From an uncultured bacterium (lineage in GTDB: Bacteria > Krumholzibacteriota > Krumholzibacteriia > LZORAL124-64-63), in contig CAIWHK010000065.1 in the NCBI GenBank assembly GCA_903912525.1, positions 124,001 to 188,000 on the forward strand: DNA of 64,000 nucleotides, read 5' to 3'. Made by a program: the position numbers and the translations under genes. Below, piece by piece: positions 1 to 64,000 of this stretch. The notes beneath the pieces are model-generated. The model saw only the letters and a program-made list of their open reading frames with translations. It was not told the DNA's origin and searched no databases. The stretch's first letter is position 1. Every line of letters starts with the position of its first letter.

Positions 1-1
1 C

Positions 2-3000
2 ACGCACGGCTTCTTCGCCAACCGCAATTCCAAGAAGTACGCGGTCCTGGCGGAGTATACGTATGAGCACGGAGCCGACGGCCGCATCAGCGCGATCCGC
101 GAAAACTCCGCCGGAGCCGAAGCCCGGAAAACCTTCGCGTACGACACGATGGGCCGACTCGTCCATGCGACGGGCGCCGAGGGACAGCAGTACAGCTACA
201 CCTACGACGACGTCGGCAACCGCACCAAGGCGACGGCCACCGGCCGTCCCGACCAGAACTGCACCTACGACTGGGCGGGCCGCCTGACCAGCGTCGACGG
301 CAAGGCGTGCAGCTACGATGCCTGCGGGAACCTGACGAACGTCACGCTGGACGGCGTGGAGCGCCAGTACCGGTACCAGTTCGACGGACGCCTGGCCGAG
401 GCGCGGGCCGGCACGGAGACGGCGCAGTACAGGTACGACGGCTATGGACGGCTGGTCTCGCGCAAGGCTGCGGCGGGCGAGACGACATTCATTCCGGATC
501 CGTTGTCGCCGTATTGGCAGCCGCTGGTGATGGAAGAGCCGGGCGGCAAGCGGACGCTGGTCGTTTGGGATGGGGCGGTGCCGCTGGCGCTGGTGCGCAA
601 GGGGGCGGTGGAGTGGTTGCTTGGGGATCATTTGGGGTCGGTGAGGGTTGTGGCGGATGGGAAGGGGAAGGTCAAGGATGAGGTCCATTATGATCCATTC
701 GGGCAGGTCGAAGGAGGGGAGCGCAGCTCCCTCCGCTCACTCGGCTTCGTCGGGTTCCCAGTAGATGTTCTTGCGAATTCCTATTCTTCGTTAGCCAGAG
801 CATACGCACCGGCACTCGGCCAATTCCTGCAGCCCGACCCATCACGGCGCATCCCATCTGGATCGGGAGACAGTTGCTCACTCTATTCCTATTGTGACGG
901 CGATCCAGTCAACTTCTTGGACCTGAATGGGGCCGAGCGAACGGCGTCGGAGCTTCGCGCTGAGTTTCGTGAGTTGCAATTCTCAATCATGCAACGGCAA
1001 TTCGAAATGCGGCAACACCAGCGGGAAATGTTTGAGCGAATCCGACAGCAGCAGACGGAGATGCGCCAGCAACAAAGAGATATGTATGATCGCTTGAGAC
1101 AGCAGTCCCAGGGTGTTGGCGAACGTCAACTGGCCGCTGCGATCAAGGAAAGAGATGATTTTCTCATCAGCTACCCGATGGCGGTGGCAGCAACGGCAAT
1201 TAATCTGGCAAGACTGTGTGCAGCCCCATTGGATAACGTAGGCGTAAATATGTTGAGCGAAGTGGGGGGCGGCATTGCAGAAGGCATGAGTGCAAGTATG
1301 CCATACAAAGGGGCCATGGACCCCATGAACAATTCGGTTGATAATGTCTCGAACGTGATTGGTGCCGCGCGTGACTTGTTCAGTGCATCCAGCTACGCCT
1401 TTGACATGGGTCAGATCATAAGGGGCGCCACCAGAGAGCGGGTATTGGTCGGAAGGAAATTGTATCTTACAAATGATGTACGCGAATACGAGCTTGAGCG
1501 TATTGGCAATGGTTCACAAATTCAGCCGCGATTCGATATCTTCCGAGACGAGTACATGACGCGCACGAACTTCCATATTGATGAGTTGTCAAGCAGAACA
1601 CGTGAATACCTGGTGGAGCAGGCTCAAGGCTATGTTGAAGATCGTGCAGGCACCGTCGCAAGGAGCTTTACGCGCGACATGTTTGTCGCGTCAGGCCGGC
1701 CATCCGGCCCCTCCCCCGTCGGCGGCGTCTACCTAGGCGGCGCCGGCACCGCCGTCGAAGGCCTCGGCGCCCTCCAGGGTGTCCGCCTCGACGAGAACAA
1801 CAACCTCGTCCTGATCGGCGAAAACGGCTCCGACATCAGGATGCCGCCCCTGCGCATCGACGATGTCGTCACGATCTTCCGCTCCGTCTACCTCTACGGC
1901 GAGGGCCCGACGGTGACGATCGATCCGAATCCCAAGGATCCGGAAAATTCCGCCATGATCATCCGGCACGGTAAAGCGACGGAGAACACCTACGTCGGCT
2001 GGATTCTCTATGAAGCCGACCGCCTGATGAAGGGCTACACGCTCGGCGTCGACAACATCTCGCAGAAGGACATGGTGAGCCGCGTCCCGGGCTACCAGGA
2101 CGTTCAGAACACGATGTACTTCGGTGGCACCGACCCGCGCGAAAGCCAAAAGGAGGGCAACTGGGAGCGCTTCTGGATCGTGCCGGCCGCGGCCCAGCGC
2201 TTCGAGGGGTCGCGCAAGGAACTGACGCTGTTCGACGTTCCGCTCAAGGTGAAGACCCAGAAGATGAAGTGGGAGGGCTCCGCGTTGGTGGACGACCTGG
2301 CCGGCAAGTCCTCGCCGGGCGCGACCGCGTTCACCGACTGGTTCACGAAGAACTACGACGGCATTGCCGGTGAGCAGTACCTGACCCCGCCGAAGGAGAC
2401 GGGGATCACCACCCCGGTTCCCGTCTTCACGGAATTGCGCCGCATCGCGCTGTTGACCGCCATTGCCGAGAAGCTCCGCGACCAGGGCGTCACGATGCCC
2501 TTCTGGATGCGCGACTACGAGGTGCGCGCGGTCCCGTTCGAGCAGTACACGCCCGCGATGGAAGTGACGCGCACGAAGGAAGATGGCAGCATGGTCCACA
2601 CCGCGCGCATTTTCGGCGGCGTGGAGTTGACCCCCGAGACCAAGGCCGTGCACACGTACGCCACGGTGGCCGATGCCGCCAAGGCGCCGCCCGAGATACG
2701 CACCGAAGTCGATCGCTCGGTCAAGCTGGCGGCGCGTCTGGAAACGGCAGTGGCCGCGACCAGCTCGCGCGTCGACGAGGCGCCGCTGACCGTCCGTCGC
2801 GTGCAGGACACAGGCAAGACCTACCAGACCGTCTCCATGCCCGGCGCCGAGACGAAGGCCCTGGGCCCCTGTCGTATGGATGAGGTGGATGTGGCGGTGC
2901 CCTTCGGCAATGGTCACGATATCCGCCTGGTGCGCAGCTTCAACTCGTTCTTCAACGCGAAGGGTCCCTGGGGGTCGGGCTGGGCGCTGGACCTGCCGCG

Positions 3001-4717
3001 GCTTGACGAGATCCAGGTGCCGGGCAAGCGCGAGGGGAGTTCCGTCTCGTACACGACGGCCTACGAACTGGTCACGCCGCTCAACAGCGTCTACGCGCGG
3101 TTCAGCGACGTGCGGCCGGTCCCGGAACTGAAGAACACCAAGCTTCAGGTGCCTGACCAGGACGGGACCTTCTACGGATTGGCCGATGACGCGCCCGACT
3201 TCCTGAAGGGCTCCGCCACCCGTGTTGCCTTGCTCAAGAACGGCCAGGAGTGGCATTTCTCCCCGCACGGTGACCTTGTCGCGATCAAGGACGGCGGCGA
3301 GGTGACCGGCTACGAACGTGACGGCCACGGTCGGGTCACGCGCATCGTCGGCCTGTGGGGTGGCGCGCTGGCTGCGGAAATCGCGATCACGTACGACGCG
3401 CAGGGGAATCTCCTCAAGGCGGTCGGGAAGTCACTCGAGGATCGCCAGGCGAAGCCGGTCGAGGTCGGCTATGCCTACGCGCCGACCGGCCGTCTGGCGG
3501 GCGTCGGCTCCGCTGACGGCACGGTCGGCTACGAATACCGGGGGCCCCTGGTGGCGTCGGTCACGTGGAAGGACCCGGCGCCCAAGGCCGCGTCGGTCAC
3601 CATGCGTTCCTTCGAGTACAACACGCAGGGTCAGCTGACCTCGGAAAACCAGGGCCGGACGGTCCTGCGCCACACGATCACACCGGTCGCCTCGGGAGTG
3701 GAGGCGTCGGTCGCCGGACCCGACGGCCGCTCCTCGACGCGCTATGACCAGCAGATGCGGCCGGTCGAAGCCCAGGATCCGGACGGTTCCCGGACCGCAT
3801 GGGCGTACCAGCCGAACGGCGACGTCGAGACGACCGTCACGGCGCCGGGCCGGCACAAGGTTGCGGTGCTCGAATCCGCTGACGGCCGCAAGCGGGTCGT
3901 GCGGGAAGAGGGCAGCCCGGAGGTCGCGGCGCGTTTCGACGATGGCGGTCGCCTGGTGTCCGTGGCCGAGGGGCCGCGGGTGCTGCTGACCCAGTCGTGG
4001 CGTCCAGACGGCCAGCTGGCGGCGGCCGAAACCGGTTCACAGAAGGTCTCGCTCGAATACGGCGAACGCGACCTGCTTTCCTCCGTCGTCGTGCAGCCGG
4101 CGTCCCCGCCGAAGAAGGAAAAGCTCAGCTGGACCGAAACCGTGCATCAGTTTTTCTTCCCGACGCCGCCTTCCAAGGCCGCCACGGAGTGGCAGGAGAC
4201 CGTCGTCGACTCGCATGGCAGTCCGACCGAGATCAAGGACAGCAAGGGTCTCCAGATGAAGATGTCCTACGACGCCACGGGCAAGCTGACCTCGGCGATC
4301 CAGGTGACGCCTGAAGGGAACTCCGGCTATAACGTCGTGCGCGATGCGCAAGGTCGCGTGCGCACCGTGAACTCATCCTGGGGAGACACGTCGTACGGTT
4401 ACGATGGCGACGGCGGACTGGGGGCTGTCGTGGCCACGGTCGGCGGCGATACCGCCTCGGTCGTCGTGAAGGACGGACTGGTCCGCCAGGTGAGGGGATT
4501 CGACCGGGGCGTCACGACGTTCTCGTACGTCAATACCGGCACCATCGCCGGAGCCCTGGCGGGCGTCACCTGTGCGAATGGCCTCAAGCTGGCGCACCAG
4601 TATGACCAGAACGGGCTCCTGGAATCCGTCGTCGTGGGCAACCGGCGCCGGGTGCGCCTCGGGCACGACCAGAAGGGGCGAGTTGTGGAATATGCGGTCG
4701 AGTCGGTTGCTCCCTGA
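2..4717 (+). CDS. RHS/YD-repeat polyprotein, partial at left edge
   Basis: The frame is open at the left edge (from base 2, no upstream stop), so at least 1571 residues of a longer protein are present. Bases 2-680 encode YD repeats (YTYDDVGNR, YRYDGYGRL). An RHS core end follows: YDPFGQV near 690 and the DPVNFLDLNG motif at about 901-930. A Gln/Arg-rich coiled coil (about 950-1110) and an AT-rich stretch to about 1690 form a variable tip. Composition then returns to high GC, with a block carrying EADRLMKGYTLG near 2010. At about 2880 a second N-terminal RHS-type block begins (VAVPFGNGHDIRLVRSFNS, GPWGSGWALDLPRL), followed by more YD repeats to the stop, without a second core end. RHS proteins are large exported shells that carry polymorphic toxins or form surface proteins. 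No known toxin catalytic motif and no immunity gene was recognised. The order core-tip-new N-terminus is unusual. Confidence 0.85.
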   Translation, partial: THGFFANRNSKKYAVLAEYTYEHGADGRISAIRENSAGAEARKTFAYDTMGRLVHATGAEGQQYSYTYDDVGNRTKATATGRPDQNCTYDWAGRLTSVDGKACSYDACGNLTNVTLDGVERQYRYQFDGRLAEARAGTETAQYRYDGYGRLVSRKAAAGETTFIPDPLSPYWQPLVMEEPGGKRTLVVWDGAVPLALVRKGAVEWLLGDHLGSVRVVADGKGKVKDEVHYDPFGQVEGGERSSLRSLGFVGFPVDVLANSYSSLARAYAPALGQFLQPDPSRRIPSGSGDSCSLYSYCDGDPVNFLDLNGAERTASELRAEFRELQFSIMQRQFEMRQHQREMFERIRQQQTEMRQQQRDMYDRLRQQSQGVGERQLAAAIKERDDFLISYPMAVAATAINLARLCAAPLDNVGVNMLSEVGGGIAEGMSASMPYKGAMDPMNNSVDNVSNVIGAARDLFSASSYAFDMGQIIRGATRERVLVGRKLYLTNDVREYELERIGNGSQIQPRFDIFRDEYMTRTNFHIDELSSRTREYLVEQAQGYVEDRAGTVARSFTRDMFVASGRPSGPSPVGGVYLGGAGTAVEGLGALQGVRLDENNNLVLIGENGSDIRMPPLRIDDVVTIFRSVYLYGEGPTVTIDPNPKDPENSAMIIRHGKATENTYVGWILYEADRLMKGYTLGVDNISQKDMVSRVPGYQDVQNTMYFGGTDPRESQKEGNWERFWIVPAAAQRFEGSRKELTLFDVPLKVKTQKMKWEGSALVDDLAGKSSPGATAFTDWFTKNYDGIAGEQYLTPPKETGITTPVPVFTELRRIALLTAIAEKLRDQGVTMPFWMRDYEVRAVPFEQYTPAMEVTRTKEDGSMVHTARIFGGVELTPETKAVHTYATVADAAKAPPEIRTEVDRSVKLAARLETAVAATSSRVDEAPLTVRRVQDTGKTYQTVSMPGAETKALGPCRMDEVDVAVPFGNGHDIRLVRSFNSFFNAKGPWGSGWALDLPRLDEIQVPGKREGSSVSYTTAYELVTPLNSVYARFSDVRPVPELKNTKLQVPDQDGTFYGLADDAPDFLKGSATRVALLKNGQEWHFSPHGDLVAIKDGGEVTGYERDGHGRVTRIVGLWGGALAAEIAITYDAQGNLLKAVGKSLEDRQAKPVEVGYAYAPTGRLAGVGSADGTVGYEYRGPLVASVTWKDPAPKAASVTMRSFEYNTQGQLTSENQGRTVLRHTITPVASGVEASVAGPDGRSSTRYDQQMRPVEAQDPDGSRTAWAYQPNGDVETTVTAPGRHKVAVLESADGRKRVVREEGSPEVAARFDDGGRLVSVAEGPRVLLTQSWRPDGQLAAAETGSQKVSLEYGERDLLSSVVVQPASPPKKEKLSWTETVHQFFFPTPPSKAATEWQETVVDSHGSPTEIKDSKGLQMKMSYDATGKLTSAIQVTPEGNSGYNVVRDAQGRVRTVNSSWGDTSYGYDGDGGLGAVVATVGGDTASVVVKDGLVRQVRGFDRGVTTFSYVNTGTIAGALAGVTCANGLKLAHQYDQNGLLESVVVGNRRRVRLGHDQKGRVVEYAVESVAP

Positions 4718-4799
4718 CGGGCCGATCAGGCAAACGCGTCGGGGCGCGCGAGTCGGTGTCCACAGTCCCGGAAACCAATGTCCCGTGGGGAAGTCAAAT

Positions 4800-6179
4800 A
4801 TGCAGCGCACATGCCGAGTCACGTACGTCATATTCGTCATGTTCGCGGTCATGGCAACCGGCTGCAAGCAGGGTGCTGTCGCGCCGTCGTACGGCACGAT
4901 CACGGTCAATCCCGAGCCCGACAGTGTCAATACGCCCTGGCGCGTTGACGGCACATGGGGTTTCGCACGGGATGGATACGGAGACTCCTCGCTGGAAGAT
5001 CTTCCGCCCGGCGTCTACACCATTACGTGGGGCGACGTAGCCGGCTACGAAACGCCCGCTTCCAGCACGCAGATGCTTGCGGCGAATGAGTCGGTGACGT
5101 TCGATGGCCTGTACAACCTGCGCGACGTTCCTTTCCCCGTAGTTGCGGATGAATTGATGACGCGGTTCGGGGCCGTCTATGCCGACATGGATGCGTCCGG
5201 ATACGCCGCTATCCTTGACTCACGATTTACCACCGTCCTGCAGCAAAGTACGCGCGATTCGTTTCCGGATGTTGGGGACACGCTAGGGTACATCGCCGAG
5301 TTACGCATTCATCAGCGCATGTTCTCACGGCAGAACGTTACCGATCCCAATGGTCAGTTCATTCCGGCGATCCAGTCGGTTGAGGTCGACACGCTCCAGC
5401 GCGTCGGAGAGTGGAGTCAATCCCCGGCGAATGACCCATTCCCGCTGGCGGAGTGCGCCGTTTACCGGGTCAGCTTGCGGATGGATCGCGGAGCGGTGAT
5501 GCCGACGACGGTTGTCAGCGGCCAAATCAAGTTCTACGTCACACATCATGACGTCATCGTCGACGGTATCGCCAGGCCCAGTTATCAGCTGCTGGGTCAA
5601 GTGGATATGACCAGGGAACAGCAAGTCGTGACGACGCCGGTACGGGTTGCTGCAGTTGGGGGCGACAAGATCAGCCATGATACGTTCGGCATGTATTTCG
5701 ACACCAATGGCTTCGTCAACTGCCTTGACGAACCTGTCGGATCGACGTTCTCGCTCTACATGCTTTTGGTGAATCCCCTCGCGTCGGTAAACGGGTTCGA
5801 GTGCACGGTTACTTCAACTGGTGCCAACCACAATATCTTGTCGACGATCCTGCCCGCCGGCGCCCTCGACGTCGACAGTTCGACGGGCGGCTTTGCGGTC
5901 GGCGTGCCAGGCTCCTTCCCTTCCAGCCCGAGTGGCGCGCTCGTGTTGTGCACGTGGAATATCCTGCTTGGGGGAAGCGGACCGCTGGAATTTCGCATCG
6001 GTCCGGCATCAATGCCGTCGATGCCCGGGGGGCGACCTGTAGTCACTGGCGACGGCGTCCTGAGGCTTTGCAACGTCTCGTCTGGACAAGTTTCGGTACC
6101 CGTACTCACGGTTAACGGAAACTGTACGGTGAACGAGGAATTCAGCAGCCTCGGCACCCTGAAATGCCGGTTCCGCTGA
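4800..6179 (+). CDS. Secreted lipoprotein with C-terminal SLGTLKCRFR tail
   Basis: Predicted 459-residue exported lipoprotein of unknown function. I chose ATG 4800 because a GGGGAAG ribosome site lies just upstream and the protein then begins with a signal peptide and lipobox ending MATGC. Three regions are visible: a PEGA-like beta domain (about residues 25-105, ITVNPEPDSVNTPW, LPPGVYTITWGD), a middle region resembling a SnoaL/NTF2-like fold (about 115-230) and a C-terminal beta region starting FGMYFDTNGFVNCLDEP. The last ten residues, SLGTLKCRFR, match the pattern [WL]-G-x-[LI]-K-[AC]-x-[YF]-R found at the C-termini of two other exported proteins in this window (genes at 23722 and 37880). 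It lies 82 bases downstream of the RHS gene and may be co-transcribed with it. Domain calls are inferred from sequence character only. Confidence 0.75.
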   Translation: MQRTCRVTYVIFVMFAVMATGCKQGAVAPSYGTITVNPEPDSVNTPWRVDGTWGFARDGYGDSSLEDLPPGVYTITWGDVAGYETPASSTQMLAANESVTFDGLYNLRDVPFPVVADELMTRFGAVYADMDASGYAAILDSRFTTVLQQSTRDSFPDVGDTLGYIAELRIHQRMFSRQNVTDPNGQFIPAIQSVEVDTLQRVGEWSQSPANDPFPLAECAVYRVSLRMDRGAVMPTTVVSGQIKFYVTHHDVIVDGIARPSYQLLGQVDMTREQQVVTTPVRVAAVGGDKISHDTFGMYFDTNGFVNCLDEPVGSTFSLYMLLVNPLASVNGFECTVTSTGANHNILSTILPAGALDVDSSTGGFAVGVPGSFPSSPSGALVLCTWNILLGGSGPLEFRIGPASMPSMPGGRPVVTGDGVLRLCNVSSGQVSVPVLTVNGNCTVNEEFSSLGTLKCRFR

Positions 6180-6286
6180 TGTCGCACATCACTGCCGCCA
6201 GTCGCCGCGATGAGGGGATTGCAGGAGCCCGCGGGCGTCCCTGAAGTGGACGCGGCCAGGTGTAGGTGCCGCTGGAGGGTATGGTC

Positions 6287-7558
6287 ATGCGATTTCGATC
6301 GTGGGTGCCGGTAACTCTGGTGACCCTTGCGGCGCTTTCGTGCACAAAGAACCCCGATACTCCCGGGACGCCGATTTCCGGAGGCATCCGTGGCGTCGCC
6401 CGGGCCAGCGCGGACAGCACCGTCATCGCCGGCGTTGCTATCACGACGTCGCCCCCGACGACCACGGCCGTCACCGACAACCGTGGGCAGTACGAGATCA
6501 CCGGCGTTCGTCCCGGCGAGTATGACGTCTCCGCCGCCAAGAGCGGCTACGAGCCGGCAGGGGTCAGCGCGGTGGTCAATATCCTGAGATTTACAGAAAT
6601 CGATTTCCAGTTGACCGGCACCAACCTCGACAATTCACCTCCCAATGCCCCGATCCTGCTGTACCCCGACAGCGCGGCCACTAATGTGCCGACGTCGCTC
6701 ACTCTCATGTGGACCGGGAGCGATCCGGATAGTGATCCGCTGGTCTACGATGTCTATGTTGACACGACGGCGACGGCACTGAAGACCGGGGCGGCGAAAA
6801 AGGAATCAGGTTACTTTCCGCTGTCCGGACTGCTCGGCAATCAAAGGTACTACTGGCACATTGTGGCGCGCGACGACCGCGGCGGGTCCGGCACCAGCCC
6901 CGTGCGCTATTTCACGACGCGCCCCGACACGATTCCCGTCGAAGGCCTGCTGGCTTACTACCCGTTCAACGGCAATGCGAACGATGCCAGTGGCCATGGC
7001 AATCACTGCTCGGTGGTCGGCGCCACGGCGTCCCCTGACCGGCAAGGCACGCCGAACAGCTCCTATAGTTTCAATGGCAGCTCATACATCGTGGCCGGGA
7101 ACAACAGCGTCGGCAATTTCTCAGGAAACACGACGATCTGTTTCTGGGTCAACTGTGCGGCCGGCGCCGGCGGCATGGTCATGGACAAGGACAACTACGA
7201 CTACTACTGGTTCAGCGTCGGGACCAATGGACTGAATTTCACGATCAGTTTCGACTGGGCCTACTCCAGCACCACCGAAATGGTGTCGCGGAGCCAGTTG
7301 GAGGGCAGGTGGAACTTCGTCGCGGTCGTCATCGAAAACTACTCGTACATCATCTACGCCAACGGCAACCGGGTCACGCAGGTCAACATTCCGCAGAACG
7401 CCGTGATCAACGTACAACCGCTGACCTTCGGGCGCTCGAGCTACTGGGGGACCAGCTACTTCACTGGGATGACCGATGACGTCCGGATCTACGGGCGGGC
7501 GCTGAGTGCGTCGGAGCTCGGCGCGCTCTATCGCGAAAACGGCTGGACCGGCAATTGA
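6287..7558 (+). CDS. Lipoprotein with carboxypeptidase-regulatory, FnIII-like and LamG domains
   Basis: A 423-residue exported lipoprotein. ATG 6287 is preferred over GTG 6266 and ATG 6281 because GGAGGG at 6274-6279 sits 7 bases upstream and the product starts with a lipoprotein signal ending LAALSC. Domains in order: a carboxypeptidase-regulatory-like beta domain (about 30-105, GVAITTSPPTTTAVTDNRGQ, GEYDVSAAKSGY); a fibronectin type III-like domain (about 115-215, NAPILLYPDSAATNVP, YYWHIVARDDRGGSG); and a concanavalin/LamG-like lectin domain (about 225-415, LLAYYPFNGNANDASGHGN, DDVRIYGRALSASE). Such proteins usually sit on the outer membrane surface and bind glycans or other proteins. The stop overlaps the ATG of a longer reading of the next gene, consistent with an operon of secreted proteins 4800-8865. 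Confidence 0.8.
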   Translation: MRFRSWVPVTLVTLAALSCTKNPDTPGTPISGGIRGVARASADSTVIAGVAITTSPPTTTAVTDNRGQYEITGVRPGEYDVSAAKSGYEPAGVSAVVNILRFTEIDFQLTGTNLDNSPPNAPILLYPDSAATNVPTSLTLMWTGSDPDSDPLVYDVYVDTTATALKTGAAKKESGYFPLSGLLGNQRYYWHIVARDDRGGSGTSPVRYFTTRPDTIPVEGLLAYYPFNGNANDASGHGNHCSVVGATASPDRQGTPNSSYSFNGSSYIVAGNNSVGNFSGNTTICFWVNCAAGAGGMVMDKDNYDYYWFSVGTNGLNFTISFDWAYSSTTEMVSRSQLEGRWNFVAVVIENYSYIIYANGNRVTQVNIPQNAVINVQPLTFGRSSYWGTSYFTGMTDDVRIYGRALSASELGALYRENGWTGN

Positions 7559-7623
7559 TGAGCGAGGACCCGCGCAAGGGCCGCCAGGAACGGGAGTCGG
7601 CGGCATCCGGAAAGGAGTTGCGC

Positions 7624-8865
7624 GTGAATTTCAGGCGCTCTTTGTGGCGCATCGCGGCATGGGCGGCGCTGGCACTGACAGTGCCGGCCTGCTCAAACGT
7701 CCGTGACGACTGGCGCGACGCCGTCCAGCAGGACAGCCACGAGGGCTATGAGGCGTTTGCCAAGCGGCACCCGGGAACGGTCTACGCCGACAGCGTGCGC
7801 CTGCGTGTGGACGTGCTCAATCTGCGCGCCGACTGGTCAGCCGCAGCGCGCCGCAACGACGCCGACGGCTACGCAGCCTTCCTGGGCGCGCATCCGCGCG
7901 GAGCACAGAGTGACTCGTCGCGCGCGCGGCTTGTGCGGCTGCGCTGGCCCGAAATCGGCACGCCGCTCGGGGCGGCGCGCTACGTGGCGCAATACCCATC
8001 GTCGCCCAGGGCGGATCGGGCACGCGAGGCCTTTGCGCTCATCCTCGCTTCGGGCTGCGTGGCGTTCCCGGCTCCGGGTGCAGCGCGCGATTCGTTGTTG
8101 GCGCAAATCCCGGCATTGTCCAACGACGATGCGACTTGGGAGCAGGCGATGGCCCACGGCTCGGTCGACACCTTGATCGCGCTGCTCGCCCACAGGCCGG
8201 ACGCGCGACACAAGACCAGAGCCATCGGCGTGATCTGGGACTATCTCGCCTTTCGGTCGGCTGATCGGGGCGGGTTCTATTACGACTGGGTCGAGGAGGA
8301 CAGCGGATGGATGGACGGTGCTGATCCGTACAATGGATCCAGCGCGGACAACCAACTCGACGAGATCCGGAATGACAAATCGATGGCGCGCGAGGAGCAT
8401 TTCGGCTGGTACGACGACTACGAAGCTTACCTGTCCCGCTTCCCGCGCGGACGCTTTGCCCGTGCAGCCCGCGCCAGGATGGCCGCATTGAGTCAATTCC
8501 GCGCGGTGGTCGAGATCGAGGCACCGAAAGTCGTTACCGGCGGGTCGCGGTGGGACTTCGACACGACCTTCAGCGAGACGGGCGGCAAGGCCGGCTACTC
8601 CGTGGACGGGTATGGCTACCTTGAGGATGTGCACGGCGACCGTTGGGGGCACAATGGCGGCGGGATCAATCGCGGCACGGTCACCTGCCCGGCAGGCGGC
8701 CGCACGATCGACGAACACTGGTGCACGGACACCGACGGCCGGTTCCAGAACGCCACGGCGGTGTTCACGTGGACCGGCGTCGATGCCGGCGGGCATCACT
8801 TCGAGCGTGTGACCCGCACGAAGCTGGCGCCTCTCGACGCAGCGGCGGCGAAGAGCCGGCGGTAA
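7624..8865 (+). CDS. Lipoprotein with repeated helical Y-x-x-F-x-x-x-H/Y-P motifs
   Basis: A 413-residue lipoprotein of unknown function. GTG 7624 is chosen because AAAGGAG at 7611-7617 is 6 bases upstream and the N-terminus then reads as a signal peptide with lipobox VPAC. An upstream in-frame ATG (7558) would put 22 charged residues before it. The N-terminal half repeats an alpha-helical unit at least four times: GYEAFAKRHPGTVYADSVR, GYAAFLGAHPRGAQSDSSR, ARYVAQYPSSPRADRAR and YEAYLSRFPRGRFARAAR. These resemble the degenerate TPR-like units of outer-membrane assembly lipoproteins. The C-terminal part (about residues 300-413) is beta-rich with several Cys and Trp residues and is unrecognised. 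It is the last gene of the lipoprotein run behind the RHS gene. Confidence 0.75.
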   Translation: MNFRRSLWRIAAWAALALTVPACSNVRDDWRDAVQQDSHEGYEAFAKRHPGTVYADSVRLRVDVLNLRADWSAAARRNDADGYAAFLGAHPRGAQSDSSRARLVRLRWPEIGTPLGAARYVAQYPSSPRADRAREAFALILASGCVAFPAPGAARDSLLAQIPALSNDDATWEQAMAHGSVDTLIALLAHRPDARHKTRAIGVIWDYLAFRSADRGGFYYDWVEEDSGWMDGADPYNGSSADNQLDEIRNDKSMAREEHFGWYDDYEAYLSRFPRGRFARAARARMAALSQFRAVVEIEAPKVVTGGSRWDFDTTFSETGGKAGYSVDGYGYLEDVHGDRWGHNGGGINRGTVTCPAGGRTIDEHWCTDTDGRFQNATAVFTWTGVDAGGHHFERVTRTKLAPLDAAAAKSRR

Positions 8866-8913
8866 ACCGCATTGCTGCGACGGACGTAACTCGGGGAATC
8901 TGGAGGATCATTC

Positions 8914-11337
8914 ATGGCAAGGGCGTACCAACGCATTCCGCGACGCAACATGCCCGGACTGGCGACATGGTACACAGCTCGCCCGACGCGCATCTGGGTG
9001 CCTGTTGCACTGGGCATCCTCTTCGGCGTCATGTTCGAATCGATCGCGCTTGCCGCAACCGTGGGGGTGGCTCCGACCGGGTCGCCCAGCGGCCTCCGTG
9101 CCGTCGTGACCGACGATGTGTCGGCGGTTCAATGGGATGGCATGATCGAGCCCGGCGAGCGCGTGGTCCTGAAGGTCAGGGTCGAGAACACGTTGCGCGA
9201 AGACGCCATCCTTACATCCTCATGGGACAAGGCTCCGTCAGGCCTGCAGATGAAGCCGCCCGCCGGACAAGTCGAGTGGTCGGTTCCCGGCAATGGATCA
9301 CTTGTGGTCGACGGCCCCGTGGTCACATGGGTGATGGTGACCGGAGCAAACAGCATGACCCTGACAGGGCGGCTGCACGTGCGTTGGGGCCAGGCCACGC
9401 AGACGGTCCCGCTCCAGGTTGTCGTCCGCCCCGACCTGTCCATGTTGACCACCATCCCGGACTTGAACGTCGCCATCACGGGAGGCGTCATGCCTGTCGG
9501 TACGGTGGTCGTTCGCGCGGTCGCGGCTGCGGAGGTGGAGACACCCGCCCACGCCATGGTGCGAGGCATCATCAAGGGCGTCGATGTCCTGGGTGGCTAC
9601 AGGTCGGTGACGCTGTGGGATGGCGTCAAGGGCTTCCTGCGGGACGAGTTGGGTGACAAGTTGGAGGACCGGCTGCGGGACATGACCGTCAGCAGCCTGC
9701 AGGCGTCCGGCGCAGTTGTCGCCCTGCCTCCCTACACGCTCCTGCTGGCGGGCGCGCAGACGAGTACCGCGCCGAAGCCCCTGACGGGCAACTTCATGCT
9801 CGCAGCGGCGGACGACAAGACTGTCCCGATCGGCACGCCGGTTCTTGTGCGGGGGCGCCTCGTGTCGTTCGGGGACGCGGAGGGAGGCGGCAGCGGGAGC
9901 ATGGTCCTTCAAGTGACGGGTTCCGCCGTCGACGCCAGGGAACGCCCGGACGATTTCAAGTCGGTGCCCCTGGCGAGTGCACAGCTCTTCGAACCGGACA
10001 GGATTCCCGCAGGCACCACGCTGAGCGTCTGTGGAGTGGTGAACCAGTACCGGGACACCGGATCGGGCCTCGTGATGTTCATACAATGCCAGCGACTGCG
10101 CGAGAGCTACCTGGAAGACCCGCTCCTGTTCAAGATACGCACGTGGCCGACGGTCCCGGTGCTGGTCCCGAAGGGCGGGCCGCTACCGCTACCGGGCTCG
10201 GTCGTCGAGGCGTGGGGACCGGTCGTGACGGTTCGCGACCCCCAGGCTTCCCTTGACGGCATCTCGAAGACCGGCGCCATCCAGGCCAGGACGAGTCCCC
10301 GGATTCTCTGCGGCCGAACCTCGCAGAATCCCGCGCGCGGGGTCGAGTTCATCCATGCGTGGCCGGAGCAGGGCGTCGTGCTGGCGATCGAAACACCCCA
10401 GCCACCGGAGTCCGGTGAGGAGAACTTCGTCATCGATCCCGACGCCTTGCCCCCGTCGGTGGGGTTGTTCCGTGTCGGCATGACGTCGGCCGAGATCGAG
10501 CGGGCAGCGACACGGTACGGGGCCGCCATCGGGCAGCCCTACGACATCGGATCCGAAGGGGGCGGCAACTGCTTCCTGCAGGATGTGAAGGACAAGAGCG
10601 GCCGCGTGCTGGTCACGATGGGTGTCGGGGACCGCTCACGCGAAGACGCTTGGCGTGATCCAGGCGCCAGGTACTGCTACATCCAGGTGCGTGACCCGCG
10701 GTTCCACACGGCCAACGGCGTACGCGTGGGCATGGGCATCCGGGAACTCGAAGCCCGGATCGGCATCGGCAAGTTCAGAATTCGGGATGATTACGAGCCG
10801 TACTGCGAGTTTCCGAGCAAGCCGGCCATGGACGTCGCGTTTGAGGATGGAGTCTCCCATCAGGAGTTTCGTGGCACCGACCTGAGCGGCGACGTATTTG
10901 CAGAACGTCCGACCCGTGATCTGTCGGCACGCCTTGTCGTGCGCGGACTGGGATTTTTCGATCCGCGCGCGACCGGGAATGAGGTCCGACAGGCCCCCGT
11001 TCACATCGTGGATACTCCCGACATCGTGCCACTCACCGGCCGGGTCGTGCGGCGTCCGACGGTGGACATACAATTCGGCAAAGAGGTCCCGGACACGTAC
11101 ATTTGCCTGGTTCTGGACTCGCCGATCAGCGTGAGGGGATCGGCGGATCCCGCAGCATCCATTCAGGACATCAAAGAGATGCAACTGCTGTCGACGGATG
11201 AACGGATCTGGCGACCAGGGTTCGGCCGCTTCGTCGACCAGCGCGTGAGGCTGAGCGGAACGCTGATGTCGGCGAGCACAGCGCACCATCACACGGACGT
11301 ACTGGTTGATGTTCGTACGATCGCCGTGGAGCGCTGA
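8914..11337 (+). CDS. Large secreted protein, unknown function
   Basis: An 807-residue protein starting at ATG 8914, with GGAGG about 9 bases upstream. The N-terminus is long and basic, followed by a hydrophobic stretch (about residues 29-48) ending IALAAT, so a signal peptide or membrane anchor is likely. Residues 60-170 look like an immunoglobulin-like beta sandwich (EPGERVVLKVRVEN, VSLPLQ-type strands). Two copies of a motif like the SmpA/OmlA (BamE-type) fold occur near residues 515 (GLFRVGMTSAEIERAATRYG) and 601 (GVRVGMGIRELEARIGIGKF). The rest is mixed alpha/beta with no recognised active site. The first of a downstream transcription unit or an extension of the preceding lipoprotein operon (48-base gap). 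Function not assigned. Confidence 0.7.
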   Translation: MARAYQRIPRRNMPGLATWYTARPTRIWVPVALGILFGVMFESIALAATVGVAPTGSPSGLRAVVTDDVSAVQWDGMIEPGERVVLKVRVENTLREDAILTSSWDKAPSGLQMKPPAGQVEWSVPGNGSLVVDGPVVTWVMVTGANSMTLTGRLHVRWGQATQTVPLQVVVRPDLSMLTTIPDLNVAITGGVMPVGTVVVRAVAAAEVETPAHAMVRGIIKGVDVLGGYRSVTLWDGVKGFLRDELGDKLEDRLRDMTVSSLQASGAVVALPPYTLLLAGAQTSTAPKPLTGNFMLAAADDKTVPIGTPVLVRGRLVSFGDAEGGGSGSMVLQVTGSAVDARERPDDFKSVPLASAQLFEPDRIPAGTTLSVCGVVNQYRDTGSGLVMFIQCQRLRESYLEDPLLFKIRTWPTVPVLVPKGGPLPLPGSVVEAWGPVVTVRDPQASLDGISKTGAIQARTSPRILCGRTSQNPARGVEFIHAWPEQGVVLAIETPQPPESGEENFVIDPDALPPSVGLFRVGMTSAEIERAATRYGAAIGQPYDIGSEGGGNCFLQDVKDKSGRVLVTMGVGDRSREDAWRDPGARYCYIQVRDPRFHTANGVRVGMGIRELEARIGIGKFRIRDDYEPYCEFPSKPAMDVAFEDGVSHQEFRGTDLSGDVFAERPTRDLSARLVVRGLGFFDPRATGNEVRQAPVHIVDTPDIVPLTGRVVRRPTVDIQFGKEVPDTYICLVLDSPISVRGSADPAASIQDIKEMQLLSTDERIWRPGFGRFVDQRVRLSGTLMSASTAHHHTDVLVDVRTIAVER

Positions 11338-11401
11338 CGGCAACCGGCAACGGGCATCGATCAGCGCACCATTTAGACAGGGAAGATCGCGAGTCCGGAT
11401 C

Positions 11402-11635
11402 ATGAGGAAGCGCATGTTGATCGTCCTCGCCGGCATGACCGACGCAGACCTCGCGCGCGACATCACCTACCGCCTGTTCTCCGGCGACATGCGCACCGAC
11501 CCGCTGGCCGACCTGGTCACGCAGGCGGTCAACCACGCCACCTACCATCGCGGCCAGGTGGCGAACCAGTTGCGCGAGCTTGGGCACAAGCCGCCGTCCA
11601 CGGATTTCATCCTGTATCGGTGGCAAGCTAAATAG
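11402..11635 (+). pseudogene. DinB-family protein, 3-prime remnant
   Basis: About 77 residues that match only the C-terminal part of DinB/YfiT-like metal-binding four-helix proteins: a helix with the metal ligand motif NHATYHRGQV followed by the typical end RELGHKPPSTDF and Y near the C-terminus. An intact DinB protein is about 150-170 residues and needs two more His ligands from its first helices; these are absent, because the preceding bases belong to the gene ending at 11337. The ATG at 11402 lacks a good ribosome site. I read this as a decayed, N-terminally truncated copy. A different, intact DinB gene lies at 51248-51730. Confidence 0.55.
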
Positions 11636-11744
11636 CCGGCGCGGGGGCGGGCACAACCGGCGCCGCGACCGGGTTGATCCCCCATCCCCCAACCTGCTAT
11701 CATTAACAGTCGCTCAACACCCCCGCACCGACAGGACCACACCC

Positions 11745-13484
11745 ATGAAGCCCACCCGCCCGCTGCTGTGCGCGCTCCTCGCCGCAGCCGTCCTGTTCGG
11801 CGCCTCCGCCGCGGCGCACGCCCAACCCTGGGCCCTCGGCGACACGCTGACCGTGATCCAGAAGCCTCTTCTGAACATCCCGTCCATCGTCCTGCCCGGC
11901 AGCACCCTGGACATCTCCTGCGAAGCCGCGCCGGCGACCACCGGCTGGACCGCCAGCCTCGAGCGCGGCACGTTCAGCATCCCGCTGGTCATCCAGTCCT
12001 CGCACTACGATGCGACGACGCTGTGGTGGACGCTGACCGCGCTGGTGCCCGACGTGCCCGTCTACGACATGTACGACCTGCGCGTGACGGCGGCCGGCGG
12101 CATCAACGACGTGACGCGGCATGCGGTGAAGGTGCAGTTGACCGATCCGGACGACTTCTACTTCATCCAGCTCACCGACACGCACCTGCCCACCTACCTC
12201 TACTACTACGAGGCCGGCGCCGACACCGACAGTTCGTCCACCATCAGCCTGCGGCACATCATCAACGATGTGAACATCATCAACCCGGCGTTCGTGGTGG
12301 TGACCGGCGACTTCATCAACGACGGCGAGATGGAGGACTACCTGGGCAAGCGCCACTACAGCCGCGCCCAGCAGCAGTTGCGCGAGTTCCAGGTGCCGCT
12401 GTACCTGATCGCGGGCAACCACGACATCGGCGGCTGGGACTCGACGCCGCCGCCGGACGGCACCTCGCGGCGCACCTGGTGGCGCTTCTTCGGCTGGAAG
12501 CGGCTCAGTAACCCGCCCGTGGGCGCGCCGTTGCGCACGCAGAACTACAGCTTCGACTACGGCCCGGTGCACTTCGCCGCCATGGAGGCCTACGACAACT
12601 ACGACGGCTGGCGCAGCGAATTCTATGGTTCCACCAGCTTCACGTCGCAGCAGCTGCTGTGGCTGCAGCAGGACATGGCGGCCACCCACCGCACCACCAA
12701 GGTGCTGTTCCACCACTACGATTTCGCCAGCCAGCTGGCCTTGTCGTCGCCGGGCCTGAATATGACGCTCGGCGGCCACATCCACTCGAACCGCGACGAC
12801 GCGACCGCGCCCTACGACATCCTGACCGACAATGCGAGCGGCACCAACCGGCCCTTCCGCCTGGTGCGCTTCACCGATGGCCGGCTCGACCCGCGGCCCA
12901 CGCTCGGGGCGGGGTTGAACGGCCAGACCATGACCGTGGGCTACGCGCCGGCCAACGATGGCACGCATGACCAGGTGACGGTGACCATCAATAACGGGTA
13001 TGCGGAGCGGTTCGAAGGCGGCCGCATCAAGGTGGCGATGCCCGCGGACGCCGTGCGCTACACCGTCACCGGCGGCGTGCTGGATCAGGTCGACAACACG
13101 GCGAACCCCGCCGTCTGCTATATCTATGTCGACATCGCCGCGTCAGCGACGACGACCGTCACCGTGGCGGTGGACAACGCCGCGCCGGTCGAGGGAACGT
13201 CCGCCGCATCGACGCGACTGCTGGGCGCGCATCCCAACCCGTTCAACCCGCGCACCGAGATCGCCTTCGAACTCGACCGACCGACGTCGTGCACGCTGAT
13301 CGTCTTCGATCTGCAGGGTCGCCAGGTGGTCCGGTTGATCGATGCAGAACTGGACGCGGGTACCCATCGCATCGCGTGGCAGGCTGACAATCCGCAGGGC
13401 AATCCGTTGCCATCGGGTGTCTATTTTGTGTGCCTGCGGGCGGGCGAATATGCCGAGACAAGGAAATTGACGCTGGTGCGCTAG
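11745..13484 (+). CDS. Secreted metallophosphoesterase with FlgD-Ig C-terminal sorting-type domain
   Basis: A 579-residue exported calcineurin-like phosphoesterase. ATG 11745 gives a clear signal peptide (PLLCALLAAAVLFGASAAAHA). The metallophosphoesterase motifs appear in order: QLTDTHLP (D-x-H), VVTGDF (GD), LIAGNHDIGG (GNHD), LFHHYDF and GGHIHSN (metal-binding His). The substrate cannot be read from sequence; such domains act on phosphomonoesters, phosphodiesters or nucleotides. The last 80 residues start with HPNPFNPRTEIAFEL and end SGVYFVCLRAGEYAETRKLTLVR-like strands; this is the FlgD-Ig/type A C-terminal domain common on exported proteins of FCB-group bacteria and suggests secretion through a type IX-like route or cell-surface retention. 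It stands alone, with a terminator-like hairpin just after the stop. Confidence 0.85.
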   Translation: MKPTRPLLCALLAAAVLFGASAAAHAQPWALGDTLTVIQKPLLNIPSIVLPGSTLDISCEAAPATTGWTASLERGTFSIPLVIQSSHYDATTLWWTLTALVPDVPVYDMYDLRVTAAGGINDVTRHAVKVQLTDPDDFYFIQLTDTHLPTYLYYYEAGADTDSSSTISLRHIINDVNIINPAFVVVTGDFINDGEMEDYLGKRHYSRAQQQLREFQVPLYLIAGNHDIGGWDSTPPPDGTSRRTWWRFFGWKRLSNPPVGAPLRTQNYSFDYGPVHFAAMEAYDNYDGWRSEFYGSTSFTSQQLLWLQQDMAATHRTTKVLFHHYDFASQLALSSPGLNMTLGGHIHSNRDDATAPYDILTDNASGTNRPFRLVRFTDGRLDPRPTLGAGLNGQTMTVGYAPANDGTHDQVTVTINNGYAERFEGGRIKVAMPADAVRYTVTGGVLDQVDNTANPAVCYIYVDIAASATTTVTVAVDNAAPVEGTSAASTRLLGAHPNPFNPRTEIAFELDRPTSCTLIVFDLQGRQVVRLIDAELDAGTHRIAWQADNPQGNPLPSGVYFVCLRAGEYAETRKLTLVR

Positions 13485-13488
13485 AGGT

Positions 13489-13515
13489 GCGCCAGACGGC
13501 GCGCCGGGCTTTTTT
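13489..13515 (+). terminator. Probable intrinsic terminator after the metallophosphoesterase
   Basis: A short stem GCGCC-AGAC-GGCGC (13489-13502) begins 5 bases after the stop codon at 13484 and is followed by GCCGGGC and a run of six T (13510-13515). The stem is only 5 bp and separated from the T run by 7 bases, so the call is moderate. Confidence 0.4.
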
Positions 13516-13658
13516 CCGGCCGGTGGCCACGACTTTGTTTTTGATGCCGCGCTCTCGATAGACCCGTTTTTGGAGGCTTAACCATTGTGCGCCAGCGCGT
13601 TAGGTGTTTTGGCGGGTGTCGACACGGCCCGGGCGTCAGGGGTGGCCGTTTGCGAATG

Positions 13659-13688
13659 TTGTGGATTTGGCCCCGTGTGTGCTATTCT
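13659..13688 (+). promoter_or_regulatory. Possible sigma-70-type promoter for the RRM protein gene
   Basis: TTGTGG (13659-13664) and TATTCT (13683-13688) are 18 bases apart. Transcription from here would give a leader of about 160 bases before the TTG start at 13856. Hexamers are imperfect. Confidence 0.35.
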
Positions 13689-13702
13689 GTGGGGACGGTA
13701 AT

Positions 13703-13839
13703 CGCCCGGAGGCATGGCCCCGGGCGCTATCGGTCAGGACACCGGCAATCATCGCGAGGGCCGGAGAGCTAAGAAGCGCAATGGATCTGGTGGAACTAGC
13801 CGCCGATCATGACGCGCTTGGTTAAGCCGGAAAGCCGGC
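13703..13839 (+). promoter_or_regulatory. Structured 5-prime leader of the RRM protein gene
   Basis: Two hairpins can be drawn: CGCCCGG (13703-13709) pairing with CCGGGCG (13720-13726), and GCCGG-AAAG-CCGGC (13826-13839) ending 4 bases before the GGAG ribosome site. Long structured leaders are known to control cold-inducible RNA-binding and cold-shock proteins in other bacteria; the link here is inference. Confidence 0.35.
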
Positions 13840-13855
13840 ACATGGAGACAAGAAC

Positions 13856-14218
13856 TTGAAGAAACTGTACATCGGCAACCTGCCCTTCACCGCCACTGAG
13901 GACGAACTCCGCCAGCTGTTCGGACAGCATGGCACCGTGCACTCGGTCGCGCTGATCAACGACCGCGAGACGGGTCGTCCCCGTGGCTTCGGCTTCATCG
14001 AGATGGACGACGATGCGATCTCCGGCGTGATCCAGGCCCTGGACGGCAAGGAGCTGGGCGGCCGCGCCCTGCGCGTGAACCAGGCCGAGGACAAGCCCCG
14101 TGGCGGCGGCGGCGGCGGCTTCGGCGGCGGCGGTCGTAGCGGTGGCGGCGGCGGCGGCGGCTACGGCGGCGGCGGTCGCAGCGGTGGCGGCGGCGGCGGC
14201 GGCGGCGGTCGCTGGTAA
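13856..14218 (+). CDS. Glycine-rich RRM RNA-binding protein (cold-inducible Rbp type)
   Basis: A 120-residue protein with one RNA recognition motif (about residues 1-80) and a Gly/Arg/Ser tail (about 81-120). The RNP2 motif is LYIGNLPF and the RNP1 motif is RGFGFIEM, both with the aromatic residues that stack on RNA. The start is TTG 13856, giving (M)KKLYIGNLPF, the usual N-terminus of this family; GGAG at 13844-13847 lies 8 bases upstream and the nearby ATG is out of frame. Proteins of this type bind single-stranded RNA and are often induced by cold. The GGC/GGT repeats of the tail are low-complexity DNA and prone to slippage. A strong terminator follows, so the gene is monocistronic. Confidence 0.92.
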   Translation: MKKLYIGNLPFTATEDELRQLFGQHGTVHSVALINDRETGRPRGFGFIEMDDDAISGVIQALDGKELGGRALRVNQAEDKPRGGGGGGFGGGGRSGGGGGGGYGGGGRSGGGGGGGGGRW

Positions 14219-14253
14219 GCTGAACCGTCAGCCCGCGGGTTGATGATGATGAG

Positions 14254-14290
14254 GCCCCGCTGCTCTTCGGAGTGGCGGGGCTTTCTTTTT
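14254..14290 (+). terminator. Intrinsic terminator after the RRM protein gene
   Basis: GCCCCGC (14254-14260) pairs perfectly with GCGGGGC (14275-14281) across a 14-base loop that can itself pair partly, followed by TTTCTTTTT (14282-14290). It lies 35 bases after the stop codon. Confidence 0.85.
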
Positions 14291-14479
14291 CGCGTTGATC
14301 CCTGACGCGTCGCGCGGACCGTCGGCGACGGCTGCGGCCCCGTGCCCGTCCGGGCGGCCGCCATCACCGACTCGGTGCCCCGCCACGTCGATCGCCCGGC
14401 ACTGGTGGCGGTCACTGCCCTTTCCGCTCATCCTGTCCCTCGGGAGCGCGCCACCATCGCGCCCCGGACAGGACCACGC

Positions 14480-14884
14480 ATGATGTGCATCAAATTCACG
14501 ACCACGGCTCTCGCGACAGCCGCGCTGGCCATCGCGATCACCGGTTGCGGCAAGGGTGCCGCCGGCGACGGATCCTCGACGGTGAAGATCACCGCCGCCG
14601 ACCGCACCGCCGCCCACGAGATCTTCACGCAGCGCTGCGCCGTCTGCCACGGACAGTTCGGCCGGGGTGACGGGACGGGCGCCGCGGCGCTGGCCGTCAA
14701 GCCGCGCAACTACTCGGACGCCGCTTGGCAGAAGTCGGTCACCGATGCCGACGTCGAGCGCACGATCGTGCTGGGCGGCGCGGGCGTCGGCAAGAGCGCG
14801 CTGATGGCGCCGAACCCCGACTTGGCCGATAAGCCCGGCGTGGTGGCGGCGCTGCGCGAAAAGGTGCGGTCGTTCGTCGAGTAG
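14480..14884 (+). CDS. Lipoprotein monohaem cytochrome c
   Basis: A 134-residue periplasm-facing lipoprotein. ATG 14480 (or the adjacent ATG 14483) gives a signal peptide with lipobox IAITGC. One haem c site, CAVCH, lies at about residue 54 within RCAVCHGQFGRGDG, and a Met ligand is plausible in the segment KSALMAPNPDL near residue 115. The protein is a close paralogue of the cytochrome at 16431-16832 immediately before nosZ (shared EIFT-RCA-CHGQFGRGDG and NPDL--KPGVVAALRE segments). It therefore probably moves electrons in the periplasm and may serve as an alternative donor to NosZ; this is inference from similarity and nearness. Confidence 0.85.
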   Translation: MMCIKFTTTALATAALAIAITGCGKGAAGDGSSTVKITAADRTAAHEIFTQRCAVCHGQFGRGDGTGAAALAVKPRNYSDAAWQKSVTDADVERTIVLGGAGVGKSALMAPNPDLADKPGVVAALREKVRSFVE

Positions 14885-14953
14885 GCGTCACCGAATAGCG
14901 CTCCCCGCCGAGGGGTATCATCGGCCTGGTGACGACCAACAGAGGAGCCTGGC

Positions 14954-15541
14954 ATGGGAACCATTCTCGGTGTGATGCTCGGCCTGGGCATGGCGGCGGC
15001 CGCCGGCCTGCGCGTGTTCGTGCCGCTGCTGCTGGCGGCGATCGCCGTGCGCACCGGCCACCTGCACCCGGCGGCCGGCTTCGCCTGGCTGGGCTCGACC
15101 CCGGCGCTGGTGATGTTCGGTACCGCCGCGCTGGTGGAAGCGCTGGCCTACCTGGTGCCGTGGCTCGACCATCTGCTGGACACGGTGGCCACCCCGGCGG
15201 CCGTGGTCGCCGGCTCGGCGCTCGTGGCGGCCGTTGCGGTCGACCTGCCGCCGGAAGTGCGGTGGCCGCTGGCGCTGATCGCGGGCGGCGGGCTGGCCGG
15301 GCTGGTCCAGTTGGGGACCGTGGGGGCGCGCGGCGTATCGACGGCCACGACGGCCGGCTTCGGCAATCCCCTGTTCGCGTTGTTCGAGACGGGCGGGGCC
15401 GTCCTGCTGGCGGGCCTGGCCCTGCTCGTGCCCGCGCTGGCGCTGGTCCTGGTGGTCGCCCTGGTCGTCGCCATCGTGCGCACCGGGCGGTGGATGGCGC
15501 GCCGGGCTGTCCGCGCCGTCCGCCCCCCTGGAGACTATTGA
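14954..15541 (+). CDS. DUF4126 family membrane protein
   Basis: A 195-residue, very hydrophobic protein with about five to six membrane helices. ATG 14954 has AGAGGAG about 7 bases upstream. The N-terminal segment GMAAAAGLRVFVPLLLAAIAVR and the central segment ending ATTAGFGNPLFALFETGGAV are typical of the DUF4126 family (uncharacterised bacterial inner membrane proteins). The last 20 residues are basic and cytoplasmic. It stands between the two cytochrome c paralogues, but nothing in it suggests a redox role. No function can be assigned. Confidence 0.8.
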   Translation: MGTILGVMLGLGMAAAAGLRVFVPLLLAAIAVRTGHLHPAAGFAWLGSTPALVMFGTAALVEALAYLVPWLDHLLDTVATPAAVVAGSALVAAVAVDLPPEVRWPLALIAGGGLAGLVQLGTVGARGVSTATTAGFGNPLFALFETGGAVLLAGLALLVPALALVLVVALVVAIVRTGRWMARRAVRAVRPPGDY

Positions 15542-15716
15542 TTGGCGATTTTCATCTGTATGCCCGCCAAAGACTTGAAGCGTCGGTCAACTTTTCCCTC
15601 TTCCTGCCGATAATGACAAGTGTGCCGGGATCACGCTTCAGGTGATCCCGCCCGCGACGTGAACGACCGGCTGCGGCCGACCGGGGCTCCACGTTCAGCC
15701 AGCGGAGATGTGTACC

Positions 15717-16220
15717 GTGGACGACATCGTCTATCGCAAGCTCCTTTTGATGGTCAACGAACTGCACCGCCGCGGGTACCAGCGGCTGCGCATCGTGCCA
15801 GGCATGTCGCCGTGCGGCGAGCACTGGCGCTGCTCGATCACGCCGGTCACCAACGTCTCGGTCAAGCACGGCGCGCGGCTCGTCGAGTGGGAACACCTCT
15901 CGGCGCATTACACGAGCGCCGATGGCGCGAAGTACTTCGGCTGGTCGTACGCGGCGACGTTGACGCCCGACAAGCTGGCGCTGCGCTTCATCGGCGAATT
16001 CCCGCTCGTCGCCGAAGGCGGCCAGGGCTCGGACTGGACCTACGCCGGCTGGTACCAGGAGATGCTGGGGCTGACGTTCCCCAACCTGCTGCCCATCGCC
16101 TATCGCGAGGAAGGCTGCCCGCAGGACAAGTTGCTGACGATCGGGCCGGAGGGGGAAAGCCCGGTGATCATCCCGCTGCCGCCGCCGGGCGTCTGCGTCG
16201 AGGCGATCGTCGGCACCTAG
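15717..16220 (+). CDS. Hypothetical soluble protein
   Basis: A 167-residue protein without signal peptide or membrane segment. GTG 15717 is preferred to ATG 15708 because GGAG (15704-15707) is 9 bases upstream of GTG but abuts ATG. It begins MDDIVYRKLLLMVNELHRRG, an amphipathic helix, then alternates strands with conserved-looking aromatic positions (CGEHWRCSITPV, GSDWTYAGWYQEML). Composition and codon use fit the neighbourhood, so it is likely real. I do not recognise the family. The stop at 16220 is 55 bases before the nos promoter. Confidence 0.65.
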   Translation: MDDIVYRKLLLMVNELHRRGYQRLRIVPGMSPCGEHWRCSITPVTNVSVKHGARLVEWEHLSAHYTSADGAKYFGWSYAATLTPDKLALRFIGEFPLVAEGGQGSDWTYAGWYQEMLGLTFPNLLPIAYREEGCPQDKLLTIGPEGESPVIIPLPPPGVCVEAIVGT

Positions 16221-16246
16221 GCCCTTCGCTCTGAGCGCCCCTCATT

Positions 16247-16270
16247 AAATCGGACAAAAACAACCAATTT
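16247..16270 (+). promoter_or_regulatory. Possible activator or regulator site upstream of the nos promoter
   Basis: AAATCGG (16247-16253) and CCAATTT (16264-16270) form an imperfect inverted repeat (6 of 7 positions) with 10 bases between, ending 6 bases before the -35 hexamer. It is the only AT-rich dyad in the area. The regulator is unknown. Confidence 0.3.
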
Positions 16271-16275
16271 TATCC

Positions 16276-16305
16276 TTGACCTGCCCGGCCATCTCACCGC
16301 ATAAT
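16276..16305 (+). promoter_or_regulatory. Sigma-70-type promoter of the nos operon
   Basis: TTGACC (16276-16281) and CATAAT (16300-16305) with an 18-base spacer, in the intergenic region ahead of the cytochrome c-nosZDFLY genes. Predicted start of transcription is near 16312, giving a leader of about 120 bases. Confidence 0.6.
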
Positions 16306-16314
16306 CGCATCCGT

Positions 16315-16324
16315 TGAGCGCTCA
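16315..16324 (+). promoter_or_regulatory. Operator-like palindrome at the nos transcription start
   Basis: TGAGCGCTCA is a perfect 10-bp palindrome a few bases downstream of the predicted transcription start. A related, interrupted copy (TGAGCGCCCCTCATT, 16232-16246) lies upstream of the promoter, so both sides of the promoter carry TGAGCGC followed by TCATT. This arrangement suits a repressor; the Rrf2 protein at 23199 is a candidate but no known Rrf2 consensus is matched. Confidence 0.3.
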
Positions 16325-16430
16325 TTGGCTGAACCATCCGCGCAGATGGTGACTTTGGCCCTGGAAGTGCCGTTTGGGGCAGTTTCGGTGCCTCGGCCAG
16401 AATCAACGCACACGAACAGAGAGGTGGTTC

Positions 16431-16832
16431 ATGAAGCTCCATTGCCCCGGGGTGGCCGTCGTGGCGCTCCTGATCATCGTCGTCCTCACCGGTCAGGGCT
16501 GCAAGGGAAGCGACGCGCCCGGCGGAGTGAAGATCACCAACGCCGACCGCCAGGAAGCCCACCAGATCTTCACGACCCGCTGCGCGGCCTGCCACGGCCA
16601 GTTCGGTCGCGGCGACGGACCCGGCGCCGCCGGCTTGAACCCCAAGCCCCGCAACTACGCCGACGCCGCGTGGCAGAGCGCGACGACCGACGAGGAAATC
16701 GAGAAAGCGATCGTGTACGGCGGCGCAGCCGTCGGCAAGAGCCTGCAGATGGTGGCCAACCCGGACCTCCAGGCGAAGCCGGGGGTCGTGGCGGCGCTGC
16801 GGGAGATCGTGCGCTCGTTCGGCAAGGACTAG
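16431..16832 (+). CDS. Lipoprotein cytochrome c, probable NosZ electron donor
   Basis: A 133-residue exported monohaem cytochrome c. ATG 16431 follows GAGGTGG and gives a signal peptide whose hydrophobic core ends TGQGC, a lipobox-like site. The haem site is CAACH at about residue 54 in RCAACHGQFGRGDG; the probable axial Met is in SLQMVANPDL near residue 114. It is the first gene of the nos operon, 69 bases before nosZ. Small c-type cytochromes at this position in clade II nos clusters are thought to deliver electrons to the CuA site of NosZ. Paralogue of the protein at 14480. Confidence 0.9.
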   Translation: MKLHCPGVAVVALLIIVVLTGQGCKGSDAPGGVKITNADRQEAHQIFTTRCAACHGQFGRGDGPGAAGLNPKPRNYADAAWQSATTDEEIEKAIVYGGAAVGKSLQMVANPDLQAKPGVVAALREIVRSFGKD

Positions 16833-16901
16833 GCGGGAAGCAGGCGACCGGGTGTCGCCACCAGGCACAGAACAGACAAGATCATCCCGGGGAGGATACC
16901 C

Positions 16902-18872
16902 ATGAAACGTCTTCGATTGCTCCGCCGCGCTGCGTTCATGTTCCTGGTGCTGGCGGTGGGGCTCGCGGCCCTCGCCTCGTGCAACAAGGGCGGCAAGGCC
17001 GGCGTGACCGGCAGCGCCGACATCAAGGCCCTGATGGTGGCCCGCGGCCTGACCGAGGATGACGTCACCGCGGCCCTGAAGACGTACACGCCGACCGGCA
17101 AGAAGGACGAGTTCTACCTGTTCGCCTCGGGTGGGCACGGCGGCAACATGATCGTCATCGGCGTGCCGAGCATGCGCATCCTCAAGTACATCGCCGTCTT
17201 CACGCCCGAGCCGTGGCAGGGCTACGGATTCGACCAGGAGACCCGCGACATCATCGACGCGGGCTCGCCCCCGGGGCATCCTCTGGGTTGGGGCGACATG
17301 CACCATCCCGCGTTCAGCGAGACGAACGCCGATTACGACGGGCAGTTCATCTTCGCGAACGACAAGGCGAATGCGCGCCTGGCGGTCATCGACCTGCGGG
17401 ATTTCGCCTGCAAGCAGATCGTGCAGAGCGGGCTGATCCAGAACGACCACGGCGGCACGTTCGTGACGCCGAACACCGAGTACGTCATCGAGACCTCGCA
17501 GATGGCGGCGCCGCTGGGCGGCACCTACGCGCCGCTGTCCGAGTACAATGAAAAGTACCGCGGCGCGCAGATCTACTGGAAGTTCGACCGCGTCAAGGGC
17601 CGGTTGATCAAGGAAGAGTCGTGGGCGATCGAGCTGCCGCCGTACATGCAGGACCTTGCCGACGCCGGCAAGGGCGCCAGCGACGGCTGGTCGTTCTGCA
17701 ACTCGGTGAATACCGAACGCGCCATCGGTGACCTTCAGGGCGGCAAGCCCGCGCTGGAGTCGGGCGCCTCGCAGAACGACATGGACTTCATGCATGTCAT
17801 CAACTGGCGCAAGGCCGAGCAGGTCGTGGCGGCGGGCAAGACGAAGACCATCGCCGGGCTGCGCGTGATCTCCATAGAGACCGCGGTGGCCGAGGGCATC
17901 CTTGCCCTGGTGCCGGAACCGAAGAGCCCGCACGGCGTGGACATCGCCCCCAACGGCACGGACATCGTCGTGTCGGGCAAGCTCGACACGCATGCGACGG
18001 TGTACGACTTCAACAAGATCAAGAGCCTGATGGAGTCCAAGACGTACGCGGGCACCGATCCGTACGGGATCCCCATCCTGCCGTTCCGCGATGCCATCCG
18101 CGGCCAGGTCGAACTCGGCCTGGGGCCCCTGCACACGCAATTCGACGACAAGGGCTTCTGCTACACGTCGATCTTCCTGGAGTCCAAGGTGGCCAAGTGG
18201 TCGCTGGCGGACCTGACGCTGCTGGACAAGACATCCGTCCACTACAACATCGGCCACCTCTCGGCGGCCGAGGGCGACGCGCTGCACCCGAAGGGGCAGT
18301 ACCTGATCGCCATGAACAAGTGGGCGATCGACCGCTTCAACGGCGTGGGCCCGCTGCTGCCCCAGAATTTCCAGCTGCTCGACATCTCCGGCGACAAGAT
18401 GAAGGTCCTCTACGACATGCCGCTGCCGCTGGGCGAGCCGCACTATGCGCAGATGATCAGCGCGGACAAGATCAAGACCATCGAGATGTACTCGCCGGTC
18501 GGCATGAACCCGGTCACGATGCAGCCGGACCCGAACGCCACGACGACCGAGGAGAAGGCGCGCATCGAACGCAAGGCGGACGGCGTGCACGTCTACATGA
18601 CGCTGGTGCGCAGTCACCTGAACCCCGACATCATCGAGGTTAAGAAGGGCGACCGCGTGCACATCCACGCCACGAGCCTGGAGCAGGCGCTCGACGCCAC
18701 GCACGGGTTCTGCATCGACATGTACAACGTCAACCTCAGCATCGAGCCGGGGAAGGTGTGCAACGTGTCGTTCACGGCGGACCGCGCGGGCGTGTTCCCG
18801 TACTACTGCACGGAGTTCTGCTCCGCGCTCCACCTGGAGATGGCCGGTTACCTGCTGGTCAAGCCGGACTGA
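16902..18872 (+). CDS. nosZ: Nitrous oxide reductase, clade II (Sec-type)
   Basis: A 656-residue periplasmic copper enzyme that reduces N2O to N2, the last step of denitrification. ATG 16902 has GGGGAGG upstream. The signal peptide is of Sec type without twin arginine, ending LAALASC, so the enzyme is probably a lipoprotein; this is a mark of clade II NosZ. The N-terminal seven-bladed propeller holds CuZ His ligands, including DMHHPAF (about residue 131) and later His-containing loops (NDHGGTF, SPHGVDI, GLGPLHTQ, GHLSAAEGD, EPHYAQ). The C-terminal cupredoxin domain has the CuA ligands: His near 601 (ATHGFCID), then C636, C640, H644 and M647 in CTEFCSALHLEM. All key residues are present, so the enzyme should be active. 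Confidence 0.97.
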   Translation: MKRLRLLRRAAFMFLVLAVGLAALASCNKGGKAGVTGSADIKALMVARGLTEDDVTAALKTYTPTGKKDEFYLFASGGHGGNMIVIGVPSMRILKYIAVFTPEPWQGYGFDQETRDIIDAGSPPGHPLGWGDMHHPAFSETNADYDGQFIFANDKANARLAVIDLRDFACKQIVQSGLIQNDHGGTFVTPNTEYVIETSQMAAPLGGTYAPLSEYNEKYRGAQIYWKFDRVKGRLIKEESWAIELPPYMQDLADAGKGASDGWSFCNSVNTERAIGDLQGGKPALESGASQNDMDFMHVINWRKAEQVVAAGKTKTIAGLRVISIETAVAEGILALVPEPKSPHGVDIAPNGTDIVVSGKLDTHATVYDFNKIKSLMESKTYAGTDPYGIPILPFRDAIRGQVELGLGPLHTQFDDKGFCYTSIFLESKVAKWSLADLTLLDKTSVHYNIGHLSAAEGDALHPKGQYLIAMNKWAIDRFNGVGPLLPQNFQLLDISGDKMKVLYDMPLPLGEPHYAQMISADKIKTIEMYSPVGMNPVTMQPDPNATTTEEKARIERKADGVHVYMTLVRSHLNPDIIEVKKGDRVHIHATSLEQALDATHGFCIDMYNVNLSIEPGKVCNVSFTADRAGVFPYYCTEFCSALHLEMAGYLLVKPD

Positions 18873-18895
18873 CAACGGCGATACGGAGTGACGAC

Positions 18896-20260
18896 GTGTT
18901 GATGGGTGTGCGGCTTGAGGGAGACCGGCGCGGGTCGGGACAGGTGGCGCGAGCGCTGGTTGCCAGCGCATGGCTGGCGCTTGCCATCGCCTGTCCCGCC
19001 TTTGCGGACGTCCTGTCGCGTCCGGTCTCCCCGCCGCCCCCCGGGCGTCCGGCGGGCGGCATCGAGGTCGCGGCCGGCGATGGTCTCATGCGCGCCCTGG
19101 CGCAGGCGGCTGCGGGCGCGGTCTTCGTGCTGGCCCCGGGCGAGCACCGGGGGCCGGTCGTGATCACGCGACCGGTCACCATCTGGGGGCCGCGGACGGC
19201 CGTGGTGCGGTCGGCGGGTGTCGGGACGACCATCGATGTGAAGGCGCCGGGCACGCGGTTGCTCGGCTTCACGGTCGACGGCAGCGGCACCCGTTTCGAG
19301 GATACCGACGCCGGCGTGCATGTGCGGGCCGACGACTGCACGGTCGAGGGGCTGTGCGTGACACGGGCGCTGTTCGGCATCGCCGTCAGCGGCGCGCATC
19401 GGGCGCTCATCATCGGCAACGAGGTGGTCGGCTCGGGCGCGCGCGATTTCGGCATGCGTGGCGACGCCATCCGCCTGTGGGAAGTGCGCGACTCGGTCAT
19501 CGCCCGCAACTACGTGCACGAAAGCCGCGACATGGTGGTCTGGTACTCGCCGGGCAACCGCGTCGAGGACAACTTCGTCGAGGGCGGGCGCTATGGGACG
19601 CACTTCATGTACAGCAGCCGCAACCAGGTCCGGGGGAACACCTACCTGCGCAACCTGGTCGGCGTTTTCGTGATGTACTGCGACAACGTCGAGGTGACCG
19701 GCAACCTGGTGGCCGCCGCCAGCCCGGGCGAGGGCCTGGGGCTTGGGCTGAAGGAGGCCGGTAACGTGAGAGTGGAGCACAACCGGTTCGTTCGCTGCCC
19801 AACCGGCGTCTTCATCGACACATCGCCCATCCAGATCAGCCACCTGAACACGTTCACGGACAACGCGTTCGAGTTCTGCGAATCCGGCGTCACGTTCCAC
19901 AGCAGTGAGAAGCGGAATGCGTTCACCGGGAACGCCTTCAATGGCTGCGCGTGCACCGTGCGCGTGGACGGCCATGGCGATGCCACGGGCGTGCGCTGGG
20001 CGGGCAACTACTACGAGGATTACGCGGGCTACGACCTGGACGGCGACGGCACGGGCGACGTGCCGCACGAGCCGCGGTCGCTGTCCAACCAACTGACGAG
20101 CCAACGCGAGAACTTCCAGTTCTTCCGCGGGACGCCGGCGCTCGGCCTGCTGGACGTGGTCAGCCGCGTCCTGCCGGTGCTGACGCCGAAAGTGCTGTTC
20201 ACCGACGCGACGCCGCTTCTCAAGCGCCCCGCCGGTGCGGGGGTGACCCATGCGCATTGA
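18896..20260 (+). CDS. nosD: NosD, periplasmic copper-cluster maturation protein
   Basis: A 454-residue exported protein with a right-handed parallel beta-helix (CASH/NosD repeats) needed to build the CuZ centre of NosZ. The start is uncertain between GTG 18896 (GGAG 7 bases upstream) and in-frame ATG 18902. A signal peptide follows (WLALAIACPAFA, about residues 23-37). Repeated units such as NRVEDNFVEGGRYGTHFMYS, NNVEVTGNLV and NVRVEHNRF are typical. The C-terminal segment GVRWAGNYYEDYAGYDLDGDGTG is the NosD-specific DGDG motif region. The gene starts 23 bases after nosZ and its last codons overlap nosF by 11 bases. Confidence 0.95.
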   Translation: MLMGVRLEGDRRGSGQVARALVASAWLALAIACPAFADVLSRPVSPPPPGRPAGGIEVAAGDGLMRALAQAAAGAVFVLAPGEHRGPVVITRPVTIWGPRTAVVRSAGVGTTIDVKAPGTRLLGFTVDGSGTRFEDTDAGVHVRADDCTVEGLCVTRALFGIAVSGAHRALIIGNEVVGSGARDFGMRGDAIRLWEVRDSVIARNYVHESRDMVVWYSPGNRVEDNFVEGGRYGTHFMYSSRNQVRGNTYLRNLVGVFVMYCDNVEVTGNLVAAASPGEGLGLGLKEAGNVRVEHNRFVRCPTGVFIDTSPIQISHLNTFTDNAFEFCESGVTFHSSEKRNAFTGNAFNGCACTVRVDGHGDATGVRWAGNYYEDYAGYDLDGDGTGDVPHEPRSLSNQLTSQRENFQFFRGTPALGLLDVVSRVLPVLTPKVLFTDATPLLKRPAGAGVTHAH

Positions 20261-21176
20261 CCTGCATGGCGTATCGAAGCGGTTCGGCCGGCTGGCCGCG
20301 CTGGACGACCTGACGCTGGCGATCGAGCCGGGGCGTCGCGTGGCGCTCATCGGTCCCAACGGCTCGGGCAAGTCGACGCTGACGCGTGTGCTGATGGGCA
20401 TCGTGTCGTTCGAGGGCGACATCCGGCTGGATGGGCGCGACGTCCGGCGCGAACGGGCTTCGCTGGCGCGCGGACTGGCCTACGTGCCGCAGGTGGCGCC
20501 ACAGCTGGGCGCAAGCGTGGACGAGGTGGTGCGCTCGATCTGCGCGATCAGGCGGATCGGCACCGACGAAGTGCGCGTACTTGCCGAACGACTGGGATTG
20601 GACATCGGAGCCGCGGGCCGCAAGCCGTTCCGCGCGCTTTCGGGCGGCATGAAGCAGAAGCTGCTGATCGCCCTTGCGCTGGCGCCCGAAGCGTCGCTGC
20701 TGATCCTCGACGAACCGACGGCCAGCCTCGACGCAGCCGCGCGCCAGGTGTTCTACGAACTGGTCGCCGAACGCGCCGGCCACGCCACATTGCTGCTGTG
20801 CTCGCACAGGCTGGAAGAGGTGCGGCACCTGGTCGACCATGTCATCGGCCTGCATGGCGGTCGCATCGCGTACGACGGCCCGGTGGGCGACTACCTGGGC
20901 GCCCGCAGCCACGCAGTGATCGAGGTCTACGTGTCGTGCGCCGGGCACGAGCCCTGGCTGCGCGACTGCGGTTTCCGGCCCGGCGCGGGTCGCGGTTGGG
21001 CGCGCACAGTGAGCCATGGCGACAAACTGGCCCTGGTGCGCCAGTTGACGACGGTGCTGAAGGGTGACCTCGAGAACCTGGTCGTGCGCGACCTGGACCT
21101 GGTCGAGGACCCGGCGGCGATCGCCGAGGCCGCATGGCCCGATCGACCCGGGTGCAAGCAGGAGGGACTGGCATGA
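20250..21176 (+). CDS. nosF: NosF, ABC transporter ATPase for NosZ maturation
   Basis: A 308-residue ATPase that, with NosY, powers NosD-dependent copper/sulfur supply to NosZ. Motifs: Walker A GPNGSGKST (about residue 36), signature LSGGMKQK (about 131), Walker B LLILDEPTASLD (about 151) and a switch His in LLLCSHRLEE. The C-terminal 100 residues (after about 210) form an extra domain, as in other NosF-like proteins. The start codon lies inside nosD, and the last base of the coding frame overlaps nosL (ATGA), so translation of D-F-L is coupled. Confidence 0.95.
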   Translation: MRIDLHGVSKRFGRLAALDDLTLAIEPGRRVALIGPNGSGKSTLTRVLMGIVSFEGDIRLDGRDVRRERASLARGLAYVPQVAPQLGASVDEVVRSICAIRRIGTDEVRVLAERLGLDIGAAGRKPFRALSGGMKQKLLIALALAPEASLLILDEPTASLDAAARQVFYELVAERAGHATLLLCSHRLEEVRHLVDHVIGLHGGRIAYDGPVGDYLGARSHAVIEVYVSCAGHEPWLRDCGFRPGAGRGWARTVSHGDKLALVRQLTTVLKGDLENLVVRDLDLVEDPAAIAEAAWPDRPGCKQEGLA

Positions 21177-21640
21177 GCGGCGTACGTGTGCGCAGGCTGG
21201 TCTTGGCGGCGGCGCTGACGGCGGTCACGGCGGCGGCGGCTGTATTGGTGCTGCGGCGCTCCGAGTCGCTGTCGAACGGCCCGCAGGACGTGGTCTGGGA
21301 CCACACCGCCTGCGCCGAGTGCCGTATGTCGGTCACCGAGCGCGGCTACGCGGCGCAGTTGCAGACCGTGGACGGTCGCGTGCTCGATTTCGACGACCCC
21401 GGCTGCCTGTTCCGTTGGGAGCGGCACGAGCAACCAACCGTACACGCCATCTGGTTCCGGCACCTGCGCGAGGATCGCTGGCTGGCCGAAGGCAAGGCGG
21501 GCTTCGTGGCCGCCGGGCCGTCGCCGATGGGTTACGACCTCGGCGTCGTCGATGCCGGCAGTGAGGGGGCGCTCACGGTCGCGGCCGTTCGCGAGCGGTT
21601 CGCGGCGCCCGGCGAAGGGAAGGACGACCATGCGCATTGA
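21173..21640 (+). CDS. nosL: NosL, copper chaperone
   Basis: A 155-residue protein that supplies Cu(I) for NosZ assembly. ATG 21173 is preceded by AGGAGGG. The N-terminus has a basic stretch then a hydrophobic helix (about residues 8-25), which acts as a membrane anchor; unlike most NosL proteins there is no lipobox Cys. The metal-binding motif CAECRMSV (about residues 45-52) contains the conserved Cys and Met, and FDDPGCLFRW (about 76-85) is the second conserved segment. The C-terminus is His-rich (DDHAH). nosL sits between nosF and nosY instead of after nosY, and overlaps nosY by 11 bases. Confidence 0.93.
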   Translation: MSGVRVRRLVLAAALTAVTAAAAVLVLRRSESLSNGPQDVVWDHTACAECRMSVTERGYAAQLQTVDGRVLDFDDPGCLFRWERHEQPTVHAIWFRHLREDRWLAEGKAGFVAAGPSPMGYDLGVVDAGSEGALTVAAVRERFAAPGEGKDDHAH

Positions 21641-22472
21641 CCGCACGCACACGCTGGCCTTGGCACGGCTGGACCTTGGCGAGGTGCTGCGCTCCCGCTG
21701 GCTGGTCTTCTGCCTGGGGCTGTACGCGCTGCTGGCCGTGCTCTTCCTGCTGGTCGGCCTGCGCGAATCCACTGTGCTGGGTTTCACCGGCCTGGGTCGC
21801 GTGCTGTTGTCGATGAGCCATGCGCTGGTGCTGCTGCTGCCGCTCCTGGCGCTGTCGGCCACGGCACAGGTCATCAATCGCGCGCAGGACGATGGCACGC
21901 TTGAGTTGCTGTTCAGTCATCCGGTGACGCGCGCGGAGTATTTCGTTGGTGTTACCGCCGTGCGCTTCGGCGTGCTGCTGGTGCCGTTCGTGGCGCTGAT
22001 GCTGCTTGTCGCGGTGATCGGCTGGCTGGGCCTTGGCAGCGCCGTCACCTGGGGCTTCCTCGGGCGCAGCCTGCTCGTGTGCGGCGCGCTGATCTGGGCC
22101 TACACCGGCTGTGGCCTGGCGGTCTCGACGTACGTCCGCAACCAGGCCAAGGCCGTGATGGTGCTGCTGGGCACGTGGGTGCTGTCGGTGGCGCTGCTGG
22201 ATTTCCTGCTGATCGGAGTGATGCTGCAGTGGCGCCTGAATCCGCGCAGCGTCTTCCTCCTGGCGGCGCTGAACCCGGTGGAGTCGGCGCGCCTGGCCCT
22301 GCTGTCGTCGGCCGAGCAGTCCCTGTCGGTGCTCGGCCCGGTCGGCTTCTACCTGGCCCATCGCGTAGGGGCGACGTCGCTCCTGCTGCTGGGCACGCTC
22401 TGGCCCCTGCTGTTGGGCGCGGCCGCCTGGTCGCTGGCGCTGCGGCGGTTCTCGCGACAGGACCTCACTTGA
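21630..22472 (+). CDS. nosY: NosY, ABC transporter permease
   Basis: A 280-residue integral membrane protein with six predicted helices, partner of NosF. Hydrophobic segments include LVFCLGLYALLAVLFLLVGL, VLLLLPLLALSATAQVI and the last helix LLLLGTLWPLLLGAAAWSLAL. The soluble N-terminal segment RTHTLALARLDLGEVLRSRW is typical of ABC-2 type permeases of the NosY family. The segment QDDGTLELLFSHPVTRAEYF is the coupling-helix region of such permeases. It overlaps nosL; the overlap sequence is identical over 15 bases to the nosD/nosF junction. Confidence 0.93.
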   Translation: MRIDRTHTLALARLDLGEVLRSRWLVFCLGLYALLAVLFLLVGLRESTVLGFTGLGRVLLSMSHALVLLLPLLALSATAQVINRAQDDGTLELLFSHPVTRAEYFVGVTAVRFGVLLVPFVALMLLVAVIGWLGLGSAVTWGFLGRSLLVCGALIWAYTGCGLAVSTYVRNQAKAVMVLLGTWVLSVALLDFLLIGVMLQWRLNPRSVFLLAALNPVESARLALLSSAEQSLSVLGPVGFYLAHRVGATSLLLLGTLWPLLLGAAAWSLALRRFSRQDLT

Positions 22473-22514
22473 TGCGGAGGCGAGCCCCGTGAGCCGCCCC
22501 GGAAGGGAACGACG

Positions 22515-23165
22515 ATGAAGCTGAGCGTCGGCAATTTCATGGAAGTGTTGAACGCCCCTGTGGCGCGGCGTAGTCGCCTGCTGCTGCTGGCGCTGATCAT
22601 CCCGCTGGTGCTCAGCTTCTTCTTCCCGCTGTGGCGCATCGCCATGAAGGCGCCGCAGTACCCGCGCGGGCTGCACATGGACATCTACGCCTATAAGCTG
22701 TCGGGCGGCAACGGCGGCCACGATGTGGCCGAACTCAACGCACTGAACCACTACATCGGCATGCACAAGCTGGATCGGGCCGGTGTGCCGGAGCTGGGCT
22801 GGATCCCTTTCGCGTTCGGCGCATTGGCGCTGCTGACCATGCGCGTGGCGGCGTTGGGCCGCGTGCGCGATCTTGTCGACCTGAGTGTGCTCATCGCGTA
22901 CGTCACGTTGTTCTTCTTCGCGCGATTCATCTTGATGCTCTACCGCTACGGACACGACCTCGATCCGACCGCAGCCCTGAAGCTCAAGCCGTTCATGCCG
23001 GTCATCGTCGGCACTAAACAAATTGCGAATTTCACCACGCAATCATATCCTCTTGCCGGCACCGTTCTTACGGGGATATTCGCGGGAGGTGTCATCGCGC
23101 TGGCCGTCTGGCACTGCCTGAAGGCGGGGCCGCACGCGGATGCGATGGCAGAGAAGGGCCGATAG
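22515..23165 (+). CDS. Four-helix membrane protein in the nos operon
   Basis: A 216-residue inner membrane protein, 42 bases after nosY, start ATG 22515 with GGAAGGGAACG upstream. Four membrane helices are visible (about residues 22-40, 97-117, 122-145 and 180-203). Between the first two is a periplasmic loop with the segment MAPQYPRGL-type KAPQYPRGLHMDIYAYKL and HDVAELNALNHYIGMHKLD, which carries several His, Asn and Met residues. Similar loop sequences are, as far as I recall, found in uncharacterised proteins of clade II nos clusters of Bacteroidota and relatives; that needs a search. A role in copper or electron supply to NosZ is inference from operon position only. Confidence 0.8.
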   Translation: MKLSVGNFMEVLNAPVARRSRLLLLALIIPLVLSFFFPLWRIAMKAPQYPRGLHMDIYAYKLSGGNGGHDVAELNALNHYIGMHKLDRAGVPELGWIPFAFGALALLTMRVAALGRVRDLVDLSVLIAYVTLFFFARFILMLYRYGHDLDPTAALKLKPFMPVIVGTKQIANFTTQSYPLAGTVLTGIFAGGVIALAVWHCLKAGPHADAMAEKGR

Positions 23166-23198
23166 GTGGCTGGACCATCCGGCCGCCAGGCAGGTTTC

Positions 23199-23618
23199 AT
23201 GGTCAACCAGACGACTCGCTACGCGCTGCACATCCTGGGCTACCTGGCCCAGGACGACGAGGCGCTGGTACCGGGCGATCGGATCGCCCGCGAGATCGGC
23301 GTTCCCGCCAACTACCTCGCCAAGATCCTCAACCAGTTGCGACGGTCGGGCATCGTCGAGTCACGCAAGGGCTGGGGCGGCGGTTTCCGGCTGCAACCGG
23401 ATGCCCGCGCCCGGCCCCTACTGGATATCGTCCGCATCTTTGAGGGCGACAAACCGGCGGGCATTCCCTCCTGCATCTTCGGGCTGCCGGCCTGTGACGA
23501 CGGCAACCCCTGCGCCCTGCACGGCCATTGGTCGGAGATTCGCGACTCCTTCGAGGTGATGTTGCGGACCACGACCGTCGGCGAACTGAAGCGGCGCGCG
23601 CTGCCGCCCGGTACCTGA
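23199..23618 (+). CDS. Rrf2 family transcriptional regulator, probable NO- or redox-sensing
   Basis: A 139-residue winged-helix protein. ATG 23199 gives the family-typical start MVNQTTRYALHILGYLAQ; a GTG directly abutting the preceding stop (23166) would add 11 residues. The recognition helix region is VPANYLAKILNQLRRSGIVESRKG, followed by the wing GWGGGFRL. Three Cys in PSCIFGLPACDDGNPCALHGHW match the Fe-S ligand pattern of NsrR/IscR-like members. NsrR-type proteins sense nitric oxide with their cluster and control nitrogen-oxide respiration genes; as the last gene of the nos operon it is the best candidate regulator of it. Confidence 0.9.
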   Translation: MVNQTTRYALHILGYLAQDDEALVPGDRIAREIGVPANYLAKILNQLRRSGIVESRKGWGGGFRLQPDARARPLLDIVRIFEGDKPAGIPSCIFGLPACDDGNPCALHGHWSEIRDSFEVMLRTTTVGELKRRALPPGT

Positions 23619-23646
23619 ACAACCGGATTCAACCCCCCACAGCCCC

Positions 23647-23676
23647 TTGAAACCCCGTTTCTGCTTGTGCTAGAAT
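23647..23676 (+). promoter_or_regulatory. Sigma-70-type promoter
   Basis: TTGAAA (23647-23652) and TAGAAT (23671-23676), spacer 18 bases, upstream of the secreted protein gene at 23722; leader about 40 bases. Confidence 0.6.
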
Positions 23677-23721
23677 AAGGGCAGAATCACTCGTGTATCG
23701 GGCTTCTCGCGGGGGGTAGAA

Positions 23722-24270
23722 ATGAAACGAGTCGCGCTTGCAGTGATCCTGATCCTGTGCGGCGCCGCCGCAGCGTCTGCCCAGGTGTTCAACGGTGACT
23801 TCGCGACCAGCATCGTCGGCTGGACCCTCGGCGGCGTCGGCGTGCCCGTGTCCTGGCACCCGACCGTCGGCAATCCGGGCGGCTCGGCGTACTTCTACGG
23901 CGCGTACGGGGGCAACGGTTCGATGGAACAGGTGTTCCAGTGCGGCGGCGGGCACGGCGACGGCAACTGCGACATCTCCCTGGAGTACCGCTACTACGTG
24001 TCGGGCGGCGCGGCCGTGGAGGTCGTCGTTTCGGTCGACAACATCGACCTGTACGCGATGACCCACTCCACCGAGAGCCCGCTCTGGAACCCGGTGACGG
24101 TGGCGGTGCCCTGCGGCCTGCACACCATCAAGGTGACGACGAACACCATCACGATGGGCACGTTCTTCGGCCAGTGGTCGGTCTTCCTGGACAACGTCCA
24201 GGGCCTGTGCACGGCCGTCGTGCCGGAGGAGACGCAGGACTGGGGCTCGCTGAAGGCGATCTACCGCTGA
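23722..24270 (+). CDS. Secreted beta-sandwich protein with DWGSLKAIYR C-terminal tail
   Basis: A 182-residue exported protein. ATG 23722 follows GGGGGG and gives a clear signal peptide (VALAVILILCGAAAASAQ). The mature part (NGDFATSIVGWTLGG, GGSAYFYGAYGGNGSMEQVF, WSVFLDNV) looks like a carbohydrate-binding-module or PEP-CTERM-type jelly-roll domain for glycan or surface binding. It carries paired Cys (CGGGHGDGNCD). The last ten residues, DWGSLKAIYR, directly follow a short linker VVPEETQ and match the tails of the proteins at 4800 and 37880. Own promoter and terminator. Confidence 0.8.
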   Translation: MKRVALAVILILCGAAAASAQVFNGDFATSIVGWTLGGVGVPVSWHPTVGNPGGSAYFYGAYGGNGSMEQVFQCGGGHGDGNCDISLEYRYYVSGGAAVEVVVSVDNIDLYAMTHSTESPLWNPVTVAVPCGLHTIKVTTNTITMGTFFGQWSVFLDNVQGLCTAVVPEETQDWGSLKAIYR

Positions 24271-24293
24271 TCGCCGATGGCTGGACAAGCAAA

Positions 24294-24323
24294 GGGCCGC
24301 CGCTCCGATCGGAGAGGCGGCCC
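24294..24323. terminator. Bidirectional hairpin between convergent genes
   Basis: GGGCCGCC (24294-24301) pairs perfectly with GGCGGCCC (24316-24323), and the loop contains the palindrome CTCCGATCGGAG, making an almost uninterrupted 14-bp stem. On the minus strand it is followed by TTTGCTTG, so it fits best as the terminator of ppc; it can also stop the plus-strand gene ending at 24270. Confidence 0.7.
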
Positions 24324-24361
24324 GCTCTTCATGTCCCAATTCGCCCTCAAGACGCCTTCTC

Positions 24362-27127
24362 TCACCCCGTATTTTGTAGTCCCTGCGAAATACCCCGCAC
24401 CGTCTCGAACAACGCCTTCTCAAGCTCAGCATCCTGTCTGTCCGTTGCCCGCCACCGCGCCAGCAAATCCACCTGCAGCAGGCTGATCGGGTCCACGTAC
24501 GGGTTGCGCAGGCTGATACTGCGCTGCAGCGCGGGCTCGCGGTCCAGCAGCTCATCTTCGTCGCGCAGCCTGAGCACCCACTCGCGCGTCTCTTCCAGCC
24601 GCGCGCGGATGATCGGGAACACTTCGTCCCCGGCCGGGCCGGCCAGCGTCGCGTAGCGCGCGGCGATGTCCAGGTCGGCCTTCGCCAGCACCATCGCCAG
24701 GTCCGACAGCAGGTTCGTGAAGAACGGCCAGCGGGCGGCCATCTCGCGCAACGTCTGCTCGTCGTGGGCGGCGGCGGCCTCGGTGAGGCCGCGACCCACG
24801 CCGAACCAGGCGGGCAGCAGGTGACGGTTCTGCGTCCAGGCGAAGACCCAGGGGATGGCGCGCAGGTTCTCGACGCCGCGGCCGCCGCGCCGCGAGGCCG
24901 GGCGCGAGCCGATCTCCAGCCGTTCGATGACATCGATGGGCGTCGCGGCGCGGAAGTAGTCGTCGAACAGTGGGTGGTCGTGGACCAGGCGCTGGTAGTC
25001 GGCGCGGCCCGCCTTGGCGATGACGTCCATCAACGTCGTCCAGCCGGGCTCGGGGCGCGAGCGCGGGCTGCACAGCACCGTGGTCTCGAGCACGGCGCCG
25101 GCCATCAATTCGAGTGTGCGTCCGGCGATGCCGCGCAGTCCGTACTTGGTGTGGATGATCTCGCCCTGCTCGGTCAGGCGCAGGTGTCCGCGCAGCGCGC
25201 CGCAGGGATCGGCCAGCACCGCCTCGCGCGTCTTGCCGCCGCCGCGGCCGACACTGCCGCCGCGGCCGTGGAAAAACGTCAGCGCGACGCCGGCGTCGTC
25301 GGCCCGGTTCGCCAGCTCTTCCTGCACGCGGTAAAGCGCCCAGCGCGAGGCGGCGATGCCCGAGATCTTGCTCGAGTCGCTGTAACCGAGCATGACCAGC
25401 TGGCGGTCGCCGCGCGCGGCGAGGTGGCTGCGGACGACGTCATCGCCCAGCAGGCTGTCGAGCGTCGCGGCGGCGCGGTCGAGGTCGTCGACGGTCTCGA
25501 ACAGCGGGGTCACATCCAGGTCGATGGAACCGGCGTCGTTGCGCAGCCCGGCGCAATGCGCCAGGAAGAGCACGGCCAGCACGTCGTCGGCGCCCTGCGC
25601 CATCGAGATGATGTAGGGGCCCAGCGCGCGGGGGCCGTGGCGACGGCGCACGGCGGCGACCGTGCGCATCACTTCCAAAGTACGCGTGGTCTCGTCGTCG
25701 ACGGGCAGCGTCCGCGGCGCCGGTGTCACCAGCGCGGCGCGCAGCCGGGCGGCGCGCTCGGCGGGTGGGCGGGCGGCAAAGTCGTCGTCGCCCAGCACGC
25801 GGCCGGCCACACGGCGGTGCACCTCGGAGTCCTGCCTCAGGTCGAGCGTGGCCAGGTGGAAGCCGAAGGTGAGCACGCGGCGCACGAGGGCCTGGACCAG
25901 GGCCAGGCCGCCGCTGCCGCCGCCGGGGGCCTCGAGGCTGCCCGCGACCAGGCGCAGGTAGGCCAGCAGTTCGTCGGCGCATGTGTAGGCCCGGGGCGCA
26001 TCGACTTGCTCAGCGTCGACTTGCTCAGCGTCGACTTGCTCAGCATCGACTTGCGCGGCCTCCAGGCGGGCCTGCATCAGCAGCAGCAACAGGCGGTACG
26101 GCATATCGCCGCTTCGGCGCGGCAGGGTGGCGGCCCGGTCGGGCATGAGCGCGCGGTATTCGTCGATGCGCTGCAGGACGGCAGGGTCGACGTGCACGCG
26201 GCCCGCGCTCTGGCTCAGCTGCTCGCTCAGGTCGGCGACGTCGTTGCGGTACCGGCCGATGATCAGGCTGCGCTGGCGTTCCAAAGTGGCGGCGATCGTC
26301 GCCGGGCCGACGTTCGGGTTGCCGTCCATGTCGCCGCCCACCCACGAACCGAAGCGCACCAGCGGACAGGGCAGATCGCGACCGGCGCCGGGGCCGTAGG
26401 CGTCGTCGAAGGCCTGGGCCAGCGACTCGTAGAAGCCGGGCAGGATGCGGTAGACCACCTCGACGAGGTGGAACAGCACGTACTCGGCCTCGTCCGCGAC
26501 GGTGGGGCGCGCCGCCGGCTGCTCGTCGGTCTGCCAGGCCAGCTCGATCTGGCGGCGCAGTTCGGCGCGCTCGCGACCGGCCTCGCGCGGCGTGGGATCG
26601 GTGCGGTCCAGGCGCAGCGACAGCGTGCGGGCCATGCGCTGGCTCTTGGCCAGCATCGTGCGGCGCACGGCGCGCGTCGGATGGGCCGTGAAGACAGGCA
26701 TCACTTCCATGGTCCGCAGCGCGGCGCGCACCTGTTCGGCGTCCAGGCCCTTGGCGGCCAGGTCGCTCAGCACGGCGGCCAGGCTGCCCGGCTGGGGCGG
26801 CCGGCCGGGGCGCGACTGCTCGCGGCGGCGGCGGATGCGGTGCACCTGCTCGGCCAGGTTGACCAGCGAGAAGAAGGACGAGAAGGCGCGCGTGAGCTCG
26901 CGCGCGTCGGCCGGGGACAGGCCGTCCAGCTGTTGGACCAGGTCGGCCTCCGCGGCGCCACCGCCACCGCCGGCCCGGCGCTCGCGGGCGGCGTGGCGCG
27001 CGTGCTCAACGCGCGCGAACAGCTGTGGGCCGCCCTGATCGGTCAGGACCTGGCCCAGGAGGTCGCCCAGCAGGTGGACATCGTCCCTGAGGGCCTGGTC
27101 CTGGGGCGTGGGTGCGTCCGGGGTCAT
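24362..27127 (-). CDS. ppc: Phosphoenolpyruvate carboxylase
   Basis: A 921-residue enzyme that carboxylates PEP with bicarbonate to oxaloacetate, refilling the TCA cycle. The start is ATG 27127 on the minus strand with GGAAGAGG upstream; the frame runs open further upstream but without family sequence. Catalytic motifs are intact: VFTAHPTRAVRR (His149), GGDMDGNPNVG, MLGYSDSSK, FHGRGGSVGRGGG (the mobile loop), RAIPWVFAWTQNR, and the conserved C-terminus QNTG. A 15-bp tandem repeat (25998-26057) adds QVDAE repeats within a helix-rich region at about residues 355-375. Length is slightly above the usual 880-920. Confidence 0.95.
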   Translation of the reverse strand: MTPDAPTPQDQALRDDVHLLGDLLGQVLTDQGGPQLFARVEHARHAARERRAGGGGGAAEADLVQQLDGLSPADARELTRAFSSFFSLVNLAEQVHRIRRRREQSRPGRPPQPGSLAAVLSDLAAKGLDAEQVRAALRTMEVMPVFTAHPTRAVRRTMLAKSQRMARTLSLRLDRTDPTPREAGRERAELRRQIELAWQTDEQPAARPTVADEAEYVLFHLVEVVYRILPGFYESLAQAFDDAYGPGAGRDLPCPLVRFGSWVGGDMDGNPNVGPATIAATLERQRSLIIGRYRNDVADLSEQLSQSAGRVHVDPAVLQRIDEYRALMPDRAATLPRRSGDMPYRLLLLLMQARLEAAQVDAEQVDAEQVDAEQVDAPRAYTCADELLAYLRLVAGSLEAPGGGSGGLALVQALVRRVLTFGFHLATLDLRQDSEVHRRVAGRVLGDDDFAARPPAERAARLRAALVTPAPRTLPVDDETTRTLEVMRTVAAVRRRHGPRALGPYIISMAQGADDVLAVLFLAHCAGLRNDAGSIDLDVTPLFETVDDLDRAAATLDSLLGDDVVRSHLAARGDRQLVMLGYSDSSKISGIAASRWALYRVQEELANRADDAGVALTFFHGRGGSVGRGGGKTREAVLADPCGALRGHLRLTEQGEIIHTKYGLRGIAGRTLELMAGAVLETTVLCSPRSRPEPGWTTLMDVIAKAGRADYQRLVHDHPLFDDYFRAATPIDVIERLEIGSRPASRRGGRGVENLRAIPWVFAWTQNRHLLPAWFGVGRGLTEAAAAHDEQTLREMAARWPFFTNLLSDLAMVLAKADLDIAARYATLAGPAGDEVFPIIRARLEETREWVLRLRDEDELLDREPALQRSISLRNPYVDPISLLQVDLLARWRATDRQDAELEKALFETVRGISQGLQNTG
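25998..26057. repeat. 15-bp in-frame tandem repeat, four copies, inside ppc
   Basis: Four units of GC[AG]TCGACTTGCTCA (last unit ends GCGCG) at 25998, 26013, 26028 and 26043. On the coding strand they encode repeats of Q-V-D-A-E. The unit length keeps the frame, so copy number changes would be tolerated. Confidence 0.9.
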
Positions 27128-27336
27128 CGCCTCTTCCTTCGTCCTGGTCGACACGCCCTGGTGGGCCCGTTTTGGCCGTACGGAGCACAGCGGCACGATA
27201 TCACACGCCGCTCCGGGCGCTACCACGCGCCCCTGCGTGCGGGATGCCGGTTCTTGGGTATCATAATCAAGACGGGCATGATCTGAAATTGAATTCACGC
27301 CTCCGACGGCAATTCCTGAACACCGGAGAACGCGCC

Positions 27337-30234
27337 ATGGCCGACGATCGCACCCTGCCGCCCGATCCCGCCGACGACCGCACCCTGCCGCTGGATGCCG
27401 ACGCCCTCGAGGGGCTGGGCGAGCAACTCGGCTCGGTCATCGGCCCCTACCGCCTGGTGCGCCGCCTGGGCGAGGGCGGCATGGGCGAAGTGTTCGAGGC
27501 CGAGCAGTCCGAGCCGATCCGCCGGCGCGTCGCCCTGAAGGTCATCAAGCAGGGCATGGACACGCGCGCAGTCGTGGCGCGCTTCGACGCCGAGCGCCAG
27601 GCGCTGGCCATGATGGACCACCCGTGCATCGCGAAGGTCTTCGACGCGGGGGCCACCGATCGCGGCCGCCCCTACTTCGTGATGGAGTACGTCGAGGGCG
27701 AGCCCATCACCGACTATTGCAACCGCAAGCGCCTGGGCACGCGCGAGCGGCTGGAGCTGTTCGTGCGCGTGTGCGCCGGCGTGCAGCACGCGCACCAGAA
27801 GGCGATCATCCACCGCGACCTCAAGCCCACGAACATCCTCGTCGGCGACGTCGATGGCCAGGCGACGCCCAAGATCATCGACTTCGGCGTGGCCAAGGCC
27901 ACGACGCAGCGCCTGACCGAGATGACGATGTTCACGCAGATGGGGCAGATGATCGGCACGCCGGAGTACATGAGCCCCGAGCAGGCGGCGCTGACCGAGG
28001 ACGACATCGACACGCGGACCGACGTCTACGCGCTGGGCGTGGTGCTGTACGAGATGCTGGCCGGGACGCTGCCGTTCGACTCGCGGGAGTTGCGCCGGGC
28101 CGGCTACGACGAGATCCGCCGCATCATCCGCGAGCAGGACCCGCCGCGGCCGAGCACGCGCTTCGGCGCCCTCGGCGAACGCGCGACGACGGTGGCCTCG
28201 GCGCACGGCAGCGCGCCCAAGCGCCTGCAGGGCGAGCTGCGCGGCGACCTCGACTGGATCACGATGAAGGCGCTGGAGAAGGACCGCGACCGGCGCTACG
28301 AAACGGCGAACGGGCTGGCGGCCGACGTGCGGCGCCACCTGCGCAGCGAACCGGTCGTGGCCGGGCCGCCGAGCGCCACGTACCGCCTGGGCAAGCTGGT
28401 GCGCCGCAACCGCGGGGCGTTCGCGGCGGGCTCCATGCTGGTGCTGCTGCTGGCGGTGCTGGCCGTGACGATGACGGTGCAGGCCGGGCGCCTGGCGCGC
28501 GAGCGCGACCGCACCGCCGTGCAGGCGGCCAAGGCGGAGAAGACCACCGAGTTCCTGCAGTCGATGCTCGGCGGCATCAGCCCCGCCACGGCGCTCGGCC
28601 GCGACACGAAGCTGCTCGAGGAGATCCTGTCCAACACCGCCCGGCGCACGCAGGCCGAGCTGGCCGACCAGCCCGAGGTCGAGGCGGCGATCCGCGGCAC
28701 GCTTGGCCAGACGTATGCGGCCCTCGGCAAGTTCCCTGAGGGCATCCGGAACCTGCAGCGGGCCGACTCGCTGCAGACCGCGCTGCTGGGGCCCGCGTCG
28801 GCGACCACGCTGACGACGCGCCGCCAGCTCGGCGTCACGCTGCTGCGCGCCGGGCAGCAGGCGGAAGCCGAGGCCCAGCTTCGCGCGGTCATCGACGCCG
28901 CGCGGCGCGACCTCGGCCCGGACGACCCGGTGGCGCTGGTGGCGATGACCGACCTGGCCGACGTGCTCATCCGCATCGGCAAGCACAAGGAGTCGACCGA
29001 GCTGTGCGAGGCAGCCCTGGCCGGGTATGCGCGTGTCCCGCACCCGGTGCTCGACGACGTCCTGAAGGCGAAGTACATCAAGTCGCGCTCGCTGGCCAAC
29101 CAGGAGCGCCTGCCCGAGGCCGTGACCCTGCTGAAGGAGGTCCTGGCGGCGCACAAGGAGGCGCACGGCGGCGACCATCCCCTGACCCTGGGCGCCCAGG
29201 GCCTGCTGTCCTGGTTCCTCGTCAACACGGGGGACGGCGAGGCGGCCATCCGCGGCTTCCAGGAAGTGCTTGCGGCATGCCAGCGCATCTATGGCCCCGT
29301 GCACCCCGAGACCGTCAGGGCCCAGGCGAACCTGGCCGAGGGCTACACCCGCCTGGGCCGGTTGACCGAGGCCGAGGCGATGCAGCGAATCGTGGTGGAG
29401 GCCAATACCGCGATCTTCGGGCCGGAGAACCCGTCGACCCTCATCACGATGCAGAACCTGGGCACCACCCTGACGTCGCTGAAGCGCTACCCGGAAGCCG
29501 AGGCGCTCCTGGACCGCACCCTTGAGATCGACCGTCGCGTGTCGGGCCCCGCGCACCAGAACACCATCAACACGATGTATGCGCTGGCGCAGCTCTACGA
29601 CGCCGGGCGGCGCTATCGCGAGGCCGCCGACATGCTGGGCCAGATCGCCGAGTCCCATCGCGCCGTCAACGGCGATGCCAACCCGACCGTCGTCATCTAC
29701 TACTACAACTGGGCCGCCAAGCTCCAGGACCTGGGCGACGACCGGGCCGCCGAGCCCGTCTACCGCAAGGCGCTCGCATCGCACGAGAAGTGCGGCGGTG
29801 GGGACAAGCCGTACGTGGCCGCGATCCTGAACGGCCTGGGCAAGGCCGTCGGCTCGCGCGGGCAGGCGGCCGCGGCCGATTCCCTCATGACGGCAGGGCT
29901 TGACATGCGGCGCCGCCTGTTCGGTGATATGCATGTCGAGACGGCTTATTCGCTGGCGATGATGGGCGACGTGCTCCACCTTCGGGGTGACCACGCCGGC
30001 GCGGTCGTCCGGCTGCGGGAGTGCGTGGCCATCCGCGACAGCCTGCTGGCGCCGGACGACTGGCAGCGCTGGGGCGCCCGCTCGGACCTGGGGCGCTGCC
30101 TGCTCGACGGCGGAAAGAACAGCGAAGCGGTCCCGTACCTCGAGTCGGCGGTCAAGGGACTCGAAGCCAACGAATTCACGGCCGATCTGGCCGCCGAGGC
30201 CCGCAGGATGCTGGCCCGGGCCCGTCGCGGGTAG
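27337..30234 (+). CDS. Membrane Ser/Thr protein kinase with C-terminal TPR domain
   Basis: A 965-residue Hanks-type kinase. ATG 27337 has GGAGAA upstream; the frame extends further without homology. The kinase domain spans about residues 38-330: Gly-rich loop GEGGMGEV (45-52), Lys68 in ALKVIK, HRDLKPTN with Asp161, DFG at 182-184, GTPEYMSPEQ in the activation segment. All catalytic residues are present. A membrane helix follows at about 370-390 (GSMLVLLLAVLAVTM), and the remaining 560 residues are Ala-rich tetratricopeptide repeats, extracytoplasmic by this topology. The N-terminus repeats DDRTLP twice, possible autophosphorylation sites. Such kinases regulate envelope or stress functions by phosphorylation; targets are unknown. 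Divergent from ppc. Confidence 0.93.
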   Translation: MADDRTLPPDPADDRTLPLDADALEGLGEQLGSVIGPYRLVRRLGEGGMGEVFEAEQSEPIRRRVALKVIKQGMDTRAVVARFDAERQALAMMDHPCIAKVFDAGATDRGRPYFVMEYVEGEPITDYCNRKRLGTRERLELFVRVCAGVQHAHQKAIIHRDLKPTNILVGDVDGQATPKIIDFGVAKATTQRLTEMTMFTQMGQMIGTPEYMSPEQAALTEDDIDTRTDVYALGVVLYEMLAGTLPFDSRELRRAGYDEIRRIIREQDPPRPSTRFGALGERATTVASAHGSAPKRLQGELRGDLDWITMKALEKDRDRRYETANGLAADVRRHLRSEPVVAGPPSATYRLGKLVRRNRGAFAAGSMLVLLLAVLAVTMTVQAGRLARERDRTAVQAAKAEKTTEFLQSMLGGISPATALGRDTKLLEEILSNTARRTQAELADQPEVEAAIRGTLGQTYAALGKFPEGIRNLQRADSLQTALLGPASATTLTTRRQLGVTLLRAGQQAEAEAQLRAVIDAARRDLGPDDPVALVAMTDLADVLIRIGKHKESTELCEAALAGYARVPHPVLDDVLKAKYIKSRSLANQERLPEAVTLLKEVLAAHKEAHGGDHPLTLGAQGLLSWFLVNTGDGEAAIRGFQEVLAACQRIYGPVHPETVRAQANLAEGYTRLGRLTEAEAMQRIVVEANTAIFGPENPSTLITMQNLGTTLTSLKRYPEAEALLDRTLEIDRRVSGPAHQNTINTMYALAQLYDAGRRYREAADMLGQIAESHRAVNGDANPTVVIYYYNWAAKLQDLGDDRAAEPVYRKALASHEKCGGGDKPYVAAILNGLGKAVGSRGQAAAADSLMTAGLDMRRRLFGDMHVETAYSLAMMGDVLHLRGDHAGAVVRLRECVAIRDSLLAPDDWQRWGARSDLGRCLLDGGKNSEAVPYLESAVKGLEANEFTADLAAEARRMLARARRG

Positions 30235-30269
30235 CGGCGGCGGACTCATTTCCCGGGAAGGGCGACACC

Positions 30270-30452
30270 ATGGCCAGGAACAACTTCACCTTCGAGAAGC
30301 GGCGGCGCGAGCTCGAGAAGAAGGCGAAAAAGGAAGCCCGCAAGGTGGCGAAAGAGGAGAACAAAACTCGTACGGAGGCCGGCGTCGAGGGCGCCGCCGA
30401 CGATGCGGCGCCTGACACGGCGGACGCCCCGGTGGCCCCCGAGCAGCCCTGA
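30270..30452 (+). CDS. Small lysine-rich conserved protein
   Basis: A 60-residue cytoplasmic protein. ATG 30270 is preceded by GGGAAGGG. The N-terminal half, NNFTFEKRRRELEKKAKKEA, is a strongly charged helix of a kind found in small, widely distributed bacterial proteins of unknown function; the C-terminal half is acidic and Ala/Pro-rich. It begins 35 bases after the kinase gene. The charge separation suggests nucleic-acid or ribosome contact, but no function is known. Confidence 0.65.
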   Translation: MARNNFTFEKRRRELEKKAKKEARKVAKEENKTRTEAGVEGAADDAAPDTADAPVAPEQP

Positions 30453-30573
30453 ACCCCGCCGCGACCTTTGTCTCGCCCCGCCCGGGGCGGTCGTCTACCA
30501 TGTCCTGGTGAATAATCCCGCCCGGCGGGGGGTATCCCCCGCTGGAAACACCACCCGTCACCGCGGAGGAAAC

Positions 30574-31170
30574 ATGAAGAAGTTCATCCCGCTCGTGGTC
30601 ATCATCGCCGTCGTCGGCCTGATCGCCATGTCCCTGATCGGCCCCTACAACAAGGTCGTCGGCATGCAGGAAGCCGTCGACGGCCAGTGGGGCAACGTCG
30701 AGAACGTCTACCAGCGCCGGGCCGACCTGATCCCGAACCTGGTCGAGACCGTCAAGGGCTACGCCGCGCACGAGCGCGAGACGCTCGAGGGTGTCGTCAA
30801 CGCGCGCGCCAAGGCGACGCAGGTGACGGCCGAGCTGACGCCCGAGGCGATGAAGGATCCGCAGGCGCTGGCGAAGTTCCAGGCCGCGCAGGGCGAGCTC
30901 AGCTCGGCGCTCGGCCGCCTGATGGTCGTCGTCGAGAAGTACCCCGACCTGAAGGCCAACCAGAACTTCCTGGACCTGCAGGCGCAGCTCGAGGGCACCG
31001 AGAACCGCATCGCGGTCGAACGTCGCCGCTTCAACGAGCTGGGGCAGAGCTACAACACGGCCATCCGTCGCTTCCCGATGTCGCTGATGGCCAATACGTT
31101 CGGCTTTGCGAAGAAGGCTTATTTCGAGGCGGCCGCGGGCTCCGAGGTCGCGCCGCAGGTGAAGTTCTAG
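30574..31170 (+). CDS. lemA: LemA family protein
   Basis: A 198-residue membrane-anchored helical protein. ATG 30574 has GCGGAGG upstream. One N-terminal membrane helix (about residues 3-22) precedes the LemA signature: YNKVVGMQEAVDGQWGNVEN, YQRRADLIPNLVETVKGYA and, near the end, RRRFNELGQSYNTAIRRFP. The body is a coiled antiparallel helical bundle exposed to the periplasm. LemA is commonly paired with TPM-domain proteins, as here, and the function of the set is not established. The gene overlaps the next one by one base (TAG/GTG). Confidence 0.93.
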   Translation: MKKFIPLVVIIAVVGLIAMSLIGPYNKVVGMQEAVDGQWGNVENVYQRRADLIPNLVETVKGYAAHERETLEGVVNARAKATQVTAELTPEAMKDPQALAKFQAAQGELSSALGRLMVVVEKYPDLKANQNFLDLQAQLEGTENRIAVERRRFNELGQSYNTAIRRFPMSLMANTFGFAKKAYFEAAAGSEVAPQVKF

Positions 31171-31937
31171 TGCGAACGAAGCTGTTCCTGGCGCTGGGCC
31201 TGCTGGCCGTGCTGGCGTTGCCGGCCGTGGCCCAGCGCAACGACAAGGACCTGCCGCCGGCGCCGACGCAGCACTTCGTCGACAAGATGGGGCTGGTGAC
31301 GCCGGACGAATCGCAGCAGCTGGCCGACGCGCTGTTCGGCTTCGAGCAGCGCACCGGCATCCAGTTCGTGGTGGCCGTGCTGCCCGAACACGCGGGCGTG
31401 CTCGACGACTTCACGAACCGGCTGTACGAGCACTGGAAGATCGGCAACAAGGAAACGAACAAGGGCGTGCTTTTCGTGGTCTTCCCCGACCAGCGCGAGA
31501 CGCGCATCGAGGCGGGGTACGGGCTCGAGGAGACGTTGCCTGACGTCGTGGCCGACCGGATCCTGCGCGCGATGGTGGACATCCCGCGCGACCCGGCCTC
31601 CGGACGCCTGGCCTTCGTCATCCAGTCGGTCGCGAAGGCCGTGGCGCCCGAGGATCCGCTGGGCAACGGCGGCGGCCAGGCGGCGCAGGCGAGTCATCGT
31701 CGCGCCGGCCGCAGCTTCCCGGTGGGCCTGTTTTTCCTGATGTTCCTGGTGTTCCCGATCCTGTTCGGGGGCCGGCAGCGCTCCAGCATGCTGGCGCCGC
31801 TGATCATCGGTTCGATGCTCGGCGGCAGCGGTCGCCATGGCGGCGGCGGCGGCGGCTGGGGCGGCGGCGGCGGTGGCGGCGGGTTCTCCGGCGGCGGTGG
31901 CTTCTCGGGCGGCGGCGGCGCGAGCGGAGGCTGGTAG
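31170..31937 (+). CDS. TPM-domain (YgcG-like) exported protein with glycine-rich tail
   Basis: A 255-residue protein starting at GTG 31170, which shares its G with the lemA stop codon. A signal peptide (LFLALGLLAVLALPAVAQ) is followed by a TPM domain (about residues 30-150; HFVDKMGLVTPDESQQLADAL, QFVVAVLPEH, FPDQRETRIEAGYGLEE), a membrane helix (about 187-205) and a Gly/Ser-rich tail ending GGGASGGW. TPM domains bind calcium or phosphate groups in some relatives. Second gene of the LemA operon. Confidence 0.9.
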   Translation: MRTKLFLALGLLAVLALPAVAQRNDKDLPPAPTQHFVDKMGLVTPDESQQLADALFGFEQRTGIQFVVAVLPEHAGVLDDFTNRLYEHWKIGNKETNKGVLFVVFPDQRETRIEAGYGLEETLPDVVADRILRAMVDIPRDPASGRLAFVIQSVAKAVAPEDPLGNGGGQAAQASHRRAGRSFPVGLFFLMFLVFPILFGGRQRSSMLAPLIIGSMLGGSGRHGGGGGGWGGGGGGGGFSGGGGFSGGGGASGGW

Positions 31938-31939
31938 TC

Positions 31940-32407
31940 ATGAACAAACGCAGTGACATCCCCCGCAAGTTCCTGTCCGCCGAAGAGCAGGTGCGCCTGG
32001 GCGAGGCGATCGGCGCGGCCGAGAAGCGCACCAGCGGCGAGATCCGCCTGCATCTCGAACGCGATGTGCCGAAGCGCGGCGCCGCCAAGGACGACCCGTA
32101 CCTGCGGGCGCGCGAGGTCTTCGCGAAACTGGGCATGCACCAGACGGCCGAACGCAACGGTGTGCTGGTCTACCTGGCCACGCGCTCGCGGAAGTTCGCG
32201 GTGCTGGGCGACGAACAGCTGCACCAGCGCGTCGGCGAGGCGTTCTGGAACGATATCCGCGACCTGATGGCGGGGCACTTCAAGGAAGACCGGTTCGTGG
32301 ACGGCCTGGCCGAGGGCATCGCGCTGGTCGGCGAGCGCCTGCGCGACCACTTCCCGCACCGCGGCGACGACGACGTGAACGAGTTGTCGGACGAGATTTC
32401 GTACTGA
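31940..32407 (+). CDS. TPM-domain protein, second copy
   Basis: A 155-residue protein beginning 3 bases after the preceding stop. It contains a second TPM-like domain (about residues 12-140): LSAEEQVRLGEAIGAAEKRT, SGEIRLHLERDV, RNGVLVYLATRSRKFAVLGD, and a C-terminal helix with DHFPHRGDDDVNELSDE. There is no signal peptide, unlike the previous protein, so it may act on the cytoplasmic side or rely on a partner. This lemA-TPM-TPM arrangement recurs in many Gram-negative genomes; its job is unknown. Confidence 0.88.
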   Translation: MNKRSDIPRKFLSAEEQVRLGEAIGAAEKRTSGEIRLHLERDVPKRGAAKDDPYLRAREVFAKLGMHQTAERNGVLVYLATRSRKFAVLGDEQLHQRVGEAFWNDIRDLMAGHFKEDRFVDGLAEGIALVGERLRDHFPHRGDDDVNELSDEISY

Positions 32408-32424
32408 CGGTTTGGGCAAGCGAA

Positions 32425-32469
32425 AGCGCCGGCGCAGGTCCCTTCACGGGGCGACTTGCGCCGGCGCAA
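32425..32469. terminator. Hairpin terminator built from two copies of the GCGCCGGCGC palindrome
   Basis: AGCGCCGGCGCAGGT (32425-32439) and ACTTGCGCCGGCGCAA (32454-32469) pair with each other over about 14 bp around a small loop, and each half is itself a palindrome. It lies between the convergent LemA operon and the DUF1579 gene, followed by TTATTT on the plus strand. The right half is a copy of the dispersed palindrome family described under 51749-53025. Confidence 0.6.
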
Positions 32470-32505
32470 TTATTTGGGCAGCCCTTGCCGCCGGATCGAT
32501 CCAGG

Positions 32506-33090
32506 CTACTTCGACCGCTTGTACGTGATCTCCATCGACTTCATTTCCTGCCCGCCCATCGACTGCCACATCGTGAACTTCATGGTGTCCTTGTCCAGCC
32601 ACTCGTTGGTCGACCGCGTCGGCATCTCCATCGGGCCCATCGCCATCTTGCCGTGGTAGGTCGAGACCTTGCCGTCGGCCGACAACGAGCCCGTCGAACT
32701 GAAGACGCCGGTGCCCATGTTGTCGAACCACAGGCTGAAGAATTCGTTCTTGGCGTTGTCGTAGCCGTCGATCGACATGCCTTCCATCGGCATGCCCATC
32801 ATGGAGGTGTGGAAGCGGCCCAGCAGGTAGCGGCCGCCCAGGACCATCTCGCCCTCGTAGGTGCCGTCGGTCGTCACCGGCTCGGCGCCGGGGCTGAACA
32901 TGGTGACGCGGGCGGTCCAGTTGCCGGTCATCTGCGCCAGGTGCTGGTGCGGCGCACCGGGCGCGGCCAGCTTCATCATCATCTCTTCCATGGCCTTGGC
33001 GTCCATCTGCCCTTCCTGGGCGTGGACGGCCGCGGCGCCGGCGGACAGGAACAGGGCCAGCGCGGCCACGGCGAACAGGTGCTTGCGCAT
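32506..33090 (-). CDS. DUF1579 family exported protein
   Basis: A 194-residue exported protein. The start is ATG 33090 on the minus strand, with AGAGGGGGA 5 bases upstream, which puts a signal peptide first (HLFAVAALALFLSAGAAAVHA). The mature domain begins APGAPHQHLAQMTGNWTARVTMF and contains GGRYLLGRFHTSMMG and WLDKDTMKFTMW, typical of DUF1579, a lipocalin-like beta-barrel family without known function. It is unusually rich in Met (for example EEMMMK, SMMGMPMEGM), which could reflect Cu(I) handling, but that is speculation. Confidence 0.85.
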   Translation of the reverse strand: MRKHLFAVAALALFLSAGAAAVHAQEGQMDAKAMEEMMMKLAAPGAPHQHLAQMTGNWTARVTMFSPGAEPVTTDGTYEGEMVLGGRYLLGRFHTSMMGMPMEGMSIDGYDNAKNEFFSLWFDNMGTGVFSSTGSLSADGKVSTYHGKMAMGPMEMPTRSTNEWLDKDTMKFTMWQSMGGQEMKSMEITYKRSK

Positions 33091-33212
33091 CGGAATCCCC
33101 CTCTTGGAGTCGTCGGTCGTCATCGCGCGGGGCCGCGGGGCCCCGGCGCGGGCGAGGCAGACAGGCTAGGAACGGCGCCGCGGAACGGCAAGGGCGGCTG
33201 GGCCCGGGCGGT

Positions 33213-34889
33213 TCAGGCCGGCGTCGCCACGATTTCCGCGGCCCGGGCCACGGCGTCGGGGTAGGTGGAGAACATGTTGTCCAGGCCGATGATCTCGACG
33301 GTCCTGGCCCGGGTCATCGCCACCAGCGGCTGGGCGTGCACGCCCGCCAGCAGCAGCGTGGCGCCCTGGCTGCGCAGGCGCCCGTGCACGTCCTCGAGGG
33401 CGTGCAGCCCGGTGGCGTCGATCGCCATCACGTGCCGCATGCGCAGGATCACGACGCGGGGGCGGCGGCGGTCCGACTGCAGTGTCTCGGTGAACGAGCG
33501 GGCGGCGCCGAAGCAGAACGTGCCGTTGATCTCGAAGACCGCCACCTGGGGCGGCAGGTCGATGGGCGTCGTGGGGTCGCCGGGGGCGGCCTCGTAGTCG
33601 AGGGCGTCGCGCACGGCGCGCACCTGCGTGACCTCGGCCATGCGCATCATCAGCAGCACCGACGACAGCACCATGCCCACCTGGATGGCCACGTTCAGGT
33701 CGACGAGCACCGTCAGCGCGAAGGTCGACACCAGCACCAGCACGTCGCTGCGCGGGGAGCGCAGCAGCTGTATGAAGACGCGCCATTCGCTCATGTTGTA
33801 GGCCACCACCAGCAGGATGCCCGCCAGCGTGGCCAGGGGGATGTACGAGGCCCAGCGGCCGGCCACCATCAGGATGGCCAGCAACGTGATGGCGTGCACG
33901 ATGCCGGCGACCGGCGTCCGCCCGCCGTTCTTGACGTTGGTGGCGGTGCGCGCGATGGCGCCGGTGGCCGGGATGCCCCCGAAGAACGGCACGACGAGGT
34001 TGGCCACGCCCTGGCTCATCAACTCGGCGTTGGCGCGGTTGCGGCCGCCGATCATGCCGTCGGCCACCATCGCGCTGAGCAGCGACTCGATGGCGCCCAG
34101 CAGCGCGATGGACAACGCGGGCGAGAACAGCGCGGGCATCATCGCGAAGTCGAACCGCGGCAGCGACGGGTGCGGCAGCCCGGTGGGCACGTCGCCGAAA
34201 CGGCTGCCGATGGTGTCGATCGGCAGCGACCAGATGCGCGCGGCGATCGTCGTCACCAGCAGCGCCACCAGCGGGCCCGGGATGCGGCGCGAGACGCGCG
34301 ACCACTGCTGGGTGATCAGCACGGTGGCCAGGCAGATGCCGGCTGCGACCAGGCTCGTTTGCGGGATGTGTTGCGCGAAGTACAGGCACTTGGCGAGGAA
34401 ATGCGTCGGCATCCCGGCCACCGGCAGGCCCATCGCATCGCCGATCTGCCCCATCCCGATGATGATCGCGATGCCGCTGGTGAACCCGATGATGACCGGG
34501 TAGGGGATGAAGCGGATGATGTTGCCGAGCCGTGCCAGGGACATGGCGACCAGCAGCGCGCCGGCCATCACGGTGGCTGCGGCCAGCCCGGCGTAGCCGA
34601 ACTTCGCGACGATGCCCGCCACGATCACGACGAAGGCCCCGGTGGGCCCGCCCACCTGCACGCGGCTGCCGCCGAGCGCCGAGATGATGAAGCCGGCGAT
34701 GATGGCGGTGAACAGGCCCTGCTCGGGCCGCACGCCCGAGGCGATGCCGAACGCGATGCTCAGCGGCAGGGCGACGATGCCGACGACCAGGCCGGCCAGC
34801 ACGTCGCGGCTGAGGTCGCGGCGCGAGTAGCCCTCGCGCAATACTGTGACCAGCTTGGGGGTGAGGTCTTCGGGGAACTTGAAGCGCAT
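33213..34889 (-). CDS. SulP family anion transporter with STAS domain
   Basis: A 558-residue inner membrane transporter for sulfate, bicarbonate or another anion. ATG 34889 (minus strand) begins MRFKFPEDLTPKLV; the frame runs open upstream but without homologous sequence. About 10-12 membrane helices cover residues 25-430, including the SulP signature region FTAIIAGFIISALGGSRVQV and GPTGAFVVIVAG. A cytoplasmic STAS domain (about 455-555) has the segment ILRMRHVMAIDATGLHAL and the core LLLAGVHAQPLVAM. The substrate cannot be told from sequence. Divergent from the GH97 gene. Confidence 0.93.
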   Translation of the reverse strand: MRFKFPEDLTPKLVTVLREGYSRRDLSRDVLAGLVVGIVALPLSIAFGIASGVRPEQGLFTAIIAGFIISALGGSRVQVGGPTGAFVVIVAGIVAKFGYAGLAAATVMAGALLVAMSLARLGNIIRFIPYPVIIGFTSGIAIIIGMGQIGDAMGLPVAGMPTHFLAKCLYFAQHIPQTSLVAAGICLATVLITQQWSRVSRRIPGPLVALLVTTIAARIWSLPIDTIGSRFGDVPTGLPHPSLPRFDFAMMPALFSPALSIALLGAIESLLSAMVADGMIGGRNRANAELMSQGVANLVVPFFGGIPATGAIARTATNVKNGGRTPVAGIVHAITLLAILMVAGRWASYIPLATLAGILLVVAYNMSEWRVFIQLLRSPRSDVLVLVSTFALTVLVDLNVAIQVGMVLSSVLLMMRMAEVTQVRAVRDALDYEAAPGDPTTPIDLPPQVAVFEINGTFCFGAARSFTETLQSDRRRPRVVILRMRHVMAIDATGLHALEDVHGRLRSQGATLLLAGVHAQPLVAMTRARTVEIIGLDNMFSTYPDAVARAAEIVATPA

Positions 34890-35050
34890 CGTGGTGTCCC
34901 GGGTCGGCCCTCGCGGGCGTGACGTGACCGGGCGGCGGGGCGCCGACGGGGCGGACCGGGGCCGGAGAAACGGGCGGAACATACACCCCGGCCATAGGTG
35001 CGGCAAGCGCGGGGGAACCCGACTGACAAGGAACCGGAGGCAATGGTACG

Positions 35051-35107
35051 CTTCGGCGCGCGCGGCGGCGGACTTACGCCGGCGCAAGTGCGCTCAATGC
35101 GCCGAAG
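35051..35107. repeat. Composite palindrome upstream of the GH97 gene
   Basis: An inner near-palindrome ACTTACGCCGGCGCAAGT (35072-35089, one mismatch) lies within an outer inverted repeat CTTCGGCGC (35051-35059) / GCGCCGAAG (35099-35107). It sits in the divergent SulP-GH97 intergenic region, and its right arm reaches into the GH97 ribosome site. Member of the dispersed palindrome family. Confidence 0.75.
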
Positions 35108-35114
35108 GAGCCAT

Positions 35115-37730
35115 GTGAATCCGATAACAAGCCGTGGCTTGGCCGCACTGCTCATCCTCGTCGCCGCCGGCCTGCGCGCGCCCGTTTGCCCTGCCGCAGC
35201 CGCGACCGCCGCCGCCGACAGCGTCTTGCTGCGCCTGTCGAGCCCGGACGGTCGCCTGCGGGCCGTCATCGACCTGTCCGGCGCAATGGCGACCGGTGCG
35301 CTCGACCGCGACGGCGCGCCGCTGCTGTTGCCGTCGGCGCTGGGCCTGGACCTCGCCGACGGTGGTCCGCTGCGCGACCTGCGGCTTGAACAGGCCACCC
35401 GCCGCATCATCGACGAGACGTGGCGTCCGGCCTGGGGCGCCGACGCCGAGGTTCGTGATCGCGCGAACGAACTGCGCCTGGACCTGCGCGAGGCGCGTGA
35501 GCCGCGCCGTCGCCTGGCGCTGGTGCTGCGCGCGGCCGACGACGGTTTCGCCTTCCGCTACGAGATTCCCGCGCGCGCCGACACCGCCGGCACGGGCGTG
35601 CTGGCCGAGGAGACCACGTTCCATTTCGCGGGCGATCCCCGCGCCTGGTGGATCCCCGCCGACGAGTTCGCCTACGAATCGTTGCACCGCGAGACGCCGC
35701 TCAGCCGCGTCGACCGCGCCGCCACGCCGCTGACGATGCGGACGCCGGGCGGCGCCTGGGTCGCGTTGCACGAGGCCGAATTGCTTGACTGGTCGGAGAT
35801 GTGGCTCGAGCGCGCGGCCGATGCCGACACGGCCGGCGTGACGCTGCAGGCGCGCCTGTGGCCCTGGCCCGACGGCACGGCCGTCAAGGGTCGCGGCGTG
35901 ATGCGCAGCCCGTGGCGCGTGTTGCTGGTGGCCGACTCGCCCGGCGGCCTGGCGACCTCGCACCTGGCGCAGAACCTGTGCGCGCCGAGTGTCATCGAGG
36001 ACACGTCGTGGATCCGTCCGCTCACCTTCTGTGGCGTGTGGTGGGGCCTGCACACGGGACAATGGACCTGGGCCGAGGGTCCGCGCCACGGCGCCACCAC
36101 CGAACGCACGAAGGAGTGCATCGACTTCGCCGCGCGCCACGGCTTGGGCGGCGTGCTGGCCGAGGGCTGGAACCCGGGCTGGGAGACGTGGGGCCACGGC
36201 GAGTCGCGGCAGGACTACCGGCGCGGCGCGGCCGACTTCGACCTGGACGAGGTCGCGCGCTACGCCCGCGAGCGCGGCATCGCCTTCATCGGCCATCACG
36301 AGACCGGCGGCAACATCCCGATGTACGAGGCGCAGATGGACTCGGCCTTCGCGTTGTGCGAGCGGTTGGGCATCCGCCACGTGAAGACCGGCTACGCGGG
36401 CACGATCACGCCCGCCGGCATGCACCACCACGGCCAGTATATGGTGCGCCACTTCCAGCGCGTGGTCGAGACGGCGGCGCGGCACCGCGTGGCGCTCGAC
36501 GTGCACGAGGGCATCAAGCCCACGGGACTGGACCGCACCTGGCCGAACCTGATGAGCACCGAGGCCATCCGCGGCATGGAACACAACGCCACGCTGAACA
36601 CGCTGCCGCCGCGCCACGCGACCATCCTGCCGTTCACGCGCTTTTTGGCCGGGCCGGCCGACTACACGCCCGGCATCTTCAGCCCCGACTTCGCGCCCGG
36701 CAGCGGCCGGCGCGTCATCGCCACCGTCGCCAACCAGTTGGCGCTGTATATCGTGTTCACCAGCCCGCTGATGATGATGGCCGACCTGCCGGAGAACGCC
36801 GAAGCGCACCCGGCGCTGCGCTTCCTCGACCGCCTGCCCTGCACATGGGACGAGTCGCGCGTGGTGGAGGCCGCCATCGGCGACATCGCGGTCTTCGCCC
36901 GCCGCAGCGGCGACGCGTGGTACGTGGGCGCGGTGACCGACGAGCAGGCGCGCGCGTTGGCGCTCCCGCTCGCGTTCCTGGCCCCCGGGCAGGCCTGGCG
37001 CGCCGAGGTGTTCGCCGACGCGGATGCGGCCGACTGGGAGCACGACCCCGCCGCCGTCGAGACGCAGGTGCTCCGCGTGACCAGCGCCGACACGCTGCGC
37101 GCGGCGCTGTCGCGGGCGGGCGGGCTGGCCGCGCGCCTGCGGCCGTGGGCGACGGATGATATCGCGACGATGACCGTCACCGACTTCAACCTGAAGTCCG
37201 CGCCGCGACTGGCGCGCTTCGCCGCCCTGCCCGTGCCCGGCGACAACCGCGTGGACCACCTCGGGGTTGGCGCCGTCGTCACGCTGGCGGCGCCCCCGAG
37301 CCCGCGCTACGACCGCGGCGCCCTGACCGACGGCCGCGTGGCCGGGGCCGGCTTCCAGGACGACGCCTGGCTGGGGTTCGAGGGCGTCGATCTGGCGGCG
37401 ACGATCGACCTCGGTTCCCCGCATCAGGTCCGCGAGGTAGCGCTGCGGGCCCTGCACGACCCCGGATCGTGGATCCAGCTGCCGGCGGCCGTCGTGGTCG
37501 AATCCAGCCGGGACGGCCGGTCCTGGTCCGTGGCCGGGCGGCTGGCCCCCCCGGCTGGCGGCGAGCGGGCCGAGATCCGGACCCTGGTCGTGGCCATCGA
37601 AGGCCAAGAGACGCGTTTCCTGCGGGTTACCGCGATCCAGCGCCCCCTGCCGGACGGCCACCCGGGCCACGGGCAGCCCGGCTGGGTGTTCTGTGACGAG
37701 GTGCTCGTGGGCGGCGTTCCGACCCCCTGA
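35115..37730 (+). CDS. Glycoside hydrolase family 97 enzyme with C-terminal carbohydrate-binding domain
   Basis: An 871-residue exported glycosidase; GH97 members are alpha-glucosidases or alpha-galactosidases. GTG 35115 is preferred (GAAGGAG 4 bases upstream, clean signal peptide [22 protein letters not shown]); ATG 35097 is in frame but lies in the palindrome arm. The N-terminal beta-sandwich (to about 270) precedes the catalytic barrel: [70 protein letters not shown] and [10 protein letters not shown]. The inverting glucosidase type uses Glu residues, the retaining type an Asp; I cannot decide between them. A C-terminal F5/8-type domain (about 730-871, [20 protein letters not shown]) likely binds sugars. 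Confidence 0.9.
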
Positions 37731-37822
37731 AAAAAGCTAAGGAATACAAAAAATATCTATTTACTCCTGTATGGGGGCGGTGTAATCTGGATTCCACGAG
37801 TGACGTCGGTCGGGTGCGTTTG

Positions 37823-37850
37823 AGCCGCGCGCCCGGCCGGCTTCTTTTTT
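37823..37850 (+). terminator. Terminator-like hairpin in the leader of the TSP3 protein gene
   Basis: AGCCG (37823-37827) pairs with CGGCT (37838-37842) and TTCTTTTTT follows (to 37850). It lies 30 bases before the start of the gene at 37880 and about 93 bases after the GH97 stop, so it either ends GH97 transcripts or attenuates the downstream gene. Confidence 0.4.
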
Positions 37851-37879
37851 GCGGTCCGCGATCCCGGGGGGTTCCGATC

Positions 37880-38257
37880 ATGTCCATGCCCCATCGTTGC
37901 ACCGCCTGCCCACGCCCGGCCGTCAGCCTGGCAGTTGCGCTCCTGCTGGTCGCCACCGCCGGCACGGCTCTCGCCGCCCAGCCCGCCGCGGCGCCCACGC
38001 GCCCGGTCATCGGTTCCGACCCGCCGGCCGACGCCGATTCCGACGGCGTCCTCGACGCCATGGACAACTGCCCGTACGTGTCCAATCCGTTCCAGGAGGA
38101 CATGGACCAGGACGCCGCCGGCGACCTCTGCGACAACTGCCCGACCATCGCCAACGTGGACCAGGCGGACACGGACCACGACGGCATCGGCGACGCCTGC
38201 GAGTCGGTGCCGACGCACGCCCTCAGCTGGGGCCTGATCAAGGCGACCTACCGGTAG
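37880..38257 (+). CDS. Exported thrombospondin type 3 repeat protein with [10 protein letters not shown] tail
   Basis: A 125-residue exported protein. ATG 37880 gives a signal peptide ([20 protein letters not shown]) after a Cys-containing N-region. The mature protein is almost entirely calcium-binding thrombospondin type 3 repeats: [40 protein letters not shown] and [11 protein letters not shown], with the Asp ligands and the Cys pairs in place. After a linker ESVPTHAL it ends [10 protein letters not shown], the tail also found in the proteins at 4800 and 23722. Probably a short surface or matrix protein stabilised by Ca2+. Confidence 0.82.
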
Positions 38258-38364
38258 CCGCGCCGGCGACGACCTCCGACATCGAACGTCCGGCTGTGCG
38301 GGCAGCGCCTTCGTGGTACGCTGCCCGCGCGTCGTTTCCGTCCGGTGCCAAAGGAGCTCGTCCC

Positions 38365-40068
38365 ATGCGTCACCGCTCTCGCCTGTCCGTCTTCGTCCAT
38401 GCGATCATCCTGCTGGCGTTCACTTCCATGGCCCACGCCGACCGCGGCGTCGCCACGCGCTCGCCCGTCTACGGCGAGCACGGCATGGTCTGCGCCGCGC
38501 AGCCGCTGGCCGTGCAGGCGGGGATCGAGATCCTCAAGGCCGGCGGCAGCGCCGTGGATGCGGCCATCGCCGTCAACGCCTGCCTGGGCCTGATGGAACC
38601 GACCGCCAACGGCGTGGGCGGCGACCTCTTCGCGATCGTGTGGGACCCGCGCGACAACAAGCTGCACGGGCTGAACGCCTGCGGCCGCTCGCCGCTCGCC
38701 CTGACGGCGGACAAGGTGCCGCCCGAGGCCGACGGCACCATCCCGCTCTACTCGCCGTACGCGTGGACCGTGCCCGGCGCCGTCGACGGCTGGGCCGAAC
38801 TGCACGCGAAGTTCGGCAAGCTGCCGTTGGCGCAGGTGCTGGCGCCGGCCATCCGCTATGCCCGCGAAGGCTTCCCTCTCTCGCCGGTCATCGCCTCGGA
38901 CTGGGAGCGCGGAGGGCGCCGCTTCAAGGACTTCCCGGGCTTTGCCGAGGTGTTCCTGCCGGGCGGCCGCGCGCCGCGCGAAGGCGAGATCTTCCGCAAC
39001 CCGGCGCTCGCGAAGACGCTTCAGCTGGTGGCCGACGGCGGCGCCGATGCCTACTACCGCGGGCCCATCGCCGCCGAGTTGGTGCGCTACTCGCGCGAGC
39101 ACGGCGGCTTCTTCGCGCCCGAGGATTTCGCGCGCCACACCTCCGAGTGGTGCGATCCGGTAGCCACCAACTACCGCGGCTACGACGTGTGGGAGCTGCC
39201 GCCGCCGGGCCAGGGCATCGCGGCGCTGCAGCTGCTGAACATCCTCGAGACGTTCGACCTGAAGGCGATGGGCCGCGACTCGGCCGACTTCTGGCACGTC
39301 TTCACCGAGGCGAAGAAGCTCGTTTTCGCCGACCGCGCCCGCTACTACGCCGACCCGGCGTTCGCCGCCATTCCGGTGGCCGAACTGGTGGGCAAGGACT
39401 ACGCCCGTGCGCGTGCCGCGCTCATCGACCCGCAGCACGCGGCCCTGCGCGTCGAGCCGGGCGACCCGCCGGCGCTGAACCGCAAGGAGACCACCTACCT
39501 GTGCACGGCTGACGCCAGCGGCATGATGGTCTCGCTGATCCAGAGCAACTACACCGGCTTCGGCTCGGGCTACGTCATCCCATCGCTGGGCTTCTGCCTG
39601 CAGGACCGCGGCAACCTGTTCGACCTGCAGCCGGGCCGGCCCAACTCGCTGGAGCCGGGCAAGCGGCCGTTCCACACGATCATCCCCGCCTTCGTGACGA
39701 AGGACGGGAAGCCTTTCATGGCGTTCGGGCTGATGGGCGGCGACATGCAGCCGCAGGGACACGCGCAGGTGATCGTCAACCTGGTCGACTTCGGGATGAA
39801 CCTGCAGGAGGCCGGGGATGCGATCCGCTTCCACCACACCGGATCGGCCGAGCCGACCGGCACCGGGATGACCGACGGCGGCGTGCTGCACATCGAGGAC
39901 GGGTTGCCGACGGCGGTGCTCGCAGAGTTGGTAAAACGCGGCCACCGGCTCGAAAGCGAACCGGTGGGTGCGTACGGTGGCTATCAGGCGATCCGGCGCG
40001 ATCCGCTGACGGGCATTTATTGCGGCGCCACCGAGAAGCGGAAGGACGGGTGCGCCGCAGGCTACTAG
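38365..40068 (+). CDS. ggt: Gamma-glutamyltransferase, exported
   Basis: A 567-residue periplasmic Ntn-hydrolase that cleaves gamma-glutamyl bonds (glutathione and related peptides) and transfers the group to water or amino acids. ATG 38365 has AAAGGAG upstream and a signal peptide (AIILLAFTSMAHA). Motifs: GGSAVDAAIAVNACLGLMEP near the N-terminus, the self-cleavage/nucleophile Thr in KETTYLCTADASG, QSNYTGFGSGY downstream, and GGDMQPQGHAQV near the C-terminus, the region binding the glutamyl group. The precursor should be cut before the nucleophile Thr into large and small subunits. The stop overlaps that of the convergent chemoreceptor gene in a CTAG. Confidence 0.92.
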   Translation: MRHRSRLSVFVHAIILLAFTSMAHADRGVATRSPVYGEHGMVCAAQPLAVQAGIEILKAGGSAVDAAIAVNACLGLMEPTANGVGGDLFAIVWDPRDNKLHGLNACGRSPLALTADKVPPEADGTIPLYSPYAWTVPGAVDGWAELHAKFGKLPLAQVLAPAIRYAREGFPLSPVIASDWERGGRRFKDFPGFAEVFLPGGRAPREGEIFRNPALAKTLQLVADGGADAYYRGPIAAELVRYSREHGGFFAPEDFARHTSEWCDPVATNYRGYDVWELPPPGQGIAALQLLNILETFDLKAMGRDSADFWHVFTEAKKLVFADRARYYADPAFAAIPVAELVGKDYARARAALIDPQHAALRVEPGDPPALNRKETTYLCTADASGMMVSLIQSNYTGFGSGYVIPSLGFCLQDRGNLFDLQPGRPNSLEPGKRPFHTIIPAFVTKDGKPFMAFGLMGGDMQPQGHAQVIVNLVDFGMNLQEAGDAIRFHHTGSAEPTGTGMTDGGVLHIEDGLPTAVLAELVKRGHRLESEPVGAYGGYQAIRRDPLTGIYCGATEKRKDGCAAGY

Positions 40069-41909
40069 ACGCGGCCCGACTGGACTTCGTGTCCTTCGAC
40101 CAGCCGTGACAGGTCGTCGACGACGCTGCGCAGTACGTTGGCCTGCCCGGCCATCATGACCGCGGCGGCCGCCGACTCCTCGGCCGTGGCCGCGGTGCCC
40201 TGCGTGGTGCCCTCGAGCTGCACGATGCCCTGGTTGACCTTCTCGATGCCATGCGACTGCTCGCTGCTGGCTGCGGCCACCTCGCTCATCAGCGTCGAAA
40301 CCTGGTCGATGCGGCCAGTGATCTGCTTCAGGACGGCGTCGACCTCGCGGCTGACCGTGACGCCCGCGGCCGCGTTCTTCCGCGACTCCTCGATCAGCTC
40401 GCCCGTGCTGCGCGCAGCCTCGGCGCTGCGGCCGGCCAGCGAGCGCACTTCCTCGGCCACCACCGCAAAGCCCTTGCCCGCTTCGCCGGCGCGCGCGGCC
40501 TCGACCGCGGCGTTCAGCGCCAGCAGGTTCGTCTGGAAGGCGATCTCGTCGATCGTCTTGATGATGCGCCCGGTCTGGTCGGAGGTCGTCTTGATGCGCT
40601 CCATCGCCTCGTTCATGCGGTCCATCGAGTCGCTGCCCCGCTGGGCCTCGGCGCGCGCCTGCCCGGCCAGGTCGTTGGCCTCGCTCGCGCTCTGCGCGGT
40701 CTGGGCGGTCATCGTCGTGATGCGCCCCAGCGATGTCGAGATCGTCTCCAGGCCCGAGGCCTGCACGCCGGCGTCGTCGGCCAGGCGCTGGCCGGCCGTC
40801 GAGACTTCGCTCGACGAGCAGCCCATCTGGCCCGCGCAACCGTCGAGTTCGCGGATGGCGCCCTGGAGCGGGCGGGTGATCGAGCGCACGATGCCCCACA
40901 GCGCGGCCAGCAAGGCGAACAGGCCGGCGGCGCCGATGATCGCCATCGTCCACGTCAAGCGCGTGGAGGCGGCGAGAATGCTCTCCATCGGCACGACAAC
41001 GGCGAAGCTCCACGGCGTGTCCACGCCGCCGACGCGCAACGGCACGAACTTGACGTAGATGTCCTTGTCGCTGCCCGGGTCGTGGCGCGTTTCGGCGACC
41101 TCCTGCCCGGCGTCGATGGCCGCCAGTGTGGCATCCGCGTACTCGAGCTCCTTGAGGGGATGCCCGGCCAGCTTGGCGTCCGGGTGCGCCACGATCAGGC
41201 CTGTGTGCGAGACCAGGAAGGCGTAGCCGTCGCCGTACGGCTTGAGCGTGGCGATGCGGTCGTTGAAGGACTTGAGCACCAGGTCGATGCCGGCGACACC
41301 GACAGCCTTGCCGCCGACGAAGATGGGCATGCACGTGCTGGTCATCATCGCGTTTCCGGCGTCGGGCTCGACGTAGGGGTCGAGGAGGCATTCCTTCCCG
41401 GCCTTCATCGGGATGGTGTAGTAGTCCTCCTTGGCGTAGTCGGCGAACGTGCCCGTGCTGGCCGTCAAGTCGATGCCGCCGTTCAGGCGCTGGGCGTACG
41501 GCATGAAGCAACCGTCGCTCGCATAGCCTTCCTTGCCGGCGTATTCGGCGTCGCGACCGTCGTAGCGGTCGGGCTCGGCCTGGAACCAGACGCCGTAGAA
41601 GAACGGATTCGACTCGAGGATCGCCTGGACCGAGCGCGTCATCGACACGCGGTCGACGGTCGCCTGGCCGGAGATCACCGCCTCGAGTTGCTTCGCCAGG
41701 GACTTGGTGGCGGCCATGGACTCGGACAGGTCGACGTCAAAGGTCGCCGACATGCTGCGGGCGATCTCGGTGGACTTGTCGAAGGCCTCGTTGCGGGTGA
41801 TGGTCCTGACGCGGACGGCCAGGACGACCACCATCGACATGACGATCACGATGGCCATGCCGCCCAGGAGGGCGAGCGTACGGGTCTGCAGGCGCCAATG
41901 GGACAACAA
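40065..41909 (-). CDS. Methyl-accepting chemotaxis protein with dCache-type sensor
   Basis: A 614-residue chemoreceptor. The start is TTG 41909 on the minus strand, because GGAGG lies 7 bases upstream and the first membrane helix (LALLGGMAIVIVMSMVVVLAV) follows. The frame is open far upstream but without homology. A periplasmic double-Cache sensor (about residues 40-290) includes YVEPDAGNAMMTSTCMPIF and GVAGIDLVLKSFNDRI. The second membrane helix (about 300-322) leads into RSITRPLQ, the start of a HAMP domain that appears shortened. The signalling domain has the hairpin tip IDEIAFQTNLLALNAAVEAA and GKGFAVVAEEVRSLAGRS, which contacts CheA/CheW. No other chemotaxis genes are in the window. Confidence 0.93.
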   Translation of the reverse strand: MLSHWRLQTRTLALLGGMAIVIVMSMVVVLAVRVRTITRNEAFDKSTEIARSMSATFDVDLSESMAATKSLAKQLEAVISGQATVDRVSMTRSVQAILESNPFFYGVWFQAEPDRYDGRDAEYAGKEGYASDGCFMPYAQRLNGGIDLTASTGTFADYAKEDYYTIPMKAGKECLLDPYVEPDAGNAMMTSTCMPIFVGGKAVGVAGIDLVLKSFNDRIATLKPYGDGYAFLVSHTGLIVAHPDAKLAGHPLKELEYADATLAAIDAGQEVAETRHDPGSDKDIYVKFVPLRVGGVDTPWSFAVVVPMESILAASTRLTWTMAIIGAAGLFALLAALWGIVRSITRPLQGAIRELDGCAGQMGCSSSEVSTAGQRLADDAGVQASGLETISTSLGRITTMTAQTAQSASEANDLAGQARAEAQRGSDSMDRMNEAMERIKTTSDQTGRIIKTIDEIAFQTNLLALNAAVEAARAGEAGKGFAVVAEEVRSLAGRSAEAARSTGELIEESRKNAAAGVTVSREVDAVLKQITGRIDQVSTLMSEVAAASSEQSHGIEKVNQGIVQLEGTTQGTAATAEESAAAAVMMAGQANVLRSVVDDLSRLVEGHEVQSGRV

Positions 41910-42089
41910 GACGCGACCTCCGGGCGTGAAGGGAACCGTTCGCGTCAAGGGGTCGGCAGAAACGGCCGTGCCTTGAGGCCCGATTGAATCCTCTTTTTCA
42001 CTGTGCCCGCGGTCGCTGTGTATGTACAATGCGCCCTTGTGATTGGACCCGGCCGGCAGACGGCCGCAACCCAACCGAGGAGCCCGTCC

Positions 42090-43583
42090 ATGTCCAACCC
42101 CTTGTTCGCCCGCAAGTCGGTCGAACTGCTTCTGGAGGAGGCCAAGGGCGAGAACCGCCTGCGGCGCGTGCTGGGCCCCGTGCAGCTCACGGCCCTGGGG
42201 ATCGGCGCCATCATCGGCGCCGGCATCTTCGTGGCCACGGGCGCCGCGGCCCACAACATCGCGGGCCCCTCGCTGATGATGTCCTACGTCGTGGCGGGCA
42301 TCACCTGCATCTTCGCCGCCCTCTGCTATGCGGAATTCGCGGCCATGGTGCCCGTGGCGGGATCGGCCTACACCTACGCCTATGCCACCCTGGGCGAGAT
42401 GTTCGCCTGGATCATCGGCTGGGATCTCATCCTCGAATACGGCGTCTCCAGCGCCGCCGTGGCCACGGGCTGGTCCGCCTATTTCCAGAGCGCCGTCAGC
42501 AAGATCGGCATCCACATTCCCGCGCTGCTCAGCCAGTCGCCCTGGAAATACGACCCCCTGACCGGCGATTTCGCCTCCACGGGCGCCATGATGAACCTCC
42601 CGGCGATCCTCGTCGTGGTCGTCGTCACCGCCGTCCTGGTGAAGGGCATCCAGGAGAGCGCCACGTTCAACGGCGTCATGGTGGCCATCAAGGTGGCCGC
42701 CGTGCTCTTCGTCATCGGGGTCGGCGCCTTCTTCATCGACACCACCAACTGGCATCCCTTCGCGCCCTTCGGCTGGACCGGCATCAGCTTCTTCGGCCAC
42801 CGGGTGGCGGGCATGGTCGACGGCGGCGGCGCGCCCATCGGCATGATGGCCGGGGCGGCCATCATCTTCTTCGCCTACATCGGCTTCGACTCGGTCTCCA
42901 CCCATGCGGAAGAGGCCAAGAATCCCCAGCGCGACGTGCCCATCGGCATCATGGTCTCGCTGCTGGTCTGCACGGTGCTCTACATCGCCGTGGTGGCGGT
43001 GCTGACGGGCATGGTGAAGTTCGACCAGCTGGACATCAATGCTCCGGTGTCCACCGCCTTCAGGCAGAAGGGGCTCGGCTGGGCGGAGGGCCTCATCGCC
43101 ACGGCGGGAGTCGCCGGCATCACCTCCGTGCTGCTGGTCATGATGCTCAGCGGCCCGCGCGTGTTCCTGGCCATGGCCCGGGACGGCCTGCTGCCCAAGT
43201 CCACCTTCGGCGATGTCCATCCGAAGTTCCGCACCCCGTGGAAGTCCACGATCCTCGTCGGCTGCTTCGTCGGCGTGCTGGCGGGCTTCCTGCCCATCGA
43301 CGCTCTTCTGCACCTGGCGAACATCGGCACCTTGCTGGCCTTCGTCATCGTCTGCGCGGCCGTCCTGATCATGCGGAGGAAGCACCCCGAGATCAAACGC
43401 CCCTTCCGGTGCCCATGGGTGCCCTTCGTGCCCATCATGGGTGTGCTCAGCTGCCTGATGCTGATGTTCTCGCTGCCGGTGGCCAACTGGTGGCGGCTCA
43501 TCGCCTGGCTGGCCCTGGGCATGGTCATCTACTTCGCCTACAGTCGGCACCACAGCGTGCTGGCCAAGAATCGGAAGAAGTAG
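42090..43583 (+). CDS. Amino acid permease, APC superfamily (CAT-like)
   Basis: A 497-residue inner membrane transporter. ATG 42090 has CCGAGGAG upstream. About 12-14 helices are present; the family start is LTALGIGAIIGAGIFVATG (about residues 30-48, the unwound TM1 that binds substrate), then AFAAMVPVAGSAYTYAYAT-type EFAAMVPVAGSAYTYAYA and the segment IGFDSVSTHAEEAKNPQRDVP in the conserved TM6-7 region. This matches cationic/branched amino acid permeases, with the actual substrate unknown. The stop codon region is triplicated in a 15-bp tandem repeat (43569-43613). Confidence 0.92.
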   Translation: MSNPLFARKSVELLLEEAKGENRLRRVLGPVQLTALGIGAIIGAGIFVATGAAAHNIAGPSLMMSYVVAGITCIFAALCYAEFAAMVPVAGSAYTYAYATLGEMFAWIIGWDLILEYGVSSAAVATGWSAYFQSAVSKIGIHIPALLSQSPWKYDPLTGDFASTGAMMNLPAILVVVVVTAVLVKGIQESATFNGVMVAIKVAAVLFVIGVGAFFIDTTNWHPFAPFGWTGISFFGHRVAGMVDGGGAPIGMMAGAAIIFFAYIGFDSVSTHAEEAKNPQRDVPIGIMVSLLVCTVLYIAVVAVLTGMVKFDQLDINAPVSTAFRQKGLGWAEGLIATAGVAGITSVLLVMMLSGPRVFLAMARDGLLPKSTFGDVHPKFRTPWKSTILVGCFVGVLAGFLPIDALLHLANIGTLLAFVIVCAAVLIMRRKHPEIKRPFRCPWVPFVPIMGVLSCLMLMFSLPVANWWRLIAWLALGMVIYFAYSRHHSVLAKNRKK

Positions 43584-43613
43584 TCTCGGAAGATGTAGCC
43601 TCGAAAGAAGTAG
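43569..43613. repeat. Three imperfect 15-bp tandem repeats spanning the permease stop codon
   Basis: Units AATCGGAAGAAGTAG (43569-43583), TCTCGGAAGATGTAG (43584-43598) and CCTCGAAAGAAGTAG (43599-43613). Each ends with an in-frame TAG, so the gene has its stop codon three times. Looks like slippage duplication. Confidence 0.85.
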
Positions 43614-43625
43614 GGGCGTGGCGGG

Positions 43626-45371
43626 ATGCCCGGTCCGGACCGTCGCCTGAAACTGTTGATCGGCCCCTTCAACGACCCCGGCACGGCCCGGTACATGGTC
43701 GGGGCCTTCGACGACTTCAGTGCGTTGACCTTCGGGTCCTGGGCCGGCGCCGATCTCCCGACCGTGGGACTGCCCACGTTCGCACAGGTCGTCGCGGCGC
43801 TGCCCGAGCATTGGCAGCCGGACATGATCCTGCTCTGGCGCCCCGAGTACGGCGCCATCCCCGAGGGGATCGAGAACGCGGCCTGCCCCGTGGCGATGCT
43901 GGTCAGCGACTGGTACCTGGCGTTTTCCGACTGTCTCGAAGCGGCGTGGCGGGTCGATGCGGTCGTGACCGGATCGCGCGGCTACGGGGTCTTCCGCGCG
44001 TCCGGTTTCGAGCACGTGCTCGCGCTGCCGATGCTGGGCTACCAGCCGGGCGTCGACAACGCCTGGCCCCTCGACGCCGTGAACAGGCCCATCGATGTCT
44101 GCTGCAGCGGCAATCCCCACTGGATCATCCATCGCGAGCGTGAACGCGTGGTCGGCGCCCTGGCGGCGCTGCCGGCCGGCGTCCGCGTCTTTCACGGGCC
44201 GTTCGCGGACCGCGCCGAATACAATCGTCGCCTGGGCGCAGCCAGGATCTTCGTCAACCAGACCGTCATCGGCGAAGCGAACATGAAGTTCTACGAGGTC
44301 GCCGCCGCTGGGGCGTGCCTGTTCGTGGAAGAGGGCAACCTGGACGTCCGGGACTACTTCATCCCCGGCGAATCGGTCGTCCTGTACCGGCTCTCTGACC
44401 TCGCGGAGAAGGTCGCCTACTACCTGGAGCATGAGGCCGAACGCATCGCCATCGCCGCCAAAGCGCGGTCGGCGATGGCGGCCTGCTCCTACCGGCACCA
44501 CTTCCGGGCCATCGTCGAAGCGCTGTGGCAGCGGTTCGCAGCGGGACCACGGGGGCCGCGCCCGATCACGGAACTGGGCGATGTTGCGCAGAGGGAAGGA
44601 CTCGTCGGCTACGCGCTGCGCCACAACGGCGGCGATCCGCTGGCGCCCGTGCGCATGTCGGCCGGCCTGGCCGAAGCCGGTGGTGCGCGTTCCCTGCTGC
44701 TGGCGGCGATGGCCCGCTACATCGCCAGGACCAGCGGGGCCGGGGACGCAACCGGGGGCGACGAGGAGATCCTCGCCGGCTTCGCGACCGCCTTCCGGGC
44801 GGACCCGACCTACCTGCCGGCGGCCTACACCTGGGGGCGCATCGCGGCCGCCCACCTTGATGTTGCCACCGCCCTGGCGATCAACACCCACGTGCGGCGG
44901 CTCCTGTTGTCCGGGTGCGCGGTCCCGTTCTCGTGCGCGGACCACCTGGCGCTCGACACCGATGTCCGGTTCGAGGTCGAACGCGCCGCGTGGGAGGCCG
45001 TGGAACAGGGAGCGAACGTTGATGAGGCCCTGCGCCCCATGCTCCTGGAAGACGTTCTCCTGGTCGCGGCGGAACTGATGATGAAGAGCGGCGATGCCGG
45101 CGGCGCGCTGGCCTCGCTGGCGGAAGCCGTCCACATCCGCCCGGACGGCCATCGCGCGCGCCCGCGCCTGGCCCGGCTGCGGGCGCGGTCCGGCGACCTG
45201 CCGGCCGCTGTCGGGACGTTGCGGGAGCACTTGTCCCGGCGCCCCCTCGACCTGGGCGCGCATGACGATCTGGTGGCGGTGTTGGAGGATCTCGGTGACG
45301 GCGACGGACTCGCTGTGGCGACCGTCGCCCGGGCCGGGGTCCGACGGCTTTTCGTGTCATCGGCCGACTAG
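43626..45371 (+). CDS. CgeB-like glycosyltransferase fused to a helical-repeat domain
   Basis: A 581-residue cytoplasmic protein, start ATG 43626. The first 320 residues resemble the GT1-like CgeB/spore maturation glycosyltransferase group: LLWRPEYGAIPEGIE, PVAMLVSDWYLAFSD, DAVVTGSRGYGVFRASGF, then a donor-binding domain with DVCCSGNPHWIIHRERERVV, FHGPFADRAEYNRRLGAARI, NMKFYEVAAAGACLFVEEG (the conserved E-A-A-x-G motif) and the C-terminal LAEKVAYYLEHEAER. The remaining 250 residues are Ala-rich TPR-like helices (AGGALASLAEAVHIRPDGH). Sugar donor and acceptor are unknown; protein or surface glycan glycosylation is plausible. Confidence 0.75.
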   Translation: MPGPDRRLKLLIGPFNDPGTARYMVGAFDDFSALTFGSWAGADLPTVGLPTFAQVVAALPEHWQPDMILLWRPEYGAIPEGIENAACPVAMLVSDWYLAFSDCLEAAWRVDAVVTGSRGYGVFRASGFEHVLALPMLGYQPGVDNAWPLDAVNRPIDVCCSGNPHWIIHRERERVVGALAALPAGVRVFHGPFADRAEYNRRLGAARIFVNQTVIGEANMKFYEVAAAGACLFVEEGNLDVRDYFIPGESVVLYRLSDLAEKVAYYLEHEAERIAIAAKARSAMAACSYRHHFRAIVEALWQRFAAGPRGPRPITELGDVAQREGLVGYALRHNGGDPLAPVRMSAGLAEAGGARSLLLAAMARYIARTSGAGDATGGDEEILAGFATAFRADPTYLPAAYTWGRIAAAHLDVATALAINTHVRRLLLSGCAVPFSCADHLALDTDVRFEVERAAWEAVEQGANVDEALRPMLLEDVLLVAAELMMKSGDAGGALASLAEAVHIRPDGHRARPRLARLRARSGDLPAAVGTLREHLSRRPLDLGAHDDLVAVLEDLGDGDGLAVATVARAGVRRLFVSSAD

Positions 45372-45422
45372 GGCGAAGGCCCTTCGCGTGTGCGTCTGAA
45401 ACGCGACCATGCTGGACAAAAC

Positions 45423-45449
45423 AAGGGCGCCGGAATGTCCGGCGCCCTT
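45423..45449. terminator. Bidirectional intrinsic terminator
   Basis: AAGGGCGCCGG (45423-45433) pairs perfectly with CCGGCGCCCTT (45439-45449) around a 5-base loop. On the minus strand it is followed by GTTTTG, terminating the cyclophilin gene; it lies 52 bases after the stop of the plus-strand glycosyltransferase gene. Confidence 0.85.
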
Positions 45450-45472
45450 GCTCGGAATCGCTGCCGATCGTC

Positions 45473-46234
45473 CTACCGCACTTCCACCGTGCACTTGTCG
45501 ATCGTCATCAGCTTGGTCGTCGAGCCCTGCTTGGAGCCGTGCGACTCCAGCTTGGCCAGCACGTCCAATCCTTCGACCACGTCGCCGAACACAGTGTGCT
45601 TATTGTTCAGGTGCGGCGTCGGCACGAAGGTGATAAAGAACTGGCTGCCATCGGTGCCCGGTCCGGCGTTGGCCATCGACAGGATTCCCGGACGGTCGTG
45701 CAGCGCTTTGGGCGAAAATTCGCCGTCGAAGCTGTAGCCAGGATCGCCCATGCCGGTGCCCAGCGGGCAGCCGCCCTGCGCCATGAACTTGGTGATGACG
45801 CGATGGAACTTGATGCCGTCATAGAAGCCCATGCGCGCCAGGTACAGGAAGTTGGTCACGTGCATGGGGGCCACTTCGGGCAGCATGTGGATGGTGATCG
45901 GGCCCTCGCTGGTGACCATGCGGATGTAGTACTTGTGGGCCTTGTCGAACGTCACGATGGTGGGCTTGGTCAGTCGGGTCTTCCAGCCGTCGGCGGTCTT
46001 GTCGACCGTGTTGGCGGCGACCTGCGCGTCGATCGCGGCGACGGCCTTGTCGGAGGCGGCCAGGTTCTTGCCGGCCAGGACGCTCGGACCGGCGGGTTTG
46101 GCGGGCGTGGCGGGGGCGGCCTTGGCCGCGGGGGTCGCCGGGGTGGCCTTCTGGGCCTCTTCGGCCATGGCCAGGGCCGAGCCCAGGATGGCGATCGCCA
46201 GTGCGGCTGCGGCCGCAAGACGCAGGTGCTTCAT
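45473..46234 (-). CDS. Exported cyclophilin-type peptidyl-prolyl isomerase
   Basis: A 253-residue periplasmic folding helper that isomerises Xaa-Pro bonds. ATG 46234 (minus strand) has GGAGG 10 bases upstream; signal peptide [17 protein letters not shown]. An Ala/Pro/Lys-rich linker (about residues 25-55) precedes the cyclophilin domain (about 100-253): [19 protein letters not shown] with the catalytic Arg in [34 protein letters not shown] (GSQFFI core) and [14 protein letters not shown]. The Trp of eukaryotic cyclosporin-binding forms is absent, as is usual in bacterial enzymes. Confidence 0.93.
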
Positions 46235-46357
46235 CGTTTCTTGACCTCCGGGGAGGGTGGCTTGGTCAGCGGACCGGGCGCTCTCGTCGCGGTTCGCGGG
46301 TATTGCGCGGCACAGCATAGTCCACAGCCGGCCGGCGGTCGAGTTCCGGGTGTCGAA

Positions 46358-46387
46358 TTGACACCGGGCCGGGGCCGCGGGTAGCAT
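46358..46387 (+). promoter_or_regulatory. Sigma-70-type promoter of the dicarboxylate symporter gene
   Basis: TTGACA (46358-46363, consensus) and TAGCAT (46382-46387) with an 18-base GC-rich spacer; about 50 bases before the start codon. Confidence 0.6.
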
Positions 46388-46441
46388 CCGCATCCGTGCG
46401 GCGTCCGCGGCGCGTCGATCGCGAGCATCCCCCGTGAAACG

Positions 46442-47737
46442 GTGGCCCCAGTGGCAAAGTTCCAGCTCTCGAAGATCCCGCTGCACACCCGCATGCTGAT
46501 CGGCGGCCTTGTCGGCGGCGGCGCGGGCATCGCCGCCCACATCCTGCTGCATGACGACCCCGGCCTGGCCAACTTCATCAAGTACGTGGCCCAGCCCGTC
46601 GGGCAGGTCTACATCCGGCTGCTGTTCATGCTCGTCATCCCGCTGGTCGTGCCGGCGCTGGCCCTGGGCATCGCCGGGCTGGGCGACCTGCGCCACGTCG
46701 GGCGCATCGGCGTGCGCACGCTGGCCTACACGGTGGTCGTCTCGACCATCGCCGTGGTGCTGGGCCTGGGCCTGACCAACCTGCTGCGGCCGGGCGACGG
46801 GATGTCCGCCGAAACGAAGGCCCGGCTGGTGGCCGGGGCCGGCGAGCGCGCGGCGGCCATCACCGGCGGTGCGGCGCCCAAGTCGGGGATCGACCTGATC
46901 ATCCAGATCGTCCCGCGCAACCCGGTTGCGGCGATGGCCGAGGGCGACATGCTGGCCGTGATGTTCTTCGCGCTGATGCTCGGCATCGGGCTGGCCGTCA
47001 CGCGCACCGACGCGGCGCGGAAGTTCGAGGGCGCGCTTGAGGGTCTCTACGACGTCACGATGCGGCTGATCGGCATGGTGATCTCGATCTCGCCCCTCGG
47101 CGTGGCGGCGCTGCTGTTCACGTTGACGGCGCAGCTGGGCTACGAGGTGCTGGGCCAGCTGGCGCGCTACGTGGGCGTCGTGGTGCTGGCGCTGTGCATC
47201 CACCAGTTCGTGGTCTATTCGGTGCTGGTGCGCACGCTGGGCGGCATGAGCCCGCGGAAGTTCTTCGGCGCCGTGCAGGAGGCGATGATCACGGCCTTCT
47301 CGACGTCGTCCAGCAACGCCACGCTGCCGACCGCCCTGAAGGTGGCCGAGGAGAACCTGCACCTGCCCACGCACGTCAGCCGCTTCGTGCTGACGATCGG
47401 CGCCACCGCCAACCAGAACGGCACCGCGCTGTTCGAGGGCGTCACGGCGCTGTTCCTGGCGCAGTTCTACGGCATCGACCTGACGATCGGGCAGCAGTTC
47501 GTGGTGATGGTGATCTGCATCCTGGGCGGCATCGGCACCGCGGGCGTGCCGGCGGGCTCGCTGCCGGTCATCGCGATGATCCTCGGGACGATCGGCGTGC
47601 CGGTCGAAGGCATCGGCCTGATCCTGGGCGTCGACCGCTTCCTGGACATGTGCCGCACCACGCTGAACGTGACGGGCGACCTGGCGGCGGCGGTGGTGGT
47701 GTCGCGCGGGGAGAAGGCGGGGGACGCGTTCGACTAG
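46442..47737 (+). CDS. Dicarboxylate/amino acid:cation symporter (DAACS family)
   Basis: A 431-residue inner membrane symporter importing C4-dicarboxylates, glutamate or aspartate with Na+ or H+. GTG 46442 is used; GTG 46451 (MAKFQLSK) is an alternative and no ribosome site decides. Family motifs are in order: [20 protein letters not shown], the serine-rich hairpin tip [13 protein letters not shown] (HP1), [18 protein letters not shown] (TM7 NxxGT sodium site), [18 protein letters not shown] (HP2) and [17 protein letters not shown] (TM8; the Arg and Asp contact the substrate carboxylates). All are intact. Confidence 0.93.
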
Positions 47738-47765
47738 GCGGCCGGCGTGCCCACAGGCCGTCTTC

Positions 47766-48896
47766 TCACAGGCCGAACGTGAAGCCGGCGCCCAGCGTCC
47801 AGAATCCGCCAATCGCATCGACCTGCCGTACCAGAGGAACCTGCCTGCGCACAAACACCCCGTAGTCGCGCCCGTGCGCATCGCGCACCCGGTAACCGCC
47901 GCCGAGGTGCGCCCCGATGTGCATGTCGTTCGACAGGACCAGGCCGAGCCCGCCGTCGAGCCAGGGACGCGCACCGGGAGCCGGCGACTGGAAGCGGACG
48001 TCGACGCCCATCGAGGCCACGGGCGGCACGACGGTCACGGTGTTGCTGGTCGTGCGCGGGGGCACGTCGACCACCGTATCGAGCGCGTGGTAGCTGAACG
48101 CGGGGCCGTATTCCAAGGTCGGCGACAGCCGCGTCAGCAGCGCCGCGGAGAACGCCAGGCCGGCGGACTCGAGGCGGTCCGCCGATCCCGTCGACCAGCC
48201 CGATTCCACCAGCAGGCGCGCGCGGGTGCGCGGCCGGCGCTGCGCCCGCTCGACGGCGGGGCGGTCGTCGTCCGCCGGGGGCGGGGGTGTCGTCACCAGC
48301 CCGGGCGGGTACAGCGTCGTCCAGTTCTCGGCGAGCGCGCCGACCCCGCCGCCGATCAGGGCCGCGGGCAGGCCCAGCATCACCATGCCCAGCGAAGCCC
48401 CGACGGCGATCGCCTCGAACGTGGGGCCGCCGTCATCATCGCCCAGCCCGCTGGCCTGGGCGCCGAGCCAGCCGCCGATCAGGCCGCCGATCACGGTGCC
48501 GGTCAGGCCAGCCCATTGCGCGCCCTCGCGGAAGCCGGACTGCTGCTGCTCGATCCGCGCGATATCGGCCAGGGCGAGCGGCTGGCCCCCCTCGAGCCAC
48601 AGCGTGTCGGCGGCGACCCGCACCGGGCAGCCGGTGCGCTGCTCGCGCGAGAACAGCGTGACGCGCAGCGTGTAGCGGGCGTCGAGGCCGGCCAGCACGA
48701 TGCGCAGTGCGGCGGGCGCGTCCGTGGCAAGCGGCGGGAGCGGCGGAGGGATTGGTACGGGCGTGGGCGCCGGCGCCGTTGTGGCGGTCGGCGGAGTCGC
48801 TTTCGGGTGGGGGCTCTCCAGCGAGAACTGCGCGCGCGCCGGCCTCGCCGGCACGACAGCCACGAGAAGGATGAACATGACGGCGCACCGTCGCAT
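47766..48896 (-). CDS. Outer-membrane beta-barrel protein with glycine-zipper segment, paralogue A
   Basis: A 376-residue exported protein of unknown function. ATG 48896 (minus strand) is chosen because AAGGAG is 7 bases upstream and a signal peptide ([18 protein letters not shown]) follows; in-frame ATG 48914 would lengthen the N-region by 6 residues. A Pro/Ala-rich linker precedes a small beta domain ([33 protein letters not shown]), then a Gly-rich membrane-active segment ([21 protein letters not shown]), then a C-terminal part with alternating beta strands ending LGAGFTFGL, like a small outer-membrane barrel. Same plan as the neighbour at 48911-49888, which lies upstream in the same operon. 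Confidence 0.7.
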
Positions 48897-48910
48897 GCCC
48901 GGTCTCCTTG

Positions 48911-49888
48911 TCATCGCCCGAGCACGATGCCCGCGTTGATCGTCCAGAAGTCCGGCGATGCCTCGTGGCTGCGGCTGGCGAGGAACTGGTAGCGGAGCGC
49001 CAGCGTCAGCTCGGCGGCGCCGGCCGTGCGCCAACGCACGCCGCCGCCGGCGTGGCTGCCGAGGTGCAGCCCGTCCTGGGCGCGCCAGGCAAAACCGCTG
49101 CTGAAAAAAGGCCGCACGCCCGTTGCCGGGCTGTGCACGCGGACGTCGAACCCGACGCCGAGCGAGATCGAGGCGCTCTCGGCGTAGGTGCCATAGGGCG
49201 TGTCGACGAGGCGGTAACCGCCGACATCGTGGAACTCGGCGATCGGGCCGATCTCGACATACGTGCTGGTGCGCTTGAGGACCGACAGGCGCCCGCTGAA
49301 ACCGTCGCCGCCCTCGACAAGTCCCCTGCCGAAGGCCGTGCCCGCTTCCAGGGACACGCGCGCGCGCCGCGGGCGTGGCGGCGCGCCGGCCGGGTAGATG
49401 GTCTCCCAGTGTCGGTCCATCGCGCCGAGGCCCGCGCCGATGCCGCTGCCGAGGGCGCCGCCCACGGCGATGCCCAGCAGGCCGCCCCCGATCACCGGCG
49501 CTGCGGAGTCCTCTTCACCGAGAGTGGAAATCACCAGGCCGAACAGCGCCCCGAGCGTGCCGAGCGTCGCGGCGCCGGTCGTGGCGCCCCAGCGCGCGCC
49601 TTCGCGCGCGCCCTGCTGGCGGCGTCTGATTTCGAGGATCTCCGCGAGCGGTGCGCGGGCGATCATTCCCGCATCCGTCGCCAACTGGAGCGTGTCGTTC
49701 TCGACGCGGTAGGCGTGTCCTTCGACCCGCTCACCACTTGCCAGGACGACCTGCAGGGTGAGTTCGCCGTCGACGGTGGCCAGCAGTTCACGCAGGTCGC
49801 GCGGCGGCGTGGGCGCGGTCTCGGCCGGCGCCGCCGATGCCCACAGGGCAAGGGCGAGGAACAGCACAGGCAGGCGCAACTTGGACAT
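48911..49888 (-). CDS. Outer-membrane beta-barrel protein with glycine-zipper segment, paralogue B
   Basis: A 325-residue exported protein, ATG 49888 on the minus strand with GGAG 10 bases upstream, signal peptide LPVLFLALALWASAAPA. Architecture equals that of paralogue A: a beta domain with SGERVEGHAYRVENDTLQLA and APLAEILEIRRRQQGAREGA (compare [20 protein letters not shown]), a Gly-rich segment (GATTGAATLGTLGALFGLV), and a C-terminal barrel with repeated strands (GVRPFFSSGFAWRAQDGLHL compare [20 protein letters not shown]). It ends NAGIVLGR. The pair arose by tandem duplication and has diverged widely. Role unknown. Confidence 0.72.
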   Translation of the reverse strand: MSKLRLPVLFLALALWASAAPAETAPTPPRDLRELLATVDGELTLQVVLASGERVEGHAYRVENDTLQLATDAGMIARAPLAEILEIRRRQQGAREGARWGATTGAATLGTLGALFGLVISTLGEEDSAAPVIGGGLLGIAVGGALGSGIGAGLGAMDRHWETIYPAGAPPRPRRARVSLEAGTAFGRGLVEGGDGFSGRLSVLKRTSTYVEIGPIAEFHDVGGYRLVDTPYGTYAESASISLGVGFDVRVHSPATGVRPFFSSGFAWRAQDGLHLGSHAGGGVRWRTAGAAELTLALRYQFLASRSHEASPDFWTINAGIVLGR

Positions 49889-50031
49889 CGGAAAGCGGCT
49901 CCATTCGGGGTTGACCTGATCATACGATGGAGGCAGCCTTGTGTCGATCGTGGCTATCAGGGTCGGATTGTGCGACACTGCCGGCATTCGCCCGCGATCA
50001 GCGAGCCATGGGATAACGTGGAAGGACGACC

Positions 50032-50565
50032 ATGCGAGTCACGCAGGTCATGTGGTGGGCCATCCTGGTCCTGATTTCGTTCGCCACGCTGGCGCTCGAC
50101 ATCATTACCGGTCCCTACATCCAGTTCCCCATCACCTTCGTCGTCCCGGTGGGCCTGGCGGCGTGGCACCTGGGGCGATGGACAGGCATCGGGTTCGCGA
50201 TCGTGCTGGTCGCGGCGCGCCTGGGCCTGGCCGTCACCGTGGACGCGGCGACCATCCCGCACCCGGCGGCCGTCATCAACGCCGTGATCCGCCTGGTAGT
50301 GCTGGTCGGCCTGGCCATCGCCGCCGAGCAACTGCAGCACCGCCGCGATCTGGCTGCGCGCGTGCGTGTGCTGGAGGGCATCCTGCCCATCTGCTCGTTC
50401 TGCAAGAAGATCCGCCGTGCCGACGGCGACTGGGAGCAGATCGAGGCCTACGTCAGCCAGCATTCCGAGGCGCATTTCAGCCACGGCCTGTGCGAGGTGT
50501 GCCTCGAGAAGCACTATCCCGACTCTCCGGGCGCGAGCGGGCCGTCGCAGCGGCCGAACGGATAA
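50032..50565 (+). CDS. Membrane protein with C-terminal Cys-rich CSFCKK domain
   Basis: A 177-residue protein, ATG 50032 after GGAAGGA. Residues 1-100 form three to four membrane helices (MWWAILVLISFATLALDI, VVPVGLAAWHLGRWTGIGF, INAVIRLVVLVGLAIA). A short coiled segment leads to LPICSFCKKIRRADGDWEQIEAYV and AHFSHGLCEVCLEKHYP, with four Cys that probably bind zinc. This tail is well known at the C-terminus of PAS-containing signalling proteins and response regulators, where its role is unclear; here it is joined directly to a membrane domain with no kinase or PAS domain. First gene of a three-gene unit. Confidence 0.8.
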   Translation: MRVTQVMWWAILVLISFATLALDIITGPYIQFPITFVVPVGLAAWHLGRWTGIGFAIVLVAARLGLAVTVDAATIPHPAAVINAVIRLVVLVGLAIAAEQLQHRRDLAARVRVLEGILPICSFCKKIRRADGDWEQIEAYVSQHSEAHFSHGLCEVCLEKHYPDSPGASGPSQRPNG

Positions 50566-50570
50566 CACCG

Positions 50571-51248
50571 GTGAGCAATGTGAGCAACCCCTGGCTGGAC
50601 ATCCCGCTGGCCGACTACGAAGGCCACATGGCGCTGCCGCACGTGGCGCAGGCGTCGCTGCTGGCCGACCTGTTCGGCGCGCTGCTGCGCGAACTGCAGC
50701 CCGAGTCGGTGGCGGTGCTCGGCTGTGCGGGCGGCAACGGCCTTGATCGCATCGACCCCGCCGCGACCTCGCGCGTCGTGGGCGTGGACATCAACCCGCA
50801 GTATGTCGAGGCGATGCGCAACCGCCACCAGGGCCGGTTTGCGCAACTGGAGGCGATCTGCGCCGATGTCGAACGCCGCCGCTACATCTACGAGCCGGTC
50901 GCGCTGGCGTGGGCGGCGCTCCTGTTCGAATACGTCGATCCGTTCGCGGCCATCAACCGCATCGCGCCGCTGTTGGGACCGGAGGGCGTGCTGGCCACGG
51001 TGGTGCAGGAGCCCAGCGACGCCGTGTCCTTCGTGACGCCTTCGCCCTACGCGAGCCTCGAGGCATTGTCGTCCGCCCATCGCCACGTGGCGCCGGCGCG
51101 GCTGGCTTCTTTGGCGGCCGGGCAGGGTCTGTACGAGATGCGCCGGCAGCGCGTGTCCTCAGCGGGCGGCAAGGCGTTCGTGCTGCAGGTGTTCCGGCGC
51201 GACGAGGAACTCGTTGTCGACGACGACAGCCAGGAAAGGGCTTTTTGA
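50571..51248 (+). CDS. Class I SAM-dependent methyltransferase
   Basis: A 225-residue protein starting at GTG 50571, 5 bases after the previous stop. The SAM-binding motif I is VAVLGCAGGNGLDRI (about residues 39-53), the acidic end of strand 2 is VVGVDINPQYVEA and motif IV region reads ALAWAALLFEYVDPF. A C-terminal sheet (GKAFVLQVFRRDEEL) completes the Rossmann-like fold. Acceptor unknown. The stop overlaps the ATG of the DinB gene (TGATG), so the two are translated together. Confidence 0.8.
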   Translation: MSNVSNPWLDIPLADYEGHMALPHVAQASLLADLFGALLRELQPESVAVLGCAGGNGLDRIDPAATSRVVGVDINPQYVEAMRNRHQGRFAQLEAICADVERRRYIYEPVALAWAALLFEYVDPFAAINRIAPLLGPEGVLATVVQEPSDAVSFVTPSPYASLEALSSAHRHVAPARLASLAAGQGLYEMRRQRVSSAGGKAFVLQVFRRDEELVVDDDSQERAF

Positions 51249-51730
51249 TGCACACCAGCGCCGCCCTGCTCGACCTGCACGAACGCACCCACCGCAACCT
51301 GCGCGCGCTGCTCGAACACTGCCGCACCCTGGACGCCGACGAACTGAACCGCGACCTGCCCGGATTCGGCTACCCCACGGTGCGCCTGCAGTTGCACCAC
51401 ATGATCGGCGCCGAGGAATACTGGATCGGCGTGCTGAACGGCGTCGTCGAGGCCGACGACAACGATGCCGACTTCCCGACGATCGATACGCTGGTCGCCT
51501 GGCGTGACCGCGTGTCTGCGGCCACGGTCGCCTGGTTGCGCGGTGTCGACCCGGCCTTGCTGAACACCGCCCACCCGCACCAGACCTGGGGCGGCCGCGA
51601 ACGCACGCTGGCCCCCGCGCACGTCGTGCTGCGCACCCAGACGCACCTGTACCACCACCAGGGCCAGGTCACGGCGATGTGCCGACTGCTGGGCAAGCCG
51701 GTTGGCGGGCTGGATTTCCCGCTGGACTAG
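51248..51730 (+). CDS. DinB family protein
   Basis: A 160-residue four-helix-bundle metal protein. ATG 51248 overlaps the methyltransferase stop. Probable metal ligands: His in LQLHHMIGAEEYW (about residue 47), and the later pair in THLYHHQGQVTAM (about 136-140), giving the His3 site of DinB/YfiT/bacillithiol transferase-like enzymes. Members act in thiol transfer or detoxification; the specific reaction is unknown. The gene ends in a CTAG shared with the stop codon of the convergent HNH endonuclease gene. Confidence 0.85.
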   Translation: MHTSAALLDLHERTHRNLRALLEHCRTLDADELNRDLPGFGYPTVRLQLHHMIGAEEYWIGVLNGVVEADDNDADFPTIDTLVAWRDRVSAATVAWLRGVDPALLNTAHPHQTWGGRERTLAPAHVVLRTQTHLYHHQGQVTAMCRLLGKPVGGLDFPLD

Positions 51731-52803
51731 ATTCCTGCCGTCTGCCCGACTTGCGCCGGCCCAATTTGCGCCTGCCCAATTTGCGCCGGCGCAACTGTGC
51801 CGGCGCTCTCGTGTGCATGGCGATGGCACCGACTGCAGAGCGTGACCAGGTTCTCAGGCTTGTTCGACCCGCCCTGTGCGCGCGGCGTGAGGTGGTGGAC
51901 TTCCAGGAACCGCGTCGATCGGCATCCTGGTGACGCGCAGCGATGGCGATCGCGGGCGAGCACCGCGGCGCGCACCTTCGGGGGGATGGTGGATTTGTTC
52001 ACCCCGCCTGCGCGGCGCACCCGCGCGTCACACGCTGCCGCCGCCACTTGCGCCGGCGCAAGTGGGAGCTCGCCCCGCTGCGTGACCGCCGCCGCGGTGC
52101 TGCAATCGGGGCACTGGTGGATGACGATCTGCGTGGCGGGTCCCGCGTTCGCGGCGCTGTCGGCGCCGACGACCAGCGCCTCGAGTCCCGCCAGCACGGC
52201 TTCCAACCGGTCGGCGCCGTTCGCCAGCAGCCCCAGCTTGTGGGCCTTCTCGAGCAGCGCCTCGAACCGCGCCACCTGCAGGCCATCGCCCCGCAGGGTG
52301 ATGGTGGCGGGCAGGGGTTCGCGCGGCGCCGCTGCGGGCTCCGCGAACAGCGACCCCGCCGACGCCGACGGCGCTGCGACGGACTTGCGCCGGCGCAACT
52401 GCGTCACCGCGTGCGCCAGTTCGCGCCGCCCCGTGGTCGCGGCTTTGGCGACCCAAGCTGCCTGCGTGGCGGGTGTCGCCACCCGGGCCACCTGCTGCGC
52501 CTTGGTCCAGCCGAGCTGTCCCGACACCACGGCCTCCTTCAGGGCGGGCAGGCGTTCGAGGTCATCGGCCAGCCGCTTGAACTGCCAGTAGCGGTTGTCG
52601 GTGAAGCCGAGCGCCCCGGTTGCATACAGCTGGAGCGAGGCGAAGCCCAGCCCCCGGTACAGCTCGCGCCGCTGGACCTCGGCGAACCAGAGCACGGCGC
52701 ACTCGCGGGCGCGGTCGCAGACGTCCAGCGCCTGGCGCAGGGCGGCGTCGACCTGGGGAGCGGGCAGGCCGGGGGTGAAGGCGGTCAGCGTCATGGCGGT
52801 CAT
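51727..52803 (-). CDS. HNH endonuclease, carries palindrome copies inside its coding sequence
   Basis: A 358-residue protein; ATG 52803 (minus strand) has GAGG 5 bases upstream, with a promoter at 52852-52880. The N-terminal helical region (about residues 15-140; REL--GLGFASLQLYATGAL, LPALKEAVVSGQLGWTKAQ, ATPATQAAWVAKAATTGRRE) is that of the DUF222-like/13E12 HNH group. A central CPDC zinc-binding motif and CDARV follow. The nuclease domain (about 285-340) has KVRAAVLARDRHRCASPGCR, EVHHLTPRAQGGSNKPEN and LVTLCSRCHRHAHE: the HH, N and H of the beta-beta-alpha metal site plus structural Cys. Catalytic residues are intact. The gene contains two internal palindrome copies, in different frames (52045 encodes LAPAQV, 52383 encodes LRRRKS), and a cluster at its 3-prime end encoding repeated AQIG. 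Target DNA unknown. Confidence 0.9.
   Translation of the reverse strand: MTAMTLTAFTPGLPAPQVDAALRQALDVCDRARECAVLWFAEVQRRELYRGLGFASLQLYATGALGFTDNRYWQFKRLADDLERLPALKEAVVSGQLGWTKAQQVARVATPATQAAWVAKAATTGRRELAHAVTQLRRRKSVAAPSASAGSLFAEPAAAPREPLPATITLRGDGLQVARFEALLEKAHKLGLLANGADRLEAVLAGLEALVVGADSAANAGPATQIVIHQCPDCSTAAAVTQRGELPLAPAQVAAAACDARVRRAGGVNKSTIPPKVRAAVLARDRHRCASPGCRSTRFLEVHHLTPRAQGGSNKPENLVTLCSRCHRHAHESAGTVAPAQIGQAQIGPAQVGQTAGI
51749..51807. repeat. Cluster of three degenerate palindrome units at the HNH gene 3-prime end
   Basis: Units ACTTGCGCCGGCCCAA (51749-51764), TTTGCGCCTGCCCAA (51765-51779) and TTTGCGCCGGCGCAACT (51780-51796), then GTGCCGGCGC. Spacing is about 15 bases, so in the HNH reading frame they give a repeated AQIG/AQVG peptide at the C-terminus. 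Confidence 0.8.
52045..52064. repeat. Perfect 20-bp palindrome inside the HNH gene
   Basis: CACTTGCGCCGGCGCAAGTG, a perfect palindrome and the best copy of the dispersed family in this window. It lies within the coding sequence between the zinc motif and the nuclease domain. Confidence 0.92.
52383..52400. repeat. Palindrome copy inside the HNH gene
   Basis: ACTTGCGCCGGCGCAACT, one mismatch from a perfect palindrome, in the middle of the HNH coding sequence and read in a different frame from the copy at 52045. Confidence 0.88.
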
Positions 52804-52851
52804 GGTGGCCTCGGTTTCCGGGAGGAATTTGAGGTCGAAATTGATGGCGTA

Positions 52852-52880
52852 AAGATAGCGAAAATAATCGGCAACCGCAA
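52852..52880 (-). promoter_or_regulatory. Sigma-70-type promoter of the HNH gene
   Basis: Read on the minus strand: TTGCGG (52880-52875), 17-base AT-rich spacer, TATCTT (52857-52852). The surrounding 120 bases are much richer in A and T than the rest of the window. Leader about 40 bases. Confidence 0.5.
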
Positions 52881-52975
52881 GGGAAATATAGTCATTAATT
52901 GAATCGCGTACCGTATACCGAACACCGGACGGGGAGTGGCTGACCGGGGGCGACGGCATGGGATGAGGGTCGTGT

Positions 52976-53025
52976 CAGCGCCCGACTTGCGCCGCCGCAA
53001 GTGGCTCGTGCGACGGCCGGCGCTG
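52976..53025. repeat. Composite palindrome upstream of the HNH gene
   Basis: Inner near-palindrome ACTTGCGCCGCCGCAAGT (52985-53002; central mismatch) within an outer inverted repeat CAGCGCC (52976-52982) / GGCGCTG (53019-53025). Same two-layer plan as the copy at 35051-35107. Confidence 0.75.
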
Positions 53026-53123
53026 CTGGCCGGTTCAGGTTGCCGCAGCAACTGGCCGGTACCATCGGCCGGCGCGGCTGGCCCGCACGACGACCCACCC
53101 CCGCCCCACTCCCGCCCTACCAC

Positions 53124-54467
53124 TCAACCCCGCGCCGCCGCCCCCGCCGCCCCGCCAACCCGCCCCGTCCTCTTCATCCACCGCCAAAGCGCGACCGAAG
53201 AAATCGACGACGCCACGAACAACCCGAACGCCAGCCAGAACACCGCGCGCAATCCCCACAGTTCAAACACCGCATAGCCGACCAAGGGGCCGATGGTGCC
53301 GCGGATGCCGACCATCGCCACGTGGATGCCCTGGTAGTAGCCGCCCTGGCCGGGAGGGGCGAAGGCCATGCTGCCGACGTTCCAGGTGATGTTCACGCCG
53401 GCCATGCCGACGGTGTAGATGGCGAACGCGAGGTAGACCAGCGGCAGGGCGTGGCCGATGCCGGCGACGCCCGCGGCATCCAGGGCCACGGGGTAGAAGG
53501 CCAGCATGAAGAAGGCGACCGCGCTCAGGCGGATGGCATGGTAGCGGTCCATGACGCGGCCCATCAGCGGGCCCAGCAGGGCGACGCCGACCTGGCCGAT
53601 CAGGACGCGGGCGGTGGAGATCTCGTGGTAGCTCAGCTTGAGCTGCTCGGTCAGGAAGACCGGGACGACCGGGGCCAGGCACATGAAGGCGGCGCCGTAG
53701 GTCATGAAGTTGATCTCGAACCAGTTGAAGGCGCGGTCCTCGCGGTAGATGCGCATCGCATCGGCAAAGGGGCGGGCCAGGCCGCGCCAGATGCGGCCGG
53801 GCAGGAACGGGCCGACCGCGCGGTAGGGCAGCGGGAAGGGGACGCGCAGGCGGAACGGCGTCGGGTCGGGCGTGGTGCCCTCGGGGACGGGAGCGCGCGA
53901 CAAAAGGAACAGGTAGAAAAACCCGCACACGCCGAGCGCCGCGTAGACGTAGCGGAACAGGTCCGCGTCGCGGTCGAGGATCCAGCCCAGGCCCAGGCTC
54001 GCCGCGACCGCGACGCCGTTCTGGATGCCGGTGGCCAGGCCGAAGTAGCGGCCCCGCAGCGAAGGGCGGAAGTTCTGCTCGAAGATGTTGTTCTGCGCCG
54101 GGTAGACCATCGCGGAGAAGAAGTAGACCACCGCCAGCAACAGCGACATCTGCACGGCCGTGTGCACGAACAACGTCAGCACCATCACGAGGCGGCCCAT
54201 GATGCCGGCCCAGACCAGATAGGTGCGGCGCTGGCCGCGCGTGGCCAGCAGGTGGCCCCAGTAGAGCGCCAGGAACATGCCGAGGTTGTCGAGCATCGCC
54301 GACAGCGTGATCAGGCCGGTGGAGGCGTGCAGGCTCTTGGCCAGGACGTAGGGGATCAGCAGGTAGCCTGCCCACCACAGTCCCTGGAGGACTGCGGCGG
54401 GCAGGAACAGGCGCAGCGTGGCGCGCTCGAGCGGCGTGGGGGCGACGGACCCGCCGCGAAACGTCAC
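53124..54467 (-). CDS. Major facilitator superfamily transporter
   Basis: A 447-residue inner membrane protein with 12 predicted helices. The start is taken as GTG 54467 (minus strand), which overlaps the stop of the upstream penicillin-binding protein gene (GTGA); no clear ribosome site, so translational coupling is likely. Hydrophobic segments include AVLQGLWWAGYLLIPYVLA, SLLLAVVYFFSAMVYPAQN and FWLAFGLFVASSISSVALW, and the loop MGRVMDRYHAIRLSAVAFF fits the cytoplasmic loop between helices in the second half. Substrate unknown; coupling to a cell wall synthase could suggest an envelope precursor, but this is speculation. The C-terminus is Gly/Ala/Arg-rich. Confidence 0.85.
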   Translation of the reverse strand: MTFRGGSVAPTPLERATLRLFLPAAVLQGLWWAGYLLIPYVLAKSLHASTGLITLSAMLDNLGMFLALYWGHLLATRGQRRTYLVWAGIMGRLVMVLTLFVHTAVQMSLLLAVVYFFSAMVYPAQNNIFEQNFRPSLRGRYFGLATGIQNGVAVAASLGLGWILDRDADLFRYVYAALGVCGFFYLFLLSRAPVPEGTTPDPTPFRLRVPFPLPYRAVGPFLPGRIWRGLARPFADAMRIYREDRAFNWFEINFMTYGAAFMCLAPVVPVFLTEQLKLSYHEISTARVLIGQVGVALLGPLMGRVMDRYHAIRLSAVAFFMLAFYPVALDAAGVAGIGHALPLVYLAFAIYTVGMAGVNITWNVGSMAFAPPGQGGYYQGIHVAMVGIRGTIGPLVGYAVFELWGLRAVFWLAFGLFVASSISSVALWRWMKRTGRVGGAAGAAARG

Positions 54468-57400
54468 TGCGGGGCCGGCGTGCCGGGCGGCAGCGAATCG
54501 GTCGGCGCCGACTCGGACGGCACCAACTGGGGCACCGTCTCGCGCACCACGACCGACGAGTCCTCGTCGGCCGGGGCCGGCACCGGCACCGGCACCGGGG
54601 CCGTCGGCGACGGCGACAGCACGAGTTCCTCCAGTTCGGGCTCGAGCATCCCCAGGATGGCCACCGGCAGCGAGCTGGTGAAGCCGTAGTTGTCGGCGGC
54701 CTCGCCCGGGACATACGCCGTCAGCACGCCGTAGAACCGGTCGCCGATCAGGAAGGCGAACGTGGACGTGCGGTTGATGGCCGTCGAGCTGATCTCGTTG
54801 CCGCGCGAATCGTACGCGGTGGAGCGGTTGTCGCCGGTGCCGGTCTTGCCGCCGACGGAGATGGGCGTGCCGTCGGGGGCCTTGAAGGCGCCCTTCAGGC
54901 GCACCGCGGTGCCGCCCTCGACGATGCCGATCAGCTCGGGGCGGATGGCGCGGGCGATCTCCGGGCGCAGCACCCGCTCGCCGGTCGACGGGGCGCGCGC
55001 CAGACGCGTCTCGTAGGGCGTGCCGGCGCCGAAGGTCATGCTCTCGATGCGCGTGGCCGGGTAGCGCACGCCGCCGTTGACGATGATGCCCACCAGCTCG
55101 GCCAGCGCCGCCGGGCGGTCGGCCGAGCTGCCGATCGCCGTCGCGTACGACGGCACCAGCGATTCGAACGGGTAGCCCAGGCGCTTCCAGCGCGCGTGGA
55201 TGCCGGTGAACGCGTCGACTTCCATCAGCGACTGGATACGGAAGTCCTGGCGCTGCTTGTGGCGCACTGTGAAGAGCCACGAGTAGGCGTCCTGCCGCTC
55301 TTGCACGCTGGCCTTGACGGCGTCCGAGCGCGAGGCGCCCGGGTGCGCGCGCAGGTAGCCGATCAGCCACAATTCGAGCGGGTGCACGCGGCAGATGTAG
55401 GCGCGGTCCGCCAGCGACCACTTGTCTGCGGCGTAGCGGTCGTAGAGTTCCTCGAGCGCGCCGTCGGACAGCCGCGAGCCCGGCAGGTGCGAGCGCATGA
55501 ACTCGACGAACTCCTCCTTGCCGGCGTCGGGCTCGACGGTGCGGTGCACCACGGCCAGCTTGGCGGGCGAACGCGACATGTTGTCCAGCAGGACCTCGAG
55601 CGCCTCGTCCGCCGGCAGTTCCTTGTACTTCTTGTAGAACTTGTTGAGGAAAACCTGGCCTTCCTTGTCGGCGAAGCGCTGCAGGTATTCCAGGCGGCGC
55701 GGGTCGTCCTTGTCCGCGAGCAGTTCGGGCAGGTTCTCGTGGCTCGCCAGCTCGTAGCGGACGATGTCGCGCATCATGCGGATGAAGACCAGGTTCACCG
55801 AGCGGCGCAGGGCCTCGCGTACGGTGAGCACCTTGCCGTTGTCCAAAGGCTCGAAGTTCGCGAAGCGGTGCACGCCGCCGCCGGTGAAGAACGACTCGTC
55901 CGGGCTGGCCGAGTACGGGCGGTTCAGCGCCGCGTCCAGCACCGCCGTCAGCGAGGTGTCGCCGCCGGCCGCGAAGTAGTCGACGGCCCAGCGCGTCAGC
56001 TTGTCCGAGGGGGCCACCGTCACCGCGCGCAGCGAGTCGGGGTTGGTCAGCTTCGCCTGCAGTTCGCCGATGCACTCGAGGTAGGTGACCAGCGTGCGCA
56101 GCTTGGCGGTCGAGCCCAGCTCGAGCTTGACGCCCTCGTTGATGTTCAGCGGCTGGTTGTAGTTGTCCACCTGCACGCGCATCAGGTCGGCGTCGCCGAC
56201 GTGCTCGTACAGCGTGAAGCTGTAGATGACCTTGCGCGGGTCGCCGCGCTCGAGCAGGCGGAAGCCGCGCAGCCCGTGGGCGTCCAGGAACGCCGTGTCG
56301 CCCATCCGCGACAGCACCTTGGTGACGCCCTCCTGGGCCTTGCGGTCCAGCGTCGTGTGAACGATCAGGTCGAGGCGGTCGAGGTCGTACAGTTGCGGCA
56401 CGTCGAGCATCGTCAGCAGGCGCGGGCGCACCGCGTTGGCCGACTTGCGCTCGATATAGTCGGTGTGGAACTTGCCCGGGTCGGTCGGCTTCAGCACCAG
56501 CTTCTGCTCGAGCGCCGCCTTCATCAGTTCCTCGGGGATGACCTTCTCGCGACCGAGCACGTTCAGGAACTCGTTCGTGCGCGATTCCAGCGCGTCACGC
56601 TTGGGGTCGAGGTAGTAGGCGGGCCGGCGCTGCGCCAGCAGCAGGCTGACGACCTGCTTGTAGGCCAGGGCGCGCGCCTTCAGGTCCGGCTGGCCGCCCT
56701 CGGCGGGCGCCAGCAGGCGGTTGACCTCGTCGAAGTCGGCGCCGTACCACGCCTCGAGGCCGTCACCGACGCCGATGACCTCGCCGTGGCCGCGCACCGC
56801 GCCCAGCGGCAGCGAATTGATGTACTCGGTGACGATGCGCTGGCGCGACTCCATCGTCTCCTCGCCGTGCAGGTAGGCGCGCAGCGAGGCGGAGGCGACC
56901 TGGCGGAACTTCTCGCTCGGCGACGACGTACGGCCCTCGTTCGAGTGGCGGTACTTCTCCATCTGGGTGGCCAGCGTGCTGCCGCCGGTCACGCGCTTCT
57001 CGGGATCCAGCTGGTGGATGCCCAACTGCAGGATCGAACGCGCCAACCGGTCCCACTCGACGGCGGGGTTGCGGTACGGGTAGGTCGGGTCGAGAAGTTC
57101 GCGGTTCTCGATGAACAGCAGCGATTGCACCGTGAGATCGGGCAGCGACTCGAAGTTGGCATACGTGCGCACGGGGCGACGCGCATCGTACATGGGCTCG
57201 TTGTCGCCGGCCATCAGCAGCAGGCCGGCGCGCGTCTTCTCCCAGTACGTGGGGAACAGGCCGCGGTCGGCGACCTCGAGCATGCGCTCGGACCACTGTG
57301 CCTGGCCCTCGACCGTGAAGCCGCGCGCAGTAGCCCGTTCGGTGAACTCGGGGATGCGCACGTACCCGTGGCGCACGTCGTAGGGGCCGCCGTCGGGGAA

Positions 57401-57607
57401 GTGGATCTCCTGGCTGGGCCCGGGCTCGACGTCCCAGGTCATTTCCTGCGCCAGGCGACTGATGTGGCGGGCCTGCTCGCGGGATGTTTTCATCTCGCGG
57501 GCGACGAAGATGACCGAGGCGATCACCGACAGGATGGCGACGCCGATGACAAGGCGTCCGATGAGACCCGGCTTCCAGTCGAAGCGGGTGCGCGGAAGGC
57601 TGACCAC
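54464..57607 (-). CDS. Bifunctional penicillin-binding protein (GT51 transglycosylase plus transpeptidase)
   Basis: A 1047-residue murein synthase. GTG 57607 (minus strand) has AGAGGAG 4 bases upstream. One membrane anchor (about residues 15-35) precedes a GT51 domain with catalytic Glu167 in FIENREL and GGSTLATQ (208-215), plus RIVTEYINSLPLG. The transpeptidase domain has SxxK as STAK (499-502), SxN as SVN (603-605) and KTG at 921-923 (GGKTGTGD). The distance SxN to KTG, over 300 residues, is far longer than in standard class A enzymes, so an extra domain is inserted (EEFVEFMRSHLPG, AYICRVHPLELWLIGY). The C-terminal tail is Pro/Val/Ser-rich. Divergent from mtgA. Confidence 0.92.
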   Translation of the reverse strand: MVSLPRTRFDWKPGLIGRLVIGVAILSVIASVIFVAREMKTSREQARHISRLAQEMTWDVEPGPSQEIHFPDGGPYDVRHGYVRIPEFTERATARGFTVEGQAQWSERMLEVADRGLFPTYWEKTRAGLLLMAGDNEPMYDARRPVRTYANFESLPDLTVQSLLFIENRELLDPTYPYRNPAVEWDRLARSILQLGIHQLDPEKRVTGGSTLATQMEKYRHSNEGRTSSPSEKFRQVASASLRAYLHGEETMESRQRIVTEYINSLPLGAVRGHGEVIGVGDGLEAWYGADFDEVNRLLAPAEGGQPDLKARALAYKQVVSLLLAQRRPAYYLDPKRDALESRTNEFLNVLGREKVIPEELMKAALEQKLVLKPTDPGKFHTDYIERKSANAVRPRLLTMLDVPQLYDLDRLDLIVHTTLDRKAQEGVTKVLSRMGDTAFLDAHGLRGFRLLERGDPRKVIYSFTLYEHVGDADLMRVQVDNYNQPLNINEGVKLELGSTAKLRTLVTYLECIGELQAKLTNPDSLRAVTVAPSDKLTRWAVDYFAAGGDTSLTAVLDAALNRPYSASPDESFFTGGGVHRFANFEPLDNGKVLTVREALRRSVNLVFIRMMRDIVRYELASHENLPELLADKDDPRRLEYLQRFADKEGQVFLNKFYKKYKELPADEALEVLLDNMSRSPAKLAVVHRTVEPDAGKEEFVEFMRSHLPGSRLSDGALEELYDRYAADKWSLADRAYICRVHPLELWLIGYLRAHPGASRSDAVKASVQERQDAYSWLFTVRHKQRQDFRIQSLMEVDAFTGIHARWKRLGYPFESLVPSYATAIGSSADRPAALAELVGIIVNGGVRYPATRIESMTFGAGTPYETRLARAPSTGERVLRPEIARAIRPELIGIVEGGTAVRLKGAFKAPDGTPISVGGKTGTGDNRSTAYDSRGNEISSTAINRTSTFAFLIGDRFYGVLTAYVPGEAADNYGFTSSLPVAILGMLEPELEELVLSPSPTAPVPVPVPAPADEDSSVVVRETVPQLVPSESAPTDSLPPGTPAPQ

Positions 57608-57664
57608 GGAGCTCCTCTCCAAACGTACCGGAACAGGGCGATTCCGACGCCGATCCAACAACGG

Positions 57665-57694
57665 AGTATACTGCGTTCGCGTCAAGAGTGTTAA
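57665..57694 (-). promoter_or_regulatory. Sigma-70-type promoter of the penicillin-binding protein gene
   Basis: Minus strand TTAACA (57694-57689), 18-base spacer, TATACT (57670-57665). The -10 lies in the palindrome AGTATACT, in the 108-base divergent gap. Confidence 0.5.
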
Positions 57695-57715
57695 CGTCGA
57701 TCGGCAGGAAGGCCC

Positions 57716-58474
57716 ATGGATTCGACCGCCGACACACCGACTAAAGGACAACCGCATCGACGGCTCCGCCGCCTGTGGCGGGCCGCCTGGCGCCTGTGCC
57801 TGGCGGCCGTGGCGGCGTCCGTGCTGGCGGTGGTGGTGTTCCGGTTCGTGCCGCCCCCGGTCTCGGGGGTGATGGCCGAGCGGGTGGTCGACGCCCGGCT
57901 CCACGGCCGGCCGTTCCGGCTGGACTACCGGTGGGTCCCGCGGCGGGACATCGCCCCGGCCCTGCCGCTGGCGGTCATCGCCGCCGAGGACCAGCGCTTC
58001 TTCCTGCACCACGGCTGGGACCGCGAGGCCATCCGCGACGCCATGGAGGAGGCCGAGCGCGGCCGCCGCCTGCGCGGCGCGTCGACCATCAGCCAGCAGA
58101 CGGCCAAGAACCTGTTCCTGTGGACGGGCCGCAGCTGGGTGCGCAAGGGGCTGGAGACCTGGTACACGTTCTGGATCGAGCTGCTCTGGCCGAAGGAGCG
58201 TATCCTGGAGGTGTACGTGAACATCGCCGAGTGGGACGACGGCGTCTTTGGCGCGGGCGCGGCCTGCCGCAAGCACTTCGGCGCGGCGCCGGGCAACCTC
58301 GACCGCGCGCAGGCCGCCCGCCTGGCGGCCGTCTTGCCGAACCCGCGGAAGATGGACGCCGGCCGGCCTTCCGACTATGTGAAACGCCGCCAGGGCGAGA
58401 TCCTGGCGCAGATGAACCACCTCGAAGGCTCGCCGTTCACGGCGCCCCTGAGGAACTGGCGCGGCCGGCCCTGA
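57716..58474 (+). CDS. mtgA: Monofunctional peptidoglycan transglycosylase
   Basis: A 252-residue inner-membrane GT51 enzyme that polymerises lipid II into glycan strands. ATG 57716 follows GGAAGG. Membrane helix at about residues 25-45, then the GT51 motifs: AAEDQRFFLHHG with catalytic Glu91, RRLRGASTISQQTAKNLFLW (second catalytic Glu region replaced by the usual S-T-I-S-Q-Q-x-A-K-N motif), RSWVRKGLETWYTFWIELLW, KERILEVYVNIAEWDDGVFG and GAAPGNLDRAQAARLAAVLP. No transpeptidase domain. It is transcribed away from the bifunctional PBP, so this locus concentrates two glycosyltransferases. Confidence 0.95.
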   Translation: MDSTADTPTKGQPHRRLRRLWRAAWRLCLAAVAASVLAVVVFRFVPPPVSGVMAERVVDARLHGRPFRLDYRWVPRRDIAPALPLAVIAAEDQRFFLHHGWDREAIRDAMEEAERGRRLRGASTISQQTAKNLFLWTGRSWVRKGLETWYTFWIELLWPKERILEVYVNIAEWDDGVFGAGAACRKHFGAAPGNLDRAQAARLAAVLPNPRKMDAGRPSDYVKRRQGEILAQMNHLEGSPFTAPLRNWRGRP

Positions 58475-58500
58475 GCCGCCGCAGGCCACCAAGGACCGAC

Positions 58501-59712
58501 GTGCGCTCCTACCTGACCCTGCCCCGGGCCGTCCACATCCTGTGCGCCGGCATCCTGGTCAACCGGGCCGGCACCCTGCTGGTGCCGTTCCTGACGTTGT
58601 ACCTGCGCGGCAAGCTGGGGCTGGGTATCGAGAGCGCCACGCGCCTCATGGGCGCCTATGGGGCGGGCGCGCTGGTGGCGGCCATCGTGGGCGGGCAGCT
58701 GGCCGACCGTTTCGGCCGCAAGCGGGTGATGGTCGGCAGCCTGGCCGGCGGCGCTGTCGTGTTGTGGATCTTCCCGCTGCTGGATTCCGACTGGCTGGTG
58801 GCGTTGGGCCTGTTCGTGTTCGCGATGGTCGGCGAGATGTACCGCCCGGCCACGCAGGCGATGATCGCCGACCTGGTCGAGCCGGAACGCCGGCCGCAGG
58901 CCTTCGCGATGATCTACGTGGCGATCAACCTGGGCTTCACGATCGCGCCGATCGTCGGCGGCCTGCTGGCGGCGACCCATTTCCTGTGGCTGTGCCGCAT
59001 CGACGCGCTGACCGGGGCGGCGTTCGCGGTGATCATCCTGCTGTTCGTGCGCGAGACGCGGCCGGGCGACGCCGAGGCCGGCGAGGTCGAGCACATCTCC
59101 TGGCGGCGCGCGCTCGGCGTGATCACCCGCGACCGCACCATGCTCGCCTTCTGCGCCTGCACGCTGCTGCTGGGATTGTCCTTTATGCAGGTGGCCTCGA
59201 CGTTTCCGCTGTTCCTGGAGCAGCTGGGCATCGGGGCGAAGGACTACGGGCGCATCCTGGCGGTCAACGGCCTGATGATCACGTTCCTGCAGCTGCCGTT
59301 CTCGTCGCTGGCCACGCGCTGGCGGCGCGACCGGATGATGATCGCCTCGGGCATCGTCCTGGGCGGCGGCTTCTTCCTGAACGCCTTCGCCCACACGCCG
59401 CTGCAGTTCGCGCTGGTGGTCGTCGTCTGGACCAGCGGCGAGATGCTCAACGCGGTGTTCGCGCCGACCATCGTCTCGGAACTGGCGCCGGTCGCCATGC
59501 GCGGCCGCTACATGGGGGCGCTGACGATGTGCTACTCGAGTGCGGCGCTGTTCGGCGCGCCGCTGGGCGGCCTGGTGCTGGCCCGCGCCGGCGGCCAGGC
59601 CCTGTGGATGGCCGTGTTCGGGCTGGGCCTGGGCGCGGCGGGATTCGCGGCGCTGGCGGGGCCGGGCATCCGCCGGCGGACCGGGGCCGGGGCGCCTTCG
59701 GCGAGCGCCTGA
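58501..59712 (+). CDS. MFS transporter, DHA1-like
   Basis: A 403-residue 12-helix transporter starting at GTG 58501, with AAGGA 6 bases upstream, 26 bases after mtgA. The first cytoplasmic loop carries the MFS signature GGQLADRFGRKRVMVGS (about residues 61-77), and the segment LFVFAMVGEMYRPATQAMIADL is typical of drug/proton antiporters of the MdtH/MFS_1 group. A likely drug or metabolite exporter; the substrate cannot be inferred. Probably co-transcribed with mtgA. Confidence 0.9.
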   Translation: MRSYLTLPRAVHILCAGILVNRAGTLLVPFLTLYLRGKLGLGIESATRLMGAYGAGALVAAIVGGQLADRFGRKRVMVGSLAGGAVVLWIFPLLDSDWLVALGLFVFAMVGEMYRPATQAMIADLVEPERRPQAFAMIYVAINLGFTIAPIVGGLLAATHFLWLCRIDALTGAAFAVIILLFVRETRPGDAEAGEVEHISWRRALGVITRDRTMLAFCACTLLLGLSFMQVASTFPLFLEQLGIGAKDYGRILAVNGLMITFLQLPFSSLATRWRRDRMMIASGIVLGGGFFLNAFAHTPLQFALVVVVWTSGEMLNAVFAPTIVSELAPVAMRGRYMGALTMCYSSAALFGAPLGGLVLARAGGQALWMAVFGLGLGAAGFAALAGPGIRRRTGAGAPSASA

Positions 59713-59766
59713 GGAAAAGGCCATGACGTTGGTGGGTCATCAGTTGCGGAAATCGCTGTGGAAAAT

Positions 59767-59795
59767 TTGACAGGTTGTGAGATGGCCCGTACATT
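59767..59795 (+). promoter_or_regulatory. Sigma-70-type promoter of the nickel transport operon
   Basis: Consensus TTGACA (59767-59772), 17-base spacer, TACATT (59790-59795), about 48 bases before the GTG at 59843. Confidence 0.65.
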
Positions 59796-59842
59796 CCGGA
59801 TGTGCGGACGAAACATTGAGATCCGGCTGCCGGGAGAACGTC

Positions 59843-60247
59843 GTGCGCTGCGGTACCTGCCTCGCCCTTCTGATCGCACTGCTTGTCCCCGGGCTGGCCC
59901 ATGGCCGCGGCCTGTGGGTCGAGATCGCCGCGGGCCCCACGACGACCATCACCGCCACCTTCGGCGCCGGCGAACCGCTGGCCGACGCCGCGTTCTCCGT
60001 GCTGCCCCCGGGCGCCGACAAGCCGGCCCAGTCGGGCGCCACCGACAAGAACGGCCGCCTCTCCTTCAAGCCCGACCGCACCGGTACCTGGCGTGTCCGG
60101 TTGTCGGATGTTGACGGCCAGGGCGCGACCGTGACGGTGGACATCGACCGCCGCGCGCTCTCGTCCCCGCAGCCGGTGCGGGCCGAGGCCCACTTCGACA
60201 AGGAAGACGAGCCGGCGACGCGCGCCAGCCTGCGCGATGATGCCTGA
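59843..60247 (+). CDS. Periplasmic accessory protein of the nickel importer (NikK/DUF4198-like)
   Basis: A 134-residue exported protein. GTG 59843 has GGGAGAA upstream and yields a signal peptide (CLALLIALLVPGLA) cut before HGRGLWVEI, leaving an N-terminal His-Gly. The mature part is one beta-sandwich (PTTTITATFGAGEPLADAAF, TDKNGRLSFKPDRTGTWRVRL) like DUF4198/carboxypeptidase-regulatory domains found beside CbiMQO-type nickel transporters (NikK). It is similar in plan to the next protein. Substrate delivery to the transporter is inferred from gene context. Confidence 0.7.
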   Translation: MRCGTCLALLIALLVPGLAHGRGLWVEIAAGPTTTITATFGAGEPLADAAFSVLPPGADKPAQSGATDKNGRLSFKPDRTGTWRVRLSDVDGQGATVTVDIDRRALSSPQPVRAEAHFDKEDEPATRASLRDDA

Positions 60248-60274
60248 TTCCTGGCCTGATTCCCGCCCACCTGT

Positions 60275-60303
60275 TTGACCGCGGACACTTCCCTGCCTAT
60301 GCT
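60275..60303 (+). promoter_or_regulatory. Second sigma-70-type promoter inside the nickel operon
   Basis: TTGACC (60275-60280), 17-base spacer, TATGCT (60298-60303), upstream of the gene at 60349; could drive the 60349-62813 genes separately. Confidence 0.5.
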
Positions 60304-60348
60304 CGTGTCGGTTTGTTATTCGCTTAACATTTGCTGGGGGTGCCGGCC

Positions 60349-60861
60349 ATGAGGACATCGCGTCTGATCGCATGCCTGCTCGTGTTGCTGACCGCCGGTA
60401 CGGCGTGGGCCCACGGTGTCCACACGTCGGTGGTCGCCGGCGCCGTGACGACGGTCACCGTCGCGCACGAGGACGGCGCGCCGATGGTCGGCGCCGCCTG
60501 GACGGCGATGGGGCCTGATGGAGCCGTCTTTGCGAGCGGCGTGACGGACGCCGGCGGCCAGGTGTCATTCCTTCCGGACCGACCGGGGGCCTGGCGCGTG
60601 CGCGTGGCGAGTGCCGACGGGCACGGCGCCGTGGTGAACGTGGACCTCACGACCGCGAACCTCACGACCGCGGCCGCCGTGGTCACGGACGACCACCACG
60701 ACCATCCGGCTGCGCCGGCGGCCGCCGCGCCTCACGCGGACGACCACACGCATCCCACCCCGGCGCCGGGTTTCCGCCTGACACGCGCGGCCGCGGGTTT
60801 CGCGGCGCTGCTCGGCGTGCTGGGAATCGTCTATCTCGTGCTCCGCCGACGAAAGGCCTGA
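60349..60861 (+). CDS. NikL-like membrane-anchored accessory protein of the nickel importer
   Basis: A 170-residue protein with signal peptide (IACLLVLLTAGTAWA) cut before HGVHTSVV, so the mature N-terminus would be His-rich. A beta-sandwich domain (about residues 22-100; GGQVSFLPDRPGAWRVRVAS) matches the preceding protein, followed by a His/Ala/Pro linker (DDHHDHPAAP, HADDHTHP) and a C-terminal membrane helix (about 148-165). This domain order matches NikL subunits of ECF-type nickel transporters. ATG 60349; the stop is 2 bases before cbiM. Confidence 0.75.
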   Translation: MRTSRLIACLLVLLTAGTAWAHGVHTSVVAGAVTTVTVAHEDGAPMVGAAWTAMGPDGAVFASGVTDAGGQVSFLPDRPGAWRVRVASADGHGAVVNVDLTTANLTTAAAVVTDDHHDHPAAPAAAAPHADDHTHPTPAPGFRLTRAAAGFAALLGVLGIVYLVLRRRKA

Positions 60862-60863
60862 GC

Positions 60864-61496
60864 GTGCACATCCCCGACGGGTTCATCGCCCCGCAGGTCT
60901 ACATGCCGGCCTACGGCGTGGCGGGCGTGCTGTGGGCGGCGGGACTCCGTCGGCTGCGGCGCACCCTCGAGCCCGCTGCGGTGCCGCGCCTGGCCGTCGC
61001 CACCGCATCGGCGTATGCGCTGATGCTCGTGACCATCCCGCTGCCCGGCGGCACCACCGCGCACATCACCGGTGTGGGGATGATGGCGGTGCTGCTGGGC
61101 AGCCGGCAGGCGTTCCTCGCGTTGTCGCTCGTGTTCCTCATCCAGGCGTTGTCGCTCGGGGACGGCGGCGTGACCGCGCTGCCGGTCAACGCGCTGGCGG
61201 TCGGGCTGGTGGGTTCGGCCGTGGCGCGCGCGGCGTATGCGCTGGCGCCGGGCCGCCCGTGGTCGCTGTTCCTGGCCGGGTGGCTGGGCACGGTCGTGCC
61301 CGCGGTGGTCGTGGCGCTGGTGCTGGGCTGGCAGCCGCGGCTGGGCGCGACGGCCGACGGGCAGCCGCTCTACTTCCCGTTCGGGTGGGCGGTCACGCTG
61401 CCGGCGATCGTGCTGCCGCACCTGATGGTGGGGATCGCCGACGGCGTCGTGACGGTGGCGTCGTGGCGCATGCTGCGCGCGAAGGAGGCGGCGTGA
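60864..61496 (+). CDS. cbiM: CbiM/NikM-type substrate-binding membrane subunit
   Basis: A 210-residue membrane protein, start GTG 60864, so the mature protein begins MHIPDGF. The N-terminal Met-His-Ile-Pro-Asp-Gly is the conserved metal-binding start of CbiM/NikM: the N-terminal amine and His2 ligate Ni2+ or Co2+. Further family segments are PGGTTAHITGVGMMAVLLG and LSLGDGGVTALPVNALAVG. Seven helices are predicted. It gives specificity to the energy-coupling factor transporter with cbiQ and cbiO. Nickel rather than cobalt is favoured by the NikK/NikL-like neighbours and the downstream hydrogenase-like gene, and no cobalamin gene is present. Confidence 0.92.
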   Translation: MHIPDGFIAPQVYMPAYGVAGVLWAAGLRRLRRTLEPAAVPRLAVATASAYALMLVTIPLPGGTTAHITGVGMMAVLLGSRQAFLALSLVFLIQALSLGDGGVTALPVNALAVGLVGSAVARAAYALAPGRPWSLFLAGWLGTVVPAVVVALVLGWQPRLGATADGQPLYFPFGWAVTLPAIVLPHLMVGIADGVVTVASWRMLRAKEAA

Positions 61497-62050
61497 AGGA
61501 TCGCGCGCTGCTGGCATTGTACCTGGGGCTCGTGGTGGCGGGCTCGCTTGTGCACGATGCGCGCTGGCTGGGCGCCGGCCTGGCGCTGGTGATTCTCTCG
61601 GCCTGGCGCGATGCGTGGCCCCTGATGCGGCGCACGGTGCGCGCTGTGTGGCCGTTCGTGACGGCGATCGCGCTGGGCTGGCTGCTGGTGCAGCGCGGCG
61701 ACTGGCGCGCGGCTGCACCGGTGACACTGCGCATCACGGCGCGCGTGACGCTGCTGACGATGCTCGCTTTCCGCATGCTGCCGGCCGTGTCGCTGCCGCG
61801 GGCGCTGGGGTTCAGCCCGACGCTGCGCTTCGTGCTGGTGCTGGCGACCAGCCAGTTGCTGACGTTCCGTCGCCTGTTCACCGACTTCAGGCTGGCGCTG
61901 CTCGCGCGCACGCCGCGACGCGTGGGCCCGACCGTGGCGCTGCGCCACGGCGCCACGACCGCCGCGTGGTTCCTGCGCCGCGCCGAGCACGACGCGACGC
62001 TGATGAGCGAGGCGCTCGACGCCCGGGGGTTCTTCCTTGATCGCGACTGA
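61493..62050 (+). CDS. cbiQ: CbiQ-type ECF transporter transmembrane subunit
   Basis: A 185-residue protein, shorter than the usual 220-260. GTG 61493 has AAGGAGG upstream and overlaps the cbiM stop. Four to five membrane helices are visible (LLALYLGLVVAGSLVHDARW, AVWPFVTAIALGWLLVQ). The coupling region near the C-terminus contains the A-R-G motif in SEALDARGFF, which contacts the ATPase; the other conserved motif lies around LTFRRLFTDFRLALLARTP. Forms the importer core with CbiM and CbiO. Its end overlaps cbiO by 14 bases. Confidence 0.85.
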   Translation: MKDRALLALYLGLVVAGSLVHDARWLGAGLALVILSAWRDAWPLMRRTVRAVWPFVTAIALGWLLVQRGDWRAAAPVTLRITARVTLLTMLAFRMLPAVSLPRALGFSPTLRFVLVLATSQLLTFRRLFTDFRLALLARTPRRVGPTVALRHGATTAAWFLRRAEHDATLMSEALDARGFFLDRD

Positions 62051-62813
62051 AGCACTTCGCCACGACTTCGACGGCCGGCTTTCGCTGGCGGGCATCGACC
62101 TGCTGGTGGCTGAAGGCCAGAAGGTGGTCCTGCTGGGCAGCAACGGCTGCGGCAAGTCGACGCTGCTGAAGCTGCTGGCCGGCGTGCTGGCGCCGACGGG
62201 CGGGCGCGTGCTGTACGAGGGGCGCGAACTGCAGTCCGGGCTGCGCGACAAGGCGTTCCGCCGGAGGTTCCGCCGCGAGGTGGGGCTGCTGTTCCAGCAG
62301 GCCGATGCGATGCTCTTCAACGCGACGGTGCTGGACGAGATCGCCTTCGGGCCGCGGCAGCACGGCCTGGCCGACGCCGAGGACCGCGCCCGCGCCTGGG
62401 CGGCGAAGGTGGGGCTCGAGGGTGTGCTCGACCGCGCGCCGTGGACGCTGAGCGCCGGCCAGAAGCAGCTGGTGGGGCTCGCCTCGCTGCTGGTGCTGGA
62501 CCCGCGGCTGCTGCTGCTGGACGAGCCGGCCGCGGCGCTGGACCCGCGCAGCACCGGCTGGCTGGTCGACTTCCTGCACGACCTGCCGCAGGCGATGATC
62601 ATCGCTACCCATAACCTGTCACAGGCCAACGAGTTGGGTGATCGTTGCCTGGTCCTTGGGGAGGACCATGCCCTGCTGCATGATGGGCCCGTTCCTACCG
62701 GCGATGGCCACCAGGACCTTCTGCTGCGGGCCAACCTGTTGCACCGCCACCGGCACACCCATGACGGGGACCCGTTCGGGCACAGTCATTTCCATGCTCA
62801 CGACTGGGATTAA
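62037..62813 (+). CDS. cbiO: CbiO-type ECF transporter ATPase with His-rich tail
   Basis: A 258-residue ATPase energising nickel/cobalt uptake. TTG 62037 lies within cbiQ and is the only start that keeps the N-terminal strand (MIATEALRHDFDGRLSLAG). Motifs: Walker A LGSNGCGKST (about residue 32), Q-loop LLFQQADAM, signature LSAGQKQLV (about 140), Walker B LLLLDEPAAALD (about 160) and switch His in IIATHNL. The last 25 residues are His/Asp-rich (HRHRHTHDGDPFGH, HFHAHDWD), a likely metal-binding tail that fits a nickel transporter. Confidence 0.92.
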   Translation: MIATEALRHDFDGRLSLAGIDLLVAEGQKVVLLGSNGCGKSTLLKLLAGVLAPTGGRVLYEGRELQSGLRDKAFRRRFRREVGLLFQQADAMLFNATVLDEIAFGPRQHGLADAEDRARAWAAKVGLEGVLDRAPWTLSAGQKQLVGLASLLVLDPRLLLLDEPAAALDPRSTGWLVDFLHDLPQAMIIATHNLSQANELGDRCLVLGEDHALLHDGPVPTGDGHQDLLLRANLLHRHRHTHDGDPFGHSHFHAHDWD

Positions 62814-62997
62814 GGTTCATATCGGTGGGGTTTGCGGCGCCGTAACTTGTTGACAGATTTAGCCTTGATATTTTCCTTGCCAAAACCTGTTTATCAAATA
62901 ACATTTTCAATACGCAACCGGCGTCCGAACATCAATGGATGCCGGCGGCCGTGGCGTGGCGCCCGGTCCGCGCGACCCAACCACGAGGGGTACACGC

Positions 62998-64000
62998 ATG
63001 GCTCAGTATTTCCTGGAGCAGGCGCGGGTCACTGACTTCATCGCCCACCTGCTGGCCCACCACACCGTGTACGCGCCGCATCATCGCGGGGGACGCTCGT
63101 TCGCGTTTGAAAAAACGAGTGACCCCGAGGCGGTCGTGCTCGACTACCCGCGCGTGCTGAATGCCGTGAAGAAGTTCTTCCTGCCGCCGCGCGAAGTGCT
63201 GCTGCATTTCGACCTGACGCGCGACACCGCCGCCGTGCCCAAGGTCGAGCCCATTGACGCCGTCTTCCTGGGCGTACACTCGTACGACCTGGCCGCCGTG
63301 CGCCGGCTCGACTTCAACTTCAGCACCGGCAACCCTGAGCGGAACTACCTGGTGCGGCGCAAGGGCGCGCGGTTCATCGGCGTATCGTACGTGCCGGACA
63401 AGCACCACTTCGCCGGCTCGGTGGGCATCGATCCCTACGACATGACCGGCTGCGACATGTTCCTGACCAAGCACGCGGACGGCTGGATCGTCGACATCCT
63501 GACCGGCGAGGGCAGCGAGCTGGCGGCAGGCTTCAAGCTGGAAGCGCATGACGAACCCAAGCCGCGGCGCGCGCACTTCACGCAGCACGTCTTCGTGCCG
63601 CAGGCGCGCCTCGGCCAGGTGATGGAAGCCAGCTACGACCACCCGGTCTGGAACGAGACCGCCGAGACCTGCCTAAGCTGCGGCACCTGCAATCTTGTCT
63701 GCCCGACGTGCTACTGCTTCAACGTCGAGGAAAGCGTCGGCATCGACTGCACCAACGGCCACCGCGAGCGCTCGTGGGACGGCTGCATGCTGCGCGGTTT
63801 CACCGAAGTGGCCGGCGGCGAGGTGTTCCGCGAGAAGGTCGCGGCCCGCCAGCGGCACCGCGTCTACCGCAAGTTCAAGTACATCAGCGACGTGACCGGG
63901 CAGCCGTGGTGCGTCGGGTGCGGGCGCTGCACCGCCTCGTGCACGGCGAAGATCAGCATCGTCGAGATCGTCAACCGGCTCATCCGCGATTCCGAGCGCG
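62998..64000 (+). CDS. 4Fe-4S dicluster protein, NiFe-hydrogenase beta-subunit-like, partial
   Basis: At least 334 residues, open at the right edge; ATG 62998. The N-terminal domain (about residues 1-215; AVVLDYPRVLNAVKKFFLPP, DAVFLGVHSYDLAAVRRLD) and two 4Fe-4S sites, CLSCGTCNLVCPTC (about 223-236) and CVGCGRCTASCTAKI (about 305-319), match the Fer4_22-type beta subunit of soluble group 3 NiFe-hydrogenases (sulfhydrogenase HydB, AsrA-like). These subunits pass electrons between the hydrogenase core and the flavin subunit. The gene follows the nickel importer, consistent with supply of Ni to a hydrogenase. The upstream 184 bases hold an AT-rich segment with TTGACA (62850-62855) but no good -10. 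Confidence 0.8.
   Translation, partial: MAQYFLEQARVTDFIAHLLAHHTVYAPHHRGGRSFAFEKTSDPEAVVLDYPRVLNAVKKFFLPPREVLLHFDLTRDTAAVPKVEPIDAVFLGVHSYDLAAVRRLDFNFSTGNPERNYLVRRKGARFIGVSYVPDKHHFAGSVGIDPYDMTGCDMFLTKHADGWIVDILTGEGSELAAGFKLEAHDEPKPRRAHFTQHVFVPQARLGQVMEASYDHPVWNETAETCLSCGTCNLVCPTCYCFNVEESVGIDCTNGHRERSWDGCMLRGFTEVAGGEVFREKVAARQRHRVYRKFKYISDVTGQPWCVGCGRCTASCTAKISIVEIVNRLIRDSER

Follow-up and report, generated by a model that had tools for sequence, protein, structure and literature searches.

Palindromes dispersed through bacterial genomes co-diversify with a multicopy HNH nuclease family that carries a predicted ParB/Noc-type domain

Results

The HNH gene of the window and its palindromes

The window analysed here is a stretch of 64 kb, in which an HNH nuclease gene lies on the minus strand as a 410-aa open frame (51727..52959; Pfam HNH PF01844, E 6.9e-12). 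The probable start codon is at 52803, giving a protein of 358 aa, and homologues align from residue 1 of this shorter form. On reading of the open frames beside the gene at the window locus, no DNA methyltransferase was recognised such as would accompany the nuclease of a type II restriction-modification system.

The palindrome ACTTGCGCCGGCGCAAGT occurs seven times in the window at up to 3 mismatches (32454, 35072, 51749, 51779, 52046, 52383 and 52985), against 0.10 copies expected from dinucleotide shuffles. One copy with 1 mismatch lies upstream of the HNH gene (52985..53002), about 190 bp before the probable start codon. Two lie inside the coding sequence, one perfect (52046..52063) and one with 1 mismatch (52383..52400), and three overlapping palindrome-like units, the middle one weaker (4 mismatches), occupy the 3-prime end of the gene (51749..51796). 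The remaining two, each with 1 mismatch, are dispersed at 32454..32471 and 35072..35089; none of these features is assigned a strand. All of the coordinates given in an earlier sequence-only reading of this DNA were recovered in a mismatch search of the window. The same reading was right in calling the two outlying copies intergenic (gaps 32407/32506 and 34889/35139) and in noting that the central in-gene copies are read in different frames, the perfect one as LAPAQV and the other as LRRRKS.

Distribution in the genome and genus

The palindrome had been described as concentrated at the HNH locus. As worded, this is not supported, and copies are not concentrated only around the window gene: the window's own 4.29-Mb genome (G000) contains 337 copies at up to 3 mismatches, while the reversed control gives 16. 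The count is far above what composition would produce. For the exact 14-mer TTGCGCCGGCGCAA, the four genomes of the genus gave counts of 296, 224, 141 and 176. Two genomes of one other genus gave 6, and the other relatives searched gave 0-1. ACTTGCGCCGGCGCAAGT is restricted to one genus.

Coding and intergenic calls were made with a simple hexamer-scoring gene finder written for the analysis, and these calls, like the junction statistics below, cover about 1.39 Mb from four genomes (0.46 Mb from G000). In a 458-kb sample of G000 that is 82% coding, 66 of 96 copies were intergenic; 25 of the 30 coding copies fell in nine HNH genes. Of the copies in the whole 1.39 Mb, 157 were intergenic and 72 fell within HNH genes, while 20 had coding or partial positions elsewhere. 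Gaps of all three orientations (convergent, tandem and divergent) received copies in proportion to their length, and the median distance of a copy was 52 bp from the 3-prime end of a gene but 193 bp from a 5-prime end. Exact copies share no flank beyond one G or C, and the unit is therefore 18-20 bp. A tandem array of four palindromes, with 38-bp spacing and partly conserved spacers, was seen on contig C5 of G000 (6555-6688; L001:1461-1594), and a 20-kb stretch of contig C7 (60001-80000; L121) holds 12 palindromes with repeated segments adjoining, a possible hot spot of segment exchange.

The HNH family is itself repeated. G000 has 11 copies, the window gene and 10 paralogues, and up to 18 relatives per genome were found across the family and class. 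Some paralogues contain internal stop codons or are shortened (e.g. L018:1073-2125), which indicates that the family turns over. Pfam HNH was matched by 70 of 70 aligned members. DUF222 (PF02720) was matched by 25 of 70 homologues (best 5.9e-9) and showed no match to the window protein. Carriage by phages was considered and rejected, as the viral contigs searched contained no relative, and plasmid and phage matches were confined to the HNH domain.

IS91-like transposases also occur near palindromes in this genus. A Y2_Tnp gene of contig C9 of G000 (L129:11017-12069) is accompanied by a palindrome at 12435-12452, and degraded copies are spread across the genus, several of them ending exactly on a palindrome that precedes the start of the transposase by about 375 bp. 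REPs are likewise dispersed palindromes (PMC3733652). It could be proposed that the palindromes are REP-like or MITE-like repeats moved by a RAYT or an IS91-like transposase, with the HNH genes as passive carriers, and the Y2_Tnp copies that end on a palindrome speak for such a mover. Against it, the palindromes have neither a REP tag nor a common flank. Y1_Tnp (PF01797) is absent from the palindrome-rich genomes G000, G001, G003, G018, G045 and G059, one short PF01797 fragment being present in G002, and Y2_Tnp is absent from G002, G018, G045 and G059. With no RAYT and no tag, REP/RAYT is excluded for most of these genomes, and we regard transposase-driven movement as a whole as very improbable.

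Palindromes kept inside HNH genes

Nearly all HNH genes of the genus contain the palindrome, each at two or three positions. In other genera, the HNH genes have different perfect palindromes of 14-24 bp, including GGCCCCCCGGGGGGCC, GTCCACCCGGGTGGAC, AGTCCACACGTGTGGACT, AGTACCCGCCGGCGGGTACT and AAATCGCTCCCCGGGGAGCGATTT, mostly near residue 211-248 and elsewhere near residue 285. No in-gene palindrome of at least 12 bp was found past codon 120 in 8 of the 70 aligned HNH genes.

Three results bear on what is conserved. When 32 genes were centred on the Arg codon of the PRG/TRV linker, with perfection not selected for, arm positions 6, 7 and 8 were complementary in 88, 84 and 62% of genes, with several pair types; with the centre shifted by at least 2 bp, the same positions were mostly 5-40% complementary. 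Of 57 HNH genes from other genera, 35 contained a palindrome of at least 16 bp, where synonymously shuffled versions gave 4.6. Within the genus, the palindromic codons, including those of the LAPAQV copy, are nearly fixed at synonymous sites, while for other conserved residues the top codon is used in 71% of cases. Together, these results indicate that the symmetry of the DNA is what is kept. The view that the palindrome rather than the peptide is conserved thus agrees with both the shuffling and the covariation, and the in-gene copies are not ordinary conserved codons, as homologues in genomes without the window motif carry other palindromes. The 8-bp core CCCCGGGG can come from PRG codons, and conserved PRG, TRV and RRR codons in GC-rich genes might appear palindromic by chance or protein constraint. 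This explanation is contradicted by the synonymous shuffling, by covarying arms of up to 24 bp and by the lineage-specific copies found genome-wide; its probability is close to negligible.

Co-diversification of palindrome and HNH clade

Were palindrome and HNH gene a pair, a palindrome read in an HNH gene would be expected to be enriched only in the matching genome, and three palindromes were searched in 27 genomes. TACCCGCCGGCGGGTA was found 88 times in G059, 7 times in G012 and at most once in each of the other 25 genomes. TACACGTGTA occurred 55 times in G018, 22 times in G049, 5 times in G045 and at most once in the others, and GTCCACCCGGGTGGAC 21 times in G045 and at most twice in the others. 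Every high-count genome had been named in advance from the palindromes that its HNH genes contain. Palindrome and HNH clade also go together in the tree, even in genomes with several clades and several palindromes (G007, G010, G027 and G033). The core of the own-lineage palindrome was present upstream of the gene (128-240 bp; search up to 300 bp) in 19 of 57 HNH loci, and the core of another lineage was found upstream in none of 570 comparisons. Because the palindrome carried in the HNH gene differs by lineage, enzyme and repeat appear to be a matched pair.

The placement of copies varies among genomes. In a sample from G018, 18 of 24 copies were intergenic and 4 were in HNH genes; in a mixed sample of 14 from G059, 4 were intergenic, 4 were called coding and 6 were at HNH genes; and several of the 21 GTCCACCCGGGTGGAC copies in G045 are at HNH genes. 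Unbiased palindrome counts in samples of 20-60 kb from other genera (G005, G007, G023, G028 and G060) showed no strong dispersal, and dispersal is thus not universal, being limited to some lineages. The dispersed palindrome of G018, TTTACACGTGTAAA, resembles canonical parS and occurs as two variants, mostly intergenic (e.g. L272:151 and L277:323).

Predicted structure of the HNH protein

AlphaFold models were obtained for the window protein (AF2, pLDDT 87) and for a relative from G018 (pLDDT 82). Both consist of an N-terminal helical domain, a linker and then the HNH domain. In the window protein, the N-terminal domain (about residues 15-143; 52375..52761, minus strand) is predicted from the AF2 model and Foldseek to be of the ParB/Noc DNA-binding type. 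The models of both lineages match the Noc DBD-NBS structure 6y93_A with a Foldseek probability of 0.99-1.00 and a TM score of 0.70-0.71, the window protein reaching 1.00 and 0.71, and the other high-probability PDB matches of this domain are Noc 7ol9 and ParBs. The E-values are weak (0.08-0.4), yet the high-probability N-terminal matches are ParB/Noc. HTH_ParB gave a weak match, below cut-off, in 15 of 39 family members, and one member matched the ParB-like phrog_4715 (E 3.7e-5). A sequence-profile search with the N-terminal domain alone found no PDB entry. By Pfam and the model, the protein has neither the N-terminal CTP-binding nor the C-terminal dimerisation domain of ParB/Noc; its C-terminal part is the HNH nuclease domain (about residues 275-333; 51805..51981, minus strand), which includes zinc cysteines and was identified by Pfam and by Foldseek likeness to EcoKMcrA/ScoMcrA. 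In the alignment of 70 homologues, H303, N318 and H327 are invariant, as are C289, C294, C323 and C326. The window protein is therefore predicted to be a ParB/Noc-type domain joined to an intact HNH nuclease.

The ParB/Noc DNA-binding fold binds palindromes of 14-16 bp, and the core types of its sites are CACGTG in parS and CCCGGG in NBS. Both the parS-type and the NBS-type core are present among the HNH-family lineages. In the 6y93 structure, the Noc domain is bound to its own palindromic site. ParB/Noc domains act in pairs on two-fold symmetric sites, and the specificity of ParB is changed from parS to NBS by four residues (PMC7383237).

Since the G018 palindrome TTTACACGTGTAAA is parS-like and the distribution is dispersed and intergenic, the palindromes might belong to another host protein, for instance as sites of a ParB/Noc-like factor, DNA-uptake signals or targets of restriction, with the copies in HNH genes acting as decoys or as recognition or silencing marks. 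However, the palindrome tracks the HNH clade, genomes with several clades having several palindromes, and the HNH protein itself contains a predicted ParB-type domain. We consider ownership by another protein improbable.

Homology ends at palindrome edges

Among genomes of the genus, homology ended within 2 bp of a palindrome in 16 of 274 cases, where random intergenic positions gave 3.0. This number is about five times chance and was reached in none of 500 random placements. At most junctions, homology continues through the shared palindrome as far as its far edge. The signal persists when the surroundings of Y2_Tnp are removed. The junctions were taken from draft MAGs, four in number and all of one genus, with contig ends excluded; an 18-bp repeat is shorter than the usual assembly k-mers. 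Flanks were collinear at 5 of 30 palindromes, 16 of 41 intergenic points and 44 of 65 random points.

Two exchanges were read base by base. On contig C9, a Fic gene lies between palindromes where G001 has an AAA gene instead; the right junction is exactly the palindrome and the left one is about 12 bp short of a palindrome. On contig C42, the stretch from the palindrome at the HNH 3-prime end to the next palindrome is wholly different (about 1,050 versus 310 bp), and homology on both outer sides reaches the palindromes.

No empty site for a bare palindrome was found, and the palindrome is kept in both genomes at 17 of 17 collinear sites. Spread of the bare palindrome as a clean insertion was thus not seen, and new copies seem to come with rearranged DNA. 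Ku was looked for in the genus and is absent, which makes simple cutting followed by NHEJ unlikely. Ends would more probably be joined by recombination between identical palindromes, or mended by repair from a paralogue, than sealed by classical end joining.

Discussion

In this study, an HNH gene family and a set of palindromes were found to be coupled and to diversify together, and we are highly confident that gene and palindrome form a functional pair. The proposal of the sequence-only reading, in which the palindrome is recognised or spread by the HNH protein or regulates it, has gained independent support from this co-diversification, from the predicted Noc/ParB fold, from the own-lineage palindrome upstream of the gene and from the junctions on palindrome edges. 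Our preferred explanation, which we judge moderately probable, is a palindrome-specific ParB-type HNH nuclease, a divergent relative of DUF222/REP13E12, with its own dispersed sites that are probably points of breakage and rejoining.

The steps of this explanation differ in strength. The palindrome would be the cognate site of the HNH protein, and the N-terminal ParB/Noc-type helix-turn-helix domain may bind the 18-bp site as a dimer; we consider direct binding likely. Most family members carry the lineage's own palindrome inside the coding sequence, often with another about 130-240 bp upstream of the start, and this upstream copy probably doubles as an operator. In the window's genus and in G018, G059, G045 and G049, the palindrome is also dispersed in tens to hundreds of copies. 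As the most likely mechanism, the protein would nick or cut DNA at its palindromes, and the breaks would then be healed, either by joining at identical palindromic ends or by repair from a second copy flanked by palindromes. Segments between palindromes, HNH genes included, would in this way be exchanged and multiplied, with the palindrome regenerated at every junction. Whether cutting drives the spread is, in our estimate, an even question, and the rearrangements may be caused by it. An argument against is that an enzyme able to cut the intact sites within its own gene would have to be protected, or to nick instead.

It is also possible that the protein binds without cutting, as a KorB-like or Noc-like regulator or nucleoid organiser whose operators are the palindromes; the HNH domain would then serve otherwise, for example in defence, and the junctions would be incidental. 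Noc sites (NBS) are also many and dispersed. Such a role would suit the predicted fold, the mostly intergenic sites and, for 19 of 57 loci, a copy of the lineage's palindrome at -130 to -240. However, a pure regulator should favour promoters, and no such bias was observed, the copies being nearer to gene 3-prime ends, which counts against regulation as the only role. The presence of up to 18 paralogues per genome, the homology breaks at palindrome edges and the invariant HNH residues also argue against it, and we consider binding without cutting unlikely, even if it is the foremost of the alternatives.

If the nuclease explanation is right in full, the family may represent a previously unknown class of mobile or genome-shuffling system, in which a ParB/Noc-type HNH nuclease cuts lineage-specific palindromes of 14-24 bp and has its own site within its gene, the segments between palindromes are exchangeable and the palindromes serve as junctions that can be carried along. 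Its relatives would then be the DUF222-HNH proteins found elsewhere, REP13E12 of M. tuberculosis among them. We put this wider claim forward tentatively, at somewhat less than an even chance. From the findings, a role in DNA recognition is proposed for DUF222-HNH proteins, a large family to which the REP13E12 repeats of M. tuberculosis, which are gene-conversion hot spots, belong. The ParB/Noc-type domains also make up a natural series in which cognate sites can be read: as each gene contains its site, the specificity of the protein can be matched to that of the DNA with no more than the sequence. Provided that the protein does cut, the family would be a nuclease-plus-repeat system of a new type, from which nucleases with long sites could be drawn.

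No description of an HNH-palindrome pair was found in a literature search, and several known systems share parts of this arrangement. The ParB-parS, Noc-NBS and KorB systems use the same DNA-binding fold, as predicted here, and palindromic sites of 14-18 bp. They differ in that the HNH family has an HNH nuclease in place of the CTPase and C-terminal dimerisation domains, is multicopy and has sites embedded in the gene itself. RAYT with REP/BIME is likewise an enzyme with short, dispersed intergenic palindromes that diversify together; here, in contrast, the repeat is a perfect symmetric 18-mer with unconserved flanks, lacks a GTAG/CGTC tag and has copies inside the enzyme gene. Free-standing HNH homing endonucleases also place an HNH gene at many loci and are tied to recombination boundaries. 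Homing genes disrupt their own target, whereas the window family keeps intact sites inside and upstream of the gene. Corndog-type (Cluster O) phages combine dispersed inverted repeats of 17 bp with a ParB-like gene and an HNH gene, 34 near-identical repeats being reported in the genome (PMC4351075). That system is a phage with a gapped repeat, and a link between repeat and HNH gene is not part of its description.

The DUF222-HNH proteins (13E12/REP13E12) of Mycobacterium and other Actinomycetota resemble the window family in having a helical domain before an HNH nuclease and in being multicopy, but the window protein has no DUF222 match. A cognate palindrome for the actinobacterial family was not found described in the literature. 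On a Rhodococcus erythropolis plasmid (NZ_CP050126.1), a DUF222-HNH-like gene is preceded, at a distance of about 95 bp, by CGTCCCCGCGGGGACG, a perfect palindrome of 16 bp (L258:1564-1579); this gene, the sole actinobacterial one looked at, has no in-gene palindrome. REP13E12 has been tied to HNH/DUF222 (PMC10589994), and its loci are among the most gene-converted of M. tuberculosis (PMC13061034). These gene-conversion hot spots are in line with a nuclease that provokes conversion.
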